Shown: positions 1 to 63,243 of the stretch, piece by piece
How positions within the stretch are numbered: the stretch's first letter is position 1
How the letters are laid out: the number at the start of each line of letters is the position of its first letter
Assembly (NCBI GenBank): GCA_902590775.1
Contig: CACIYC010000007.1
Coordinates: 1 to 63,243, forward strand
Length of the DNA stretch: 63,243 nt
Direction: 5' to 3'
DNA from: an uncultured Prochlorococcus sp.
Lineage (GTDB): Bacteria; Cyanobacteriota; Cyanobacteriia; PCC-6307; Cyanobiaceae
Position numbers and translations under genes: made by a program
Notes under the pieces: model-generated
Seen by the model: the letters and a program-made list of their open reading frames with translations, nothing else
Told to the model about the DNA's origin: nothing
The model's database searches: none

Positions 1-73
1 CATCGATGGCGTTTTAGTTGGTGGAGCGTCGCTTGATCCAACCGATTTCGCGAGGATTGCAAACTATCAGTAG
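1..73 (+). CDS. tpiA: Triosephosphate isomerase, C-terminal end (partial)
   Basis: Only the last 23 codons lie in the window, read in frame from base 2 to a TAG at 71-73. They contain the family's C-terminal signature VGGASLDP, which forms the phosphate-binding end of the TIM barrel, followed by a short helix. The enzyme interconverts dihydroxyacetone phosphate and glyceraldehyde 3-phosphate in glycolysis and the Calvin cycle. folP follows directly on the same strand and may start inside this tail. The identification is from a short but characteristic stretch, so the upstream part must be read from the neighbouring sequence. Confidence 0.85.
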   Translation, partial: IDGVLVGGASLDPTDFARIANYQ

Positions 74-914
74 TAAAAAAAATCTTTGGCCTAAGGGTTG
101 GAGAACTGAAACTAAAATTATGGGAGTAATTAATATTACTCCTGACTCTTTTAGTGATGGTGGATACTTTATCGAGCCAATAAAAGCTTTAGAGAGAGCC
201 AGAGATTGTATTTTGTCTGGTGCAGATGTTATTGATATAGGGGGGCAGAGTACTCGCCCAGGAGCATTGATTATAGATGCAGATGAGGAAATAAGTAGAG
301 TTATACCTGTCTTAAAGTTATTAAGGAACGAATTCCCAGATGTTTTAATTTCGATTGATACTTTCTATTCGAAAGTAGCAGATAAGTCTTTAGAATTAGG
401 TGCTGATTGGGTAAATGATATTAGTGGTGGCAGACATGATCCAGAAATATTAAATGTTGTCGCTAAGTATAAATCTCCATATGTGCTAACTCATAGTCGA
501 GGCAATAGCATAACAATGAATAATTTTGCAAATTATAATAATGTAGTAAGTGAAGTCTTTAAAGAAATCCTGATTAATATTGAGAAAGCATATTCATATG
601 GAGTTGCTCCACAACAACTAATAATTGATCCAGGTTTGGGGTTTGCAAAAAATGATATTCATAATTTTTGCCTCTTAAATAATCTTAAGGAATTTACGAA
701 AACTGATTATCCAGTACTAGTAGGCCCTTCAAGGAAGAAATTTATAGGAAATGTTTTAAAAGAGCCAGATCCAAAGAAAAGAATATTTGGAACAAATGCA
801 GTTATATGTAAATGTGTTGAGGCTAATGTTGATATTGTAAGAGTTCATGATGTATCAGCTGTACATCAAACTATTAAAATAGCAAGTAAGCTTTGGTTAC
901 GTAAAAAGTTTTAA
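57..914 (+). CDS. folP: Dihydropteroate synthase
   Basis: The protein condenses 6-hydroxymethyl-dihydropterin diphosphate with p-aminobenzoate in cytosolic folate synthesis. Signatures are MGVINITPDSFSDGG near the N-terminus, DIGGQSTRPGA, the NDISGG motif, a DPGLGFAKN stretch and the C-terminal GPSRKKFIG and RVHDV segments, in the usual order for a TIM-barrel DHPS. The frame is open from base 18, but that would overlap most of the tpiA tail. The TTG at 57 keeps the conserved lead-in KNLWPKGW before the core, and the ATG at 120 would cut into it. The true start is therefore uncertain among TTG 57, a start further upstream and ATG 120. It is likely co-transcribed with tpiA. Confidence 0.9.
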   Translation: MQTISSKKNLWPKGWRTETKIMGVINITPDSFSDGGYFIEPIKALERARDCILSGADVIDIGGQSTRPGALIIDADEEISRVIPVLKLLRNEFPDVLISIDTFYSKVADKSLELGADWVNDISGGRHDPEILNVVAKYKSPYVLTHSRGNSITMNNFANYNNVVSEVFKEILINIEKAYSYGVAPQQLIIDPGLGFAKNDIHNFCLLNNLKEFTKTDYPVLVGPSRKKFIGNVLKEPDPKKRIFGTNAVICKCVEANVDIVRVHDVSAVHQTIKIASKLWLRKKF

Positions 915-929
915 AATCTACAAACTACT

Positions 930-3900
930 TTAATCATTATTAACACCTTCAATTTTATCTTCAACTTCTTGATATAACTCTTTTAATTGTTCAATATTTT
1001 CATCTGATGTATCCCAATAACCTCTGCCATTTACTTCTAATAGTGTTCCAACAATTCTACGGAAACTATGAGGATTTAATTCCATTAACCGCTTTCTCAT
1101 TTCAGGATCATTTATAAAAGTTTCATTAGATTCTTCGTATACGAAATTATCAACCTGTCCACTAGTAGCACTCCAACCCAATGTATAATTTAGCCTATTA
1201 GAAACCTCCCTAACGCCTTCATATCCAGAGTTAAGCATCCCTTCATACCATTTAGGGTTAAGCAATTTTGTTCTTGAATCTAAGCGAATAGTTTCACTTA
1301 ATGATCTGACCTGAGCATTGGCTGTAGTTGTATCAGCAATATAGCTATTTGGCTTTTTACCATCTTCTCGTAATTTTGAAATTAAATTTGTAGGATCTGA
1401 ATCAAAGTAATGACTTACATCTGTTAATGAAATTTCTGATGAATCTAAATTCTGAAATGTAACATCAGCTGTTTTCATAACGGATTCAAAGACTTCTCTA
1501 TTTTGATTCATTTCACCAGGATTATCAGCATTAAATGCAAACGTTTTTCTTGATAAATACATCTCTTGAAGTTCATTTTCTTCTTCCCATGTTGAATTCT
1601 CAACTGCTAAATTTACATTTGAACTATAACTACCACTAGAATTAGAAAAAACTCTGCATGAGGCCTCTCTTATAGATACGCCCTGTTTTTTAGCTTCTTC
1701 TAGAGAATGTTTCCTAACGAAGTTGCTTTCTAAAGGTTCGTCAGCTTCAGCTGCCATTTTTACTGCTTGATCAATAAGAGCCATTTGGTTTATAAACAGA
1801 TCTCTAAAAACACCTGAACAATTGACAACAACATCAATTCGTGGTCTTTTTAGTTCGTTTAATGGAATTAGTTCAAGTTTATTTACTCGTCCAACTGAAT
1901 CTGGTTTAGGTTTTACTCCTACAAACCATAAAATTTGAGCCAAAGATTCGCCATAAGTTTTGATATTGTCAGTGCCCCATAAAACACAAGCGATTGTTTC
2001 TGGCCAACCTCCTTCTTCTTCTTTTTGTTTTTCAATGAGTTTATCTACAACAATTTTTGCAGAAGCAACAGCTGCTGCTGTTGGTATTGATTGAGGATCT
2101 AAAGCATGAATGTTTTTCCCACTAGGAAGTACTCCAGGATTTCTTATAGGATCTCCACCTGGACCTGGTAATACATAATCACCATCTAGTGCTTTTAATA
2201 AACTCTCCATTTCCTTGTCAGCACAAATTTGATTAAGGCAAAATCTTAAATAATCAAATAATTTATCTAACTCTTTCACATCTACATTCCTAAAGTTATT
2301 TTTTATACACTTACTAAGCCAAGGTGATGGAAAATTAAAACCCAAGGATTTTAGAAAATCAATAAATCTAGTAAAAAGAGTCTTCTTTAGGGTTACTCTT
2401 CCATCAGAACCAGTTAATGAAAGTACAAGAGCTCTTACTGCTTCTCTGGATGTTTCAGTAATCTTTTTATTTAATTCAACTGAGTCTAAGTCTCCATTAT
2501 TATTACCTTTATATATATCTTCTATTTTTTTATCTATTGCTTCTGCTAGCAGACCAGGAAGAGACCTTAGGCTTTCTTGTTCTCTTTCTAAGGCAGCAAT
2601 ACTGACTAATGTAGCTATTGCCTCTTCAGCCGTAGGAGGCATTCCTATTGTATGTAATCCGCATGGAAGTAAACGACTCTCAATCTCCATTAATTGGCCA
2701 TAAATAGAGCCAACTATTGAGTCCCTTTGTTCTAAATTTAATGATGAAGCATCTTCTTCTGGAAGACTTACGTCTTTATCAAGATTGCATTTTTTTGAAG
2801 TTTCAATTATTGCATTAACAATTTGTATTCCTCTACCACTTTCTCTTAGTTGTTGATAAGAAGCAACAAGTTCGCTTAATTCTTTTAATCCTTTATATAG
2901 ACCGGCATTCTCTGCTGGAGGAGTTAAATAACTGATAGTTGATGCATAACCTCGTCTTTTTGCGATTGTTGCTTCAGATGGATTATTGGCAGCGTAATAA
3001 TAAAGATTTGGTAGCCCACCTATTAATGAGTCTGGATAGCATGTTTCACTCATTCCCATTTGCTTACCAGGCATAAACTCTAATGAACCATGTGTTCCAA
3101 AATGAAGAACTGCATCAGCATTCCAAACTTTTTCTAAATAAGAATAATAAGCAGCAAAACCATGATGAGGACTAGCACTTTTTGAATATAGTAATCTCAT
3201 AGGATCACCTTCATATCCAAAGGTTGGCTGCACTCCTACAAATACATTTCCAAAATGACAACCGTATATTAATAAGTTTTGGCCATCAGTATTAAGTGAT
3301 CCAGGGGGCTTTCCCCAGTTCTCTTCAAGTCTATTTGAGTAAGGTGTTAGTGATTCGTATTCTTTTACGCTCATTTTATGAGCAATTGAAAGCTCAGGAG
3401 ATCCTTCTAGAGCTTCAGGATCAGATATTAACTTTTCCATTAATGATTTAGAATCTTTTGGCAATCCTTCTATCTTGTATCCCTTAGATTTCATTTCTTG
3501 TAAAACCTTATAAATAGAACCAAAAACATTTAAATAAGCAGCAGTTCCAACATTCCCTTTGTCGGGAGGAAAACTAAAAATAGTAATGGCAAGTTTCTTT
3601 TGATTTCTTGGTTTTATCCTTAAAGAAGACCATTTAATAGCTCTTTCAGCTATTGCATCAACTCTGTCTTGAAGTGTATGTGCTTTACCAGTTGCATCAT
3701 CTCGACCAGATAAAACAATGGGTTCAATAGCACCATCTAATTCTGGAATTGCAATTTGTAGAGCAACTTGTACTGGATGAAGTCCAAGATCACTACCCTC
3801 CCATTCTTGTGTAGTTTGAAATACAAGAGGTAAAGCAACCATATATGGTCTATTGAGTTTCTTTAGGGCTTCAATGGCTTTCGGATGATCTTGTCTTGCT

Positions 3901-4943
3901 GGACCACCAACCAATGCAAATCCTGTTAAAGAAACAACTCCATCTACTAAAGGATTTTGTTTATCGAGTGGTTCATAGAAAAATTCATCAACTGGTTTAG
4001 AAAAATCTAAACCTCCACAAAAGACTGGGATTACAGTAGCTCCTCTAAACTCTAATTCTTGAATAACAGCAACATAATGCGCATCATCTCCAGTAACTAT
4101 GTGACTTCTTTGAAGTACAAGACCTATTTTTGGGCCTTTAAATGAGTTTTCATGAAGATCTTTCCGAGAATTAGTCCATTTAATATAATCATTTATATCT
4201 TCAAACATTTTTTTTGCTAATGGATGCCATATTCCTAAGTCAGGAAAAACTTCTGGCTCTTTAATTGAAAAATTTATATCATTTTCTAATTCAATATTTT
4301 CTAAAACATATTTATCAGCTATTAATAAAAAGAAGTTTTTCAGATTCTCCGGAGTTCCACCTAGCCAATATTGAAAACTAAGTATAAAATTTCTCGCATC
4401 TTGGGCTTTCTCAACTGGTAAGTATTTCAATATTGAAGGAAGTGTATTTAATAGTTTTAACATTGAATCCTGAAAACCTGCCCCTCCTGCCTCTTTTCGC
4501 TTCTTCATAAAGTCACCAATAATGCTTTTGCTTTGCCCAAGTTGTGCCATAGAAAATGAGCCAAGCTTATTTAGTCTCATTACTTCAGGCATTGATGGAA
4601 AAACAATTGCTGCTTTTAAATTCTCCCTATGAGGTTGAACAGCCTCTACTAGTTTTTGTGCTAAGTCTTCAATAAAAATAAGTGATCCAATAAAGACATC
4701 AGCTTCTGCAATGTTTGTTTGAAAGTCTGAAAAGTTGTCTTCGTTTCTTAGTTCTTCTATTAAATATCCATTTAGTTCTATCCCAAGATCACTATTTAAT
4801 TTATTTAGGGATAAAGCTGCCTCTGTTAATGCATTTTGATATTGAGGCTCTAAAACTACATAGACTAGCTTCATTATCACTTTATGATTATGTCCTTTAA
4901 CAGGAGATACTCTGCGATTGGCTGAGCGAACCTGTGTAAACAT
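930..4943 (-). CDS. chlH: Magnesium chelatase subunit H
   Basis: This is the large porphyrin-binding subunit of Mg-chelatase, which with ChlD and ChlI inserts Mg2+ into protoporphyrin IX at the first committed step of chlorophyll synthesis. The 1337-residue length is normal for cyanobacterial ChlH. The CobN/Mg-chelatase family core is clear: [14 protein letters not shown] near residue 620, then a QMGMS segment, a [12 protein letters not shown] helix and the C-terminal DNFVYEESN and ELNPHSFRR stretches. An AGAGGAAAG ribosome-binding sequence lies just before the ATG at 4943, which supports this start. The gene converges on folP with a 15-bp gap and diverges from dapB. A distant paralogue, cobN, lies about 50 kb away in this window. 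Confidence 0.97.
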
Positions 4944-5069
4944 CTTTCCTCTCTTTGCTAGGTATTAACAACCAACCTACTTTTATAAGGCGCATTACTG
5001 TGATTTTTGGCATATGGCTGTTACATCTGATTTTATGAGTACATATGATTTGGCAAACGCTTTTTTTTA

Positions 5070-5921
5070 ATGACTTCTAATTCCTTTAATAAAATACCTG
5101 TTCTTGTTGCTGGAGCTCTTGGGAAAATGGGCTCAGAAGTTATTAAAACTATTGATCTCTCAAAGGAGTTTGAGTTGGTAGGAGCTATAGATAATTCACC
5201 AGATAAGGAAGGAGAAGATATTGGACTTGCATTAGGATTGAATCAGCTGGATATAGCAATCACTGCTGATTTAGAGGGATCATTATGCGCTGCAAGCCAA
5301 CTATCAAGAAATTCTAGAGAAGATAATAGGGCTGTTTTAATTGATTTTACTCATCCTAAAGTTGTTTATGAACATACAAGAGCATCTATTGCTTATGGAA
5401 TTCATCCTGTTATCGGGACAACTGGTTTGACATCGGATCAATTACATGAATTAAGAGATTTTGCAGATAAGGCATCTATCGGGGGAGCTGTAATACCAAA
5501 CTTTTCTGTTGGTATGGTGCTTCTACAGCAAGCAGTTTCTGCTGCAGCTAATTTTTATGATTATGCTGAATTAACAGAATCACATCACAATCAAAAAGCC
5601 GATGCTCCAAGTGGAACATGTATAAAGACAGCAGAATTGTTAGAAGAAATTGGTAAGCCTTTTAATCAATTAGAAGTAGATGAAAGGGAATCATTAAGAG
5701 GATGCAGAGGTGGTTTAAGGGAAAGTGGTTTACGTATCCATTCGATTAGATTGCCAGGTATAGTTGCACATCAGCAAGTTATGTTTGGTTCCCCTGGTGA
5801 AACCTATTTGCTAAGCCATAATACTATAGATAGATCAGCTTACATGCCTGGTGTTTTGCTCACTCTTAGAAGAGTTAGGCAATTAAAAACACTTGTATAT
5901 GGTTTAGAGAAACTGCTCTAA
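5070..5921 (+). CDS. dapB: 4-hydroxy-tetrahydrodipicolinate reductase
   Basis: The enzyme carries out the NAD(P)H-dependent reduction of the dapA product on the route to diaminopimelate and lysine. The N-terminal Rossmann loop reads [12 protein letters not shown] (about residues 13-24). The core has [20 protein letters not shown] and the [14 protein letters not shown] segment (about 169-182) that carries the catalytic histidine pair and lysine. The 283-residue length is typical of cyanobacterial DapB, slightly longer than the E. coli enzyme. It diverges from chlH over a 126-bp spacer and is followed by a membrane-protein gene on the same strand. dapF, a later enzyme of the same pathway, is also in this window. 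Confidence 0.97.
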
Positions 5922-5941
5922 ATTGTTTGTTTTCATTTAGA

Positions 5942-6589
5942 ATGTTAATTCCATTAAGGCCATTTGAACTGCAAAAACTTATACCATCTGTTGCAACTAG
6001 TGATCAATTTAGAGCTGCCTTAGGAAATCCAAGAAAAATTTTGCAACGAATAATAATATCTTCTATAGGAGGTGTTTTAACTTTATTAATAAGCCAAAGT
6101 CAAGTCTCAAGTCAGTTTTATTCTTTATGGCTGATCTTAGGAGTTGTATTTTTATTATATATTTTATGGGGACCTATCTTAGAAGCAAGTAGAAGAAATA
6201 CAAAATTGAAGGCCTATACATTTACAGCTTTATTTGATGGAGAGATTATTGATATTTATACACAAGAAAAAGTTGAAAATAGTTATGAACAAGCAAGTAA
6301 GATTGGTGAACTAGAGTTGATTGAAAAAAAAAGAACTTGGCTAACTCTTGAATTAGGAGATGAAGATGGTTATCTTTCTCGAGTAGACTTTCCTTTAGAA
6401 AATAAACATGAATTTATTAATAAAGGAGACTTAGTTAGGTGTTTAGTATTTAGTAATAATCGAGACTTCTCTTCTATTTTAAATATAAGTGACGTCTGGT
6501 TGCCAAATAAAAAACTTTGGGTTGGAGAATACCCTTTTTTACTAAGGCCTGCCTTTGAGGAATTATGCTATCTAAGGTTAAATAAATAA
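5942..6589 (+). CDS. Conserved cyanobacterial membrane-anchored protein, function unknown
   Basis: The frame is open from a TTG at 5927, but the ATG at 5942 gives the more natural N-terminus MLIPLRPFELQKLIP. The protein is about 215 residues. Two hydrophobic stretches, around residues 43-58 and 66-83, form a probable membrane hairpin. A soluble C-terminal half of about 125 residues is rich in charged beta-like segments such as WLTLELGDEDGYLSRVDFP. It begins about 20 bp after dapB and is probably in the same transcript. I recognise it as a conserved type in picocyanobacteria but know no function, and no catalytic motif is visible. Confidence 0.7.
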   Translation: MLIPLRPFELQKLIPSVATSDQFRAALGNPRKILQRIIISSIGGVLTLLISQSQVSSQFYSLWLILGVVFLLYILWGPILEASRRNTKLKAYTFTALFDGEIIDIYTQEKVENSYEQASKIGELELIEKKRTWLTLELGDEDGYLSRVDFPLENKHEFINKGDLVRCLVFSNNRDFSSILNISDVWLPNKKLWVGEYPFLLRPAFEELCYLRLNK

Positions 6590-6624
6590 TTTATAAATAT
6601 AGTTTACTTATTATTTATTAAAAA

Positions 6625-7767
6625 ATGACTAAAAAATCAAGAATTAATATAAAAATAATAGGCTTAGGTATCACTGGTGCTTTAACAGCACTTTCACTAT
6701 CAAAATATAATGTCAAAGTATCAATATCAGATAGAAAGTCTATCGAGGAGTTATTAGATAGAGATAGAGTATATGCTATCAATCATTCATCCAGAAGAAT
6801 TTTTAAGAAGCTAAATATTTGGGATGATTTATCCAGTCAATTTATGGCCTTTAATTCATTATTAATACAAGATTATTTAATTGAAGAAAATCTCCTTCTT
6901 ACAAAAAAAGATCATTTAAGCCAGAATATTTCTTCAGATGCTATAGGTTGGACAATTGAACATAGCATTTTACTTAATCACGTTATAGATAAACTTTTAT
7001 TAAAAGATAATGTTGATGTTGAATTAAATTCAATATCAACTGATAATAATTATTATGATCTCTATATAGGTGCTGATGGTATACTTTCGAATACTAGAAG
7101 AAAATTAAGTAGTCGAAATTTCAACTATAAATATAACCAATCATGTATTACATTTAAAGCCTTATTAAGAGTACCTTATGAAGACCGTGCATATGAAATA
7201 TTAAGACCTGAAGGACCTATGGCTTTACTCCCAATGGGAGGTAATCTTTTTCAAGTAGTTTTAAGTTATCCTAAAATCAAATGTAAAGAAATAGAGGATT
7301 TATCATATTCTGAATTTTTAGATAGGATTTCTACATTATTACCTTATGGATTGGAAATTGATGCTCTAGTTAATCATCCTCAGACTTTTCCAGTTATGTT
7401 ATCGATGTCTAGTAAATTATTTTCTAGAAATACATTTATAATAGGAGAGTCAGCACATTCTTTTCATCCCGTAGGTGGTCAAGGTTTAAATCTTTGCTTA
7501 AGAGATATTAATGATTTAACAGTTATTATTAATGACTTAAATTCTTCTAAAATAAATCCTTATACATTACTTAAATATAATGCCTATAGATTTACAGATA
7601 CCCTCATTATAGCATTTATGACACATAGTCTTATTATTACTTTCTCTAATAAAATTTATATAATGCGAATAATTCGCTATTTGCTTTTTTTTATTCTAAA
7701 ATCAAGTCCTCTTGTTAGAAGATTAATTCTTGCCATAATGACAAATGGTATCTATATGAAAGGATAG
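6625..7767 (+). CDS. UbiH/VisC-type FAD-dependent hydroxylase
   Basis: This is an aromatic-ring hydroxylase of the UbiH/UbiF/VisC flavin family. The N-terminal FAD-binding loop is IIGLGITGALTALSL with glycines at residues 13, 15 and 18. A mid-protein YIGADGILSNTRRKL matches the family's DG motif. Near residue 272, FIIGESAHSFHPVGGQGLN corresponds to the second FAD motif, which normally reads GDAAH, so the ribose-contacting Asp is Glu here. At 380 residues it is slightly short for the family. The C-terminus is hydrophobic (about residues 330-370), suggesting membrane association. The substrate cannot be read from the sequence; a quinone precursor is the inference from the family. Confidence 0.85.
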   Translation: MTKKSRINIKIIGLGITGALTALSLSKYNVKVSISDRKSIEELLDRDRVYAINHSSRRIFKKLNIWDDLSSQFMAFNSLLIQDYLIEENLLLTKKDHLSQNISSDAIGWTIEHSILLNHVIDKLLLKDNVDVELNSISTDNNYYDLYIGADGILSNTRRKLSSRNFNYKYNQSCITFKALLRVPYEDRAYEILRPEGPMALLPMGGNLFQVVLSYPKIKCKEIEDLSYSEFLDRISTLLPYGLEIDALVNHPQTFPVMLSMSSKLFSRNTFIIGESAHSFHPVGGQGLNLCLRDINDLTVIINDLNSSKINPYTLLKYNAYRFTDTLIIAFMTHSLIITFSNKIYIMRIIRYLLFFILKSSPLVRRLILAIMTNGIYMKG

Positions 7768-7795
7768 AATCTTTTCTTTATGCTATATTAAAATT

Positions 7796-8008
7796 ATGAT
7801 TTTTACCAGTCATAGGGAATTAAAGCCTTCAAAAGAACTATATACATTCTTGAGAAATGAATTTTCTCTATCTGATAATGCAATAAAACTAGGCATTAAA
7901 CAAAGTCAGTCAGAGTCTGCACCTGTTTCTATAATCCTATGGAATCTAGGGCTTATAAACATTGATCAATATGAAAAATTGTTAGATTGGTTAAACGATA
8001 ATTACTAA
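7796..8008 (+). CDS. DUF2949 family small protein
   Basis: This 70-residue protein resembles the cyanobacterial DUF2949 family. It has an N-terminal helix (LRNEFSLSDNAIKLGIKQS), a middle APVSIILWNLGLI segment and a C-terminal QYEKLLDWL helix. It looks like a small soluble helical protein and carries no catalytic motif. It starts about 28 bp after the UbiH-like gene on the same strand, so co-transcription is likely. Function is unknown. The family assignment is from recognition of the overall pattern. Confidence 0.7.
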   Translation: MIFTSHRELKPSKELYTFLRNEFSLSDNAIKLGIKQSQSESAPVSIILWNLGLINIDQYEKLLDWLNDNY

Positions 8009-8169
8009 TTTTTACTATTGAACTATATCTTTTATGATGTTACGAGTATATTTCCCAAATAATTCCTTACATAGTCTTAGATTATCATTGATTTATAATA
8101 TTTCTTTATTTGTCTTATCATTAAAGAAACTATCTATTTTCAAAAGATCTATTTTATGAACATAAACTT

Positions 8170-8784
8170 ATGTATAACAAGGACAATTCATTAACTTCTA
8201 ATTCTAAAGGTGTATCACAATATAAATACTCTTTAACAGAGTTTTGTGGTATACAAACCTCTAAGGGACGAAGGGCAATAGAAAAACTTGATCTGCTTTT
8301 ACTTACGATCGAAGCACTAGATATAAATGCTCCTATATCTTTAACTTCCATTTCTAGAAGTCTTGAGCTAGATCATATATTTCCTAATCATGTTGAAATT
8401 TGGAAATCTCGTTGTCATAATCCTATGAGAAAATCTAGTAGGAATGCACCTATTAACAGAGAATCTTTTGATGCATTACTATTCTTATTGTCTACGATGT
8501 CGCAACGTTTTTATCCACAGATCAGACAATTATTATCTTCAAAAGATTCTAAAACTCTTTATGAAAAAAGATGGTCAGAATTTTGTTATAGATTTGATGA
8601 TTTAATTTCAGAAAGAATGAATATTCGACGAGGAGCAGTAAAAAAATATTTGACTCGCTCTAAGCAATCTAGAATATTCTATAAAAATCTTTTATTTGTT
8701 TTAGCATTATCGTCTGGGAAAGAAGGCTTGTCTCGTTTGAGGGCAAGTATATTTGAACCATTACCCAATTCTTCATTCAAATGA
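8170..8784 (+). CDS. DUF3038 family protein
   Basis: This 204-residue soluble protein matches the cyanobacterial DUF3038 family. Characteristic parts are LDLLLLTIEALDINAP (about residues 41-56), an ELDHIFPNHVEIWKSR segment with WKSRCHNPMR, and the C-terminal KNLLFVLALSSGKEGLSRL. It is helical and basic, with no known function. Its stop overlaps the start of the next gene by 4 bp (ATGA), a typical translational coupling. The pairing with a DUF4335 protein is itself characteristic of cyanobacteria and strengthens both calls. Confidence 0.8.
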   Translation: MYNKDNSLTSNSKGVSQYKYSLTEFCGIQTSKGRRAIEKLDLLLLTIEALDINAPISLTSISRSLELDHIFPNHVEIWKSRCHNPMRKSSRNAPINRESFDALLFLLSTMSQRFYPQIRQLLSSKDSKTLYEKRWSEFCYRFDDLISERMNIRRGAVKKYLTRSKQSRIFYKNLLFVLALSSGKEGLSRLRASIFEPLPNSSFK

Positions 8785-9386
8785 AAATAAATAATTCTTA
8801 TACTGAAGGTATAGCGAAATTAGAAGTTAATGGCTTGCCTGACCATTCTTTAGGGCATGACACAAATACCATTGGTATTATTCTAAATTGGCGTTGCACC
8901 TTAGTTGGCCATAGCATATTAGAAGGTAAGAAAGAACATCTTAGTAACCTAATTTATGCAATAAACTTATATTCTAGATATTGTATAACTGGAAATCATT
9001 CAAATGTTTCAGATAAAACTAATTCTGTTTTTATATCTAAACATAAAGATGGTCATGAGCTCACTTTTATTAGTAGCAAGAAGGAAATAGAGCCACTTTC
9101 AATCATCTTAGATGATGCAGAAATCTCAGATTTTATTTTGTGTATTGATCAATTTGTTGTTGATAAAAGGGTTAAAATTGAATGGATTATTCATGATAAG
9201 ATAAAATTCTCTTCTAAAAGAAAAATCATTGGGAAGAAAATAAAAATTAACTTAATTAATCTTTTTACGGCATTTGCCCTTATTTTAGGATTTTCTTTAA
9301 TTTACATGAAAATACCAATGCCTATTTTAGAAGAAACACAGGAAGAACAAAAACCATTCTCTCAAAGGACTTCAAGTAATAACTAG
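8781..9386 (+). CDS. DUF4335 family protein with C-terminal membrane anchor
   Basis: This is a 201-residue protein translationally coupled to the DUF3038 gene by an ATGA overlap. The N-terminal part contains LEVNGLPDHSLGHD followed by an ILNWRCTLVGHSILEGKKEHL segment typical of DUF4335. A single hydrophobic stretch near residues 163-178 (LINLFTAFALILGFSLIYM) anchors the C-terminal end, followed by a polar tail. Function is unknown. The coupling suggests that the soluble DUF3038 protein and this membrane-anchored partner act together; that is inference. Confidence 0.75.
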   Translation: MKINNSYTEGIAKLEVNGLPDHSLGHDTNTIGIILNWRCTLVGHSILEGKKEHLSNLIYAINLYSRYCITGNHSNVSDKTNSVFISKHKDGHELTFISSKKEIEPLSIILDDAEISDFILCIDQFVVDKRVKIEWIIHDKIKFSSKRKIIGKKIKINLINLFTAFALILGFSLIYMKIPMPILEETQEEQKPFSQRTSSNN

Positions 9387-9447
9387 ACAAAGTCCAAGGT
9401 AAATCTCATCAAGACAAACTGAGAAAATTTAATATAATTAAAATATT

Positions 9448-9804
9448 ATGAGCATAACAAATTCCACTAAAAGAAGAAAAAAGAAAAGTTTTATATTTAG
9501 AGGTAAGTCTTCTAGATCTAAGGCCAGACAATTAACGCAGGCAATTTTAATGCTAACGATAGGCATAAATCTAATTTTCTTTCTAAATACACTTCCTTCT
9601 GATTTTATTGTTATTCGTCTTTCCAAGGATATATGGATTAATTTGTATAAAAGCATACTAGAGTCTTTAGCCTACATTGGAGGTATTGGAGTAGCATTGA
9701 TAGTTATAAGCCTTTTGATTATAAGCCTAGTACTTATTATTGGAGGAATTATTAGATTATTTGTTTTTTATACTAAGAAAAGTAAATCATCAAATATAAG
9801 ATAA
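9448..9804 (+). CDS. Small basic membrane protein, unknown
   Basis: This 118-residue protein begins with a very basic stretch (TKRRKKKSFIFRGKSSRSKAR). Hydrophobic segments follow around residues 31-49 and 75-107, so one or two membrane passes are likely, and the C-terminus is basic. I do not recognise the family. It opens the zone of small genes that runs to petN. A frame on the opposite strand over the same bases is its shadow. Confidence 0.6.
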   Translation: MSITNSTKRRKKKSFIFRGKSSRSKARQLTQAILMLTIGINLIFFLNTLPSDFIVIRLSKDIWINLYKSILESLAYIGGIGVALIVISLLIISLVLIIGGIIRLFVFYTKKSKSSNIR

Positions 9805-9842
9805 ATTCTATAATTATTTCTGTTATATTTTTTGCTATATAA

Positions 9843-10244
9843 ATGAACTATATAAAATTAGATTATAGATTTTCATATACTATTATGTTAATTGCATTTA
9901 TTCTTGTCTTTATAAGAATTATAGATTCATATATCAATAATTCGTACCTCTGGATAGTAATAGGAATTTCATTTATTATATTTATTTTGTCTACCTATTC
10001 TAGTGATAGTCATTTGAAAAATTTTCTATCAAAACTAAGACTAAATAAGTATTTAACATATATAGGTATTACTTCAGTATCATTATTATTTTATGTCTGT
10101 TCTTTAGTTTCATTAACACGACTAATATTACTCTTACCTGCAGATCTTCATTATTTTATATTTTTTCCGGCATTTATATGCAGTGTATTGATTTCTGGTT
10201 CTGTTCTTGGTGTTTCTCTTAAAATCTTTTCATCTATTAGGTAG
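9843..10244 (+). CDS. Small integral membrane protein, unknown
   Basis: This 133-residue, strongly hydrophobic protein has about four predicted membrane segments, near residues 11-27, 35-50, 73-95 and 102-126. Short charged loops separate them (for example HLKNFLSKLRLNKY). No catalytic or metal-binding motif is visible and I do not recognise it. It starts 38 bp after the preceding small membrane protein on the same strand, so the two may be co-transcribed. Confidence 0.55.
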   Translation: MNYIKLDYRFSYTIMLIAFILVFIRIIDSYINNSYLWIVIGISFIIFILSTYSSDSHLKNFLSKLRLNKYLTYIGITSVSLLFYVCSLVSLTRLILLLPADLHYFIFFPAFICSVLISGSVLGVSLKIFSSIR

Positions 10245-10311
10245 AATATAATTTATATGTTCTATTTCTAATATTTGATATAATATAGAAATATAATAAA
10301 TACTACTGATT

Positions 10312-10617
10312 ATGCCAAATTCAATATTAAAATTTAGCTCAGCTGATTGTGGAACATGTCATCGTATGAGTCATTATGATCAAGCTGTGTCAGAAGAACT
10401 TGGTTGTGTTTTTATTGATGTCCAAATGCAGGATACTTCGACTTATGTTAAGTATCGTAAGATTTTATTGAAACAATATCCGAAGAAAGTTGGTATGGGT
10501 TGGCCTACCTATCTAGTTGTAGACAATACCAATGATGAATTTAAAATCTTAGGCGAGATTAAGGGTGGTATGTCAAAAGGGGATTTTAGGGATAAGTTAT
10601 CATTGATAGTTAATTAG
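10312..10617 (+). CDS. Thioredoxin-like protein with CGTC active site
   Basis: This 101-residue protein has the thioredoxin fold pattern. It starts with a short first strand ILKFSSADCGTCHRM, in which a CxxC pair occupies residues 13-16. A central EELGCVFIDVQ strand follows, and then WPTYLVV, where the Pro is the expected cis-proline near residue 65, and a final strand-helix. It lacks a signal peptide, so it should be cytosolic. The CGTC centre differs from the classical CGPC, and the segment between the two strands is unusually long and basic (YRKILLKQYPKK). A disulfide-exchange role is likely from the fold; the partner is unknown. Confidence 0.75.
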   Translation: MPNSILKFSSADCGTCHRMSHYDQAVSEELGCVFIDVQMQDTSTYVKYRKILLKQYPKKVGMGWPTYLVVDNTNDEFKILGEIKGGMSKGDFRDKLSLIVN

Positions 10618-10625
10618 CATCTAGA

Positions 10626-10817
10626 TCAGTTAATTTCTTTACTATTATTATTTGGATATAGAGCTGATATCTTTTCTTTTTGCTTTTTTAACTTTATCTT
10701 TTGTTGAGATAATTCGACTCTTCTCCTAATTATTATTCCAGGAAGATACCAAACCACACCAAATAAAACAATCATAAATATTGGATTCTTTATTGTCATA
10801 TTTGCTAGTGTTTCCAT
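10626..10817 (-). CDS. Small single-span membrane protein, unknown
   Basis: This 63-residue protein has an N-terminal hydrophobic segment, FMIVLFGVVWYLPGIII (about residues 14-30). It is followed by a highly basic, coiled-coil-like tail of alternating Lys, Gln and Glu. The topology suggests a membrane anchor with a cytoplasmic basic arm. Small proteins of this kind are conserved in picocyanobacteria, but I know no function. It converges on the thioredoxin-like gene, whose stop is about 8 bp away. Confidence 0.55.
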   Translation of the reverse strand: METLANMTIKNPIFMIVLFGVVWYLPGIIIRRRVELSQQKIKLKKQKEKISALYPNNNSKEIN

Positions 10818-10910
10818 TGTTTCATCTGCTTGTGGAATTATTTATATATTATAGTTATATTTTATGTGTTTTCTTTATACGCTTTTTTAAAAGAGATAAA
10901 TACTTATATT

Positions 10911-10997
10911 TTATTGAGACACACTTATAATTAGTAGTAAAGTTGTTACTCCTATTACTCCTATTGATGCCATAGCAGTTAAGAGAGAAATATTCAT
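10911..10997 (-). CDS. Candidate 28-residue hydrophobic peptide
   Basis: A short frame reads MNISLLTAMASIGVIGVT and continues as a hydrophobic run with a polar SVSQ end. It would form a single membrane helix of about 22 residues. Size and character resemble the one-helix subunits of photosystems and cytochrome b6f, but I cannot match it to a named one; a resemblance to Psb30/Ycf12 is only generic. The Shine-Dalgarno region is weak. It lies in a 345-bp stretch (10818-11162) where nothing else was seen. It may be a real micro-gene or chance. Confidence 0.35.
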   Translation of the reverse strand: MNISLLTAMASIGVIGVTTLLLIISVSQ

Positions 10998-11162
10998 AAT
11001 TATATTATTCTTTAATTAAATATATTATCTAATAATTTTATTTTTTTACAAATCTAATCTTAATTTGTAATATATCATTTAGATATATTGATAATATCTC
11101 TAGTACAATTAATACATATCTATGCATTAAATTATACCATAGCTGTAGTTTCTTTTGTTTTT

Positions 11163-11516
11163 TTATTTTGTACTTTGCAGTGTATAGACATTTTTTTCTC
11201 CCATCTTATCGGGAACTTTAATTGCACATCCTTTATCGGATTTTAGATTACATCTTTTGCTGGCTCTTACTGTTTTCCATGTACAAGGTATATTTTCTGT
11301 TTTTGTATTTATTACTTTCCACCCTTTTTCTAAATAGTCTTTTAAAGTGTTATTATTGCATGAATCTGTTATTTCTATAGTTTCTTTATAACTAGTTTCT
11401 ACTTCCGATGAGTTTTTATTAATGCTTAGTGTTGGTAATTTTGATTTGCTAATGGAGCAGCTTATTAAGAATAAAGGAATTATATATAATATATAAAGCA
11501 ATTTACTCTTGTTCAT
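11163..11516 (-). CDS. Small lipoprotein, unknown
   Basis: This 117-residue protein has a type II signal peptide: a basic start, a hydrophobic run, and the lipobox LISC with the cysteine at residue 20. The mature part has several further cysteines (in CNNNTLKDYL, PCTWKTV, KRCNLKSDKGCAI) that could form disulfides. It should be attached to a membrane facing the periplasm or lumen. I do not recognise the family. No neighbour shares an obvious pathway. Confidence 0.65.
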   Translation of the reverse strand: MNKSKLLYILYIIPLFLISCSISKSKLPTLSINKNSSEVETSYKETIEITDSCNNNTLKDYLEKGWKVINTKTENIPCTWKTVRASKRCNLKSDKGCAIKVPDKMGEKNVYTLQSTK

Positions 11517-11600
11517 TAGTCTATTTAATAATAATACTGATTCTAGTTAAGCCATAGGAATTTAATGATAAATGTTATTTCTATGCAACAGAACTATTAT

Positions 11601-11792
11601 CTATTTTTTCTTTTTTGTTTTTGGATCAATAACGAATAACAGTTCCTCCATTTGAGTCATCAAATCTTTAATATTTTTTGCTTCAGGTAGTTTTAACTCA
11701 TCTGTAACAGCTAAGTGTATTGTCCGTAGTTCAGACCGCATTTTCTTAAGGTGCTTCTTTACCTCTTCCTTTTTTTCCTTTGCCGTCGCCAT
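11601..11792 (-). CDS. Small basic helical protein, unknown
   Basis: This 63-residue soluble protein starts with a Lys/Glu-rich amphipathic helix (KEKKEEVKKHLKKMRSELR). A second helical part, IKDLMTQMEELLFVIDP, follows, and the protein ends in a KTKKKK tail. The strongly basic ends suggest nucleic-acid or membrane-surface contact, but this is speculative. It appears to belong to a picocyanobacterial conserved type without known function. Confidence 0.55.
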   Translation of the reverse strand: MATAKEKKEEVKKHLKKMRSELRTIHLAVTDELKLPEAKNIKDLMTQMEELLFVIDPKTKKKK

Positions 11793-11906
11793 TAATAAGT
11801 ACTAGTTTTTTGAATTGTTATTATATCTCTTTTTCTATTAGTTGTCATATTTTTCTCGAAATTGCAATTTTTTGATTTATAATTAATTATAATTTTACTA
11901 ATATCA

Positions 11907-12080
11907 ATGATTTTTGGTGTCCTTGACAAGGCATATAGAAATATATGGGTTCCATTTTTTGGAAGAGTGCTAGTTCTATTTGTTAAGCAGATCGAAGGTA
12001 AAAGCCTTGACTCAAAACCTACATATATAATTAAAGATATTGCTATTCAAAGTAATTCTGAACGCTTAGAGGACAAATAA
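11907..12080 (+). CDS. Candidate small protein (57 residues)
   Basis: An ATG at 11907 opens a frame that reads MIFGVLDKAYRNIWVPFFG, continues through VLVLFVKQIEGKSLDS, and ends at a TAA at 12078-12080. The N-terminal half is amphipathic and hydrophobic, like a peripheral membrane helix; the C-terminal part is polar. Its last 34 bp overlap the 3' end of the minus-strand gene that follows. It fills an otherwise empty 250-bp gap. The amino-acid composition looks protein-like, but no family is recognised. Confidence 0.4.
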   Translation: MIFGVLDKAYRNIWVPFFGRVLVLFVKQIEGKSLDSKPTYIIKDIAIQSNSERLEDK

Positions 12081-12448
12081 TTCCCACCGTTACAATGATT
12101 AACTGATAAAGATGTAGATGTGAGTTCCTTTGACTTATTATCTTTTATTCCTTGATTTAGCAGGTTATTAGTCTCTTTTACACAGATATTCTTTATTCTT
12201 GACTCTTGTATAATTGGGAATAAATAAGAGATAGATCCTATTAATAAAAAAGTAATATAGTAACTTACTCTTCTATTCTTTATATGATCTTTTGCTTGTG
12301 CCTTTAGTTTTAAAGTGTTTCTAAGAACGCTTTCTGGTAAACCTATTTGTACAAATAGTAGTTCTACCCACCATGGTAAATCTGAACTTTTAGTTCTATT
12401 TTTATTTAAATTTTCCTTTTTGACTTTGCTCTCTTCTGATTCTTGCAT
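12047..12448 (-). CDS. Conserved picocyanobacterial single-span protein, unknown
   Basis: This 133-residue protein has a polar Lys/Glu-rich N-terminus and then the striking segment DLPWWVELLFVQIGLPESVLR (about residues 23-43), which looks like a conserved core. A basic stretch leads to one membrane helix near residues 62-80 (YYITFLLIGSISYLFPII), and the outer tail is polar with two cysteines. The topology suggests a cytoplasmic N-terminus and an exported tail. Function is unknown. Confidence 0.6.
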   Translation of the reverse strand: MQESEESKVKKENLNKNRTKSSDLPWWVELLFVQIGLPESVLRNTLKLKAQAKDHIKNRRVSYYITFLLIGSISYLFPIIQESRIKNICVKETNNLLNQGIKDNKSKELTSTSLSVNHCNGGNYLSSKRSELL

Positions 12449-12633
12449 TATTAAAAGTTCTTAATGTATTTATTTGTTTGATATTCTATACGTATTAAAA
12501 ATATATGACAACAACTAATGTATGTTTTCCACAGATCAGTTATGATTTATAACACAAAATATTATTGCTATGCATCAGACATGCAGTTTGTATAAATTAT
12601 ACTATAATTTATGATTATTGTTATTTAGCTAAA

Positions 12634-12903
12634 ATGGCTAAAAGAAGAAGAAAGCTTTCAAAGGTTCATGAGAAAAGAATATCAACTTCTTTAAAAGAGC
12701 TAGAATTAATTCTTGCAAAGATTAATGACATTGATGATGATGACATTAGATATGAATATGCTGAATCCTTTGCCCCTGTTAAATTACTTATTTCCGATAT
12801 TTCAGCTCAGTATAAGGATATAGGTTTTACAGATGATTCCGATACACTCTATGGCATTTATCAAGCAGCTCTTTTAAAGTTTAAAAATGAGTACGAGATT
12901 TAA
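12634..12903 (+). CDS. Small acidic/basic two-part protein, unknown
   Basis: Translation is taken from the ATG at 12634 (MAKRRRKLSKVHEKR), because the upstream in-frame extension to 12565 is Cys/Tyr-rich and unlike protein. The 89-residue product has a very basic N-terminal 15 residues. It continues as a helical, acidic body (KINDIDDDDIRYEYAES and so on). This bipartite charge suggests a nucleic-acid or ribosome contact, but no family is recognised. Its end overlaps the next gene by 17 bp. Confidence 0.55.
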   Translation: MAKRRRKLSKVHEKRISTSLKELELILAKINDIDDDDIRYEYAESFAPVKLLISDISAQYKDIGFTDDSDTLYGIYQAALLKFKNEYEI

Positions 12904-13273
12904 TTCTATTTTATCTGCAAATTCTATTCTACTAATTGCTTTCTTTATTATAGATATAAATTTCCAGCCTATTTTAAAAGCTGACGAGCTTTCAGATGGT
13001 TTGAATAATTTTAATCCTGGTAATTCAAAAATAACTAAAATAGCTAAATATAATACTATAACTATACTCTTATCATCTTTTTATTATAAGAATCAAATAT
13101 TTATTCTACAAGCCTATAACTCCTTAAATCAGAAGGTTTATATAGCAATAGACTGTTTCAGGTCGGAGATCAATGTTACTGATAAGGATATTAAATGGAA
13201 AAAGTGGAAGACTCCAAAACTTAATTTTGAGAAAACCCTTTTATATGATATATGTAATCATAAATATTTATGA
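12887..13273 (+). CDS. Small exported protein, unknown
   Basis: This 128-residue protein has an N-terminal signal-like segment (ILSANSILLIAFFIIDINF, about residues 8-26) followed by a possible cleavage region before KADELSDG. The mature part has beta-rich hydrophobic segments and two cysteines (IDCFRSE, YDICNHK). It overlaps the preceding gene by 17 bp, so the two are probably co-transcribed. It faces another small exported protein on the opposite strand across a 6-bp gap. Function unknown. Confidence 0.5.
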   Translation: MSTRFNSILSANSILLIAFFIIDINFQPILKADELSDGLNNFNPGNSKITKIAKYNTITILLSSFYYKNQIFILQAYNSLNQKVYIAIDCFRSEINVTDKDIKWKKWKTPKLNFEKTLLYDICNHKYL

Positions 13274-13279
13274 TCATTT

Positions 13280-13495
13280 TTATTTTTTAAAAGGTATTAC
13301 CTTAATTGGAATGGGACTAGATGAATTAGTTGCATTATATTTTTCGCGGTTATATTTTAAATAAGCTTTGCATTTGGATAACTCCAAATTACTTTTACAG
13401 TTAGCATTAAATTCTTGCTTTGTCATTGCGTAAGCTGGCAGCAGCAAACATAAGAATCCAGCAAATGTTAAATAAATCTGTATATATTTTTTCAT
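13280..13495 (-). CDS. Small exported protein with signal peptide, unknown
   Basis: This 71-residue protein starts with a clear Sec signal peptide: MKKY, a hydrophobic run, and AYA as a cleavage site near residue 23. The mature peptide of about 48 residues has two close cysteines (NANCKSNLELSKCKAYL) that could form one disulfide, and a basic C-terminus. It should reach the periplasm or thylakoid lumen. I do not recognise a family. Confidence 0.6.
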   Translation of the reverse strand: MKKYIQIYLTFAGFLCLLLPAYAMTKQEFNANCKSNLELSKCKAYLKYNREKYNATNSSSPIPIKVIPFKK

Positions 13496-13583
13496 GTTAA
13501 TAAGATTATAATTTAATTATAGCAATATTTTACTAATAGCTAGAATTGGATTAATAACCTTTTAATAACTATCTTTGAAAATA

Positions 13584-13712
13584 ATGGAAAATACATTGAA
13601 TGATTTAGATCTAGCTATGAACTTATTAAAGGAGGAACTATTACTAGATTTGTGCGAATTAGTTCCACCACCTGATGACCCTAATCACGAGATTTTAGAT
13701 AACTCTAATTAA
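13584..13712 (+). CDS. Candidate small acidic protein (42 residues)
   Basis: An ATG at 13584 opens a frame reading MENTLNDLDLAMNLLKEEL, then LLDLCELVPPPDDPNHEIL and a TAA at 13710-13712. The product is very acidic with an amphipathic helix followed by a proline turn, a composition more like a real micro-protein than chance. Its end overlaps the 3' end of the minus-strand DUF2103-like gene by 8 bp. It has no recognised family. Confidence 0.5.
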   Translation: MENTLNDLDLAMNLLKEELLLDLCELVPPPDDPNHEILDNSN

Positions 13713-13977
13713 GTGTATTTAATTTTTTTGTAAGTTCTGACCTATTGTAAGTTGTTAAGATGAATACTTCTTGAACAGATTTACCCTTTCGTGCATTTAC
13801 TTTATATCCTCCTTCTACTACCCTTGTTATTTTTAGTTTAAGTTTTTCAGATTTCCCTTTTACTCTTTTAATAATTCCTGGCGTTATTGTTTTAATACTT
13901 TTGTCTGTAGTTAGAAGATCTAGAATATTTATTAGTCCTTCTATGTATGTACTGTGTGTCTTAACGAGTCTTCCCAT
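13705..13977 (-). CDS. DUF2103-like small basic protein
   Basis: This 90-residue basic protein begins MGRLVKTHSTYIEGL, followed by a TPGIIKRVKGK turn, alternating beta strands (LKLKITRVVEGGYKV) and a GKSVQEVFILTTY segment. The pattern resembles the conserved cyanobacterial protein annotated as DUF2103, described as a predicted metal-binding protein; the assignment is from memory of the pattern. Only one histidine is present, so the metal-binding claim is not evident here. Confidence 0.6.
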   Translation of the reverse strand: MGRLVKTHSTYIEGLINILDLLTTDKSIKTITPGIIKRVKGKSEKLKLKITRVVEGGYKVNARKGKSVQEVFILTTYNRSELTKKLNTLN

Positions 13978-14070
13978 TTAATTAGACTTTAGTAATCATA
14001 TTGTAAGTCTTTGTTGTGTTTTTTGTTTTATACATACTATGCTGTAGAATAATTGAAATACAATCAAGAA

Positions 14071-14172
14071 ATGCTTTTCACCTTCGCATGGGCAGCATTG
14101 GCTGCTATCTTTACATTTTCAATAGCAATGGTAGTTTGGGGAAGGAATGGTGATGGAACAATTGATTTCTAG
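14071..14172 (+). CDS. petN: Cytochrome b6f complex subunit PetN
   Basis: The 33-residue peptide reads [17 protein letters not shown] and continues with the invariant [13 protein letters not shown] end. It is a single transmembrane helix of the cytochrome b6f complex in the thylakoid membrane. The VVWGRNG signature is essentially diagnostic of PetN (subunit VIII). The last six codons overlap the start of a second small membrane-protein frame at 14153. The upstream 90 bp are AT-rich and hold TATACAT- and TAGAAT-like -10 candidates, not confirmed as promoters. Confidence 0.95.
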
Positions 14173-14317
14173 TTTGCATAATATTTTAGATAGCTTAAAT
14201 ACTTCCTCTTACATTACAATAGGTGTTTTATTTCTTTTGGTATTTATAACATTATGTATAGGCTATATATCTATAATAGAATTCAAGGATAGGCGTAGGA
14301 GAAATACTAATACTTAG
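14153..14317 (+). CDS. Small single-span membrane protein overlapping petN
   Basis: An ATG at 14153, inside petN in another frame, opens a 54-residue frame: [16 protein letters not shown], then a hydrophobic helix ([19 protein letters not shown], about residues 20-38), then a very basic end with [10 protein letters not shown]. The topology suggests a thylakoid or plasma membrane anchor with a cytoplasmic basic tail. The 20-bp overlap implies translational coupling with petN. It stops 3 bp before the end of psb29 on the opposite strand. I do not recognise a named family. A role with photosynthetic membrane complexes is inferred only from position. Confidence 0.6.
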
Positions 14318-14320
14318 TTC

Positions 14321-14944
14321 TTATTTGTTATTATTTGCTATAGCTTTTAGCAATTCCATAGCATCATTTATTTTCTGTAAATTGTTTTGATAGAGTGCAA
14401 TATCTTTATCAACTCTTTCCTTTTTGAGGCCTAGTTTATTTGCTATAATTAAGCTCTTTTCTCTACATTCCTTCTTATCAAGTTTGGTATCTAGTTCAGA
14501 TCTTATAAGCTCGTAGATCCCAATAGTGTGAATACGAGAGTAGTAGTTTTTCTTATCATAAAGTTTGTTAATTTCTAATGCTAATGCTTTCCCTTCTTCA
14601 AGAGAATCATTAAAAGATTTAAAATTATCAAATCCTTTTAACATTATTTTTATTTGTTCTGTATTTCTTGTTATATTTTCAACTTCAATGTCAGCTGATT
14701 TGCACAGAGAAATGAATATATTATTTAAAAAAGCTTTTGGCTGATAACCTTGTGTAAATATTTCATATGATTTGACTAGTCCATATGAAAATAGGTAGTC
14801 CTCCTTAAAGTTTTTTTGGTTTTTTAATAGATTTAGCTCTACAATATATTCGTCTATAACTTTCCTATAGATAGACGGAATGACATAAGGAAATTCTTTA
14901 TGGAATATTCCTTTGCTTTCTGAAATGGTTTTACGTTCACCCAA
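14321..14944 (-). CDS. thf1: Photosystem II biogenesis protein Psb29/Thf1
   Basis: This protein (Psb29, also called Thf1) works with thylakoid FtsH proteases in photosystem II repair and thylakoid formation. The N-terminus has the family hallmark FPYVIPSIYRKVIDEYIVEL, then LFSYGLVKSYEIFTQGYQP. A helical, coiled-coil-like C-terminal half follows (residues about 150-205, rich in Lys/Glu/Asn). The 207-residue length fits the cyanobacterial family. It diverges from clpP and lies 675 bp from ftsH, so the neighbourhood is a set of quality-control genes. Confidence 0.9.
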   Translation of the reverse strand: MGERKTISESKGIFHKEFPYVIPSIYRKVIDEYIVELNLLKNQKNFKEDYLFSYGLVKSYEIFTQGYQPKAFLNNIFISLCKSADIEVENITRNTEQIKIMLKGFDNFKSFNDSLEEGKALALEINKLYDKKNYYSRIHTIGIYELIRSELDTKLDKKECREKSLIIANKLGLKKERVDKDIALYQNNLQKINDAMELLKAIANNNK

Positions 14945-15024
14945 ATTCTTTTTGATTAAATTCTAATAAGAACATAGCTATAGCAATATAGCAGTTAATA
15001 TCGTGGAAACCGATCACTTTGAAC

Positions 15025-15615
15025 ATGATCCCAATTGTAATAGAAGAAACAGGTCGTGGAGAAAGGGCCTTTGATATTTATTCCCGCCTCCTTAGAGAAA
15101 GGATTGTATTTCTTGGGGAATCAGTGACAAATGATTCTGCTAATAGAATTGTTGCTCAATTACTGTTCCTTGAAGCAGAAGATCCAGAGAAGGATATTTT
15201 CTTATACATAAATTCACCTGGAGGCTCTGTTTATGATGGTTTTGGAATCTTTGATACTATTCAACATGTGAAGCCAGATGTACATACTGTTTGTGTGGGT
15301 TTGGCAGCAAGTATGGGAGCATTTCTTCTTTCAGCTGGTTCAAAAGGAAAGAGGAGTAGTCTTCAACATTCAAGGATAATGATTCATCAACCACTTGGAG
15401 GGGCCCGGGGGCAAGCTACAGATATTCGTATCCAGGCAGATGAAATACTATTTCTTAAAAATCGAATTAATAAGGAGCTTTCAGATAGAACAGGACAATC
15501 TTTCGAAAAGATAGCAGAAGATACAGACAGAGATTTTTACATGTCCCCTGTGGAAGCTAAGGAATATGGAATTATTGATAATGTTTTAAGCAAAAAACCA
15601 GTATCAGTTATTTAG
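15025..15615 (+). CDS. clpP: ATP-dependent Clp protease proteolytic subunit
   Basis: This is a serine protease subunit of the Clp complex, degrading unfolded or tagged proteins with a Clp ATPase. The triad is visible: Ser in [11 protein letters not shown] (about residue 96), His in [10 protein letters not shown] (about 121) and Asp near DRDFYMSP (about 170). The ATG at 15025 ([15 protein letters not shown]) is the start; a TTG two codons upstream is unlikely. The length of 196 residues is normal. Cyanobacteria have several ClpP/ClpR paralogues; this one keeps all catalytic residues. It converges on ftsH with a 3-bp gap. Confidence 0.96.
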
Positions 15616-15618
15616 TTA

Positions 15619-17535
15619 TTAGCCGACTAAAATATTTTCACTTCTATATTTTTTTGGTATTTCTGTATATTTTGAAAGTATATCTTTTAGCTCTTCTCCA
15701 TCAATAGTCTCTTTTTCAATAAGAAGGTCTACTAATTTATCAATTGCTTCTCTATTTGAAGAAACAATTGCATATGTTGCTTGATAGCATTCTTTTACAA
15801 TCTTTCTTACTTGTTCATCTATTTGTTGAGATATTGAATCTGATATATCTGACCTTGTCATTAAATCTCTACCTATAAATACTTCTTGTGAGTCGTTTTC
15901 TAGTGAGATTGGGCCAAGTCTACTCATGCCAAATCTTGTAACCATTTGTCTTGCCATAGATGCAACTTGTTGAATATCCCCTCCTGCTCCAGTAGTTACT
16001 TCTCCTCTACCAAAAACAACATCTTCTGCCGCTCTTCCTCCAAGTGCGCCCATTATTCTTGCTTTAAGCTGTGCTCTGCTTACAAGCATTTGATCTTCAT
16101 CTGGAGAGAACCAGGTTAGCCCTTTAGCTTGACCTCTTGGAATGAGGGTAACTTTCTGAACTGGATCATGGTCTTTCAGAAGAGCTCCAACAATTGCATG
16201 ACCTATTTCATGGTAAGCAATTAATCTTTTACTTCTTCCATCTGTAAGTGGTTGCCCTTCCATCCCAGCGATAATTCTATCCACAGCGTCGTCAATTTCA
16301 GGTAAGCCTATTGACTGTTTTCTTCTTCTTGCTGTAAGTATTGCAGCTTCATTTAAAAGGTTTGCTAAATCAGCACCAGTGAATCCAGGGGTTCGTCTTG
16401 CAATACTTTCTAAAGAGAGATCTGTGTCTAGTTTTTTGTTTTTTGAATGAACCTTAAGGATTGAAAGTCTTCCTTTAATATCTGGAGCATCTACTGTTAC
16501 TTGTCTATCAAATCTACCAGGTCTCAACAATGCAGAATCAAGGACATCAGGTCTATTTGTTGCAGCAATAATAATAATTCCACTATTGCCTTCGAATCCA
16601 TCCATTTCAGTAAGTAATTGATTTAATGTCTGCTCTCTTTCATCATTACCTCCACCTATGCCTGCTCCTCTTTGTCTGCCAACAGCATCAATTTCATCTA
16701 TAAATATCAAACATGGATTATTCTCTTTAGCTCTTTTAAATAAATCTCTAACTCTACTTGCACCTACTCCTACAAACATTTCTACAAATTCTGATCCAGA
16801 AAGAGAAAAGAAAGGTACTTCTGCTTCCCCAGCAATTGCCTTTGCTAACAATGTTTTACCTGTTCCTGGAGGGCCAACTAAAAGAACTCCTTTTGGAATC
16901 TTTGCACCTACTGATGTAAATCTTTCTGGCTGTTTCAGAAAAGTCACTACTTCTTGAAGGTCTTCTTTAGCTTCTTCAACTCCAGCTACATCATCAAACA
17001 TTACGCCTGTTTCTGCTTCCATCGAAAATCTTGCTTTTGTTTTCCCAAATTGCATTGCTTGGCCAGGGCCACCTGGCATTGAGTTTGATCTCCTCGCAAG
17101 AAAAATTAAACCTAAAATTAAGAACGCTGGAAATATAAGATTTCCTAGAAAACCTATGCCTTGAGAAGGTGATTTTGGCTGATGGATATCAAAACTAATT
17201 CCTTCTTTTTTAAGTCTTCCTATTAACTCAGGAGAAAGGCCCGGTAAATCTACTCTTATTTTTTGGACTCTATTATCTAGATCAGGATCTACTGCTTCAA
17301 CAACAGCATTCCTGCCTCCGTCAAAGATGTCAACTGATGTAACTCTTCCAGAATCTATATAATCAATAAAACGCCCATAACTCATTCTTGAGAAGGCTGA
17401 GTTTCGAGATACTGATTCAGTATTACCAGTTTGTATTGACCCTGAATCGTTCTTAGAAAAAATTTGCCATGATAATAATATGAGAATAAAGAGTGGAATC
17501 ATCCATAGAGCAATAGATTTAAATTTTTGATTCAT
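15619..17535 (-). CDS. ftsH: ATP-dependent zinc metalloprotease FtsH
   Basis: This is a membrane-bound AAA protease. The N-terminus has a transmembrane helix (about residues 9-25), then a lumenal/periplasmic domain and a second helix near residues 128-146. The AAA module has Walker A GPPGTGKT (about 219), Walker [10 protein letters not shown] (about 278) and the second-region-of-homology RPGRFDRQV. The zinc site is HEIGH (about residue 440), a conservative form of HExxH. The 638-residue length is typical. In cyanobacteria such proteases remove damaged D1, and the nearby psb29 encodes a known helper. Which of the paralogues this is cannot be fixed from sequence alone. Confidence 0.97.
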
Positions 17536-17630
17536 GTATCTTTTTAAATAGGTTTACATTCTAGAAGAATTGATAGCCTTACTGTTGGAATTTTTTCTAT
17601 AAAAGTTTTTTATGATGACATAAGAATCTT

Positions 17631-18860
17631 TTATAAACTACGTAAAGCAACAATTGGATCTAGTTTGGCAGCTCTATTTGCAGGTAACACACCAAATACT
17701 AATCCAATAGACCCTGATAGACTGACTGTAAATAAGATTACTTTTAGTTCTATATTTGCAGGAAGTGCTGTAGTTAATGCCACAGTTTTTACAGATCCTA
17801 ATCCAATAAAAGTGCCAATAACTCCACCTAAAACTGCAAGTATAAGAGATTCAATTAGAAATTGAGTCAAAATATCAGAATCTCTTGCCCCTAAAGCTTT
17901 CCTTAAGCCTATTTCTTCTGTCCTTTCACTTACAGAAACTAACATTATATTCATAATACCTATGCCGCCGACGATTAGGGAGATTCCACCTATAGCTCCA
18001 AGCATTAATGTTAGTCCACCAGTAATTGTAGAAACTATTGATAAAGCATCTTTCTGAGATCTAACTGCAAAGTCATCATCCTTGGTGATTTTATGCCTTT
18101 GTCTCAATAGATTAGTAACTTGGAATTTTGCAGCATTTATGGCTTCAGGGTTCTTTGCCTGAATACTTATAAAACTTAAACTAGTTCCATATGTGGGATC
18201 TTTACCAGTAATTTTATTTACCATAGTAGAAAGTGGTATATAAATATTTTTATCTTGATTACTACCAAAAACCGCACCTTTTGGTTCCATTATTCCTACA
18301 ACTTCAAATGATTGATCTTTAATTCTTATTCGTTTACCAATGGAATTATTTTTATTAAATAAATCATTATTCATTTCTGATCCGAGTATAGCAATATTCT
18401 TTGCAGAAATTATATCCTTATTTGTTATAAATCTGCCGCTAGCGATATCAAAACTCCTTACTATCAGAAATTCTTTTGTAACACCAAGTACATTAGAACT
18501 GAAGCTTTTTGATTTATATTGAACTACTTCACTTGTCGAAATTTGGGGAGCAACTTTCTTTATAGAAGGAACTTGATTAGATATTGCTGATGAATCTTTT
18601 AAAGTTAAGTTTTTAGGGAAAGCAACGCCTCTTCTCCTTGTATTATTATTTCCTGGGACAACAAACAATACATTTGCTCCTAGATTACTTAATTGACTTG
18701 CTGCTAATTTTTGCGCTCCTTTGCCTACTCCCAAAAGAGTTATAACAGAAGCATTTCCTATTATTATTCCTAACATAGTTAGTGAACTTCTCAATTTATT
18801 TGCTTTTAATGTCTTAATGGACATTAAAAATAGCTCTTTAATAGGGACTTTGTTTGCCAT
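17631..18860 (-). CDS. MacB/FtsX-type ABC transporter permease
   Basis: The 409-residue protein has the MacB/LolC architecture. An N-terminal helix (KLRSSLTMLGIIIGNASVITLLGVGKG, about residues 22-48, quoted as two adjoining stretches) is followed by a periplasmic domain of about 230 residues. Three C-terminal helices then surround the FtsX signature IMLVSVSERTEEIGLRKALGA. It would form the membrane part of an ABC exporter of lipids, peptides or drugs. No ATPase gene is adjacent. Its stop is well separated from ftsH, and its ATG lies one base after the pyk stop, so it is probably in the pyk transcript. Confidence 0.88.
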   Translation of the reverse strand: MANKVPIKELFLMSIKTLKANKLRSSLTMLGIIIGNASVITLLGVGKGAQKLAASQLSNLGANVLFVVPGNNNTRRRGVAFPKNLTLKDSSAISNQVPSIKKVAPQISTSEVVQYKSKSFSSNVLGVTKEFLIVRSFDIASGRFITNKDIISAKNIAILGSEMNNDLFNKNNSIGKRIRIKDQSFEVVGIMEPKGAVFGSNQDKNIYIPLSTMVNKITGKDPTYGTSLSFISIQAKNPEAINAAKFQVTNLLRQRHKITKDDDFAVRSQKDALSIVSTITGGLTLMLGAIGGISLIVGGIGIMNIMLVSVSERTEEIGLRKALGARDSDILTQFLIESLILAVLGGVIGTFIGLGSVKTVALTTALPANIELKVILFTVSLSGSIGLVFGVLPANRAAKLDPIVALRSL

Positions 18861-20633
18861 TTAATTTTGTTTTGGATTTATGTTATTGTTTGGTATACCT
18901 TTGTAAATTATTCCTTGATTTAGATCTAAATTAACAACTTCTCCATTCTTAAACTTTTTACAGGCATCTTTAACCATCGATATAAAAGGTATATCATTAT
19001 TTATGTAATTATTTTTAACTATAGATAAATCTCCTTCACTAATAATTCCTGAAATATGCTCTGTGAAATCTGAATTTAGATTTATGTCATTTGATAAGAC
19101 AATTATTTCACCAGATTTGACTTCTGACAAGTCAGATTGAGTGTTAATTATACGTAATTTACCACTAATAGTTCCTTTCCCATTAGACGTTCCTTTTGCT
19201 ACAACGTCACTAACAATTCCAACTTTAATTAGATCTGTTGAACCACTTATCCCTGTTAATGTTCCTGCTGTTTGAACAACAAGGTCACCAGGTTTGAGTA
19301 TATTTAGATCCATAGATAGTTTCATAGCAATATCAAATGTTTTGGTCGTACTTTCTTGAGTTGTTATTAATAATGGAGAGACGCCCCAAACTAATTGAAG
19401 TCGCCTTGCAACACTTATTTCACTAGTTATTGCCAGTATTGGAGTTGGAGGACGAAATTTACTTACATTATGTGCAGTTGAGCCACTTTTAGTTAAAGGA
19501 AGTATCGCAGCAGCATTTAGCTGTCTTGCAATTGTGCTTACAGCAGCGCTTATAGCATTTGGAATAGTGCTTGGTAAATGACTTTCTAATGCCATTTGTG
19601 GATAGTCTCTTTCTATTCTTCTTGCGATTTTTGCCATTGTTTTAACAGCCTCTATTGGGTAGTCACCAACGGCTGTTTCGTTTGAAAGCATTACAGCATC
19701 TGTCCCATCGAGTATAGCGTTGGCAACGTCACTAACTTCTGCTCTTGTTGGCCTTGGACAAGAAGCCATTGAGTCGAGCATTTGAGTTGCTGTGATAATT
19801 GGAATACCTAAACTATTTGCTTTCTTTATTAGTTCTTTTTGAAGCAATGGTACTTCTTCCGCTTCCATCTCAACTCCTAAGTCACCTCTAGCAACCATTA
19901 CTCCATCGCACAATGAAAGTATCGAATCAATCTGGTCAATAGCTTCAAATTTTTCAATTTTGGCTACAACGGGAGTTGTATGGCCATGATTTCTTATCAA
20001 AGTTTTTATTTCCTGAAGGTCTGCTGGATTCCTAACAAAACTAAGTGCCACCCAATCAACGCCTTGATCAAGTCCGAAGGCTAAATCTATTTTGTCTTTA
20101 TCTGTTAATGCTTTAATTGAAAGTTGAACATCAGGAAAATTTACACCTTTATTATTAGATAAGATTCCTCCAACAGTAACTTTGCAAATAAGTGCTTTGT
20201 TTTTCTTGTCTACTTTTTCTACTACCATCTCAACTCTTCCATCATCAAGAAGTATTCTCTTGCCTTCAGAAACCTCTTTAGCTAGGTTTTTATAAGTTAC
20301 ATTTGCAATTCTTTGATTGCAATTTGACATCTCTGAAGTGAGGGTAAAGCTATCTCCTTTCTTTAAATTAATTGGCCCATCTTTAAATCTTCCAAGTCTT
20401 ATTTTTGGCCCTTGTAAATCTTGTAGTATTCCTATATTTACTTTTAGATTAGAGGCAACTTCTCTTATTGTTTTTATTCGTTTTGCGTGTTCTTCATGAT
20501 CACCATGTGAAAAATTCAATCTAAAGGTTGTTGCCCCTGCTTTAATAAGCTCTGTGATGTTTTTATTGCTTTGTGTCGCTGGGCCAATTGTGGCAACGAT
20601 TTTAGTTCTTCGTCTTAGATCTATAGTTGTCAT
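18861..20633 (-). CDS. pyk: Pyruvate kinase
   Basis: The enzyme transfers phosphate from phosphoenolpyruvate to ADP at the end of glycolysis. The N-terminal RTKIVATIGPAT, the ILQDLQGPKIRLG segment (about residues 63-75), the MVARGDLGVEM catalytic stretch (about 243) and the AVMLSNETAVGDYP loop are all present. At 590 residues it is about 110 longer than the E. coli enzyme because of a C-terminal PEP-utilising-like domain (from about residue 480), as in Bacillus and many cyanobacteria. The phosphohistidine TSHA motif of active mobile domains is not seen there. It diverges from mazG. Confidence 0.96.
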   Translation of the reverse strand: MTTIDLRRRTKIVATIGPATQSNKNITELIKAGATTFRLNFSHGDHEEHAKRIKTIREVASNLKVNIGILQDLQGPKIRLGRFKDGPINLKKGDSFTLTSEMSNCNQRIANVTYKNLAKEVSEGKRILLDDGRVEMVVEKVDKKNKALICKVTVGGILSNNKGVNFPDVQLSIKALTDKDKIDLAFGLDQGVDWVALSFVRNPADLQEIKTLIRNHGHTTPVVAKIEKFEAIDQIDSILSLCDGVMVARGDLGVEMEAEEVPLLQKELIKKANSLGIPIITATQMLDSMASCPRPTRAEVSDVANAILDGTDAVMLSNETAVGDYPIEAVKTMAKIARRIERDYPQMALESHLPSTIPNAISAAVSTIARQLNAAAILPLTKSGSTAHNVSKFRPPTPILAITSEISVARRLQLVWGVSPLLITTQESTTKTFDIAMKLSMDLNILKPGDLVVQTAGTLTGISGSTDLIKVGIVSDVVAKGTSNGKGTISGKLRIINTQSDLSEVKSGEIIVLSNDINLNSDFTEHISGIISEGDLSIVKNNYINNDIPFISMVKDACKKFKNGEVVNLDLNQGIIYKGIPNNNINPKQN

Positions 20634-20712
20634 TTGAAACTAGCTACATCTTCAGAAAAATACCATCTTTCGTGCATGTGAATTGCCCCATAGTTTATTT
20701 TCCAATTTAATC

Positions 20713-21042
20713 ATGGACCTTAACGAGTACCAAGACAAATCGAAGCAAACAGCATGCTATCCAGATATAGGCAATAATCTGATTTATCCAACTTTGGGCC
20801 TTACAGGAGAGGCCGGGGAAGTTGCTGATAAAGTTAAGAAGGTCTTAAGGGATAAAAAAGGTGTTTTTGGAGCTGATGAGAAATATCAATTAAAGTTAGA
20901 ATTGGGAGATGTGCTTTGGTATATAGCTCAATTATCTTCAGAATTAGGCTTTTCTCTTGAAGATGTAGCTCAAGCCAATCTATTGAAATTAGAAAGTAGA
21001 TCTAACAGAGGGAAATTATCTGGTAGTGGTGATCATAGATAA
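20713..21042 (+). CDS. MazG-like nucleotide pyrophosphohydrolase
   Basis: This 109-residue all-alpha NTP pyrophosphohydrolase is read from the ATG at 20713 (MDLNEYQDKSKQTA). The signature GLTGEAGEVADKVKK supplies the acidic metal ligands (EExxE-like: E, E, then LELGDVLWYIAQLSSELG with E and D) that bind Mg2+. Such proteins hydrolyse non-canonical or excess nucleoside triphosphates. MazG-type genes are also carried by cyanophages, but this copy sits in core genes and looks chromosomal. It diverges from pyk. Confidence 0.85.
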   Translation: MDLNEYQDKSKQTACYPDIGNNLIYPTLGLTGEAGEVADKVKKVLRDKKGVFGADEKYQLKLELGDVLWYIAQLSSELGFSLEDVAQANLLKLESRSNRGKLSGSGDHR

Positions 21043-21065
21043 TCTATTTATATGATTATAAAAGT

Positions 21066-21371
21066 TTATCCAACGCTATTAATCAAAGTACTACTTAAAA
21101 AAGCATACCCTACATTTCTAAGAGCTGATTCTGCAAAGTTTAATACAACAAATGCTAGTATTGGAGATAGATCAAGCCCACCTATCGCTGGGATAATTCC
21201 TCTGAAAAGGTTTAAATATGGATCCGTAATTGCGCTAATGTTGCTAAGTATTGGATTACTCCAATCTAGATTTGGGAACCATGTCAAAAGAACTCTTATA
21301 ATTAATATATAGGAATAAATAAATAGGGTTTGACTTAGGACTGCGAGTATATTTGAGAATACTATTGACAT
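21066..21371 (-). CDS. YggT family membrane protein
   Basis: This 101-residue protein has two hydrophobic segments (about residues 7-30 and 68-85) and the YggT pattern LIIRVLLTWFPNLDWSNP followed by ITDPYLNLFRGIIPAIGGLDLSP. In bacteria YggT proteins are linked to membrane organisation; in cyanobacteria and plastids relatives (Ycf19, CCB3) are involved in chloroplast nucleoid or cytochrome b6 maturation. It ends 23 bp from mazG (convergent), with scpB upstream on the same strand. Confidence 0.88.
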   Translation of the reverse strand: MSIVFSNILAVLSQTLFIYSYILIIRVLLTWFPNLDWSNPILSNISAITDPYLNLFRGIIPAIGGLDLSPILAFVVLNFAESALRNVGYAFLSSTLINSVG

Positions 21372-21396
21372 GACTTAATATAAACTTATTGGTATA

Positions 21397-21903
21397 TTAA
21401 GCTATTTTCTTATGTTCTGTCTGTTTTATATCAGGAATTACTGTAAAGGTCTGATGAAATTTTTCAGAAAGAGTAACCCAATAAGACCTTCCTTCTCTTT
21501 GTCTTTTTCTCTCTATGAAATTTAACGACAGCAGTTCTTTAATATGTTCATAGGCCCCTGATCCTCTTATATCAACTAAATCTGATTGTAAAATTCGTTT
21601 TTTCAAAGCTATTGTTGCAAGTGTTCTAAGTGTTGCACCTGATATATCTACTGGAAGGAGATTTTGGACTAGTTCACCCAAGCCCATTCTTAACTGAAGT
21701 CCATATTTTCCATCTTTCTCATTAATTTCTAATGCTGTGTCTCTTTGTGAATAGCCAGCCATAAGAGCAAACAATGCTTCTTCTATCTGAGAGTTTGTTT
21801 CGTCTAATATTTCAGAGATTTCTAAAATAGATAATGGCTTACCTTTAAGGTATAAAACCGCCTCAATCCTGGCAGGAATTGATATATCTAGCTTCTCAGA
21901 CAT
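21397..21903 (-). CDS. scpB: Segregation and condensation protein B
   Basis: This winged-helix protein with ScpA and SMC forms the bacterial condensin that compacts and segregates chromosomes. The 168 residues show two winged-helix units. The N-terminal PARIEAVLYLKGKPLSILEI is the family hallmark; LRTLATIALKKRILQSDLVDIRG lies in the second, with the KELLSLNFIERKRQREGRSYWVTL wing after it. It is co-oriented with yggT, 26 bp apart. Confidence 0.92.
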   Translation of the reverse strand: MSEKLDISIPARIEAVLYLKGKPLSILEISEILDETNSQIEEALFALMAGYSQRDTALEINEKDGKYGLQLRMGLGELVQNLLPVDISGATLRTLATIALKKRILQSDLVDIRGSGAYEHIKELLSLNFIERKRQREGRSYWVTLSEKFHQTFTVIPDIKQTEHKKIA

Positions 21904-21971
21904 ATTCTGAGATGAAGAAAAATTAGCGATAGCTAGCTGGTTAACTCTCTTTTTTTAAAATAACCTGATTT

Positions 21972-23510
21972 TTAAGGTTGTGCACCTAGGAACATTTTAT
22001 ATGCAGGATTATTAGTTTCTTCAGTGTTTTTATAACCTATTTCACTAAGAAAAATCTCCCATGAACCAAAGTCCGAATTGTCGACTAGCACTCCTATGAC
22101 AATTCTCCCAATATCTGCACCATGATTTCTGTAATGAAAAATGCTTATTGTCCAATCTGGTTTCATTGCTTCTAGAAATCTCATCAATGCTCCGGGGCGT
22201 TCAGGAAATTCGAATCTATAGAGCAGTTCTTTATATGATTTGTAATTAGAATTTCTTGCTATTGGTAATCTTCCACCAACCATATGCCTTAGGTGAACTT
22301 TTGAAAATTCGTCATAACTAAGATCAATTGTATTAAAACCAAAAGATTTAATTTTATCTATAAATGTAAGACGGTCAGACTTGCTTTCTACTTCAATGCC
22401 CATAAATATATGCGCCATACTACCGCTTGACATTCGATAGCTAAATTCAGTTAAGTTTCTTTTACCTATAAGAGTACAGAGATCTTTTAAGCTTCCAGCT
22501 TTTTCAGGAATCTCAATAGCAATCATTGCTTCTTTCTCTTCGCCAAGAACAGCTCTTTCAGCGACAAATCTTAGTCTTTCAAAATTCATATTTGCTCCGC
22601 ATGTAATAGCAATAAGGTTTTTATTTTTATAATTTCTATTTATTATGTCTGATTTCATACCAGCAATAGCGAGTGCTCCTGCTGGTTCTAATATTGCTCT
22701 TGTATCTTCATAAAAGTCTTTTATTGATGCACATATTTCATCGGTATTTACAGTAACCATTGAATCAACATATTTTTTCGCAAGATCAAAGGTTATTTTA
22801 CCAACTTTCTTTACAGCAACTCCGTCTGCAAATAAACCTATTTTTGAAAGTTCGATGATTTTATTTGCTTGCAATGATTTCGTCATTGCTGATGCATCCT
22901 CAGGTTCTACTCCTATGACTTTTATCTCTGGCCATAAATTTTTTATATAAGCAGCTATTCCAGCAATAAGACCTCCACCTCCTACAGCAACATATATTGC
23001 ATCTGGAGGTTCTTCTATTTGTCTCAGTATTTCAATTGCAATAGTTCCTTGACCTGCAATTACATCAGGGTCATCAAAAGGATGTATGAAAACTAAACCT
23101 TCTTCTTGACTTACTGATAATGCTTTTTTGTAAGCTTCATCATATGTTTCTCCATGGAGAATTACTTCTGCTTTAAGAGAACGTACAGCTTCAATTTTCA
23201 TAGGAGGAGTAGTTATAGGCATTACAATTACAGCTCTGCATTTTAAATGGGATGCGCTTAAGGCAACTCCTTGGGCGTGATTTCCTGCACTTGATGCAAC
23301 TACACCTTTTTTTAATTGTTTCGTTGAAAGGTGAGACATTTTGTTGTATGCACCCCTTAATTTAAATGAAAAAACTGGCTGCAAATCTTCTCTTTTGAGC
23401 CAAATCGTGTTGTTTAATTTTTTGCTGAGTTTTTCCCCTTTCTCTAAAGGAGTTTCGATAGCGACGTCATAAACGCGAGCTTTTAAGATTTTTTTTAAAA
23501 AGTCCTCCAT
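21972..23510 (-). CDS. ilvA: Threonine dehydratase (biosynthetic)
   Basis: This PLP enzyme deaminates threonine to 2-oxobutanoate, the first step of isoleucine synthesis. The PLP lysine lies in VFSFKLRGAYNKM (about residue 49), the phosphate-binding loop is VAVGGGGLIAG (about 175), and the SSAGNHAQGVALSA segment is typical of fold type II. The last 180 residues hold two ACT-like regulatory repeats (ERPGALMRFLEAMKPDW in the second), so isoleucine feedback is expected from the family. The 512-residue length is normal. ilvE, a later enzyme of the same pathway, lies at 57.4 kb. Confidence 0.96.
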   Translation of the reverse strand: MEDFLKKILKARVYDVAIETPLEKGEKLSKKLNNTIWLKREDLQPVFSFKLRGAYNKMSHLSTKQLKKGVVASSAGNHAQGVALSASHLKCRAVIVMPITTPPMKIEAVRSLKAEVILHGETYDEAYKKALSVSQEEGLVFIHPFDDPDVIAGQGTIAIEILRQIEEPPDAIYVAVGGGGLIAGIAAYIKNLWPEIKVIGVEPEDASAMTKSLQANKIIELSKIGLFADGVAVKKVGKITFDLAKKYVDSMVTVNTDEICASIKDFYEDTRAILEPAGALAIAGMKSDIINRNYKNKNLIAITCGANMNFERLRFVAERAVLGEEKEAMIAIEIPEKAGSLKDLCTLIGKRNLTEFSYRMSSGSMAHIFMGIEVESKSDRLTFIDKIKSFGFNTIDLSYDEFSKVHLRHMVGGRLPIARNSNYKSYKELLYRFEFPERPGALMRFLEAMKPDWTISIFHYRNHGADIGRIVIGVLVDNSDFGSWEIFLSEIGYKNTEETNNPAYKMFLGAQP

Positions 23511-23628
23511 GAAATTATTCTTGTTGTTTTGAGTTAATTGTTTTTAAGTTCCATTTGAAATAAGTACAAATCTTTTCTAAATGGGTAAAGACACCTTAGA
23601 TTGTTAGGAAATAACTCATACGGAAAAT

Positions 23629-25572
23629 ATGCGTCTGAGCGATGTAAGCCATCCTAATCAATTACATGGCTTGACTACAGCACAACTAGAAGATATTGCT
23701 TGTCAGATTAGGGAAAGGCATCTTCAAGTTGTTTCTACCAGTGGAGGTCATTTAGGACCAGGGCTTGGAGTTGTTGAATTAACACTGGCTCTATATCAAA
23801 CTTTAGATCTTGATAAAGATAAAGTTGTTTGGGATGTTGGTCATCAAGCATATCCACATAAATTAATTACTGGGCGTTATTCAAATTTTGATTCTTTGAG
23901 ACAGCAAGGTGGAGTCGCAGGATATTTGAAAAGATCTGAAAGTTCTTTTGACCATTTTGGAGCTGGACATGCCAGTACTTCAATTTCTTCAGCTTTAGGT
24001 ATGGCTTTGGCTAGAGATAGAAAAGGTAAGGATTATAAATGTGTTGCAGTAATAGGAGATGGAGCGCTTACAGGCGGGATGGCTTTAGAAGCAATTAATC
24101 ATGCTGGACATCTTCCAAACACTCCTTTTTTGGTTGTTCTAAATGATAATGATATGTCGATTTCACCTCCTGTAGGAGCTCTTTCGACATATTTGAATCG
24201 TATGAGACATAGTGCACCAATTCAGTTTATTTCTGACAGTGTTAAGGAGAGTGTTAGCCATATTCCTTTTTTAGGTAATGAAATTCCTCAGGAAATAAAA
24301 TCTTTAACTGGCAGTGTAAAAAGACTCGCTGTTCCAAAAGTAGGAGCAGTTTTCGAAGAGCTTGGATTTACTTATATGGGCCCTGTCGATGGCCATGATA
24401 TTGCTTTGATGATAAAGACTTTTCAGGCAGCTCATAGATTAGGTCGACCCGTATTAGTTCATGTCTCTACTACAAAAGGCAAAGGTTATCCCTATGCTGA
24501 AGCTGATCAAGTTGGATATCATGCTCAATCAGCTTTTGATTTAACTACTGGTAAATCAAAAGCTTCAAAATCCCCTAAACCTCCAAGCTATAGCAAAGTA
24601 TTTGGTCAAACTCTAGTCAAATTATGTGAGCAAGATAGCAATGTAATTGGAATTACAGCAGCGATGGCAACAGGAACAGGTCTTGATTTACTGCAAAAAG
24701 CAGTTCCTGATCAATATGTAGATGTTGGTATTGCTGAACAACATGCCGTAACACTAGCGGCTGGTATGGCATGTGAAGGTTTGAAACCAGTTTGTGCTAT
24801 TTACAGTACTTTTCTTCAGAGAGCATATGATCAACTAATTCATGATGTTGGAATACAAAATTTACCTGTAACTTTTGTTCTAGACAGAGCAGGTATTGTT
24901 GGAGCAGATGGGCCTACTCATCAGGGTCAGTATGACATTAGTTATATGAGATCTATACCCAATTTCACCATCATGGCTCCTAAGGATGAAGCAGAATTAC
25001 AAAGAATGCTTGTCACTTGCTTAGATCATTCTGGTCCATGTGCCTTAAGAATTCCCCGTGGACCTGGAGAAGGTGTGACACTAATGGAGGAAGGGTGGAA
25101 TCCCTTAAAGATTGGAAGGGGCGAAGTCCTTTCTGAAGGAGATGATTTGTTGATAATTGCTTATGGAGCAATGGTCTCTCCAGCAGTTAAAACAGCTTCT
25201 CTTTTAAATGAATTAGGTATTTCATCAACAGTAATAAATGCTCGTTTCTTAAGGCCTTTAGACCAAGCTTTAATTCTCCCCTTAGCAAGAAGAATAGGAA
25301 AAGTTGTAACTATGGAAGAGGGAACTTTATTGGGAGGATTTGGCTCAGCTATTGTTGAGTCTTTTGCTGATCAAGATCTTGCAGTCTCAACAATGAGAAT
25401 TGGTATTCCTGATAAATTAGTTGATCATGCAAGTCCGCAACAAAGCAAAGAGAAATTGGGATTAACTCCAGATTTAATGCTTGAGAATATAGTTAAAAGG
25501 TTTGGTTGGGAAAAATCCTATCAATTGATTGCCTCAAATTCGAGCTCAAATCCTAATAATAAAAACCTTTAA
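23629..25572 (+). CDS. dxs: 1-deoxy-D-xylulose-5-phosphate synthase
   Basis: This thiamine-diphosphate enzyme joins pyruvate and glyceraldehyde 3-phosphate at the entry of the MEP pathway that supplies carotenoids, chlorophyll phytol and plastoquinone. Signatures are [18 protein letters not shown], the ThDP motif [13 protein letters not shown] (about residue 143) and the [18 protein letters not shown] transketolase segment (about 419). The length of 647 residues is normal. It diverges from ilvA. A strong hairpin, overlapping its stop codon, probably ends the transcript. Confidence 0.97.
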
Positions 25573-25603
25573 AAGGCTTTTATTATTAGCCTTTTAAAGG
25601 TTT
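25563..25603 (+). terminator. Strong hairpin overlapping the dxs stop codon
   Basis: Two 15-base arms, 25563-25577 and 25589-25603, are perfect inverted repeats separated by an 11-base T/A-rich loop. The left arm carries the dxs stop codon (25570-25572). The downstream side is AT-rich (TATATTTAAG) rather than a clean T tract. Intrinsic termination is the likely role because cyanobacteria lack Rho; the symmetry means it could act from either side. It is the strongest inverted repeat I noticed. Confidence 0.75.
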
Positions 25604-25710
25604 ATATTTAAGACAATATATACGTTTGTATAACTACATATAATTATATTTTACTAATTATATAATATTATTTTATTTAATTGTTTAAGGTTATTGGAAA
25701 TTCAAGTTAC

Positions 25711-25765
25711 TGAAATCTACTTAGACGTACGATTGAAATCTACTTAGACGTACGATTGAAATCTA
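25711..25765 (-). repeat. 23-bp tandem repeat starting at the psaK stop codon
   Basis: Two identical 23-bp units occupy 25743-25765 and 25720-25742 and a 9-base partial third copy 25711-25719. Read on the minus strand, each unit begins TAGATTTCAATCG, so the TAG that ends psaK is the first codon of unit one. Each unit also carries the palindrome CGTACG. The arrangement looks like a recent slippage duplication in the psaK 3' untranslated region. No function is known. Confidence 0.85.
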
Positions 25766-26023
25766 GAGAACTCCTCTTGAAGCTAAACCTAGAATTGATC
25801 CAATGCCAAGTATATGTCCCAAACAATTAGCTGCTACAACTGATGCATGACTCATACCACCAAAGAACTTAGAGTTAGGAATCTCAAAGCCTTCATTAGG
25901 CTGGGCAATATTTGCTCTTGCTATTGCATAAGCAAGGACATTGCACAGGATCATGATAAGCGCACACTTGGGTGACCAATGAAATGTAGCAGGAGCTGCT
26001 GAGGCCAATAGAGATGTAATCAT
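25763..26023 (-). CDS. psaK: Photosystem I subunit PsaK
   Basis: This is a two-helix peripheral subunit of photosystem I (subunit X) at the edge of the complex, connecting to antenna. The 86-residue product read from the ATG at 26023 has the typical TFHWSPKCALIMILCNVLAYAIAR first helix (quoted in pieces) and the GFEIPNSKFFGGMSHASVVAANC loop. A GHILGIGSILGLASRG end completes the family pattern. The frame is open 15 codons further up to 26068 with the charged start MCFIKENNKVAFH, which does not match the family, so the shorter start is chosen. It is last in a minus-strand gene run. Confidence 0.92.
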   Translation of the reverse strand: MITSLLASAAPATFHWSPKCALIMILCNVLAYAIARANIAQPNEGFEIPNSKFFGGMSHASVVAANCLGHILGIGSILGLASRGVL

Positions 26024-26099
26024 TAACACATGAAAAGCAACCTTATTATTCTCCTTGATAAAGCACATTTGACCACAAAGTTTTACTACCTCTTAAAGG

Positions 26100-26414
26100 T
26101 TATTTACTTGAATTTTGGATTAATCCTGCAAAACCGAGTGCTACCAGTCCATCACTAATTGCTAAAAAAGCTTCAGCTGATCCATGTAAGGCATCAATAT
26201 CTGTCAATTCTTTTCCATAATTTACTTGTGCAAATATAGAGAAAGCAATTGTAATGCCAACAAAAAGGAGTGTCATTCTAAATCCCCACAAAGATATCTT
26301 TGGCATTTCATTGGTTTTGTTAGCCCAATAGAGAAAAAATAAAAATGGAAATAATGAGAATACAAAAATTGGACCAGGATCTAAGTCCGCCAAATAAAGA
26401 AGAAAATTATTCAT
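26100..26414 (-). CDS. DUF3593 family membrane protein
   Basis: This 104-residue integral membrane protein has three hydrophobic stretches near residues 14-30, 45-62 and 83-99, matching the DUF3593 family shared by cyanobacteria and chloroplasts. Typical parts are DLDPGPIFVFSLFPFLFFLYWANK (in pieces) and LHGSAEAFLAISDGLVALGFAG. Function is unknown. Its ATG overlaps the preceding DUF2499 stop by 4 bp, so the two are coupled. The pair occurs together in many cyanobacteria, as I recall. Confidence 0.8.
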   Translation of the reverse strand: MNNFLLYLADLDPGPIFVFSLFPFLFFLYWANKTNEMPKISLWGFRMTLLFVGITIAFSIFAQVNYGKELTDIDALHGSAEAFLAISDGLVALGFAGLIQNSSK

Positions 26415-26725
26415 GTATTTTGTGCCATGCTTCTTTCTCTAAGAACAATTTGCCAGGAAGCTATAGCTAAGGCTGTATTCCCTATGAAAGTTAAGAGAGC
26501 TTGTAAATAAACTAAACCATAAAGACTTGCTGCATTATCAAAGATATGCCATGTTATTGCCGCCATAGCACTAGCCAAGTTAGGTAGCATTGCATATGCA
26601 AGTAATTTGTATGGTTTATACTTTGTATTTTTATTAGATAAAATGGAAATTAGCAGAATTGCTAGCGTCCATTCAAATAATGTAAGTATATGAATAAACC
26701 AAGTAGGGGTAGAAAGGCTATGCAT
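26411..26725 (-). CDS. DUF2499 family membrane protein
   Basis: This 104-residue membrane protein has the DUF2499 pattern. It opens STPTWFIHILTLFEWTLAILL, has a YAMLPNLASAMAAITWHIFDN core, and ends with a QALLTFIGNTALAIASWQI helix. Three to four membrane segments are likely. A histidine in each of the first and middle segments is conserved-looking. It is coupled to DUF3593 by a 4-bp overlap and to the upstream peroxiredoxin by a 1-bp stop/start overlap, so the three are almost certainly one transcript. Function unknown. Confidence 0.82.
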   Translation of the reverse strand: MHSLSTPTWFIHILTLFEWTLAILLISILSNKNTKYKPYKLLAYAMLPNLASAMAAITWHIFDNAASLYGLVYLQALLTFIGNTALAIASWQIVLRERSMAQNT

Positions 26726-27282
26726 TAGTTTATGTTGAATTTTTCAACGATTCTTAATACTTCTTTTGGATGTCTAGATGGAATAACTTCTAACCATTGA
26801 TATTTTATGAAACCATCTGGGTTTATTAAATATGTATTTCTAATTGAATTCTCCCCATTCCATGATTTATACTTTCTACTTACCACTCCATCTTTATCTG
26901 ATAAAAGTGAAAAATCTATTTCTTCATCATTGCAAAATTTTTCATGACTAGATAATGTATCATTACTTATGCCAACAACTTTAGTATTGACTTTATTAAA
27001 GTCACTTATTAGTTTTTGAAAGCCCCTTGCTTCTAATGTACATCCATACGTACCATCTTTAGGATAAAAGTATAATACTAACCAGGATTTATTAAAGTCA
27101 TTAAGATTCCAATTGATCTTTTCTTTATTAATTGGATTATAACCAGTCAAGTCAAAATTAGGAGCTTTTTGATTAATTAGTGATAGATTTTTGGCAAAAG
27201 TAGCTAATGGACCTAGAAGAATTATGCTAAGTATAATTACTATAATAGTTAATTTATATTTATAAGATTTCATCGTTTTCAT
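26725..27282 (-). CDS. Exported PrxQ/BCP-type peroxiredoxin
   Basis: This thiol peroxidase carries an N-terminal signal peptide or anchor (about residues 8-30, ending TFAKN), so it should reach the thylakoid lumen or periplasm. The peroxidatic site is FYPKDGTYGCTLEARGF with Cys81. In PrxQ enzymes a resolving cysteine normally lies five residues later, but that position is Arg86. The segment also reads TYGC rather than TPGC. A further cysteine occurs at residue 117 (HEKFCNDEE). It lies 22 bp after rpmB and overlaps the DUF2499 gene by one base. Confidence 0.88.
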   Translation of the reverse strand: MKTMKSYKYKLTIIVIILSIILLGPLATFAKNLSLINQKAPNFDLTGYNPINKEKINWNLNDFNKSWLVLYFYPKDGTYGCTLEARGFQKLISDFNKVNTKVVGISNDTLSSHEKFCNDEEIDFSLLSDKDGVVSRKYKSWNGENSIRNTYLINPDGFIKYQWLEVIPSRHPKEVLRIVEKFNIN

Positions 27283-27304
27283 TACTAATTTAAGAAAAAT
27301 TAAT

Positions 27305-27541
27305 TTAAATTTTTCTTAAATCTAATCCTTTAGATTTTGCGTATGTATCTAAACCTTTTTTTTGTATTGTTTTAAGAGTTCGAGTAGTAACTCTTACTGA
27401 TATCCACCTTTTACCTTGTTCCCACCATAAACGTCGTTTTTGAAGATTTGGTTGCTGAAGTTTTTTAGTTCGTATATGAGAATGGCTAACTGCCATACCA
27501 TTATTAGCTTTTGTACCAGACAGATCACATACCCTAGACAT
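27305..27541 (-). CDS. rpmB: Ribosomal protein L28
   Basis: This is a 78-residue ribosomal large-subunit protein. The ATG at 27541 gives [19 protein letters not shown], the standard L28 N-terminus; the frame extends 12 codons upstream without similarity. A basic middle ([20 protein letters not shown]) and a [19 protein letters not shown] end complete the family pattern. It is on the same strand as htpG, 48 bp downstream of it, and precedes the peroxiredoxin gene by 22 bp. Confidence 0.95.
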
Positions 27542-27589
27542 TTTTATTGCTTTTAAAATGCATCTATATTCTAGCAAAGTAAGTGAAGA

Positions 27590-29494
27590 TCAAGTTATTC
27601 TTGATAGAAGGTTGCCCATAAGCGTTGAATTCCTTTGTTGAAAATCTGCCATTTCTTTTGGTTCTAGACCACCTATTCCTAGGCATGCCATTTGATATAA
27701 GTGCAGAGAGATATCTTTTAAAAGCTGTTCATTTTGTGTTTTACCTTCAGATCCAACGATAATTGAACTTTCTTTTAATTTAGATAAACCTAAAACAATA
27801 GGATGATTTTTATTAATTAAAAGGACGTGATTCTCTGGCATTCCAGGAAGTTTTTGTTCCATAAGAGCTCCAATATCATTTATTCTTCTCATTTGCTCAG
27901 GAAGTAGAATCATTGCAGGGATAGTATTATTACCTTTTAGTGCTCTTATTTGAATAGTAATCTTATCGTTATTTAAAGAATCTTTTATAAGTTTCCTCAA
28001 TGATTCTGATTGATTCTCTCCATCAATATCTTTTATTTCAGGAGAATCATCTTTCATTTTTTCATCTATTTCAGAGTCAACTCTTTGAAATGTTAAATTC
28101 TCATTTTTAGATTCTATCCAAGGTATAAACTGTGAATCTATAACAGTATCTGCCATGATTATCTCTTCCCCTTCGTTTATCCATAAATTTAGAGGGTTAG
28201 ACTGAGAAGTCTCATCTGTACAATAAATAATTCTTTTTTCTTTTTCTGAATTCAGTCGATCTAGGTAGTCATTTATTGTGGAGAAATTATTCTCGTTGTA
28301 TTTTATTATTTTATCTTCTTTTGTGAAAACATCCTTTTTAATTGTTCTAAATATAATTAATTCTTCTACTTGATCTGCAAATTTCTCATCTTCCATCGCA
28401 CCTATTTTTACAAATGGTGCTATTGACTCCCAAATTTGCGCATAAAAGTTAGAGTCACTCTTTTTTATCTTGTTAAGCTTATCTGCTATCTTTTTTGAAA
28501 TAAAATTACTTATTGAACGTACCTTTCTATTTGACTGTAAGGCGCTTCTGCTTACATTTAGAGGAATATCGGTTGAATCTATTACACCGCGAAGAGGAAG
28601 AAGATATCTAGGCACAACTTCTTTTATTGAATCACTAACAAAAACTTGATTGCAAAAAAGTTTTATCTCTCCATTTTCCCAGTCTGCCCTGCCACCCATT
28701 TTTGGGAAAAATAATATTCCCTGAAGGTTATAAGGGTAATCTGTATTTAAATGTATCCAAAACAATGGATCACCCTGAAAGGGATATAAGTATCTATATA
28801 GTTCAATATAATCTTCATCTTTCATTTCTTGTGTATTTCTTCTCCATGGAGGGTTGCGTTTGTTTATTGTTTCCCCTGAAAGCTGAACATCTACGGGCAT
28901 AAAATCACAATATTTCTTGATTAATGTTTTAATTCTGCTAGGTTCTAAGTATTCTATTTCCTCTTCTAGTAAGTAAAGTATAATATCTGTTCCTGGTTTA
29001 TCTCTATTAGTTTCTTCGAGACTAAATTTTGGGGAGCCATCACATTTCCAATTGACTGCCTTGCTATCTTTAATTGCAGATCTAGTTATAATTTCTACGT
29101 TACTTGCAACCATAAAACTTGAATAAAAACCTAATCCAAAATGGCCAATAATTCCTTCTTGATTATGTTCATATTTTTTTAAAAACTCTTCAGCACTTGA
29201 AAATGCTACTTGATTTATATACTTTTTAACTTCTTCAGAAGTCATTCCTATACCATTGTCTGAAATAGTTAATGACTTTTCTTCTCTATTTAAAACTATA
29301 TTAATAATAGGTTCTTCTTCAGTGGATTCGCAATCACCAGCAATTGATGCCATCCTTCTTTTGCTTATTGCATCTACACCATTACTAACTAGTTCTCTAA
29401 GAAATATTTCATGATCTGAATATACAGCTTTCTTGATTATTGGAAAAATATTTTCTGTATGTATTTGAATTTGTCCTTCTTCAATCGTTTTCAT
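27590..29494 (-). CDS. htpG: Chaperone HtpG (Hsp90)
   Basis: This is a dimeric ATP-dependent chaperone. The GHKL ATP-binding N-terminal domain shows ELVSNGVDAISKRR (about residues 34-47), DNGIGMTSEEVKKYI and GHFGLGFYSSFMVAS. The middle domain has the DSTDIPLNVSRSALQSN segment. The 634-residue length is typical. Cyanobacterial HtpG is linked to heat and light stress and to tetrapyrrole regulation through HemE; that is family knowledge. No promoter element such as CIRCE was seen upstream. Confidence 0.96.
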   Translation of the reverse strand: MKTIEEGQIQIHTENIFPIIKKAVYSDHEIFLRELVSNGVDAISKRRMASIAGDCESTEEEPIINIVLNREEKSLTISDNGIGMTSEEVKKYINQVAFSSAEEFLKKYEHNQEGIIGHFGLGFYSSFMVASNVEIITRSAIKDSKAVNWKCDGSPKFSLEETNRDKPGTDIILYLLEEEIEYLEPSRIKTLIKKYCDFMPVDVQLSGETINKRNPPWRRNTQEMKDEDYIELYRYLYPFQGDPLFWIHLNTDYPYNLQGILFFPKMGGRADWENGEIKLFCNQVFVSDSIKEVVPRYLLPLRGVIDSTDIPLNVSRSALQSNRKVRSISNFISKKIADKLNKIKKSDSNFYAQIWESIAPFVKIGAMEDEKFADQVEELIIFRTIKKDVFTKEDKIIKYNENNFSTINDYLDRLNSEKEKRIIYCTDETSQSNPLNLWINEGEEIIMADTVIDSQFIPWIESKNENLTFQRVDSEIDEKMKDDSPEIKDIDGENQSESLRKLIKDSLNNDKITIQIRALKGNNTIPAMILLPEQMRRINDIGALMEQKLPGMPENHVLLINKNHPIVLGLSKLKESSIIVGSEGKTQNEQLLKDISLHLYQMACLGIGGLEPKEMADFQQRNSTLMGNLLSRIT

Positions 29495-29563
29495 GATTTT
29501 TAATTAAACATAACAATTTTACTTTGTTATTTCTTTTTTAAAGGGTGTATTGACCGAACCTAA

Positions 29564-29791
29564 TTATTGAGATGTATTCTGTAGGTCTGGTCTTTCATCT
29601 GGAATTACTGCTCCTTTAACAGGGCATACAGCTAAACAAACACCACAGTCTATACATTTTGTAAATTCGATAAAATAGAAATTTTTTCCTTTATTATTTA
29701 TTCCATTAGATAAATTTATGCAATCTACCGGGCATGCTTCTTGGCAAATAGCAACACCTTCACAAATATTTGAAATAATAGAATGTGGCAT
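29564..29791 (-). CDS. 2[4Fe-4S] ferredoxin
   Basis: This 75-residue ferredoxin has two cluster motifs. The N-terminal one reads CEGVAICQEACPVDC (cysteines at 9, 15, 19 and 23). The second is the classical CIDCGVCLAVCPV. The MPHSIISN start and the VIPDERPDLQ end match a ferredoxin type conserved in cyanobacteria. It carries electrons in the cytosol; its partner is unknown. It starts 12 bp after hisZ on the same strand and precedes htpG by about 70 bp. Confidence 0.92.
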   Translation of the reverse strand: MPHSIISNICEGVAICQEACPVDCINLSNGINNKGKNFYFIEFTKCIDCGVCLAVCPVKGAVIPDERPDLQNTSQ

Positions 29792-29803
29792 TATCTTAAG
29801 TGA

Positions 29804-30979
29804 CTAAGAGATCCATTCGATTCTACTAAATCCTCTTTTTTTCATTAGATTGCTAGCTTGTTCTTGAGAAGTACATGGTTTTAATTCAACCATTGCAATA
29901 CACCCTTTAGCTTGAATTTCTAATTGCTTCTCTAATGCATCTTCATATCTTTTGTTTATGCCATATGCAACAAGTACTTTTTCAGGTTCTAAGCCATTAT
30001 ACTCTTGGTCTTTAAGTAATTCTCTTAGCTTATCTATAGAAAAAGAGAAGCCAGCTCCTGTTTCATTACTTTGATCTGTTCCAAACATATTAAATATACT
30101 GTCATATCTTCCACCTCTTGCAATTATTTTAGGTGAATATGAATTCTTACATATTAATTGAAAAATTAGACCATTATAAAGATTGAAGTGAGACTGGTAT
30201 GTGGGATCAAGTTGAATGGATACACCATGTTTTTCACTTATAGGAACAATTATTGAGAAAAGTCTTTTCAATTTTTCAAAAATATCATTTTGACCATATA
30301 CAGACTCTAATGTTTCTAAGACCATTTTTGGCTGGCCACGTGTTTTTAGAATGTTTATTAGAATATCTTTTATATTCTTATTTATGTTTAAACTATTTAG
30401 ACCAATTAAATTAAATTCGGATAGACAATCCTGAATTTTCTTTTTGTCTAGGTCTTTAATATCTTTCGTTAATAAGTTGAATATAGTAGTATGACCAATT
30501 AACAGTACTGGTTCCATTCTTAGCCCAATTTCTAGAGAATTCAAACATTCTAGAAGCATATATAATAACTCTAATTCAGATTCCATTCCAGGGTTTCCAA
30601 TTAACTCAACACCACTATTTATATTTTCTTCAATAATATATTTTCCATCACAATCATTCTTACTTTTAAAGACTGTTCCAGTTGACCATAGTCTTATAGG
30701 TCTCTTTTTATGAGCAAGTCTTGTAGTTGATGCTCTGGCTATTGAAGCAGTCATTTCTGGTCTCAATCCAAATGGCTCATCTGCAACTAATTTGACGATA
30801 TCATTAGTTGATATACTTCCTCCTGCCATCAACGTTTCTAGTCTTTCAACTTTTGGAGGTGTGATTTCCTCATAACCCCACATTTTGTATAAATTAGATA
30901 GCTTATTATTAATAAGTTGGTTTAATTGAACATCTTTAAGATTTAGATCTTTCGTCCCAAATGATTTTTGTAAAGTCAT
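29804..30979 (-). CDS. hisZ: ATP phosphoribosyltransferase regulatory subunit
   Basis: HisZ is a histidyl-tRNA synthetase-like protein that has lost aminoacylation and makes the short form of HisG active in the first step of histidine synthesis. The family core GYEEITPPKVERLETLMAGG, the DEPFGLRPEMTASIARA segment (class II synthetase motif-2-like) and the ARGGRYDSIFNMFG segment are present. The C-terminus lacks the anticodon-binding domain expected in HisRS, which supports HisZ over HisS. The 391 residues match cyanobacterial HisZ. It lies 31 bp after the inositol monophosphatase-like gene. Confidence 0.93.
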   Translation of the reverse strand: MTLQKSFGTKDLNLKDVQLNQLINNKLSNLYKMWGYEEITPPKVERLETLMAGGSISTNDIVKLVADEPFGLRPEMTASIARASTTRLAHKKRPIRLWSTGTVFKSKNDCDGKYIIEENINSGVELIGNPGMESELELLYMLLECLNSLEIGLRMEPVLLIGHTTIFNLLTKDIKDLDKKKIQDCLSEFNLIGLNSLNINKNIKDILINILKTRGQPKMVLETLESVYGQNDIFEKLKRLFSIIVPISEKHGVSIQLDPTYQSHFNLYNGLIFQLICKNSYSPKIIARGGRYDSIFNMFGTDQSNETGAGFSFSIDKLRELLKDQEYNGLEPEKVLVAYGINKRYEDALEKQLEIQAKGCIAMVELKPCTSQEQASNLMKKRGFSRIEWIS

Positions 30980-31010
30980 TTTAGTTTTTTGTTTTTTTTA
31001 GCATTGAATG

Positions 31011-31874
31011 TTATCCACCAAAAGAGTTTTTATCTAGAGGCTTAACTTTCTTAAGAACTGAAATTAGTTCTTTTTGAATAAATGGATTTGTGGCCAAAAT
31101 TCTACCTGTTCTGAGACTAAAAAAACTATTTTTATAATCACTAACTAAACCTCCAGCTAATTCCACAATGGGAATGCCTGCAGCAATATCCCATGCTGAT
31201 AAGCCTCTTTCCCAGTATCCATCGACTCTCCCATTTGCTACGAATGCCATGTCTACAGCTGCTGCACCAGCCCTTCTTACACCTCTAGTTCTATGAGTTA
31301 GCCAGCAAAATTCTGCATAATTATTGTCTGATCTTGTATGCCTATCATATGAAAAGCCTGTAACTAATAATGATTCTTTAAGGTTCTTCGAATTCGATAC
31401 TTTATTCTTGGTTTTATTGCAAAAAGATCCTATGCCTGGAGCAGCCCAGTACATTTCCTGGAAAAAAGGAATAGAAATAGCTCCTAATAAAGGCATATCT
31501 TTCCACGTTAAGCCAATAGAACATGCGAAGAAGGGATACCCATGAGCATAATTAGTTGTTCCATCTAAAGGATCAATGCACCAGACCAAATCGCTTTTGG
31601 GTCCTGATATTCCTCCTTCTTCAGCGTAGATACCAATTTCTGGTGTTTTGTTTTGTAAAAACGAAACAATTATTTGTTCTGCTTCTAGATCAGCATTTGT
31701 GACCAGATCACCTTCATTTGATTTGTTGTTTATAGTGTGAATTTTGCAGTAATACTTCATAAGTATGTCTCCGCCTGATAAAGCAGCTTTTTTAGCAATA
31801 TCTAATAATTGCTCTATCTCTTTGATGGAAATAGCTGAATGTATTTTTGCTTCTTCACAAATTAGTCTAACCAT
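31011..31874 (-). CDS. Inositol monophosphatase family protein
   Basis: This is a Mg2+-dependent phosphatase of the IMPase/SuhB family. The metal site is visible: AEEGG (about residue 80) and WCIDPLDGTTNYAHGYPFFACS (about 96-117, in pieces), followed by GAAAVDMAFVANGRVDGYWE and WDIAAGIPIVELAGG near the C-terminus. The substrate could be inositol-phosphate, histidinol-phosphate or a sugar bisphosphate; the family does not fix it. Its place just before hisZ makes histidinol-phosphate phosphatase an option, but this is inference only. Confidence 0.88.
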   Translation of the reverse strand: MVRLICEEAKIHSAISIKEIEQLLDIAKKAALSGGDILMKYYCKIHTINNKSNEGDLVTNADLEAEQIIVSFLQNKTPEIGIYAEEGGISGPKSDLVWCIDPLDGTTNYAHGYPFFACSIGLTWKDMPLLGAISIPFFQEMYWAAPGIGSFCNKTKNKVSNSKNLKESLLVTGFSYDRHTRSDNNYAEFCWLTHRTRGVRRAGAAAVDMAFVANGRVDGYWERGLSAWDIAAGIPIVELAGGLVSDYKNSFFSLRTGRILATNPFIQKELISVLKKVKPLDKNSFGG

Positions 31875-31968
31875 TGAATTTCAAGATAGAAGAGTTGTCT
31901 TCTCATAATCTTATATTTTTATGTTTCTTTTTCCTGCTAGATTTATTTGGATCTTTTTACAAGTTCAA

Positions 31969-32055
31969 GGAGAGGTGGCCGAGTGGTCGATGGCGCAGCA
32001 CTGGAAATGCTGTATAGGGGCAACTCTATCGAGGGTTCGAATCCCTCTCTCTCCG
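31969..32055 (+). tRNA. tRNA-Ser (GGA)
   Basis: The 87-nt gene folds as a type II tRNA. The acceptor arm starts GGAGAGG and ends TCTCTCC plus discriminator G. The D arm is GTGGCCGAGTGGTC, the anticodon loop is CTGGAAA with GGA, a long variable arm follows, and the T arm is GAGGGTTCGAATCCCTC. The long variable arm and the GGA anticodon identify serine (UCC/UCU codons). CCA is not encoded. It lies between the inositol phosphatase-like gene and dnaK. A protein frame that reads across it is not a gene. Confidence 0.95.
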
Positions 32056-32535
32056 TTAATGTATAATTCTTCATATTTATATTTTTCTTCTTTTAAACTT
32101 AAATTTAATAATATTGATTTAGTTGTATTTTTTTAGGATTAGTATATAAATTTAATATAATAAGAATAATTATAATTCTCTTGTAAGTGGTTGTTTCCCT
32201 ACTCATTTATTACATCCTTCTGTAAGTTAAGTATATTTAATCACAAAATTTTAAATTAGATATGTTTGGCTTTAATTCATGAGAAACTTTAAATTTCGCT
32301 AGGAATCATTATTTTCTATAACTTAGCTTATTATTTTTTATAAAATCAGCATTCTCAGATTGAATATTGTTAAAGGTTGGTTAGCTCCATATGAGTGAAA
32401 GCTGTAAATATTAATTATTTATTGATTTTTTCACTGAAATACTTTTAATGTCTGGTTATTTCAATTTGCTTTACTAATAATGGGATTGGTTAAATAAACT
32501 ATCTCAGTTACTGTAAGCAACATATAAGAACTGCT
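32056..32535. other. 480-bp intergenic region upstream of dnaK
   Basis: This AT-rich stretch separates the tRNA from dnaK and contains no open frame longer than about 30 codons. Several TTG-starting and T/A-rich boxes (for example TTGATT and TAAACT around 32420-32500) could be promoter parts, but I cannot place one with confidence. No CIRCE inverted repeat or clear stable stem was seen. It most likely holds the promoter and leader of the chaperone gene run. Confidence 0.5.
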
Positions 32536-34530
32536 ATGGGCAGGATTGTTGGAATTGATTTAGGTACCACAAACTCCGTAATAGGAGTTTTAGAAGCTGG
32601 TCGTCCTTTTGTAATAGCAAATGCAGAAGGCTCAAGGACTACCCCTTCAGTTATAGGGTATAGCAAAGATTCAGAATTGCTGGTTGGTCAACAAGCAAGA
32701 AGGCAGCTTGTACTGAATCCAAAAAATACATTTTCTAATTTAAAAAGGTTTATTGGAAGGACTTGGAACGAACTTAATGAGAACAGTCTTAATGTTGCAT
32801 ACACTGTAAGAGCTAATGAGCAGGAATGTGTAAGAGTTACTTGCCCTATAACTGAACGTGAATATGCACCCGAAGAGTTAACTGGATCAATTATTAGAAA
32901 GTTGATTGATGATGCAGAAAAATATCTTGAGGAGTCTATTGATTCTGCAGTAGTAACTGTTCCTGCATATTTTAATGATTCTCAGCGTCAAGCAACACGA
33001 GATGCTGCTTTATTAGCAGGTATAAAAGTTGAACGAATTTTGAACGAACCAACAGCCGCTGCACTTGCCTATGGCTTTGATAAGAGTTCTTCTTCAAGAG
33101 TGTTAGTTTTTGATCTTGGTGGTGGAACATTTGATATTTCCCTTTTACGAATTTCTAATGGTGTTTTTGACGTAAAAGCAACATCAGGAGATACTCAATT
33201 AGGTGGTAATGATTTTGATCAAAAGATTGTTGAATGGTTAGCAGATGATTTTTACAAGCAATACGAAATTGATTTAAGAAGAGATAGACAGTCTTTGCAA
33301 CGTTTATCGGAGGCTGCAGAAAAAGCTAAACAGGAATTATCAGGTTTGAATATAACTCCAATTTCTTTACCTTTTATTGCTACAGGATCTAATGGCCCTC
33401 TTCACATAGAAACAAAATTAGATAGGAAAAAATTTGAATTCTTATGTAGGGATTTAATAGATCGTTTGTCTAAGCCAGTTGAGATTGCTTTAAGTGATTC
33501 AGGTTGGACAGCAGAGGATATTAATGATGTTGTTCTTGTTGGTGGCAGTACAAGGATGCCAATGGTGCAGCAGTTAATTCGAACAATAGTCCCCATAACT
33601 CCATCCCAGACAGTAAATCCTGATGAGGTTGTAGCTGTTGGAGCAGCTGTACAGGCAGGAATAATTTCTGGAGAATTAAGAGATCTTTTGTTAAATGATG
33701 TCACCCCTTTATCTTTAGGGTTAGAGACAGTTGGGGGGTTGATGAAAGTATTGATTCCTAGAAATACTCCAATTCCTGTTAGGCAGGCAGATGTTTTTAG
33801 TACTTCAGAAGCTAATCAATCTTCTGTTGAAATAAATGTATGGCAAGGAGAACGTCAATTAGCAAATGACAACAAATCATTAGGTAAGTTTAGACTTTCA
33901 GGTATTCCCCCTGCACCAAGAGGGGTCCCACAAGTTCAAGTTGCATTCGATATAGATGCAAATGGTTTGTTGCAAGTCAGTGCAACAGATAGAACTACTG
34001 GTCGTAAACAATCTGTAAGTATCAATGGTGGTTCAAATTTAAATGAAAATGAGGTCAGTAAATTAATAAATGAGGCTAGAGAGAAGGCAGATTTAGATAG
34101 AAAGAAACGGGCTTCTATTGATCAAAGGAACAATGCTTTAACCCTTGTTGCTCAAGCTGAGCGCAGATTAAGAGATATATCCCTGGAATTCGGACCTTAT
34201 GCAGCTGAAAGACAGCAGAGATCTGTTGAAGTTGCTCTTAGAGATGTACAAGAATTTTTGGATAATAACGATTTAGCTGAATTAGATTTGGCTGTTTCTT
34301 CTCTTCAAGAAGCATTGTTTGGACTTAATCGGAGAATATCAGCGGGTAGACGTTCAGAAAGTAATCCTATTCAAGGTATAAAAAATACATTTGGCTCATT
34401 AAAAGACGAATTATTTTCAGATGATTATTGGGATGATGATCCATGGGATTATAATCCTAACCAAGAGAGGAGAGATAGAGATTATCAATCAAGAGATTTA
34501 GATAGATGGGACAATGACTTCTACAACTAA
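32536..34530 (+). CDS. dnaK: Chaperone DnaK (Hsp70), DnaK3-like
   Basis: This is an ATP-dependent chaperone. The nucleotide domain has GIDLGTTNSV (about residues 5-14), FDLGGGTFDIS (about 192) and VLVGGSTRMPMV. The substrate domain follows with TPLSLGLETVGG. The 664 residues end in a C-terminal tail rich in Asp, Arg, Trp and Tyr (for example DDDPWDYNPNQ). That tail differs from the EEVD-type end and resembles a cyanobacterial DnaK3-type extension; the paralogue number is inferred. Its end overlaps the J-protein gene by 17 bp. Confidence 0.93.
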   Translation: MGRIVGIDLGTTNSVIGVLEAGRPFVIANAEGSRTTPSVIGYSKDSELLVGQQARRQLVLNPKNTFSNLKRFIGRTWNELNENSLNVAYTVRANEQECVRVTCPITEREYAPEELTGSIIRKLIDDAEKYLEESIDSAVVTVPAYFNDSQRQATRDAALLAGIKVERILNEPTAAALAYGFDKSSSSRVLVFDLGGGTFDISLLRISNGVFDVKATSGDTQLGGNDFDQKIVEWLADDFYKQYEIDLRRDRQSLQRLSEAAEKAKQELSGLNITPISLPFIATGSNGPLHIETKLDRKKFEFLCRDLIDRLSKPVEIALSDSGWTAEDINDVVLVGGSTRMPMVQQLIRTIVPITPSQTVNPDEVVAVGAAVQAGIISGELRDLLLNDVTPLSLGLETVGGLMKVLIPRNTPIPVRQADVFSTSEANQSSVEINVWQGERQLANDNKSLGKFRLSGIPPAPRGVPQVQVAFDIDANGLLQVSATDRTTGRKQSVSINGGSNLNENEVSKLINEAREKADLDRKKRASIDQRNNALTLVAQAERRLRDISLEFGPYAAERQQRSVEVALRDVQEFLDNNDLAELDLAVSSLQEALFGLNRRISAGRRSESNPIQGIKNTFGSLKDELFSDDYWDDDPWDYNPNQERRDRDYQSRDLDRWDNDFYN

Positions 34531-35449
34531 ACCTGACTACTGGTCCATTTTAGGAATTTTACCAGGTAGTAATTTAAAACAAATTAAGGCAGCGTTTAGA
34601 ACAGAGGCAAGAAGATGGCATCCAGATTTAAATGTAAATGATTCTAATGCAGAAGACCGTTTTAAGTTAGTAAATGAAGCCTATGTAGTCCTAAGTGACC
34701 CTATTAAGAGATCAAATTGGGAAACTTCTATTTCTTCAGAATCATCAGAATTATTTTCTTCTGGCTTCCCTTCTTATAAGGAATATTTAGAATTAGTTCT
34801 TGGTCTACATATAGACGATGAAGATATTAATGAAACAAACGAATTAGAGGAAGAAGATATTGACTACTCTGATGACTATGATCTTAATGAAAATGTCTAT
34901 GCAAATGATTATAAGCCAACAACATCTCCGCCTAAGCCACCTCCAATAAAACATGTTGAAGATGTAGAAACAGTTGTTTTTCTATCTCCACTTGAAGCTT
35001 TAAATGGATCAACAATTGAAATGGAAATAAATAATGGAACCATAGTTGAATTTAATACACCTCCTTTTGCTGGAGATGGTTGGAGATTAAGACTTCAAGG
35101 AGTAGTAGTAGGTGGAAAAGATCATTTTATTCAAATTAGAGTGGAAACAGAAGAAGGGTTGAGAATTGATGGTCTAAGAGTTCTTTATAGGCTGGAACTA
35201 TTTCCTCATGATGCCCTTTTTGGTTGCGGAGTAGAGGTACCTACACTTGATGGTCCAGTTGTTCTGCAAGTGCCTCCAAAATCTTCATCAGGTAGATTAT
35301 TAAGATTAAGAGAACGGGGATTAAAATATAATGATATTTGCGGAGATCAAATAGTTGAAATTATTTTAGTATTACCTGAAGACTTATCAGATTCTGAACT
35401 TGCATTATATAGTAGGCTTCAAGAGCTATCCCTTAATGAAAATGTCTAG
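34514..35449 (+). CDS. DnaJ-like co-chaperone without zinc finger
   Basis: The N-terminal J domain has YWSILGILPGSNLKQIKAAF and the HPD tripeptide (about residue 36), which stimulates Hsp70 ATPase activity. A linker rich in Asp/Glu (about residues 95-135) replaces the Gly/Phe region, and the cysteine-rich zinc finger is missing. The C-terminal half keeps DnaJ_C substrate-binding repeats (VFLSPLEALNGSTIEM, APLFGCGVEVPTLDG-like). The 311-residue length fits a type II-like J protein. The overlap with dnaK points to a dedicated pair. Confidence 0.88.
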   Translation: MTSTTKPDYWSILGILPGSNLKQIKAAFRTEARRWHPDLNVNDSNAEDRFKLVNEAYVVLSDPIKRSNWETSISSESSELFSSGFPSYKEYLELVLGLHIDDEDINETNELEEEDIDYSDDYDLNENVYANDYKPTTSPPKPPPIKHVEDVETVVFLSPLEALNGSTIEMEINNGTIVEFNTPPFAGDGWRLRLQGVVVGGKDHFIQIRVETEEGLRIDGLRVLYRLELFPHDALFGCGVEVPTLDGPVVLQVPPKSSSGRLLRLRERGLKYNDICGDQIVEIILVLPEDLSDSELALYSRLQELSLNENV

Positions 35450-35487
35450 AGATATATTTAATATAAAAATACAAAAACCCTAATATT

Positions 35488-35889
35488 ATGATTATTCACG
35501 TCTTGCTATATCAACTTGGAAAAGAAGAGGAAGGGATTCATTCAATTGATTTAAATGGTAAAACTATTGTTCTTATGTTTGAAGATCAGGATGATGCCCA
35601 AAGGTATTGTGGGCTGCTTGAGGCCCAAGATTTCCCTGTTCCTTCAGTAGAAAAAATTGATCAAGAAGAAATTAGCTTATTTTGTAAAGATGCCGGATAT
35701 GAAGCTCGTTTTATTGAGAAAGGATTTATACCCAAAACAGCAGAAGAAAGATTTCTTTTAGCACCACCAGAAAGGAACATTAATAATTCGAATGAAAATA
35801 ATCAAAATATAGCCAATTTAAACGAAGAAGATATTTTAGAAAAAAATGAGATAGATTCTATAAAAAAGAACTTAGAAAATCTTCTTTAA
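35488..35889 (+). CDS. DUF3110 family protein
   Basis: This 133-residue protein matches the cyanobacterial DUF3110 family, with an N-terminal VLLYQLGKEEEGIHSI strand pattern, a VLMFEDQDDAQRYCGLLEAQ helix and an EISLFCKDAGYEARFI segment. A variable Asn/Glu-rich tail follows from about residue 98. It is soluble, with two cysteines and no catalytic motif. It starts 39 bp after the J-protein gene and 2 bp before murQ, so it shares their transcript. Function unknown. Confidence 0.82.
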   Translation: MIIHVLLYQLGKEEEGIHSIDLNGKTIVLMFEDQDDAQRYCGLLEAQDFPVPSVEKIDQEEISLFCKDAGYEARFIEKGFIPKTAEERFLLAPPERNINNSNENNQNIANLNEEDILEKNEIDSIKKNLENLL

Positions 35890-35890
35890 C

Positions 35891-36844
35891 ATGTATAATA
35901 AAAAGCGAGATAATATTAATACTATTAATAGGTTTAATTTGTTAACTGAAAAAGATAATCCCAGAAGTAAGAATATTGATATAGTCAGTACAGATAACTT
36001 AGTTGATATTTTTCTTGAAGAAGATAAAAGACCTCAGGATGCAGTTAGCAATGCAAAGAAAGAAATAGTTCAGAGCATTGATCTAATTTATAAAAGAATA
36101 TTAAACAATGGAAGGATTTTTTATGTAGGAGCAGGTACTTCTGGAAGGTTGGCGGTTTTAGATGCTGCTGAATGTCCGCCAACTTTTTGTACATCTCCTG
36201 AGTTAGTACAAGCAATTATTGCTGGAGGATATAAATCTATGATTAATAGCTCTGAAGATGCAGAAGATAACAAATGTATTTCAGTAGAAGAGTTAAAGAA
36301 GAGAAACTTTAATTCTAATGATTGCCTAATTGGAATATCTGCAGGAGGAACAACCCCTTTTGTCTTATCAGCATTGAATTATTCAAAAGAAATAGGGGCC
36401 TTAAATATAGCTATAACATGTGTTCCAGAAAATGAAGTTTTTATAGAAAGTGATATTGTAATTAGGCTTATAACAGGTCCGGAAATTATAACAGGTTCAA
36501 CTAGGTTGAAAGCAGGAACAGCAACTAAAATGGTTTTAAATATACTTTCTACAGGAATTATGATTAAGTTAGGTAAAGTTTTTGGAAATAAAATGATAGA
36601 TCTTTCAATTAAAAACTGTAAATTATTAGATAGGTCAATTAGAATAATGACAGATATACTTGATATTGATAGACTTGAAGCTCTTAGTTTATTAGATAAG
36701 TCAAGAGGTTCTGTTAAGTTAGCTTGTTTGATGAAATTATCTGGATTAACCCTCAAAGATTCATTGGACTTGTTATCGAAAAATAATGGTAATTTAAGGA
36801 CTAGCTTGATTGATTTAAATTTAGATATCTCGGAACTATTCTAA
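35891..36844 (+). CDS. murQ: N-acetylmuramic acid 6-phosphate etherase
   Basis: The enzyme splits the lactyl ether of MurNAc-6-phosphate to GlcNAc-6-phosphate and lactate in murein recycling. The SIS-domain signatures are GAGTSGRLAVLDAAECPPTF (about residues 80-99), IAGGYKSMINSSEDAEDN and LIGISAGGTTPFVLSAL. The middle has LITGPEIITGSTRLKAGTATKMVLN. The 317 residues are slightly longer than the E. coli enzyme. No PTS MurP or recycling kinase is nearby in this window. It starts 1 bp after DUF3110 and precedes ppiB. Confidence 0.93.
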   Translation: MYNKKRDNINTINRFNLLTEKDNPRSKNIDIVSTDNLVDIFLEEDKRPQDAVSNAKKEIVQSIDLIYKRILNNGRIFYVGAGTSGRLAVLDAAECPPTFCTSPELVQAIIAGGYKSMINSSEDAEDNKCISVEELKKRNFNSNDCLIGISAGGTTPFVLSALNYSKEIGALNIAITCVPENEVFIESDIVIRLITGPEIITGSTRLKAGTATKMVLNILSTGIMIKLGKVFGNKMIDLSIKNCKLLDRSIRIMTDILDIDRLEALSLLDKSRGSVKLACLMKLSGLTLKDSLDLLSKNNGNLRTSLIDLNLDISELF

Positions 36845-36907
36845 ATTTTGCGATATTTTCTATAATATTGGCTATATTAATAAATATATATTAAAGCCCT
36901 AAAGAAA

Positions 36908-37345
36908 ATGAAAGCACTAATGGAAACGGATATGGGTCAAATAACCATTGATTTATTTGAGACTGAAGCGCCTAATACAGTTGCAAATTTTGTAAAGCTT
37001 TCAAAAGAAGGATTTTACGATGGTTTGTCTTTCCACAGAGTTATTCAAGGTTTTATGGCCCAAGGAGGATGTCCTAATAGCAGAAAAGGCTCTTCAGGAA
37101 TGGCTGGAACAGGAGGCCCTGGTTACAAGATTGATTGTGAAATTAATGATAACAAACATTTACCGGGTTCAGTCTCCATGGCTCATGCGGGGAAAAACAC
37201 CGGGGGAAGTCAATTTTTCATAGTTCATGAGGCTCAACCCCATTTAGATGGAGTCCATACTGTTTTTGGCCGTACAGGTGACATAGAGGTTGTATTAAAA
37301 TTAAAAAATGGCTCTGAGATTAAAAAAATTAGTATTATTAATTAA
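36908..37345 (+). CDS. ppiB: Cyclophilin-type peptidyl-prolyl isomerase
   Basis: This cytosolic peptidyl-prolyl isomerase has 145 residues. The catalytic region [15 protein letters not shown] (about residues 42-56) carries the Arg, Phe, Met and Gln of the active site. [16 protein letters not shown] (about 99-114) and [11 protein letters not shown] complete the cyclophilin fold. The protein is compact, with no signal peptide. It converges on ribBA with an 11-bp gap and lies 63 bp after murQ. Confidence 0.95.
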
Positions 37346-37356
37346 TTTTATATTCA

Positions 37357-39003
37357 TTATTTCCATGTTATAACTACTGGATTTTCTTTTATATCTATAT
37401 CATTTATTATATTGCAAATACCTTGTCTTAATTCAAATAAAGATGCGTATTTTGTTTTAAGGTTAAGTGATGGATGAATTGCTTGCTCTTCTTTTGATGA
37501 TATAAAGATTCCAAGTCTTTTTGTTCCTTCCCATTTGCTAATTGTTTGCAGAAGTATAGAAATTGAGCTCAGTTCATTACAATTTATTAGTCTCCATACA
37601 AACTGTGGTCTTTCCCAGATGGCTAATAGTCTAGATGAATTAATAGGATTAATTTCTATTCCATGTTCCTTAGCTATTTGTTCTCCATGACTTTTAAAAA
37701 TAGATAGCATTTGTGCTGAAGCTGAACCATCCCAGTACATATAATAATACTTTCCAGATTCACTTATCTGATTTTCATCAAAGAAATGTCCAAGTTTCTT
37801 ACGTTTAATATTTAAATAGTCAATATTATAATCAGTGGGAGAAATTACTAAAGGTTCCCGAGATACTACTTGTAAACCATATCCTCCTAAACCTGCAATT
37901 TTTCTTGGATTATTAGTTAATAATCTTAGTCTATTAATTCCTAAATCTGTAAGAATTTGAGCTCCTACACCATAATTTCTAAGATCGGCTGGAAAGCCAA
38001 GTCTTTCATTTGCTTCAACAGTATCTAGACCTCCATCTTGAAGACTATAGGCTTTTAATTTATTAATTAAGCCTATTCCACGACCTTCTTGTCTGAGATA
38101 AACTACTATTCCTTCTCCTTCTGAAGAAATCCTAGACAAAGCAGCCTCAAGTTGTGGTCTGCAATCACATCTTAATGAGCCAAAAGCATCTCCTGTTAAA
38201 CATTCAGAATGCATCCTAACGAGTACTGGCTCTTTTAGTTCATCTATTTTCCCTTTGACTATTGCTACATGTTCTGTTCCATCCAATTCATTAATATATC
38301 CAATTGCCTCAAAATTCCCAAAAATACTTGGTAATCTTGTAGAGGCTTTTCTATAAACAAATCTTTCATTTTCTAATCTATATCTAATTAAATCGGCAAT
38401 GCTTATAATCTTAAGTCCCCATCTTTTAGCGTAATTTTTCAACTCTGGCAGTCTTGCCATAGAGCCATCTGAATTTTGTATTTCGCAAATTACTCCCGCT
38501 GCTGATAATCCTGATAACAAAGAAAGATCTACCGCTGCCTCTGTATGGCCTGCTCTTTTTAAAACACCGCCCTTGTTAGCTCTTAGAGGAAATACATGAC
38601 CAGGTCTCCTTAAATTTTCGGGTTTTGCATTAGGGTTAATAGCTACTTGTATTGTTCTCGCTCTGTCTTCAGCTGAAATACCTGTAGATACTCCATATTC
38701 TGGACCTGCATCAATACTCACAGTAAAAGCTGTTTGGTTGGAATCGGTATTTCGGTCAACCATTAAGGGAAGATCAAGTTGGTCTAAACGTTCACCATCC
38801 ATTGCGAGACAAATTAATCCTCTGGCCTCTGTTGCCATAAAGTTAATTTGCTGTGGAGTAGCAAACTGGGCTGCACATATTAAATCTCCTTCGTTTTCCC
38901 TGCTTTCGTCATCTACTACAACAATACATTCTCCATTTCTTATAGCAGCCAATGCATCTGCTATATGATCAAAAACAATATTTATTGGTTCTTTTGCTTT
39001 CAA
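37357..39003 (-). CDS. ribBA: Bifunctional riboflavin biosynthesis enzyme RibBA
   Basis: The N-terminal DHBP synthase half (about residues 1-205) has GECIVVVDDESRENEGDLICA and the GHTEAAVDLSLLSGL stretch. The GTP cyclohydrolase II half (about 215-400) has RMHSECLTGDAFGSLRCDCR with the zinc cysteines and YLRQEGRGIGL. A further 135 residues at the C-terminus (from about YYYMYWDGS) match neither domain; RibBA proteins usually end near residue 400. The enzyme makes both early precursors of FMN and FAD. It diverges from argC. Confidence 0.96.
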   Translation of the reverse strand: MKAKEPINIVFDHIADALAAIRNGECIVVVDDESRENEGDLICAAQFATPQQINFMATEARGLICLAMDGERLDQLDLPLMVDRNTDSNQTAFTVSIDAGPEYGVSTGISAEDRARTIQVAINPNAKPENLRRPGHVFPLRANKGGVLKRAGHTEAAVDLSLLSGLSAAGVICEIQNSDGSMARLPELKNYAKRWGLKIISIADLIRYRLENERFVYRKASTRLPSIFGNFEAIGYINELDGTEHVAIVKGKIDELKEPVLVRMHSECLTGDAFGSLRCDCRPQLEAALSRISSEGEGIVVYLRQEGRGIGLINKLKAYSLQDGGLDTVEANERLGFPADLRNYGVGAQILTDLGINRLRLLTNNPRKIAGLGGYGLQVVSREPLVISPTDYNIDYLNIKRKKLGHFFDENQISESGKYYYMYWDGSASAQMLSIFKSHGEQIAKEHGIEINPINSSRLLAIWERPQFVWRLINCNELSSISILLQTISKWEGTKRLGIFISSKEEQAIHPSLNLKTKYASLFELRQGICNIINDIDIKENPVVITWK

Positions 39004-39091
39004 GTGATACCTCTTTAAAATTTGAGAATATTGTTGTTATAGAACTCTTGTTTAAGTTCTTAGCATTTATGAGAATGTATATTATTTGTTT

Positions 39092-40171
39092 ATGAACTCC
39101 TTAAATAATAATCCAAAGCGTGTCGCAGTGATAGGGGCCTCAGGCTATGGAGGTATCCAAATTATTAAGTTATTAAAGGATCACCCATTTTTTGAGATCT
39201 CTTTTTTGGGAGGCTCAAAGACTGCTTCAAGGAATTGGAATGAATTATGTCCATTTATCCCTTTAGATAACGACCCAGTAATAGAAAAAGTCGATCCAAT
39301 AAAAATTTCTGATAACTGTGATTTTGTAATTCTTAGTCTTCCCAATGGCCTTTCATCACAATTAACTCCTCAACTACTTGAAAATAATTTAAGAATAGTA
39401 GACCTATCAGCTGATTATAGATATCGTTCTTTGGATCAATGGAAAAAAGTTTATTCATCTGAATCTAAAGATATTAGAAGAAATGATTACAATCTATGTA
39501 AGAAGGCTATTTATGGAATACCTGAATTTAATGCTGCTTATATTTCAAAGGCTGATATTGTTGCATCTCCAGGTTGTTTCCCAACCTCAGCATTACTACC
39601 TTTATATCCTTTTTTAAAACAAGGTCTTGTAGAGACAGATGGCATTATTATTGATTCAAAATCAGGAACATCTGGTGGTGGTAGAAATCCAAAAGAACAT
39701 TTATTATTAGCAGAAGCATCTGAATCAATATCATCATATAAAGTTGTTGGTCACCGTCATACTTCAGAAATAGAACAAGAGTTAAGTGCTATTTCAGGAA
39801 TAGAGATTGAACTTCAATTTACCCCTCATCTGGTACCTATGGTAAGAGGAATTCTTAGTACAACTTATGCTCGATTAAGAGATCCAGGACTTACTGCAGA
39901 GGATTGTAAAACAGTACTAGAAACATTTTATCGTTTAAATAAAACTGTAGATATACTTCCTGTCGGAATATATCCACATACTAAATGGGTTAGATTTACT
40001 AATAGAGCTTTAATTAGTGTCCAGGTCGATCAAAGAAATGGACGCTTAATCATATTATCTGCAATAGATAATTTAATTAAAGGCCAAGCAGGTCAAGCTA
40101 TTCAGAGTCTTAATTTAATGGCTGGAATTGATGAGTGTATAGGTTTGCCATTAGATACTTTCTACCCATAA
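39092..40171 (+). CDS. argC: N-acetyl-gamma-glutamyl-phosphate reductase
   Basis: The enzyme reduces N-acetylglutamyl-phosphate to the semialdehyde in arginine synthesis. The start is the ATG at 39092 (MNSLNNNPKRVAVIGASGYGG); a TTG two codons upstream is not needed. The Rossmann loop GASGYGG, catalytic Cys in VASPGCFPTSALLPL (about 160) and the GHRHTSEIEQEL histidine segment (about 220) are all present. The length of 359 residues is normal. It ends 1 bp from purN, which runs the other way. Confidence 0.97.
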   Translation: MNSLNNNPKRVAVIGASGYGGIQIIKLLKDHPFFEISFLGGSKTASRNWNELCPFIPLDNDPVIEKVDPIKISDNCDFVILSLPNGLSSQLTPQLLENNLRIVDLSADYRYRSLDQWKKVYSSESKDIRRNDYNLCKKAIYGIPEFNAAYISKADIVASPGCFPTSALLPLYPFLKQGLVETDGIIIDSKSGTSGGGRNPKEHLLLAEASESISSYKVVGHRHTSEIEQELSAISGIEIELQFTPHLVPMVRGILSTTYARLRDPGLTAEDCKTVLETFYRLNKTVDILPVGIYPHTKWVRFTNRALISVQVDQRNGRLIILSAIDNLIKGQAGQAIQSLNLMAGIDECIGLPLDTFYP

Positions 40172-40172
40172 T

Positions 40173-40820
40173 CTAATTATTTCTTCTCCATTTCATTGCA
40201 GCTAATGCTATTCCCATGCTTATTATCTTATGCTCTTGTTTTTGAATCTTAGAATGTAGTGTCATTTCATTATCAGAATCATCTACATGAATTGCAGATT
40301 GAATTATAATTTCGCCAGAATCAATATCTTCTTCTACAATATGAACAGTACAACCTGTTATTTTTACTTTATTTGTTATAGCTTGTCTAATTGCTTTATT
40401 ACCTTTAAAGCTAGGCAATAAAGAAGGATGTAAATTTACTATTCTACCTTTAAATTCTTTTATTAGAATATTAGTAACAATTCTCATCCAACCAACCATA
40501 ACTATAGCTTCAATATAATTAATTCTACATATCTTGATAATTGCTTTATCAAGATCTTCTCTGCTTTCGAAATCTTTATGGTTTAAAACATAATAAGGAA
40601 TCGAAAGTTTTGTTGCTCTTTCGATTGCTTCACAATTATGTGAATTTACTATTAAACAAATGATTTCTGCATCTAATTTAGAACGTTCTATATCTATAGC
40701 TATTGATTCAAAGTTAGTACCTTTTCCAGATGCTAAAATAGCAAGTTTTATTTTTGGATCAAATCTTGGAAAGTCTTTCAAATATGGAGATATAAGTCCT
40801 TCAGAATTTTTATTAAACAT
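40173..40820 (-). CDS. purN: Phosphoribosylglycinamide formyltransferase
   Basis: This 10-formyl-THF-dependent transferase works in purine synthesis. The N-terminal part has LAILASGKGTNFESIA (about residues 27-42), and the catalytic region includes GRIVNLHPSLLPSFKG (about 125-140, with the active-site His) and TGCTVHIVEEDIDSGEII. The 215 residues include about 25 extra at the N-terminus. It converges on argC with a 1-bp gap. Confidence 0.95.
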   Translation of the reverse strand: MFNKNSEGLISPYLKDFPRFDPKIKLAILASGKGTNFESIAIDIERSKLDAEIICLIVNSHNCEAIERATKLSIPYYVLNHKDFESREDLDKAIIKICRINYIEAIVMVGWMRIVTNILIKEFKGRIVNLHPSLLPSFKGNKAIRQAITNKVKITGCTVHIVEEDIDSGEIIIQSAIHVDDSDNEMTLHSKIQKQEHKIISMGIALAAMKWRRNN

Positions 40821-40986
40821 AATATAATATATGCTAAAAAATTGCTAGATTATAAATTAATATTTATATTATATCAAATATTGATTCTTAACCATTTAAT
40901 TTGTTTTTTAGATAATGTATAGTTTTTCAATGCAAATGATTCATACTAGTATTACCAATAGATTCTACGTAGGCTTTTTGTAAGAT

Positions 40987-42588
40987 ATGAGCTCATCAGC
41001 CTCCATTAAAGATATTGAGAATGATCAGTGGAAACGTTTTTGTGACCTTCTTTTTTTTGATGAACAAATAGGTCTTTGGCTAGATATCAGTCGAATGAGC
41101 ATTTCATCAAAGGAGCTTGGTGACTTAGAAGTTCCTTTTAAAAGTGCTTTTAAAGCGATGGGTCAACTAGAAGAAGGTGCTATTTCAAATCAAGACGAAG
41201 GTAGACAAGTAGGTCATTATTGGCTTAGAAATCCAGATATCGCTCCTTCTCAAGATATCTCTCAATCTATATCTAATTCAATATCTGATATAGAGGCTTT
41301 TGGAAAGGATATTATCAATGGAGTTTTGAAAAATGATAATGGAGAGGTATTTACAGATGTTCTTTGGATAGGAATTGGTGGAAGTGGCTTAGGTCCTTTG
41401 TTGTTAGTTAATTCTCTTCAATGTTCTCAATTAGGTCTGAACTTCACTTTCTTAGACAATGTAGATCCAAATGGTATTTATCAAAAATTATATTCATTAA
41501 AGAATAAACTTAATACAACATTATTTGTTGTAGTTAGCAAGTCTGGTGGTACACCTGAACCTCAAATCGCTATGGATCAGACCCGTAATTTCATATGCCA
41601 ACATGGGGTTGATTGGTCTTCTAGAGCAGTAGCTATAACAATGTCTGATAGTTTACTTGATAAAAAAGCTTGTCAGGAAAAATGGCTCAAAAGATTTGAT
41701 CTCCCTGATTGGGTAGGAGGTCGCACTAGTATAACTGGAGCTGTAGGGTTATTGCCTTTAGTTCTAATAGGAGAGGACATTAATAATTTTTTAGAAGGAG
41801 CAAGAAAGATGGACCAAATAACAAGAATATTAGATATCTATAAAAATCCCGCTGCATTGTTAGCTTCATCTTGGTTTTACGCAGGAAATGGAAAAGGTCA
41901 TCGAGATATGGTTGTTTTACCCTATCAAGATCGATTAGAAGTTTTTAGTAAGTATCTTCAGCAATTAGTTATGGAATCTTTAGGTAAACAGTTAAATAGA
42001 AAAGGTATAGAAGTAAACCAAGGAATAGCAGTGTATGGAAATAAAGGTTCTACAGATCAACATGCTTATGTTCAACAATTAAGAGATGGGATAGATAATT
42101 TCTTTGTAACTTTTATTGAAATTCTGAAAGATAATGAAAAAGTTCCAAGAATTAATAAAAAGAATCCCGGTGATTATTTGTCTGGTTTTCTCCAAGGTAC
42201 AAAATTAGCTTTATCAGAAAATGATCGTCAAAGTATTACTATAACTATTAATGAATTTAGTAGTTATACATTAGGTTCATTAATAGCCCTTTTTGAGCGT
42301 GCAGTAGGATTATATGCTGAGTTAATTGACATAAATGCTTATCATCAGCCAGGAGTAGAGGCAGGGAAAAAAGCTGCTTCTAATATATTAAAACTACAAT
42401 CTAATATTGAAGAAATTGTAGACAATAATTATGAATCTAGTATATCATTTATTAAGAAAAAAATTCCACATTCAACAGAAGAATCTATCTTTATAGTTTT
42501 AAGACATCTTTCCTCTAATAACAAATCCATAATAGTAAAAGGAGATTGGTCTAATCCCAGATCGTTGAAAATATATAAATCTAATTAA
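40987..42588 (+). CDS. pgi: Glucose-6-phosphate isomerase
   Basis: The enzyme interconverts glucose 6-phosphate and fructose 6-phosphate. The sugar-phosphate sites [11 protein letters not shown] (about residue 128) and [12 protein letters not shown] (about 182) are clear, followed by [18 protein letters not shown] and the late [13 protein letters not shown] segment. It has 533 residues, as in other cyanobacteria. Its stop overlaps the leuS stop by 4 bp on the opposite strand. The 166-bp upstream region (shared with purN) is AT-rich. Confidence 0.96.
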
Positions 42589-45188
42589 ATTACAATATTT
42601 ACAAGCTTTCCTTTTATAACAATTACTCTTTTAGCCTTACCATTTTGAAGCCATTTTTTTGCTATCTCACTTTCTAAAGCCTTTTTCTCTAGAACATCCA
42701 AATTTTCATTAGTCTCTACTAAAATATGCCCTCTAACTTTCCCATTTATCTGAATTACTAACTTGTAATTCTCTTCAATTAAAGCTGATTTATCATATGA
42801 AGGCCAATTTTGAGAATGGACACTACCCTGACCATTTATTAATAACCAAAATTCTTCTGCTATGTGTGGAGCAAACGGTGCAATTAATAATATTAAGTTG
42901 GTTATAGATTCATTTATAATTAGTTCCCTGCAGCTTTTAATATTTTCATTTAATGTATTATAAAGTATCATTAGCTCTGATATTGCTGTATTAAATTGAG
43001 AATTTAAATGCAGGTCATTAGTTACTTCTTTTATAGTTTTATGTAGTATCTTCCTAACTTTTTTTTCATTTTCATTGAGATTATCTGGAACTAAAATGTT
43101 GTCTCTTGTTGATTCATTAATTGAATATGTAAATTTAATGTCTATTATTAGACGCCATAATCTATTTAGGAATCTAAATTGTCCGTCTACATCAGACTCA
43201 TCCCATTCTAAATCTTTTTCAGGAGGAGCTTTAAATAAAATAAACATCCTCGCTGTATCAGTACCAAATTTCTCTATCACGTGAGATGGATCAACTCCAT
43301 TATATTTAGATTTTGACATTTTCTCAAATATTACTTCTAGTTTATCTCCATTTTCTGGGTCTCTAGGATCATCAATATCTTTAATTTTACCTGTTGGTAT
43401 GTAATTAAGGGTATTTGGATTTCTATATGTAACTCCTTGAACCATACCTTGAGTTAATAACTTTTTAAATGGCTCATTAATTTCTAAAAGATTATTAGTT
43501 TTTAATGCTTTTACTAAAAATCTAGAATAAAGTAAATGAAGTATTGCATGCTCTATACCGCCTACATACTGATCTACAGGAAGCCATTTATTGACTATAT
43601 CATTTCTAAAAGGTAGCTCCTTATTTTTAGAATCTATATATCTTAGAAAATACCATGAAGAACACATAAATGTATCCATCGTATCAGTTTCTTTAATTGC
43701 ATTAAGAGAACATTTTGGACATTTTTCATTTAAATTAATTGTTTCATTCCTTTTATTTTGGCTTGGCTTGCTTAAATTGACTGGAAGTGATTCTATTGGT
43801 AAAGGAACAACTCCACAATTTTCGCAATTTACAACAGGTATTGGACATCCCCAATATCGTTGTCTTGAGATTAGCCAATCCCTAAGTTTGTAACTTACTT
43901 TTTCTTCTGCCCAGTTATTTTGAATACCAATAGAAATTATTTCTTCCTTTGCTCTTTCTGAATCGATTCCATTAAGTTTGCCTGAATTAATTAATATTCC
44001 TTTTGATGTAAATGCGGCATTACTGTTTTCTATATCTTCATTGTCTTTTGGCTTTATTACATATGTAATTGGTAAAGAATATTTCTTTGCAAATTCATAA
44101 TCTCTCTCATCATGAGCTGGTACCCCCATAACTGAACCTGTAGCGTAAGATGAAAGTACATAATCAGCTATCCAAATTGGAATAATCTTTTTATTTAATG
44201 GATTTATTGCATAGGTCCCAAGATGCATTCCATTTTTTGTTTTTCCTTCAGATGTTCTATCTTGATCACTTAATAAATTTATTTTTTTCCTAAATTTTTC
44301 TAAGTCGTTTCTCTTTGAACTTATTACCAATTGATCCACTAAAGGATTATCAGGAGCCAAACATAGATAGTTTGCTCCACTTAATGTATCTGCCCTTGTT
44401 GTAAATACTTTAATTTTTATACTTGAATTATCTTTTATCGAAAAAGTTATTTCTGAGCCTATTGATTTACCTATCCAATTTTCCTGCATTGTTTTAACAT
44501 TTTGTGGCCAACCATCTAATTCGTCTAGATCTTTTAATAACTGTTCTGCATAATCTGTAATCTTTAGGAACCATTGCTTTAGCTTTTTCTTTTCGACCTT
44601 AGCGCCTGATCTCCATGATCTTCCATTAGCATCTACTTGCTCGTTTGCTAAAACTGTTTTATCTATTGGGTCCCAATTCACTGTTGCTAATTTTTGATAA
44701 GCAAGGTTAGATTCAAGAAGTTTTAAAAAAATATACTGCGTCCACTTATAATAATCTTCATGGCATGTTCTTATTTCTTTTTCCCAATCTATTGACAAAC
44801 CAAGCCTCATTAATTGATTTTTCATTTGTTCTATATTCTGATTTGTCCAAATTTCTGCTTCGATACCTCTATCTATAGCAGCATTTTCAGCTGGTAATCC
44901 AAAAGCGTCCCATCCCATTGGATGAAGAACAGCATATCCAGCCATTCTTCGATACCTAGCTATAACATCTGTAATTACATAATTTCTTACATGTCCCATA
45001 TGTAGGTTTCCTGATGGATAAGGAAACATGGACAACGCATAGAATTTCTTTTGATCTTTTTTTGGTTCTTGAGTCTTATAAAGCAATGTTCTTTGCCATT
45101 CCTTCTGCCATTTCTCCTCTATTAATTGGGGGGTATAGCTAGGGACATTGTTATCTGATGAATCTTCAAATGGAATTGCTGTATCCAC
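42585..45188 (-). CDS. leuS: Leucyl-tRNA synthetase
   Basis: This class I synthetase charges tRNA-Leu. The HIGH-type motif is [12 protein letters not shown] (about residue 59), KMSKS is in [14 protein letters not shown] (about 621), and the CP1 editing domain lies around residues 225-420 ([12 protein letters not shown]). A CxxC zinc pair (NCENCG and KCPKCS, about 445-495) follows. The C-terminal tRNA-binding domain ends at residue 867. The tail overlaps pgi by 4 bp. It diverges from dapF. Confidence 0.97.
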
Positions 45189-45315
45189 TTATCTTAACCT
45201 TCGAAATACTGTAATTTCTAAATAATAATCTTATAGGTGAACTAAAATTACTTTTATATATATTTTTTGTAATAGAATATATTGTTAAGTCCTAATGAAT
45301 TAATAGGCAATTGCC

Positions 45316-46173
45316 ATGGAAGCCATAAATTTTAAGAAATATCAAGGGACTGGTAACGATTTTATTATTATTGATCTTCTTAATTATTCAAATAACTTGA
45401 ATGATAAATTTACTGATATAAATGAAATAAAACGTATATGTAATAGAAACTATGGGATTGGAGCAGATGGAATACTTTTAGTTTTACCAAGTAAGAATAA
45501 ATATATAGCTAAAATGCATATTATCAATCCAGATGGCTCTACACCTGAAATGTGTGGAAATGGTATCCGTTGTTTTGTTAAGTATCTAAGTGATTATACT
45601 AATTTAGTTAATGATGATCAATTAGTAATTGAAACTCTTGCAGGAGAAATTAGAGCTAATATTAAATCAAATAATGATATTGAAATTAATATGGGTCTTC
45701 CTATTTTTGAACCTAAATATATTCCTACTACTTTCAGTTTATTTGAATTAGATGTTCCATATGGAAGAATTATTTTAGATAATAAAGCTTATAAAATGTA
45801 TGCAGCTGGCATGGGAAATCCTCATGCTATTGTATACTTAGATTCTTTAGATGGCATTTCATTAGATGAATGGGGTAGTCTAATTGAAACAGATAAAAGG
45901 TTTCCCAACAAAACTAATGTTCATTTTGTTCAAATTGTAGAGAAGGACCTATTAATCCTTAAAGTTTGGGAAAGGGGAGCAGGGAAAACATTAGCATGTG
46001 GAACAGGAGCCTGCGCAACTCTTGCTATTAGCACTAAATTAAATTTATGCAATGAGAGTGCAAAAATATTATTACCTGGAGGTGATTTACAGATTAAATG
46101 GCCAAATAAATCTGGTCCAATATATATGAGTGGCCCAGCAGATTATGTCTTCTCTGGAGTTTTTAATATATAA
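45316..46173 (+). CDS. dapF: Diaminopimelate epimerase
   Basis: The enzyme converts LL- to meso-diaminopimelate for lysine and peptidoglycan. It has both catalytic cysteines: one in EMCGNGIRCFVKYL (about residue 79) and one in ACGTGACATLAI (about 228). The N-terminal FKKYQGTGNDFIIID and the later GMGNPHAIVYLD are standard. The length of 285 residues is normal. It starts a plus-strand run with a cysteine desulfurase 11 bp downstream. dapB is in the same window. Confidence 0.97.
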   Translation: MEAINFKKYQGTGNDFIIIDLLNYSNNLNDKFTDINEIKRICNRNYGIGADGILLVLPSKNKYIAKMHIINPDGSTPEMCGNGIRCFVKYLSDYTNLVNDDQLVIETLAGEIRANIKSNNDIEINMGLPIFEPKYIPTTFSLFELDVPYGRIILDNKAYKMYAAGMGNPHAIVYLDSLDGISLDEWGSLIETDKRFPNKTNVHFVQIVEKDLLILKVWERGAGKTLACGTGACATLAISTKLNLCNESAKILLPGGDLQIKWPNKSGPIYMSGPADYVFSGVFNI

Positions 46174-46184
46174 TTAATGCTATT

Positions 46185-47375
46185 ATGAATTCAAATCATA
46201 CTGAAATTTATCTTGATGCCTCAGCGACTAGCCCTCCTCTTAATAATGTTATTGACCAAATAAGCTATGTTCAAAAAGCTATCTGGGGTAATCCATCAAG
46301 TATACATAATATAGGTTTAAAATCCGCAGAACTTCTAGAAAGAAGTAGATTTTCTATTGCTGAGAAGTTTAATGTTTTAGCAGAGCAAATTATATTTACA
46401 TCAGGAGCTACTGAATCTATAAATATAGCAATTAGAAATATATCTTTATTATATAAACCATCTAGAATTGTAATTAGTTCAGTAGAGCATCCTGCTGTTA
46501 TTTACGCAGCTAATTCCTTGAAAAGAAATGGCTGGCAAGTTAAATATTGGCCTGTAGATAATTATGGAACTATAGATTTAACTTATATAGATGAAATGTT
46601 ATCAGAACCAACTAAGATTCTTTCTATAATTTCCGCTCAAAGCGAAATCGGAACTACTCAACCTATAAAAAAAATAGCTATAGAATGTAAAAAAAGAGGA
46701 ATATATTTTCATACAGATGCTACTCAAATTATTTCGCAAGGACTTATAGACTTTGAACAATTAAAAGTTTCTTCATTATCAGCATCAGCGCATAAATTTA
46801 GAGGTCCAAAAGGAGTTGGATTTCTTATATTAGATAAAAATTATTTAGCTTATTTAAAGGATAATAAATCAGATATTCTTCATGAAAATGGTATACGTGC
46901 AGGTACACAACCTGTACCATTAATTCACGGAATGTCAGTTGCATTAAATTCGATCGATATTAAAACTCGAATAGACTTAGAGAAGTTTGATTTTGCAGAT
47001 ACATATACAACTAAACTAACTAATTACTTAAGGTTAAAACTACTTGAATTACCAGGGTTGTCTCTTATTGGCCATCCTTATAATCGTTTACCTAATCACA
47101 TATCTCTACTAATAACTAAAAATGGACATCCAATTTCAAGTCATAAATTAGTTTTAGAATTATCTAAAAACGGAATTTACGCAAGCAGTGGAACAGCCTG
47201 TTCCTCTCATTTAAAAAGAGAAAGCAATACACTTAAAGCAATTGGAATACCCTCAAAATACTCTAAATCAAATTTAAGGCTGTCACTTGGGAACTGGTTG
47301 TTTGACCTAGATATAAACTATTTGTGTAATAGAATATATAATACTATTAATATTGTCGCGGAGAATCAGTCATAA
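46185..47375 (+). CDS. Cysteine desulfurase (IscS/NifS-type)
   Basis: This PLP class V aminotransferase-fold enzyme takes sulfur from cysteine for iron-sulfur clusters and thiolation. The N-terminus has YLDASATSPPLN. The GNPSSIHNIG segment and the PLP lysine in SASAHKFRGPKGVGFL (about residue 204) follow. The active cysteine is in ASSGTACSSHL (about 336). It is shorter in the cysteine-loop region than some, with 396 residues. It overlaps the next gene's start by one base. Confidence 0.9.
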   Translation: MNSNHTEIYLDASATSPPLNNVIDQISYVQKAIWGNPSSIHNIGLKSAELLERSRFSIAEKFNVLAEQIIFTSGATESINIAIRNISLLYKPSRIVISSVEHPAVIYAANSLKRNGWQVKYWPVDNYGTIDLTYIDEMLSEPTKILSIISAQSEIGTTQPIKKIAIECKKRGIYFHTDATQIISQGLIDFEQLKVSSLSASAHKFRGPKGVGFLILDKNYLAYLKDNKSDILHENGIRAGTQPVPLIHGMSVALNSIDIKTRIDLEKFDFADTYTTKLTNYLRLKLLELPGLSLIGHPYNRLPNHISLLITKNGHPISSHKLVLELSKNGIYASSGTACSSHLKRESNTLKAIGIPSKYSKSNLRLSLGNWLFDLDINYLCNRIYNTINIVAENQS

Positions 47376-48016
47376 TGAAAAGTAATAATCTCAATTCTAG
47401 GTTGCCAAAGGATTTATTTGAATGTGAAATTCAAATTCAAATTGCAATAAATGAATCCTCAAGGATTAATAATAACTTATACAATACTATTAATTTAAAA
47501 TTTGAAGGATTTAAAATAAACGATTCTTTATTTCGGATTCTAGAAAAGATAAGCACAGATAGTAATTCATTTATAATAGCTTTTTCAGATTATGGAAGTT
47601 CAGCATTGTGCAAAAGAGATTATCCGAAATTTAAAGACATAATATTTACTTTTAAGGAATTGATATTAAGCAATAATATTGAATCTTCTAAAACAATAAT
47701 AGCTGTTTCTCCTCAACCTTATGATTATGATGAATTTGAGGAGTTAACTCAGACTACAAATAATAAAATCATAATGTTTAATGGAAAGTTGGAAGAAACA
47801 ACAATTGGTATAGGCCTAGTTGCAAGGGAACGTAGAATTAAGTTTATCAAACAATGGAAAAATATCTATTGGTTAGAACCATTCCCTAAAGGAGCACTGT
47901 TATATATCTTTAATAATCAATGGTTACTTTTTAAGTTATATTCTGACGGCAATAGATTACACAAAAGCTATCAACAAAAACCCGATAAAGAAGAATTAGA
48001 TAAAGTATTTGATTGA
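47375..48016 (+). CDS. DUF1995 family protein
   Basis: This 213-residue soluble protein has the pattern of DUF1995, a family shared by cyanobacteria and plastids (plant members include the LPA3-type factors of photosystem II assembly). It opens LPKDLFECEIQIQIAINES. An IIAFSDYGSSALCKRDYP segment, a VSPQPYDYDEFEEL stretch and a YWLEPFPKGALLYI end follow. It is coupled to the desulfurase by a 1-bp overlap and followed by dacB after 4 bp. Function here is unknown. Confidence 0.78.
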   Translation: MKSNNLNSRLPKDLFECEIQIQIAINESSRINNNLYNTINLKFEGFKINDSLFRILEKISTDSNSFIIAFSDYGSSALCKRDYPKFKDIIFTFKELILSNNIESSKTIIAVSPQPYDYDEFEELTQTTNNKIIMFNGKLEETTIGIGLVARERRIKFIKQWKNIYWLEPFPKGALLYIFNNQWLLFKLYSDGNRLHKSYQQKPDKEELDKVFD

Positions 48017-48020
48017 GTTC

Positions 48021-49292
48021 ATGTATAAATATATCTATAAAAATACATACATTATATTTTTGCTATTATCTTTAAGTTTAATTGTTTTAAATGCAAATAA
48101 AATATTATCATTAAATTTAACAAATAATATTTATTCTTCTATTGATAAATTGTTTAGAGTAAGTACTAAAACAAGGAAAAGAAATTTATGTAAGCCTCTA
48201 CAAGAAGAACTCATTGCTATTATTTCTCCTCATAAATCTAACTGGAGTATTTCTATATTAAATTCTAAAGAGGAGTTAATTACAGATATTAATGGTGATA
48301 TAAAAAGAATACCTGCTTCCAATCAGAAGATATATACGACAGCATATGCTCTAGATAAATTAGGAGCTAATTATTTTTTAACTACTGATCTATATAAGAA
48401 TAGTAAAGGTCATTATGAGATTAAAGGAAATGGAGATCCTGACTTTAATTATAAGAATATTATTATTTTGACTTCAAAAATTAAACAAAATCCATTTTAT
48501 ACAATTAGTAGTCCTTTGATTTTTTTATATGAAGAAGATAAACACTTTTGGTGGCCTATTTCATGGTCTAAAAATGATATTTTATATTCTTATGGAGCTC
48601 CTATAACTAGGTTACCATTAAATAGTAATTCATATATCTCTTCACTTTATAATCCATTAGAAAACTTTAAATATTTATTATCTGAAACTTTAACAAATCA
48701 AAACATTAATCTAAAAATTATTCATAAACGTCATAATAACTTTAATAGATTTGAAAAAAGATCATTAATTTACTCCTTTAAATCACTACCATTAAAAAGT
48801 CTTTTAAGAATTTCCAATTCTGAGAGTCATAATTTTACTAGTGAAGTTTTACTTAGAAATGCAGCTAATTCCTGGGATAATAGTATTGCTTCAAAAAGAT
48901 TATCATTTTGGCTTGTTAATAAAGGTATACTTAAAGAAGATATAAGCATCCATGATGGGAGTGGATTGTCTAGGAATAATCAAACAACTACAAATTCTAT
49001 TGTTCATATACTTAATTATATGAATAATCATTATCTAAGCGAAATTTATATTAATTCTTTTTCGATTATAGGTATTAGAGGAACATTAAAATATCAATAT
49101 ACCTCTCCTTATACTATTAATAAATTTTATGGTAAGACTGGAACTTTGACAGGAGTTAAAGCTGTCTCTGGTTATCTTAAGACTAACAATGGAGATAAGG
49201 TAATTAGTATTATTAGAAATAGTAATTATTATGATAGTTCTTATTTTACAAAAATACTTAATGCGGTAGCAGCTGAGAGTACTTGTAAATAA
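48021..49292 (+). CDS. dacB: D-alanyl-D-alanine carboxypeptidase (PBP4 type)
   Basis: This penicillin-binding protein of the PBP4 family trims or cuts peptidoglycan. The ATG at 48021 gives a short cytosolic start and then a signal segment (about residues 9-27, YIIFLLLSLSLIVLNA). The serine-transpeptidase motifs are PASNQK (SxxK, about 99), SESHNFTSE (SxN as SHN, about 268) and KFYGKTGTLTG (KTG, about 370). The 423-residue length is a little short. It should act in the periplasm. It converges on coaD with a 5-bp gap. Confidence 0.9.
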   Translation: MYKYIYKNTYIIFLLLSLSLIVLNANKILSLNLTNNIYSSIDKLFRVSTKTRKRNLCKPLQEELIAIISPHKSNWSISILNSKEELITDINGDIKRIPASNQKIYTTAYALDKLGANYFLTTDLYKNSKGHYEIKGNGDPDFNYKNIIILTSKIKQNPFYTISSPLIFLYEEDKHFWWPISWSKNDILYSYGAPITRLPLNSNSYISSLYNPLENFKYLLSETLTNQNINLKIIHKRHNNFNRFEKRSLIYSFKSLPLKSLLRISNSESHNFTSEVLLRNAANSWDNSIASKRLSFWLVNKGILKEDISIHDGSGLSRNNQTTTNSIVHILNYMNNHYLSEIYINSFSIIGIRGTLKYQYTSPYTINKFYGKTGTLTGVKAVSGYLKTNNGDKVISIIRNSNYYDSSYFTKILNAVAAESTCK

Positions 49293-49297
49293 TACTT

Positions 49298-49780
49298 CTA
49301 TTCTTTATTATTATAATATTTTTTAAGATCCTCTGCTATAACAACTGGTACCATATGGTCTACCTTACCCCCAAACATTGCCACTTCTTTAACAACTGAG
49401 CTACTTAGAAAACTATTTTTAGCTTCTGTAGCTAAAAATATAGTTTCTATAGATTTCTCTAATGTGCTATTTGTATGAGCTATTTGAAGTTCATATTCAA
49501 AATCGCTTAATGCTCTTAATCCTCTTAATATTAAATCAACTTTATATTTCCTAGCACAGTCTATTGTTAAGCCATTATAAGAGACTACGTTTATACTAGA
49601 TAAATCCCTTGTAGAATCTTTTATTTGCTCAATTCTTCTTTTTATTGAAAATGTTGAATTTTTGTATGGATTTTCTAATACTGCGATAATTACATCACCG
49701 AAGACTTGCGAAGCACGATGAATTAAGTCTAAATGACCAAATGTTAGAGGATCAAAACTACCAGGGTATAGAACTTTCAT
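49298..49780 (-). CDS. coaD: Phosphopantetheine adenylyltransferase
   Basis: The enzyme attaches AMP to 4'-phosphopantetheine to make dephospho-CoA. The nucleotidyltransferase signature is [16 protein letters not shown] (about residues 5-20). It has the [15 protein letters not shown] segment and the C-terminal [15 protein letters not shown]. The 160 residues are standard. It is short and complete, convergent with dacB. Confidence 0.97.
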
Positions 49781-49845
49781 GATTTAATTCTTTGGTTGTT
49801 TTTCTTTTTGATTAATGACTAAAGTTAGTAAAAATTTAGAATGTT

Positions 49846-50328
49846 ATGGAACTTGATGTAGAAGCTAAAAAGGTTCTTCTCAGAAAGATACCTCATGGAC
49901 TGTTTATTTGTACTGTCCGTGAAGGAGACGAAATCAACGGCTTTACAGCAAGTTGGGTCACACAAGGGTCCTTTGTTCCCCCTTTAGTTGTAATGGCGGT
50001 CAGATCAGAAGGATCTAGTCATGGAACCATCAAACGGACAAGCAAATTCTGTTTAAATGTATTGCGTTTTGATCAAAAAGATCTTGCAGCAGTTTTTTTT
50101 AAACCACAAAAAGGCCTAGGAGGTCGCTTTGAGTCAACTAGTTATTCATTTGGACAATTAGACCTTCCTTTATTAGAAGATGCAATAGGTGGTCTTGAAT
50201 GTAAGGTTGTCGGATCAGTTGAACATGGTGATCACACAGTATTTGTTGCAGAAGTTTTGTATGCAAAATTAAATCAAGACGTAGAGTCATTAAATTTAGC
50301 TTCTACGGGTTGGACATACGGGGGGTAA
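49846..50328 (+). CDS. Flavin reductase-like FMN-binding protein
   Basis: This 160-residue protein matches the flavin-reductase/NADH:FMN oxidoreductase (DIM6/NTAB) domain: [15 protein letters not shown] at the start, [22 protein letters not shown] in the flavin-binding part, and [15 protein letters not shown] similar domain forms the C-terminus of cyanobacterial flavodiiron proteins, but here it is free-standing. It starts 65 bp after coaD's start (divergent) and 7 bp before uvrC. The exact substrate is unknown. Confidence 0.8.
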
Positions 50329-50335
50329 AAAGAAA

Positions 50336-52261
50336 TTGAATTCACTTGTTAAAACAATAGCTTTAACAGCTGATTCAAACAAATTAAATAAACTTTTAGG
50401 CATAATTCCAGAATTGCCTGGCTGTTATTTAATGAAGGATAATAATGACAATTATCTTTATATAGGCAAATCCAAGAACTTAAGATCTAGGGTTAGAAGT
50501 TATTTTAGAAATAATTCAGAATTATCACCAAGAATATCATTAATGGTTAGACAAATATATGATATAGAATTTATACTAACAGATACAGAAGTAGAGGCTT
50601 TAACTTTAGAATCTAATTTAATTAAACAAAACCAACCCTATTTTAATGTTCTCTTAAAAGATGATAAGAAATATCCATATGTTTGTATCACGTGGAGTGA
50701 AAAATATCCGAGAATTTTTATCACAAGAAGGCGTAGAAATAGAAATATAAAAGATAGATATTATGGTCCATATGTAGATGTCTCTTCATTAAGGAATACA
50801 ATTAATCTACTTAAAAAGATCTTTCCTGTTAGACAAAGAATTAGACCATTATATAAAGATAAAACCTGTTTAAATTATTCTATAGGTAGATGTCCTGGAG
50901 TCTGCCAAGAAGTTATTGATTCTAGTAAATATAGGTTAACAATAAATAAAATTGCAATGGTATTTGAAGGTAGAACTGATGACTTAATATCTGAACTTAA
51001 CAAATCAATGCTGAAATATTCAGAAGTAATGGAATATGAAAAAGCATTAAAAATAAAAAATCAAATAAAAGCAATATTTAGTTTAACTCAATCTCAGAAG
51101 ATGATAGATCCGGACTCATCTATTAATAGAGATGTTATAGCTTTTGCTAGTAATAAAACATTTACGTGTGTTCAACTATTTCAAATGAGATCTGGTAAAT
51201 TGATAGCAAGAATAGGATATACAGCAGATACAAAGAATAATTGTTCAGATATAATTCTTCAAAAGGTTATGGAAGAACACTATAGTAATTTGACAGCTGT
51301 AGAGATTCCAGGAGAAATTGTTATAGAGCAAAAATTAAATAAATCTTTTATTTTTAATGAATGGTTAAATGAATTAAGAGGACGGAAGGTTCGATTGGTA
51401 TACCCAAAGAAAAGTCACAAGAACAAGCTTGTTAAACTAGTTAAGATGAATGCAGAATTTGAATTAAATTCAATCTGCCATGGAATAGAAAAACATAAAT
51501 TAGCTTTAGAGGATTTGTCTAATTTATTAGAACTAGAAGGAGTACCAAAAAGAATAGAAGGATATGATATTAGTCATATTCAGGGATCAAATGCAGTAGG
51601 ATCTCAGGTGGTTTTTATTAATGGAATCCCGGCAAAACATCATTATAGAAAATATAAAATAAAGAACGAATCAATTCATATTGGACATAGTGATGATTAT
51701 CTTGCCATTGAGGAAATTATAACTAGAAGGTTTAACTGTTTTTCTAGATATAAAGAAAAAGGAATTGATTTATCTCATATAAGAAAACATAAAAGTAGTA
51801 TATTTGACCCTTCATTAATTAATGATTTTCCTGATTTGATTTTAATTGATGGAGGGAAAGGACAGTTAAATGCTGCATTAAAAGCTTTGAAAAAGTTAGG
51901 TTTAGAGGGTGATGTTAGATTATGCTCATTAGCTAAGAAAAGAGAAGAAATTTTTGTTCCTGGAATTGGAGATTCATTAGAATATTTAAAGGATGATGAA
52001 GGAGTTTTACTTTTAAGACGATTGCGTGATGAAGCTCATAGATTTGCAATAAGTTTTCATAGAGATAGAAGATCTAAAAATCTAAAGAGGTCCATACTTA
52101 CAGAAATTCCAGGAATAGGCCCTAAAAGAATAAAAGTTCTATTACGTCATTTTAAATCTATTAATGCATTACAACTTGCAAGTCAAGAAGAAATTGCTGA
52201 AATTCAAGGAGTAGGCAATGAAATAGCTTTAAATATATGGAATTATTTTAATAAAGAATAA
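50336..52261 (+). CDS. uvrC: Excinuclease ABC subunit C
   Basis: UvrC makes the dual incision in nucleotide-excision repair. The GIY-YIG domain (about residues 24-105) has [23 protein letters not shown]-like motif follows near 225, the RNase H-like nuclease part includes [15 protein letters not shown] and [18 protein letters not shown], and tandem helix-hairpin-helix repeats end the protein ([17 protein letters not shown]). The start is a TTG at 50336, with no in-frame ATG before the conserved core. It is 641 residues, normal for the family. Confidence 0.95.
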
Positions 52262-52361
52262 GAGTTTATAATTTATGATTAGATAATTAGAATAAGTTTT
52301 ATAGTAAAAAATACAGACATTTTACTTTTACATTTTATCTTATAATTAAGATTAAATCATT

Positions 52362-52925
52362 ATGACTATACCTCCTGAAGCTTACTTATGGTTTAAATCA
52401 CTCCATATAATTGGGGTAGTTGTTTGGTTTGCTGGCCTATTCTATCTTGTACGACTATTTATTTACCATGTTGAAGCTAATGAATATCCTCCTGATCAAC
52501 GAGAAGCTTTTTTTAAACAATATACTTTGATGGAGAAACGCCTGGCGAATATTATAACAACTCCTGGAATGATTTTAACAGTTTCCATGGCATGTGGATT
52601 ACTTATAATTCAACCAAGTTGGTTAAGTGAAAAATGGATGCAGATTAAATTATTGTTTGTAAGCTTTCTTTTATTATACCATTTTTATTGCTATAGAATA
52701 ATGTCAAAGATTCAGTCTAAAGACTTTAATTGGACTGGTAGACAATTAAGAATTCTAAATGAATTACCAACATTACTTTTAGTAGTTGTTGTAATGTTAG
52801 TTGTTTTTAAAAATAATTTTCCAACCAATGCAGCAACATGGCTTATTGTTGGTCTTGTTATATTTATGGCATTGTCAATACAATTTTATGCTAGGTATAG
52901 GCGCTTAAAGAAAGAAGAGGCATAG
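52362..52925 (+). CDS. hemJ: Protoporphyrinogen oxidase HemJ
   Basis: HemJ is the membrane enzyme that oxidises protoporphyrinogen IX in cyanobacteria lacking HemG/HemY. Four to five membrane helices fit the family, beginning AYLWFKSLHIIGVVVWFAGL (His15 is the conserved heme-b-linked residue in the family) and LVRLFIYHVEA. The 187-residue length is typical. It supplies protoporphyrin IX for ChlH, the chelatase at the other end of this window. It is followed after 4 bp by a PHP gene on the same strand. Confidence 0.93.
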   Translation: MTIPPEAYLWFKSLHIIGVVVWFAGLFYLVRLFIYHVEANEYPPDQREAFFKQYTLMEKRLANIITTPGMILTVSMACGLLIIQPSWLSEKWMQIKLLFVSFLLLYHFYCYRIMSKIQSKDFNWTGRQLRILNELPTLLLVVVVMLVVFKNNFPTNAATWLIVGLVIFMALSIQFYARYRRLKKEEA

Positions 52926-52929
52926 TCTT

Positions 52930-53583
52930 TTGTTATTAAGTCAACATCCAATTAAAGAGGTTCTGAAGAATATCTCAATTGAAAGTTGCCCATATGATGT
53001 TAATTTTCATTGTCATACTACTTTTAGTGATGGAAGTCTTGATCCAGAAGAATTAATTTCTAGGGCTGTTCAATTAGGATTACATCACATAGCTGTAACA
53101 GATCACCATTCATTAAAAGCTATTCCAGTAATTAATAATTGGCTGAGAGAATATAATAATGTTGATTCAAGTCTTGTTTTTTGGTCTGGTATAGAAATTA
53201 GTTGCATTCTCAATGGATGTCTTGTTCATATATTAGGGTTAGGAATAGATACAAATTCAGAATATTTGCATCCTTATATACAAGGTGAATCAGTTCAAGG
53301 AGTACAATTACAGGCTAAAGAGGTTATAAAGGCAATAAATAATTCAAATGGTATTTCTATTTTAGCTCACCCAGCAAGATATAGAATTGATTTTGCTACT
53401 CTTATTGAAAGAGCATTCGACTTAGGTATTGATGGAATAGAAGTCTGGTATGATTATGAATTTAATAAAACTTGGAAACCAAGTAAATTTATATGCGAAT
53501 CAATTGATAAATTAACAACTAAATACAAATTAATTAAGAGTTGTGGTACAGATTCTCATGGTTATTCTTTACTAGGTAGATAA
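52930..53583 (+). CDS. PHP domain metal-dependent phosphoesterase
   Basis: This 217-residue protein has the PHP metal-site pattern: NFHCHTTFSDGSLDPEELI (about residues 25-43), IAVTDHHSLKAI, an EISCI segment, ILAHPARYRI and a final CGTDSHG. These histidines and acidic residues bind two or three metals. The TrpH/YciV branch has 5'-3' exonuclease activity on short RNAs and nucleotides, which is a possible role. The start is a TTG at 52930 with no upstream ATG. It converges on cobN with a 4-bp gap. Confidence 0.88.
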   Translation: MLLSQHPIKEVLKNISIESCPYDVNFHCHTTFSDGSLDPEELISRAVQLGLHHIAVTDHHSLKAIPVINNWLREYNNVDSSLVFWSGIEISCILNGCLVHILGLGIDTNSEYLHPYIQGESVQGVQLQAKEVIKAINNSNGISILAHPARYRIDFATLIERAFDLGIDGIEVWYDYEFNKTWKPSKFICESIDKLTTKYKLIKSCGTDSHGYSLLGR

Positions 53584-53587
53584 ATTG

Positions 53588-56500
53588 TCAGTACTTTCCT
53601 TGTTCAATAGATTCATCCGATCTTAATAGAACATTTCTAATAGAATCCAATTCTTCATCATTCGGATTCCACATTCCTCTGTTATATGCCTCTAGAAATC
53701 TTTCTGATATATCTCTTAAAGCCCAAGGATTATTATCTAATAAAAAGTTTAATGTATCTTCTTTCTTTATCCAAGCCTCAAGAATAGATGAATAACACCA
53801 TTTTGGAACGGAGTTAGTTGTAGCATCGTAGGCAAACAAATAATCTAGACTAGCTGACATTTCAAATGCACCTTTGTATCCATGATCAGCCATTCCTTTT
53901 ATCCATTTTTCGTTAAGTAATCTACTTCTTACTACTTTGTCGATTTCTTTTTCTAATTTATGTACTTTAGGATTACTATGTTTTGAATTATCGGCAAAAT
54001 ATACTTTAGGATTCTTACCAGATAATCTATTTACAGCCATTGTTAATCCACCATGATATTGATAATAGTCATCTGAATCTAATAAATCATGTTCTCTATT
54101 GTCCTGATTGTGTAAAACTACATCGACATTACTTAATGCATCTTTTAGACCTGCAGTATCTTTTATAGGTTCTTCAGAACTCTCATATAGCCAATTACTA
54201 TGATTTAAATAACAATCAGCTAGTTCATCATCATTTTCCCAACAACCAAGATTAATTAATTCCTGCAAGCCAGTTCCATAGCCTTCTGGTGAACATCCAT
54301 ATACTCTTCCTTTCGAATAACCATTTTTAATACTGAATGCATAAGGATTAAATTCCTCTGGTTCATCTAAAGCTCCAACTAGTTTTAAGCCTTTATTTAC
54401 TAACTCAATTAAGTGCGGAAAAGCGTCTCTAAATAATCCTGATATTCTTAGTGTTACATCCACTCTAGGCCTTCCCAATATTGAAATGGGAATTACTTCT
54501 ATATCAATTAATTTGCCAGTATTACCGTCCCATATAGGTTTAACACCTATTAAACTAAGAAATTGAGAGATATCTTCTCCTCCATTTCTCATGGTTGATG
54601 TAGCCCAAACTGATAACGCCATATATCTCAAATCTGATCCATTTTCTAGCATGTAAAGTTCAAGTATTTTCTGTGTACTTCGTCGCCCTAAATCCCAAGC
54701 TGATTCTGTAGGTAAACCCCTGATGTCAACACTATAGAAGTTTTTACCTGTAGGTAATACCTCTAGCTTGCCTTTGGTAGGTGATCCAGAGGGACCACTA
54801 ATAATTCTCATTCCTTGTAGACCTTTTTTTAAAGTACTTATTTCATTAAAAGGACTACTTAAAATTGGATCTATTATTTTTATTCTTAGATTATTTACTA
54901 CATCAGACAGAGATTCAATATCTAGAAGTGATTTAAATGCTGGTACTAAATCCTTATTATAATCAATAGGTAAACTACTTTCTAATATATTTAATACATG
55001 ATAAGTAACTATTATATTAGCTTGATTTGTAATCCAGTTTATATAGTCGCCTTTAACTCTAAAACAAGAATTTGTTAGGGTTGAAAGCATATCTAAATCG
55101 CTTTTTATAATCATCTCACCTTCATAATCATTCCAGGGATCTATTGAAATGTTTAGAATTCTAGACAATTCTTGTGTAATACCAACTCTTTGAAACGAAG
55201 GACAAACTGCTATAGATAGAGAAAGGTCTATAATATGATTAACCTTCGGTTGTTTTCCAAAGATATGTAGCCCAGTTCTTATTTGATTCTCCTTTAATTC
55301 GCATAAATATGCATCTAAATTATTATATACATTGTTGTTAGCTTTGTCTAAATCAATACATTTACTTGGATTTATTATATCTAGTAAATTCAAATTTTTA
55401 ATTAGATTATCTAATTTAGCCTTTATAATTAAATTTCTTTTTGAATCAATGGTTTCGGATTCATAGTATTCATCTAGTAAAGTTTCAACTTTTAACAAAT
55501 CCTTAGTTAATGAGGCTCTAGATATAGGTGGAGTTAAATGGTCGATAATAACTGATTGAGTCCTCCTCTTTGCTTGAGAGCCTTCTCCTGGATCATTTAC
55601 AATAAAAGGATATAAATAAGGTAATGGTGGGACTAAAGACTGAGGATAACAATTTACACTTTGCCCAGCACTTTTTCCTGGCAACCATTCTACTGTCCCA
55701 TGCTTTCCTAAATGTATCATCAGATTTGATTTAAATATATTCTTTTTCCAAAAATATTGTGCTAAATATCTATGAGGAGGTGGAAGTATAGGAGAATGGA
55801 TATCCTTAATGTTGTCTTCTGTGTAGCCCCTTGATGGTTGGATTAAAATTGCTACATTACCAAATTTAATTCCATGTATCGGAAAACCTTTTAGTTCTTT
55901 ATCAATTGCTTTAGATGGTAGTCCCCATTTTGTTTCAATAGATGCCCTTGCTTTATTAGGTAAACACTTCCAGTATTTTAAATATTTTTCCAAAGGTAAA
56001 TAATCTAGAGGATCATTTCTTTTGGTTTCTGTTGAATTTGTTCTTGCTAACATTATTTGCCTTATTAAATCTTTTTCAGCTTTTAACTTCTTATAATTAC
56101 CTAAGTTATAGCCACTTTCATATAGAATATCTAATATATTTACCAAACTTGCAGGAGTATCTAAGCCAACCCCATTACCAAGACGTCCATCTTTAACAGG
56201 ATAATTTGATAAGATAATAATTATTTTTACTTTATCTATAGGTAGTTTCTGTAATACAATCCAAGACTTTATTAATTCTGAAATCCAGTGAATATTTCTC
56301 AATTCTGGATTTAATTTATGAACTTGAGAGCATAACTCCTTATTATCCATTTCTACTTTTTTAAAAGCTCCTATTTTAGTTGTAATTCGACCATCTAACT
56401 CAGGTAATATAACTTGTAATGACAAGTCTAACGGATCTAAACCTCTAGATGATTTAGCCCATCTTTGTCGACTATTATTTGAAATAAGAATTTGGAAAAC

Positions 56501-57343
56501 AGGAACATCTAGTTGATCCCATATTTGATTTCCTATATTTACATTTTCAAAATCAACAGAAGCAAAGCTTGTTGTTGTTGCTATAGAATCAATTCCTTCT
56601 TTTTTAAAAATGTTAATTACATTTTCTTGAACCTTTTTTTTCTTTAAGGAACTTACCCATATAGATCTTGGACATAATCCATTGATACGAAATATATCTA
56701 AAATCTTTCTAGCAAAATATGTATCTCCTGATTTTAGTATAGAAGAATAAAAAATAACACCTATTTTATAACCTTTATCATTTTTCCAATCCCATTTGTA
56801 AGGATCAGTTGAAAATTCTATTTCCTTATCAATATTATATAAATTATTATGTTTAAGTATTGATGATATACATTCTAAAAACTTTAAAATATTAATTTTA
56901 CCTCCAACCTTAAGTAATTCTCCTAAATATAAAGAATCTTGATATCTAATATTACTAATGCCATTTAATTCAATCTCTTGTTCTGTTGTACCAGATAATA
57001 TAATTATATGTCTATTTTCTTTTGCTTTACTCCAAAGAATCAATTGCTCAAAACCATATGACCAGTCTGATCTGCTACCAAGAAAACGTACTATTATAAT
57101 TTTCGAGTTTTTAGCTGTTGTTCTAAGATAATGGTCTACTTGGCTATTGTGATTTAGGTACGATAATTTAAGAGCTCTTATCTTTTTATTCAGATAGTGA
57201 TTTTGATTTTTTTTGAATACATTGGACAATCCAGAAATATCGGATGATGCGGAGGTAAGGAATAGAACAGGTGCTTCAGGCTGCTCTATCAGTGCTAAAT
57301 TTTCATTAGGTTCTTCACTAGGAAGATTTGCTATTCGGTGCAT
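53588..57343 (-). CDS. cobN: Cobaltochelatase subunit CobN
   Basis: CobN is the large subunit of aerobic cobalt chelatase, inserting cobalt into hydrogenobyrinic acid a,c-diamide for cobalamin-type cofactors. The 1251 residues show the shared CobN/Mg-chelatase-H architecture. The core has HLGKHGTVEWLPGKSAGQS (about residue 550) and a VNDPGEGSQAKRRTQ segment; LGRPRVDVTLRISGLFRD and the AFEMSASLDYLFAYDATT end follow. It diverges from ilvE over 74 bp. No cobalamin riboswitch is evident upstream. The neighbourhood also contains metH, which uses the cofactor. Confidence 0.94.
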   Translation of the reverse strand: MHRIANLPSEEPNENLALIEQPEAPVLFLTSASSDISGLSNVFKKNQNHYLNKKIRALKLSYLNHNSQVDHYLRTTAKNSKIIIVRFLGSRSDWSYGFEQLILWSKAKENRHIIILSGTTEQEIELNGISNIRYQDSLYLGELLKVGGKINILKFLECISSILKHNNLYNIDKEIEFSTDPYKWDWKNDKGYKIGVIFYSSILKSGDTYFARKILDIFRINGLCPRSIWVSSLKKKKVQENVINIFKKEGIDSIATTTSFASVDFENVNIGNQIWDQLDVPVFQILISNNSRQRWAKSSRGLDPLDLSLQVILPELDGRITTKIGAFKKVEMDNKELCSQVHKLNPELRNIHWISELIKSWIVLQKLPIDKVKIIIILSNYPVKDGRLGNGVGLDTPASLVNILDILYESGYNLGNYKKLKAEKDLIRQIMLARTNSTETKRNDPLDYLPLEKYLKYWKCLPNKARASIETKWGLPSKAIDKELKGFPIHGIKFGNVAILIQPSRGYTEDNIKDIHSPILPPPHRYLAQYFWKKNIFKSNLMIHLGKHGTVEWLPGKSAGQSVNCYPQSLVPPLPYLYPFIVNDPGEGSQAKRRTQSVIIDHLTPPISRASLTKDLLKVETLLDEYYESETIDSKRNLIIKAKLDNLIKNLNLLDIINPSKCIDLDKANNNVYNNLDAYLCELKENQIRTGLHIFGKQPKVNHIIDLSLSIAVCPSFQRVGITQELSRILNISIDPWNDYEGEMIIKSDLDMLSTLTNSCFRVKGDYINWITNQANIIVTYHVLNILESSLPIDYNKDLVPAFKSLLDIESLSDVVNNLRIKIIDPILSSPFNEISTLKKGLQGMRIISGPSGSPTKGKLEVLPTGKNFYSVDIRGLPTESAWDLGRRSTQKILELYMLENGSDLRYMALSVWATSTMRNGGEDISQFLSLIGVKPIWDGNTGKLIDIEVIPISILGRPRVDVTLRISGLFRDAFPHLIELVNKGLKLVGALDEPEEFNPYAFSIKNGYSKGRVYGCSPEGYGTGLQELINLGCWENDDELADCYLNHSNWLYESSEEPIKDTAGLKDALSNVDVVLHNQDNREHDLLDSDDYYQYHGGLTMAVNRLSGKNPKVYFADNSKHSNPKVHKLEKEIDKVVRSRLLNEKWIKGMADHGYKGAFEMSASLDYLFAYDATTNSVPKWCYSSILEAWIKKEDTLNFLLDNNPWALRDISERFLEAYNRGMWNPNDEELDSIRNVLLRSDESIEQGKY

Positions 57344-57417
57344 TAGCCTATTATCTAGCTATTAAGCACTCCTCAAGCACAAAAGTAAGAAAATTATGAT
57401 CTATAGATTCTTCTGTC

Positions 57418-58329
57418 ATGCATGATTTCCTTCCATATGCTTGGTTTAAAGGAAAGTGTGTTCCTTTTGAAGAAGCAAGAATTTCTATAGCAACTCATGC
57501 TCTCCATTACGGGACAGGAGCCTTCGGTGGAATGAGAGCAATCCCAGATCCAAAAGATGCAAATACTATTTTACTCTTCAGGGCTGATAAGCATGCAAAA
57601 AGGTTATGCCAAAGCGCAAGACTGCTTCTTACAGACTTAAAAGAAGAAATCGTTTTAAATAGTTTAAAAACATGGATTAAAGTCAATAAACCAAATAAAC
57701 CAATTTATATAAGACCTTTTGTTTATACAAGTGATTTAGGAATTGCTCCCAGGCTACACAATATAGAAACTGACTTTTTTATATATGGTCTTGAACTTGG
57801 AGATTACTTATCACCTGAAGGCGTTACTTGTCGGATTAGTAGTTGGAGAAGACAGGAGGATTGTTCATTACCTCTTAGGGGGAAAATTAGTGGAGCATAT
57901 ATAACTAGTTCCTTAGCAAAAACAGAAGCAGTAAAATCAGGCTTTGATGAAGCATTATTATTGAACTCAAGAGGAAAAGTTAGTGAAGCAAGTGGTATGA
58001 ATTTATTTATAGTAAGAGATGGTAGACTTATTACACCAGGAGTTGACCAAGATATACTTGAGGGTATTACAAGAGCAAGTGTTATAGAAATAGCAAACCA
58101 CTTAAATATTGATGTAATAGAAAGACCTATAGACAAGACAGAGTTATTTATTGCCGATGAGGTTTTCTTAACAGGAACCGCTGCTAAAATTACTCCAATT
58201 AAAATGATCGAATCTACTAATTTGAATAATAATTTACAAATTATGCACAAATTAAAAAATCTACTTAATTCTATTACAGAAAATAAAACGAAAGAATTTG
58301 CTCATTGGATTACTAAAGTTCACATTTAA
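57418..58329 (+). CDS. ilvE: Branched-chain amino acid aminotransferase
   Basis: This PLP fold type IV aminotransferase finishes leucine, isoleucine and valine synthesis. The N-terminal [16 protein letters not shown], the PLP lysine in [19 protein letters not shown] (about residue 156) and [14 protein letters not shown] and [13 protein letters not shown] are all family hallmarks. It has 303 residues, a normal length. metH begins 16 bp after its stop. A 148-codon frame on the opposite strand is a shadow. Confidence 0.95.
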
Positions 58330-58345
58330 AAAATATAATATTATA

Positions 58346-61300
58346 ATGCAAGATTTTAAAAAATATATAAATTCGTCTCAAACTAAAGTAATAATCTTTG
58401 ATGGTGCTATGGGCACAGCTCTTCAAGATTTAAATTTAAAAGCTCAAGATTTTGGTGGTGCATCATTAGAAGGATGTAATGAGAATCTAGTCAGATCTAA
58501 TCCAAAAGCTGTTGAAGAAGTTCATAGAAAATATCTTGAAGCAGGCTGTGATGTAATAGAAACAAATACTTTTGGAGCTAATTCTATAGTTCTTGAGGAA
58601 TATAATCTAGCAGAAGAAGCTTATACTTTAAATCTAAAAGCCGCACAGTTAGCAAAAACAATATCTATTGAATACAGCACAACTGAAAAACCAAGATTTG
58701 TAGCTGGATCAATTGGACCAACAACTAAATTACCTACTCTTGGTCATATTTTATTTGATGATTTAACAAATTCATATGTAGAACAAGTATTAGGACTTTT
58801 AGATGGCAATGTTGATTTATTAGTTGTTGAAACTTGTCAAGATGTACTTCAAATAAAATCAGTTTTGATAGCAATTAATAAAGCTTTTGAAGATTCAAAT
58901 AGAAAGGTACCGATAATGGTTTCAGTAACTATTGAAACAACAGGAACAATGCTTTTAGGTACAGATATCGAGTCTATAGTTACAATATTAGAGCCTTTTG
59001 ATATAGAAATACTAGGATTAAATTGTGCTACAGGACCAGAACAAATGAAGGGGCATATAGAGTATTTGTCTAAACATTCACCTTTTAAAATTAGCTGTAT
59101 ACCAAATGCAGGTTTACCTGAGAATATTGGTGGTAAAGCTCACTATAGATTAAAACCTATTGAATTAAAAATGCAATTAATGCATTTTATAAAAGACCTT
59201 GGTGTTAGAGTAATTGGTGGATGTTGTGGAACCACACCAGAACATATATCTAGTTTAGTCCAATTACTAGATGAGATAGAGCATGAAAAAGGAATAATTA
59301 TTCAAAATACAAAGTCAAATTTAGGTGTTACCTCACTATATGAATTTGTTCCTTATAAGCAAGATAACTCTTTACTAATAATAGGTGAAAGGCTTAATGC
59401 AAGTGGATCTAAAAAAGTTAGGGAATTACTAAATAAAGAAGATTGGGATGGATTAATTTCAGTTGCCAAACAGCAAGAGAAGGAACAGGCTCATATTTTA
59501 GATATAAATGTAGATTATGTAGGTAGAGATGGTATTAAAGATATGAACATACTAGTTTCTAAATTAGTAACTAATATCAACCTACCTTTAATGCTTGATT
59601 CTACAGATTTTAGTAAAATGGAATCAGGGTTAAAAATAGCTGGAGGGAAATGTATACTTAATTCAACTAATTATGAAGATGGCAATGATAGATTTTTTAG
59701 AATTTTAAACCTTGCCAAGAAATTTGGATCAGCAGTAGTTATCGGGACAATAGATGAAGATGGAATGGCAAGAACTTCAGAAAAAAAAATTGATATTGTA
59801 GATAGATCATATTTAGATGCAACTAAATATGGAATACCAGATAGTGATATATTTTATGATCCATTGGTTTTACCTATATCTACTGGTCTAGAAGAAGATA
59901 GAAGGAATGCATTAGAAACTATTAAATCTATTAAGCTAATCAAAGAAAAATATCCTAAAGTCCACATTACGTTAGGTATTTCTAATATAAGTTTTGGATT
60001 ATCTCCAGCTACAAGGATCTCATTAAATTCAATATTTCTAGAGGAATGTATTAAAGCTGGATTAGATTCAGCAATTGTTTCTCCATCAAAAATTCTTTCT
60101 ATGCAAAAAATAAATGAGAAGCATAAGAAAGTATGCTTAGATTTAATATATGATAAAAGAATTTGTGAAAATAACATATGTACATACGACCCTTTAACAG
60201 AGCTAACAAGTCTGTTTTCAGGTGTATCTACATCTAAGATTAGACAAAATCAAGATGAACTTAGTCTTTTACCATTAGAAGAACGATTAAAGAGACATAT
60301 AATAGATGGAGAGAAGAATAAATTAGATCTGACCATTAATTCTGCCCTTGAGAAATATAAACCTTTGGAAATTATAAATAAGTATCTATTAGAGGGAATG
60401 AAGGTTGTAGGGGATTTATTTGGATCAGGAAAGATGCAATTACCATTTGTTTTACAGTCTGCAGAAACAATGAAGTCAGCAGTTTCTATGTTAGAACCAT
60501 ATATAGAAGGTGATGGTTCAGCCTTGACTGCTAAAGGTAAATTTATAATAGCTACAGTTAAAGGAGATGTTCATGATATCGGTAAAAATTTAGTAGATAT
60601 TATACTAAGTAATAATGGTTATGATGTTATCAATTTAGGTATCAAACAAGATATTTCAGAGATAATTAAAGCTCAAGAGTTACATAAAGCAGATTGCATT
60701 GCCATGAGCGGGTTATTAGTTAAATCTACAGCATTTATGAAAGATAATTTGAAAATACTTAATGAGAATGCAATTTCAGTACCTGTTATCCTTGGAGGAG
60801 CAGCATTAACTCCAAAATTTGTAAATAATGATTGTAATAATGTATATAATGGCTTTGTGATTTATGGAAAAGATGCTTTTACAGACCTAAAATTTATGGA
60901 TTCTTATATGGAAGCAAAAAAAAATGACAATTGGAATGACTTTGAAGGCTTTTTAGGAGGGACAGACTTAAACCTTAACTTTAATCTTAATAAGAATATA
61001 GTAAAAAATAACGTTAATATTAAAATAACAAATAAGAAAACTAGTGAAAATATTACTAACAATATAAGATCCTCTAAAATTAATATAGAAGAGTCAATTA
61101 CACCTCCTTTTGTTGGTACAAAAATTCTGTCAAGTACAGATATTGATTTACAAGATATTATATATTACCTTGATAAAAATGCTTTATATGCTAGCCAATG
61201 GCAATTTAAAAAACAAAAAGATCAATCAATAGAAGATTACAACAAGTTCTTAGCAGAAGAGGCTGATCCAATATTAACTAAATGGATAAATATTATTATA

Positions 61301-61897
61301 GATAAAAAACTTATTTCTCCTTCAATAGTTTATGGTTACTTTCCTTGTGAATCAAATGGTAATTCCTTGGATCTTTATAATTCCAATTTTGATACTAAGA
61401 TAGGTAAATTTACATTTCCTAGACAAAAATCTAATAATAGATATTGCATTTCTGATTTCTTTAATACTCGAATTTCAAATAATAATCCAGATTATTTACC
61501 TATGCAAGCAGTAACTATGGGAGATATTACTTCTAGTTATGCTCATTCATTATTTAGTCAGGATATGTACTCAGATTATCTTTATTTTCATGGCCTAACA
61601 GTTCAACTTGCTGAAGCATTAGCTGAATATTCCCATTATATTATTAGAAAAGAGTGTGGTTTTGGTGACCTAGAACCAGACAGTGTTCGTGAGGTATTAG
61701 CACAGAAATATAGAGGTTGTAGATATTCATTTGGATATCCAGCATGTCCTAATGTTAGTGATTCTAAAAAACAATTAAAATGGCTTGAGGCTGAAAGAAT
61801 AGGACTTCATATGGATGACTCTGAGCAATTAGTACCTGAACAAAGTACAACAGCAATAATATCTTTGCATTCTCAAGCTAAATATTTTAGTGCCTGA
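58346..61897 (+). CDS. metH: Cobalamin-dependent methionine synthase
   Basis: The enzyme transfers a methyl group from methyl-THF to homocysteine through cobalamin. The start is the ATG at 58346 ([11 protein letters not shown]); the frame is open 16 codons upstream. The modules are in the expected order: homocysteine binding ([11 protein letters not shown] and zinc-site [13 protein letters not shown] near 290), pterin binding ([16 protein letters not shown] near 345), B12 binding with DVHDIGKNL (about 739), and the SAM activation domain with [14 protein letters not shown]. The 1183-residue length is normal. An Asn/Lys-rich linker lies near residues 870-920. Confidence 0.96.
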
Positions 61898-61901
61898 ATT
61901 T

Positions 61902-62132
61902 TTATCTAGATCTATGTTTCTCCATCATCTCAAGGATTTCAAATTGAAATGTATTCATTTCATCTGAGTCGCTTAGATCAATCCCCTCCCCAGAAGCGTT
62001 TTGTATAAGCTCTTGAAAATGGAATTCACCTTCCCCATTTGCTAAAAACTCAAGTGCTGAATCTTCGCCACTTTCTTTAAATGCATCGCATAAGGCGATA
62101 AATGCATCATCGTCAGAAAACTCCCAATCCAT
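61902..62132 (-). CDS. Small acidic conserved cyanobacterial protein, unknown
   Basis: This 76-residue, very acidic protein begins MDWEFSDDDAFIALCDAFK, has a SALEFLANGEGEFHFQELI middle and a basic EKHRSR end. It is all-helical in appearance, soluble, with no metal or catalytic motif apparent. It converges on metH with a 4-bp gap. I recognise it as a picocyanobacterial type with no known function. An acidic surface suggests a binding or regulatory role, which is speculation. Confidence 0.65.
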   Translation of the reverse strand: MDWEFSDDDAFIALCDAFKESGEDSALEFLANGEGEFHFQELIQNASGEGIDLSDSDEMNTFQFEILEMMEKHRSR

Positions 62133-62641
62133 TGAGGAGACATCACTGATTGATTTTTAGGCCTTCCCCCCCCTATATCGTCAACCCTTTATTAGGAAAA
62201 CCTTGTAGTATTTTGCATTTTATTACATATATCGATCTTTCATATTTTCCAAAGTGATTGTGCTGCAATTATTCTGAGCTTATAGACTAAAGATTAAATT
62301 AATTGGGTTGATGAATTAAATCTATAAATTTAAAATTGATCTAGGCCTTTAATAATGCCCATAATATACAAATGACAGATAGACCTAACATCAATTAGAT
62401 AATTGAGCGTATAACCAGCTCTTGAAGAGCCTGGAGGCCTCGTCTATGAAAAGACTAAATATCATCCATTTATAGTAGGAAGATTAAAGGAAGACGAATA
62501 AAAGAGGAAAACAGAAGTTGGAGAAAACAATTATTTTTCTTTTAATTCCTATTAAAGTTATTGAAAAACGTTGCTTTCATAAGAATAGAAAGCTTTAATA
62601 TATGTAATAGCAATATACTAATAATATATAATTAATTGGCT
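62133..62641. other. 0.5-kb non-coding region with a possible structured RNA
   Basis: No open frame of convincing length occurs on either strand. A C tract at 62168-62175 lies near its left end. Around 62415-62454 the sequence is locally GC-richer. There the arms CCAG...CTGG close a small imperfect hairpin (62415-62434) next to a GAGGCCTC palindrome. The right end has no clear promoter signature that I could fix. It may hold a small RNA or a promoter for the gene that follows; neither is proven. Confidence 0.4.
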
Positions 62642-63243
62642 ATGGTTGAGGATATAAAAGAGAATTATTGGAGAAGATCCCAGGAAATTACTACACATGC
62701 ACTGAAAAATTCAAAACTTAAACCTATTCAAACTAACTTAAACTACTTAAACCATACAGATGGTATAACTTTCGAAATCAGAAGTATAGCAAATAAGAAC
62801 TTTAAATTTCCAAGTAAACGTATTATTGGGCCTTCACTTAATCCATTCATACCGTGGGAAAAAGATCTCGAAATTGCTACTATAACTGATAAACATATGT
62901 TAATTCTTAATAAATTCCCAGTAGAGTCTGGCCATATGTTATTAATAACTAAATCATGGGTACCGCAAAATGGATGGCTAGATATTAGCGACTTTGAATC
63001 ACTAAAAATCGTTGACCATGATACAACTGGACTTTGGTTTTTTAATAGTTGTAAGAAGTCTGGTGCGAGTCAATCTCATAGGCATATTCAATTACTTAGA
63101 AGAGCAGTAAATACCAAAATATGTCCATTAGAATCGTGGTATGATATAAATAGTAATTATAAAATAGGTAGTGTTAAACTAAATCAAAATATTTGTACAC
63201 TTCCCAGAGATTATTATAATAAGGATGCTCAAGCACTATATGA
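62642..63243 (+). CDS. Ap4A phosphorylase-like ATP adenylyltransferase (partial)
   Basis: An ATG at 62642 opens a frame that runs off the window after 200 residues (MVEDIKENYWRRSQEITTHA and so on). The middle reads FNSCKKSGASQSHRHIQLL, and HRHIQ is a histidine-triad (HIT) nucleotide-binding motif typical of ATP adenylyltransferases. An ILNKFPVESGHMLLITK segment also matches the family. Such enzymes split diadenosine tetraphosphate with phosphate to ADP and ATP, or the reverse. The C-terminal part is outside the window, so length and exact class cannot be settled. Confidence 0.85.
   Translation, partial: MVEDIKENYWRRSQEITTHALKNSKLKPIQTNLNYLNHTDGITFEIRSIANKNFKFPSKRIIGPSLNPFIPWEKDLEIATITDKHMLILNKFPVESGHMLLITKSWVPQNGWLDISDFESLKIVDHDTTGLWFFNSCKKSGASQSHRHIQLLRRAVNTKICPLESWYDINSNYKIGSVKLNQNICTLPRDYYNKDAQALY

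Follow-up and report, generated by a model that had tools for sequence, protein, structure and literature searches.

An exported PrxQ/BCP-type peroxiredoxin of Prochlorococcus with a probable resolving cysteine in helix alpha3

We propose that the peroxiredoxin gene (prx) described here encodes an exported atypical 2-Cys PrxQ/BCP protein whose resolving cysteine would lie in helix alpha3, that is, in the layout of the Xanthomonas and Xylella PrxQ proteins and of the cyanobacterial class PRX BCP-B. Based on the comparisons outlined below, we put the probability of this reading at roughly 0.9, and the resolving role very probably falls to Cys117. The window, by which we mean the whole stretch of 63,243 nucleotides that was analysed, contains the gene and its relevant codons at the following positions.

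26725..27282, minus strand: PrxQ/BCP-B-type peroxiredoxin, 185 aa (open reading frame; Pfam AhpC-TSA, 1.1e-33; in sequence, it lies nearest to the solved PrxQ structures of Xanthomonas and Xylella)
27193..27282, minus strand: Sec-type leader, codons 1-30, with a computed hydrophobic core and probable cleavage after ATFA (residue 30)
27040..27042, minus strand: codon of the peroxidatic Cys81, in PxxxTxxC; invariant in 97/97 aligned loci
27025..27027, minus strand: codon of Arg86, the +5 site that holds the resolving Cys in PrxQ-A; R, K, H, Q, N or S in relatives, C in 0/97
26932..26934, minus strand: codon of Cys117, the putative resolving Cys, in a helix taken as alpha3 (helix 80-90 of the model); invariant in 97/97 and aligned with Cys84 of Xanthomonas PrxQ

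The reading frame opens with ATG and encodes 185 residues, and its product combines an AhpC-TSA domain, matched above the Pfam cut-off, with a complete PxxxTxxC peroxidatic motif (P74-x3-T78-x2-C81), the two features by which a peroxiredoxin of the AhpC/TSA type is recognized. The score against the NCBIfam model for thioredoxin-dependent thiol peroxidase (NF006960) is 76.1 bits, below the curated cut-off of 140. Cysteines occur at 81 and 117 only, and residue 86 is Arg. An earlier sequence-only reading of this DNA had called the product a PrxQ-like peroxiredoxin with Arg instead of Cys at position 86; the second point is plain from the sequence, and the first is borne out by the Pfam match and by the solved structures that the protein most resembles.

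That reading had further described the protein as lacking the usual resolving cysteine. To place this pattern among relatives, the prx protein was searched against 151 genomes of the same GTDB family, all of which returned a match at E <= 0.001, paralogues included. The matches fall into two sets, a close one (E of 3.7e-31 or better, 99 genomes) and a far one (3.8e-20 or weaker); the alignment was built from 97 close loci in 96 genomes, one of which has two loci, without the partial hits of G125, G098 and G144. In all 97 loci, Cys81 and Cys117 are both present and always 36 residues apart, and Phe116 is likewise invariant. Position 86 is R in 66 loci, K in 21, H in 5, Q in 3, N in 1 and S in 1, and thus never the +5 cysteine that defines PrxQ-A, on which ground we reject a recent loss of that residue. 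Named cyanobacterial contigs yielded no relative when scanned with the single prx protein as the query; scanned with the alignment (A1), they yielded 585, of which the best 80 were taken. Both cysteines are present in 79 of these 80 loci, the 80th reading X at 117, and Cys at +5 is found in none of the best 80, which according to their record titles extend to Nostoc, Microcystis, Gloeomargaritales and other cyanobacteria; the named-contig and family counts are not independent, because some genomes occur in both sets. The cysteine comparison across orthologues that the sequence-only reading had suggested therefore finds Cys81 and Cys117 fixed in every readable orthologue checked. It is correct that there is no Cys at +5, but the resolver does not appear to be missing.

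Structural comparison points the same way. The best sequence matches in the PDB are to PrxQ of Xanthomonas campestris (5iox, 5iiz and 3gkk, 2.9e-21 to 3e-21) and of Xylella fastidiosa (3ixr, 8.1e-21), and eight of the top nine hits are named bacterioferritin comigratory protein, the other being an AhpC/TSA entry (5enu); PrxQ/BCP is the best match among solved peroxiredoxins. Residue 65 aligns to Xanthomonas residue 32, and the alignment runs without a gap to 117, placing Cys81 on Cys48 and Cys117 on Cys84. The PDB titles include C48S and C84S mutants of the Xanthomonas protein, and Cys84, located in helix alpha3, has reportedly been shown to be the resolving cysteine; the Xylella protein is reportedly the subject of a "PrxQbeta" paper. 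An AlphaFold model of the mature product, made from 41 sequences and numbered with Lys31 as residue 1 (mean pLDDT, 95.1), places Cys81 close to where helix 49-60 begins and Cys117 inside helix 80-90 (helix spans in mature numbering), so that the second cysteine lies in a helix 36 residues after the peroxidatic one (CP), as in PrxQ/BCP proteins that resolve from alpha3. The model aligns with 3ixr at a Z of 24.6 and an rmsd of 1.6 over 149 residues (VIA-align), but chains of the 1-Cys AhpE and the 2-Cys Prx3 score within about 1.5 of that Z, and because they score almost as high, the fold alone cannot separate mechanism types. The Xanthomonas and Xylella proteins (5iox, 3gkk and 3ixr) thus share the fold and both cysteine positions (48 and 84 in Xanthomonas numbering) with the prx product; they differ from it in being about 30% identical and in lacking an exported leader in the aligned chains, which start with the domain itself.

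There is also published precedent within the cyanobacteria. The accessible part of a survey of 37 cyanobacterial genomes divides BCP proteins into classes A and B and describes PRX BCP-B as encoded by one gene in each of the 37, Prochlorococcus strains among them (PMC3514251). In its Table 2, the CP motif of BCP-B, WVVLYFYPQDFTPGCTLEA, spans 75-93, and a second Cys stands at 125 (PMC3514251); by arithmetic, the Cys of the motif, its 15th letter, falls at 89, and 125 - 89 = 36. As far as that part of the survey describes it, BCP-B resembles the prx product in its type of CP motif (YFYPxDxTxGCTLEA), in its N-terminal extension (CP at 75-93) and in the second Cys at +36, with the prx product being a divergent member; neither export nor structure is taken up in that part. 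A separate account, again in its accessible part, puts about 38 residues between the two cysteines of Deinococcus BCPs (PMC8945050). PrxQ-A, or BCP of the Escherichia coli type, shares the subfamily fold and the CP motif with the prx product but has its resolving Cys at +5 and is leaderless; the second PrxQ of the window's own genome (L002, G000:C2) is an example, in which +5 is Cys and +36 is Ile, the mirror-image pattern. The prx product is, in total, an unremarkable example of a cyanobacterial type that has been described before, and the Cys117-type layout was already known. The cysteine pattern had been offered as an oddity of this protein, a view that is not supported, given its fixation in the orthologues checked and its tabulation for BCP-B. 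The missing +5 Cys does not mark a lost function; it is constant in an exported PrxQ type that is widespread in cyanobacteria and has precedents among solved structures, and a false lead is thereby removed.

The same reading had assigned the protein to the lumen or periplasm on the strength of a signal segment, and the leader supports export. A Lys-rich stretch is followed by a hydrophobic core (mean Kyte-Doolittle value of 3.45 over 12 residues) and then by GPLATFA/KN, plausibly a signal-peptidase site. In the accessible part of a proximity-labelling study, bcp A0109 (homologue sll0221), which we infer to be orthologous to the prx product, is enriched with the lumenal bait PsbU-APEX2 (PMC7880944). 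Given how long and how hydrophobic the core is, the leader might alternatively stay uncleaved and anchor the protein by an N-terminal helix on the lumenal or periplasmic face instead of releasing it; we consider this unlikely, since the core gives way to a short A-x-A-like site, and many orthologue leaders terminate in AxA-like sites.

The route of export varies among relatives. The window's leader does not contain the twin-arginine expected of a Tat substrate; by a crude pattern, which scored the twin-arginine of L192 as absent and met a truncated leader in L149, the motif occurs in 70 of 97 family leaders (L005-L101) and in 38 of 80 named leaders (L115-L194, the best 80 of 585 relatives). 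Leader type is clustered on a quick tree of 175 rows, with at least 16 changes against 53.8 in shuffles, 5 of them forced by well-supported branches, and leaders without twin-arginine are concentrated in Prochlorococcus on this tree, in which many forks are poorly supported and long branches meet. The leader of the exported peroxiredoxin looks Tat-type in most other cyanobacteria checked and Sec-type in most Prochlorococcus. The Tat system was not lost, because tatC is kept in 143 of 151 family genomes, the window's own included. We speculate, quite tentatively and at less than even odds, that the Prochlorococcus lineage switched PrxQ-B export from Tat to Sec while keeping tatC, in which case the protein would fold and go through its first disulfide chemistry only after leaving the cytosol, and TxlA/CcdA alone would reduce it.

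With regard to that reductant, the window's own genome (67% complete) encodes thioredoxin, a CcdA/DsbD-TM protein and, as named from sequence, a TxlA/HCF164-like protein with WCEVC after a hydrophobic stretch and an NTR-thioredoxin fusion. Because the prx product appears to be exported, its most likely reductant, judging from gene content, is the membrane-anchored TxlA/HCF164-like thioredoxin fed through CcdA. The presence of these genes makes an electron chain from Trx through CcdA and TxlA to PrxQ possible.

The neighbourhood of prx had been read as a sign of oxidant defence near photosystem I. The genes concerned are as follows.

25763..26068, minus strand: psaK (NCBIfam TIGR03049, 7.7e-36, above cut-off)
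26100..26414, minus strand: DUF3593 protein, 104 aa (Pfam PF12159, 3.4e-31)
26411..26725, minus strand: DUF2499 protein, 104 aa (Pfam PF10693, 1.4e-30)
27305..27577, minus strand: rpmB (50S L28), the conserved upstream neighbour, found with prx in 92/97 loci (Pfam PF00830, 3e-21); its true start probably lies downstream of the listed TTG
27590..29494, minus strand: htpG (Hsp90), upstream of prx (Pfam PF00183, 8.4e-54)

The domain matches confirm DUF2499, DUF3593 and psaK downstream of prx. These genes lie head to tail; the stop of prx overlaps the start of DUF2499 by one base, and DUF2499 and DUF3593 have four bases in common, coordinates that suit cotranscription in this genome. The idea of a photosystem I-associated defence protein functionally coupled to psaK has in its favour this arrangement and the 20 of 97 loci in which DUF2499 directly follows prx. 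However, within the fetched stretch of 1.5-2 kb per side around the 97 family loci, the constant neighbour is rpmB (92), against 35 for DUF2499 and 28 for psaK. The gap was read in three of the 15 loci in which DUF2499 is present but not directly after prx (L069, L036 and L066, from larger-genome relatives), and in each the two genes are kept apart by an ORF of 353-364 aa on the opposite strand; the one typed, in L069, is a polysaccharide pyruvyl transferase. Moreover, DUF2499 occurs in 11 of 12 searched genomes without a close prx hit, and in these 11 loci DUF2499-DUF3593-psaK persists with a close prx beside DUF2499 in none. The neighbour counts and the prx-less loci together indicate that cotranscription with psaK is of local occurrence and says little about function, and we regard a functional link to photosystem I as very unlikely. 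A promoter scan gave 19 sites against 20.3 in shuffles, no excess. Among the 10 papers listed of 1,116 that matched either term, none contained DUF2499, and no paper joining DUF2499 with PrxQ was found, which is weak evidence of absence. In a 99% complete genome of the same genus (G065, L104), the order is htpG-rpmB-DUF2499-DUF3593-psaK, with prx absent between rpmB and DUF2499; the enzyme is therefore dispensable in this lineage.

As for catalysis, we posit that Cys81 would attack peroxide and form a sulfenic acid, that the active-site and alpha3 helices would then unfold locally, that Cys117 of the same chain would attack to give a Cys81-Cys117 disulfide and that a thioredoxin-like protein would reduce it. 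Cys117 had been suggested before as an alternative resolver, and its conservation and its alignment with Xanthomonas Cys84 favour that idea; together with the BCP-B survey, they make a 2-Cys protein with its resolver at 117 much likelier than a 1-Cys one, although the conserved Cys117 could be kept for some other reason. The 1-Cys possibility raised at the same time, in which an external thiol directly reduces the Cys81 sulfenic acid and Cys117 is incidental, has in its favour the lack of Cys at +5 in the prx product and all 97 family loci, the existence of true 1-Cys BCPs, for example, in Burkholderia cenocepacia (PMC8945050, accessible part), and 6 of 28 readable weak-hit PrxQ-like loci with Cys at neither +5 nor +36, but it is scarcely credible for this protein, and we reject it, on the invariance of Cys117 (97/97; 79/80 named loci, the other reading X) and of Phe116, on the Xanthomonas alignment and on the Cys81-x35-Cys117 spacing fixed in orthologues and tabulated for BCP-B.

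Those weak-hit loci served as a test against the resolver reading: 30 loci were taken from 18 genomes of the class in which the best hit was weak, 28 of them readable by script. Cys is found at +5 in 22 of the 28, at neither +5 nor +36 in 6 and at +36 in none, a pattern from which it follows that most are leaderless paralogues. The other two were read by eye: L218, a contig-end fragment, keeps the F-C that is typical of BCP-B, and the GCIKEAC of L214 places a Cys at +5. Some near-complete cyanobacterial genomes (family f23 genus g81 and others) give weak PrxQ-A-like matches only, and several weak-hit genomes may lack BCP-B, against the one-per-genome statement that the accessible part of the survey makes for all 37 (PMC3514251). 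Four leaderless PrxQ-like loci with Cys at neither +5 nor +36 (L201, L202, L206 and L208) are better 1-Cys candidates than the prx product.
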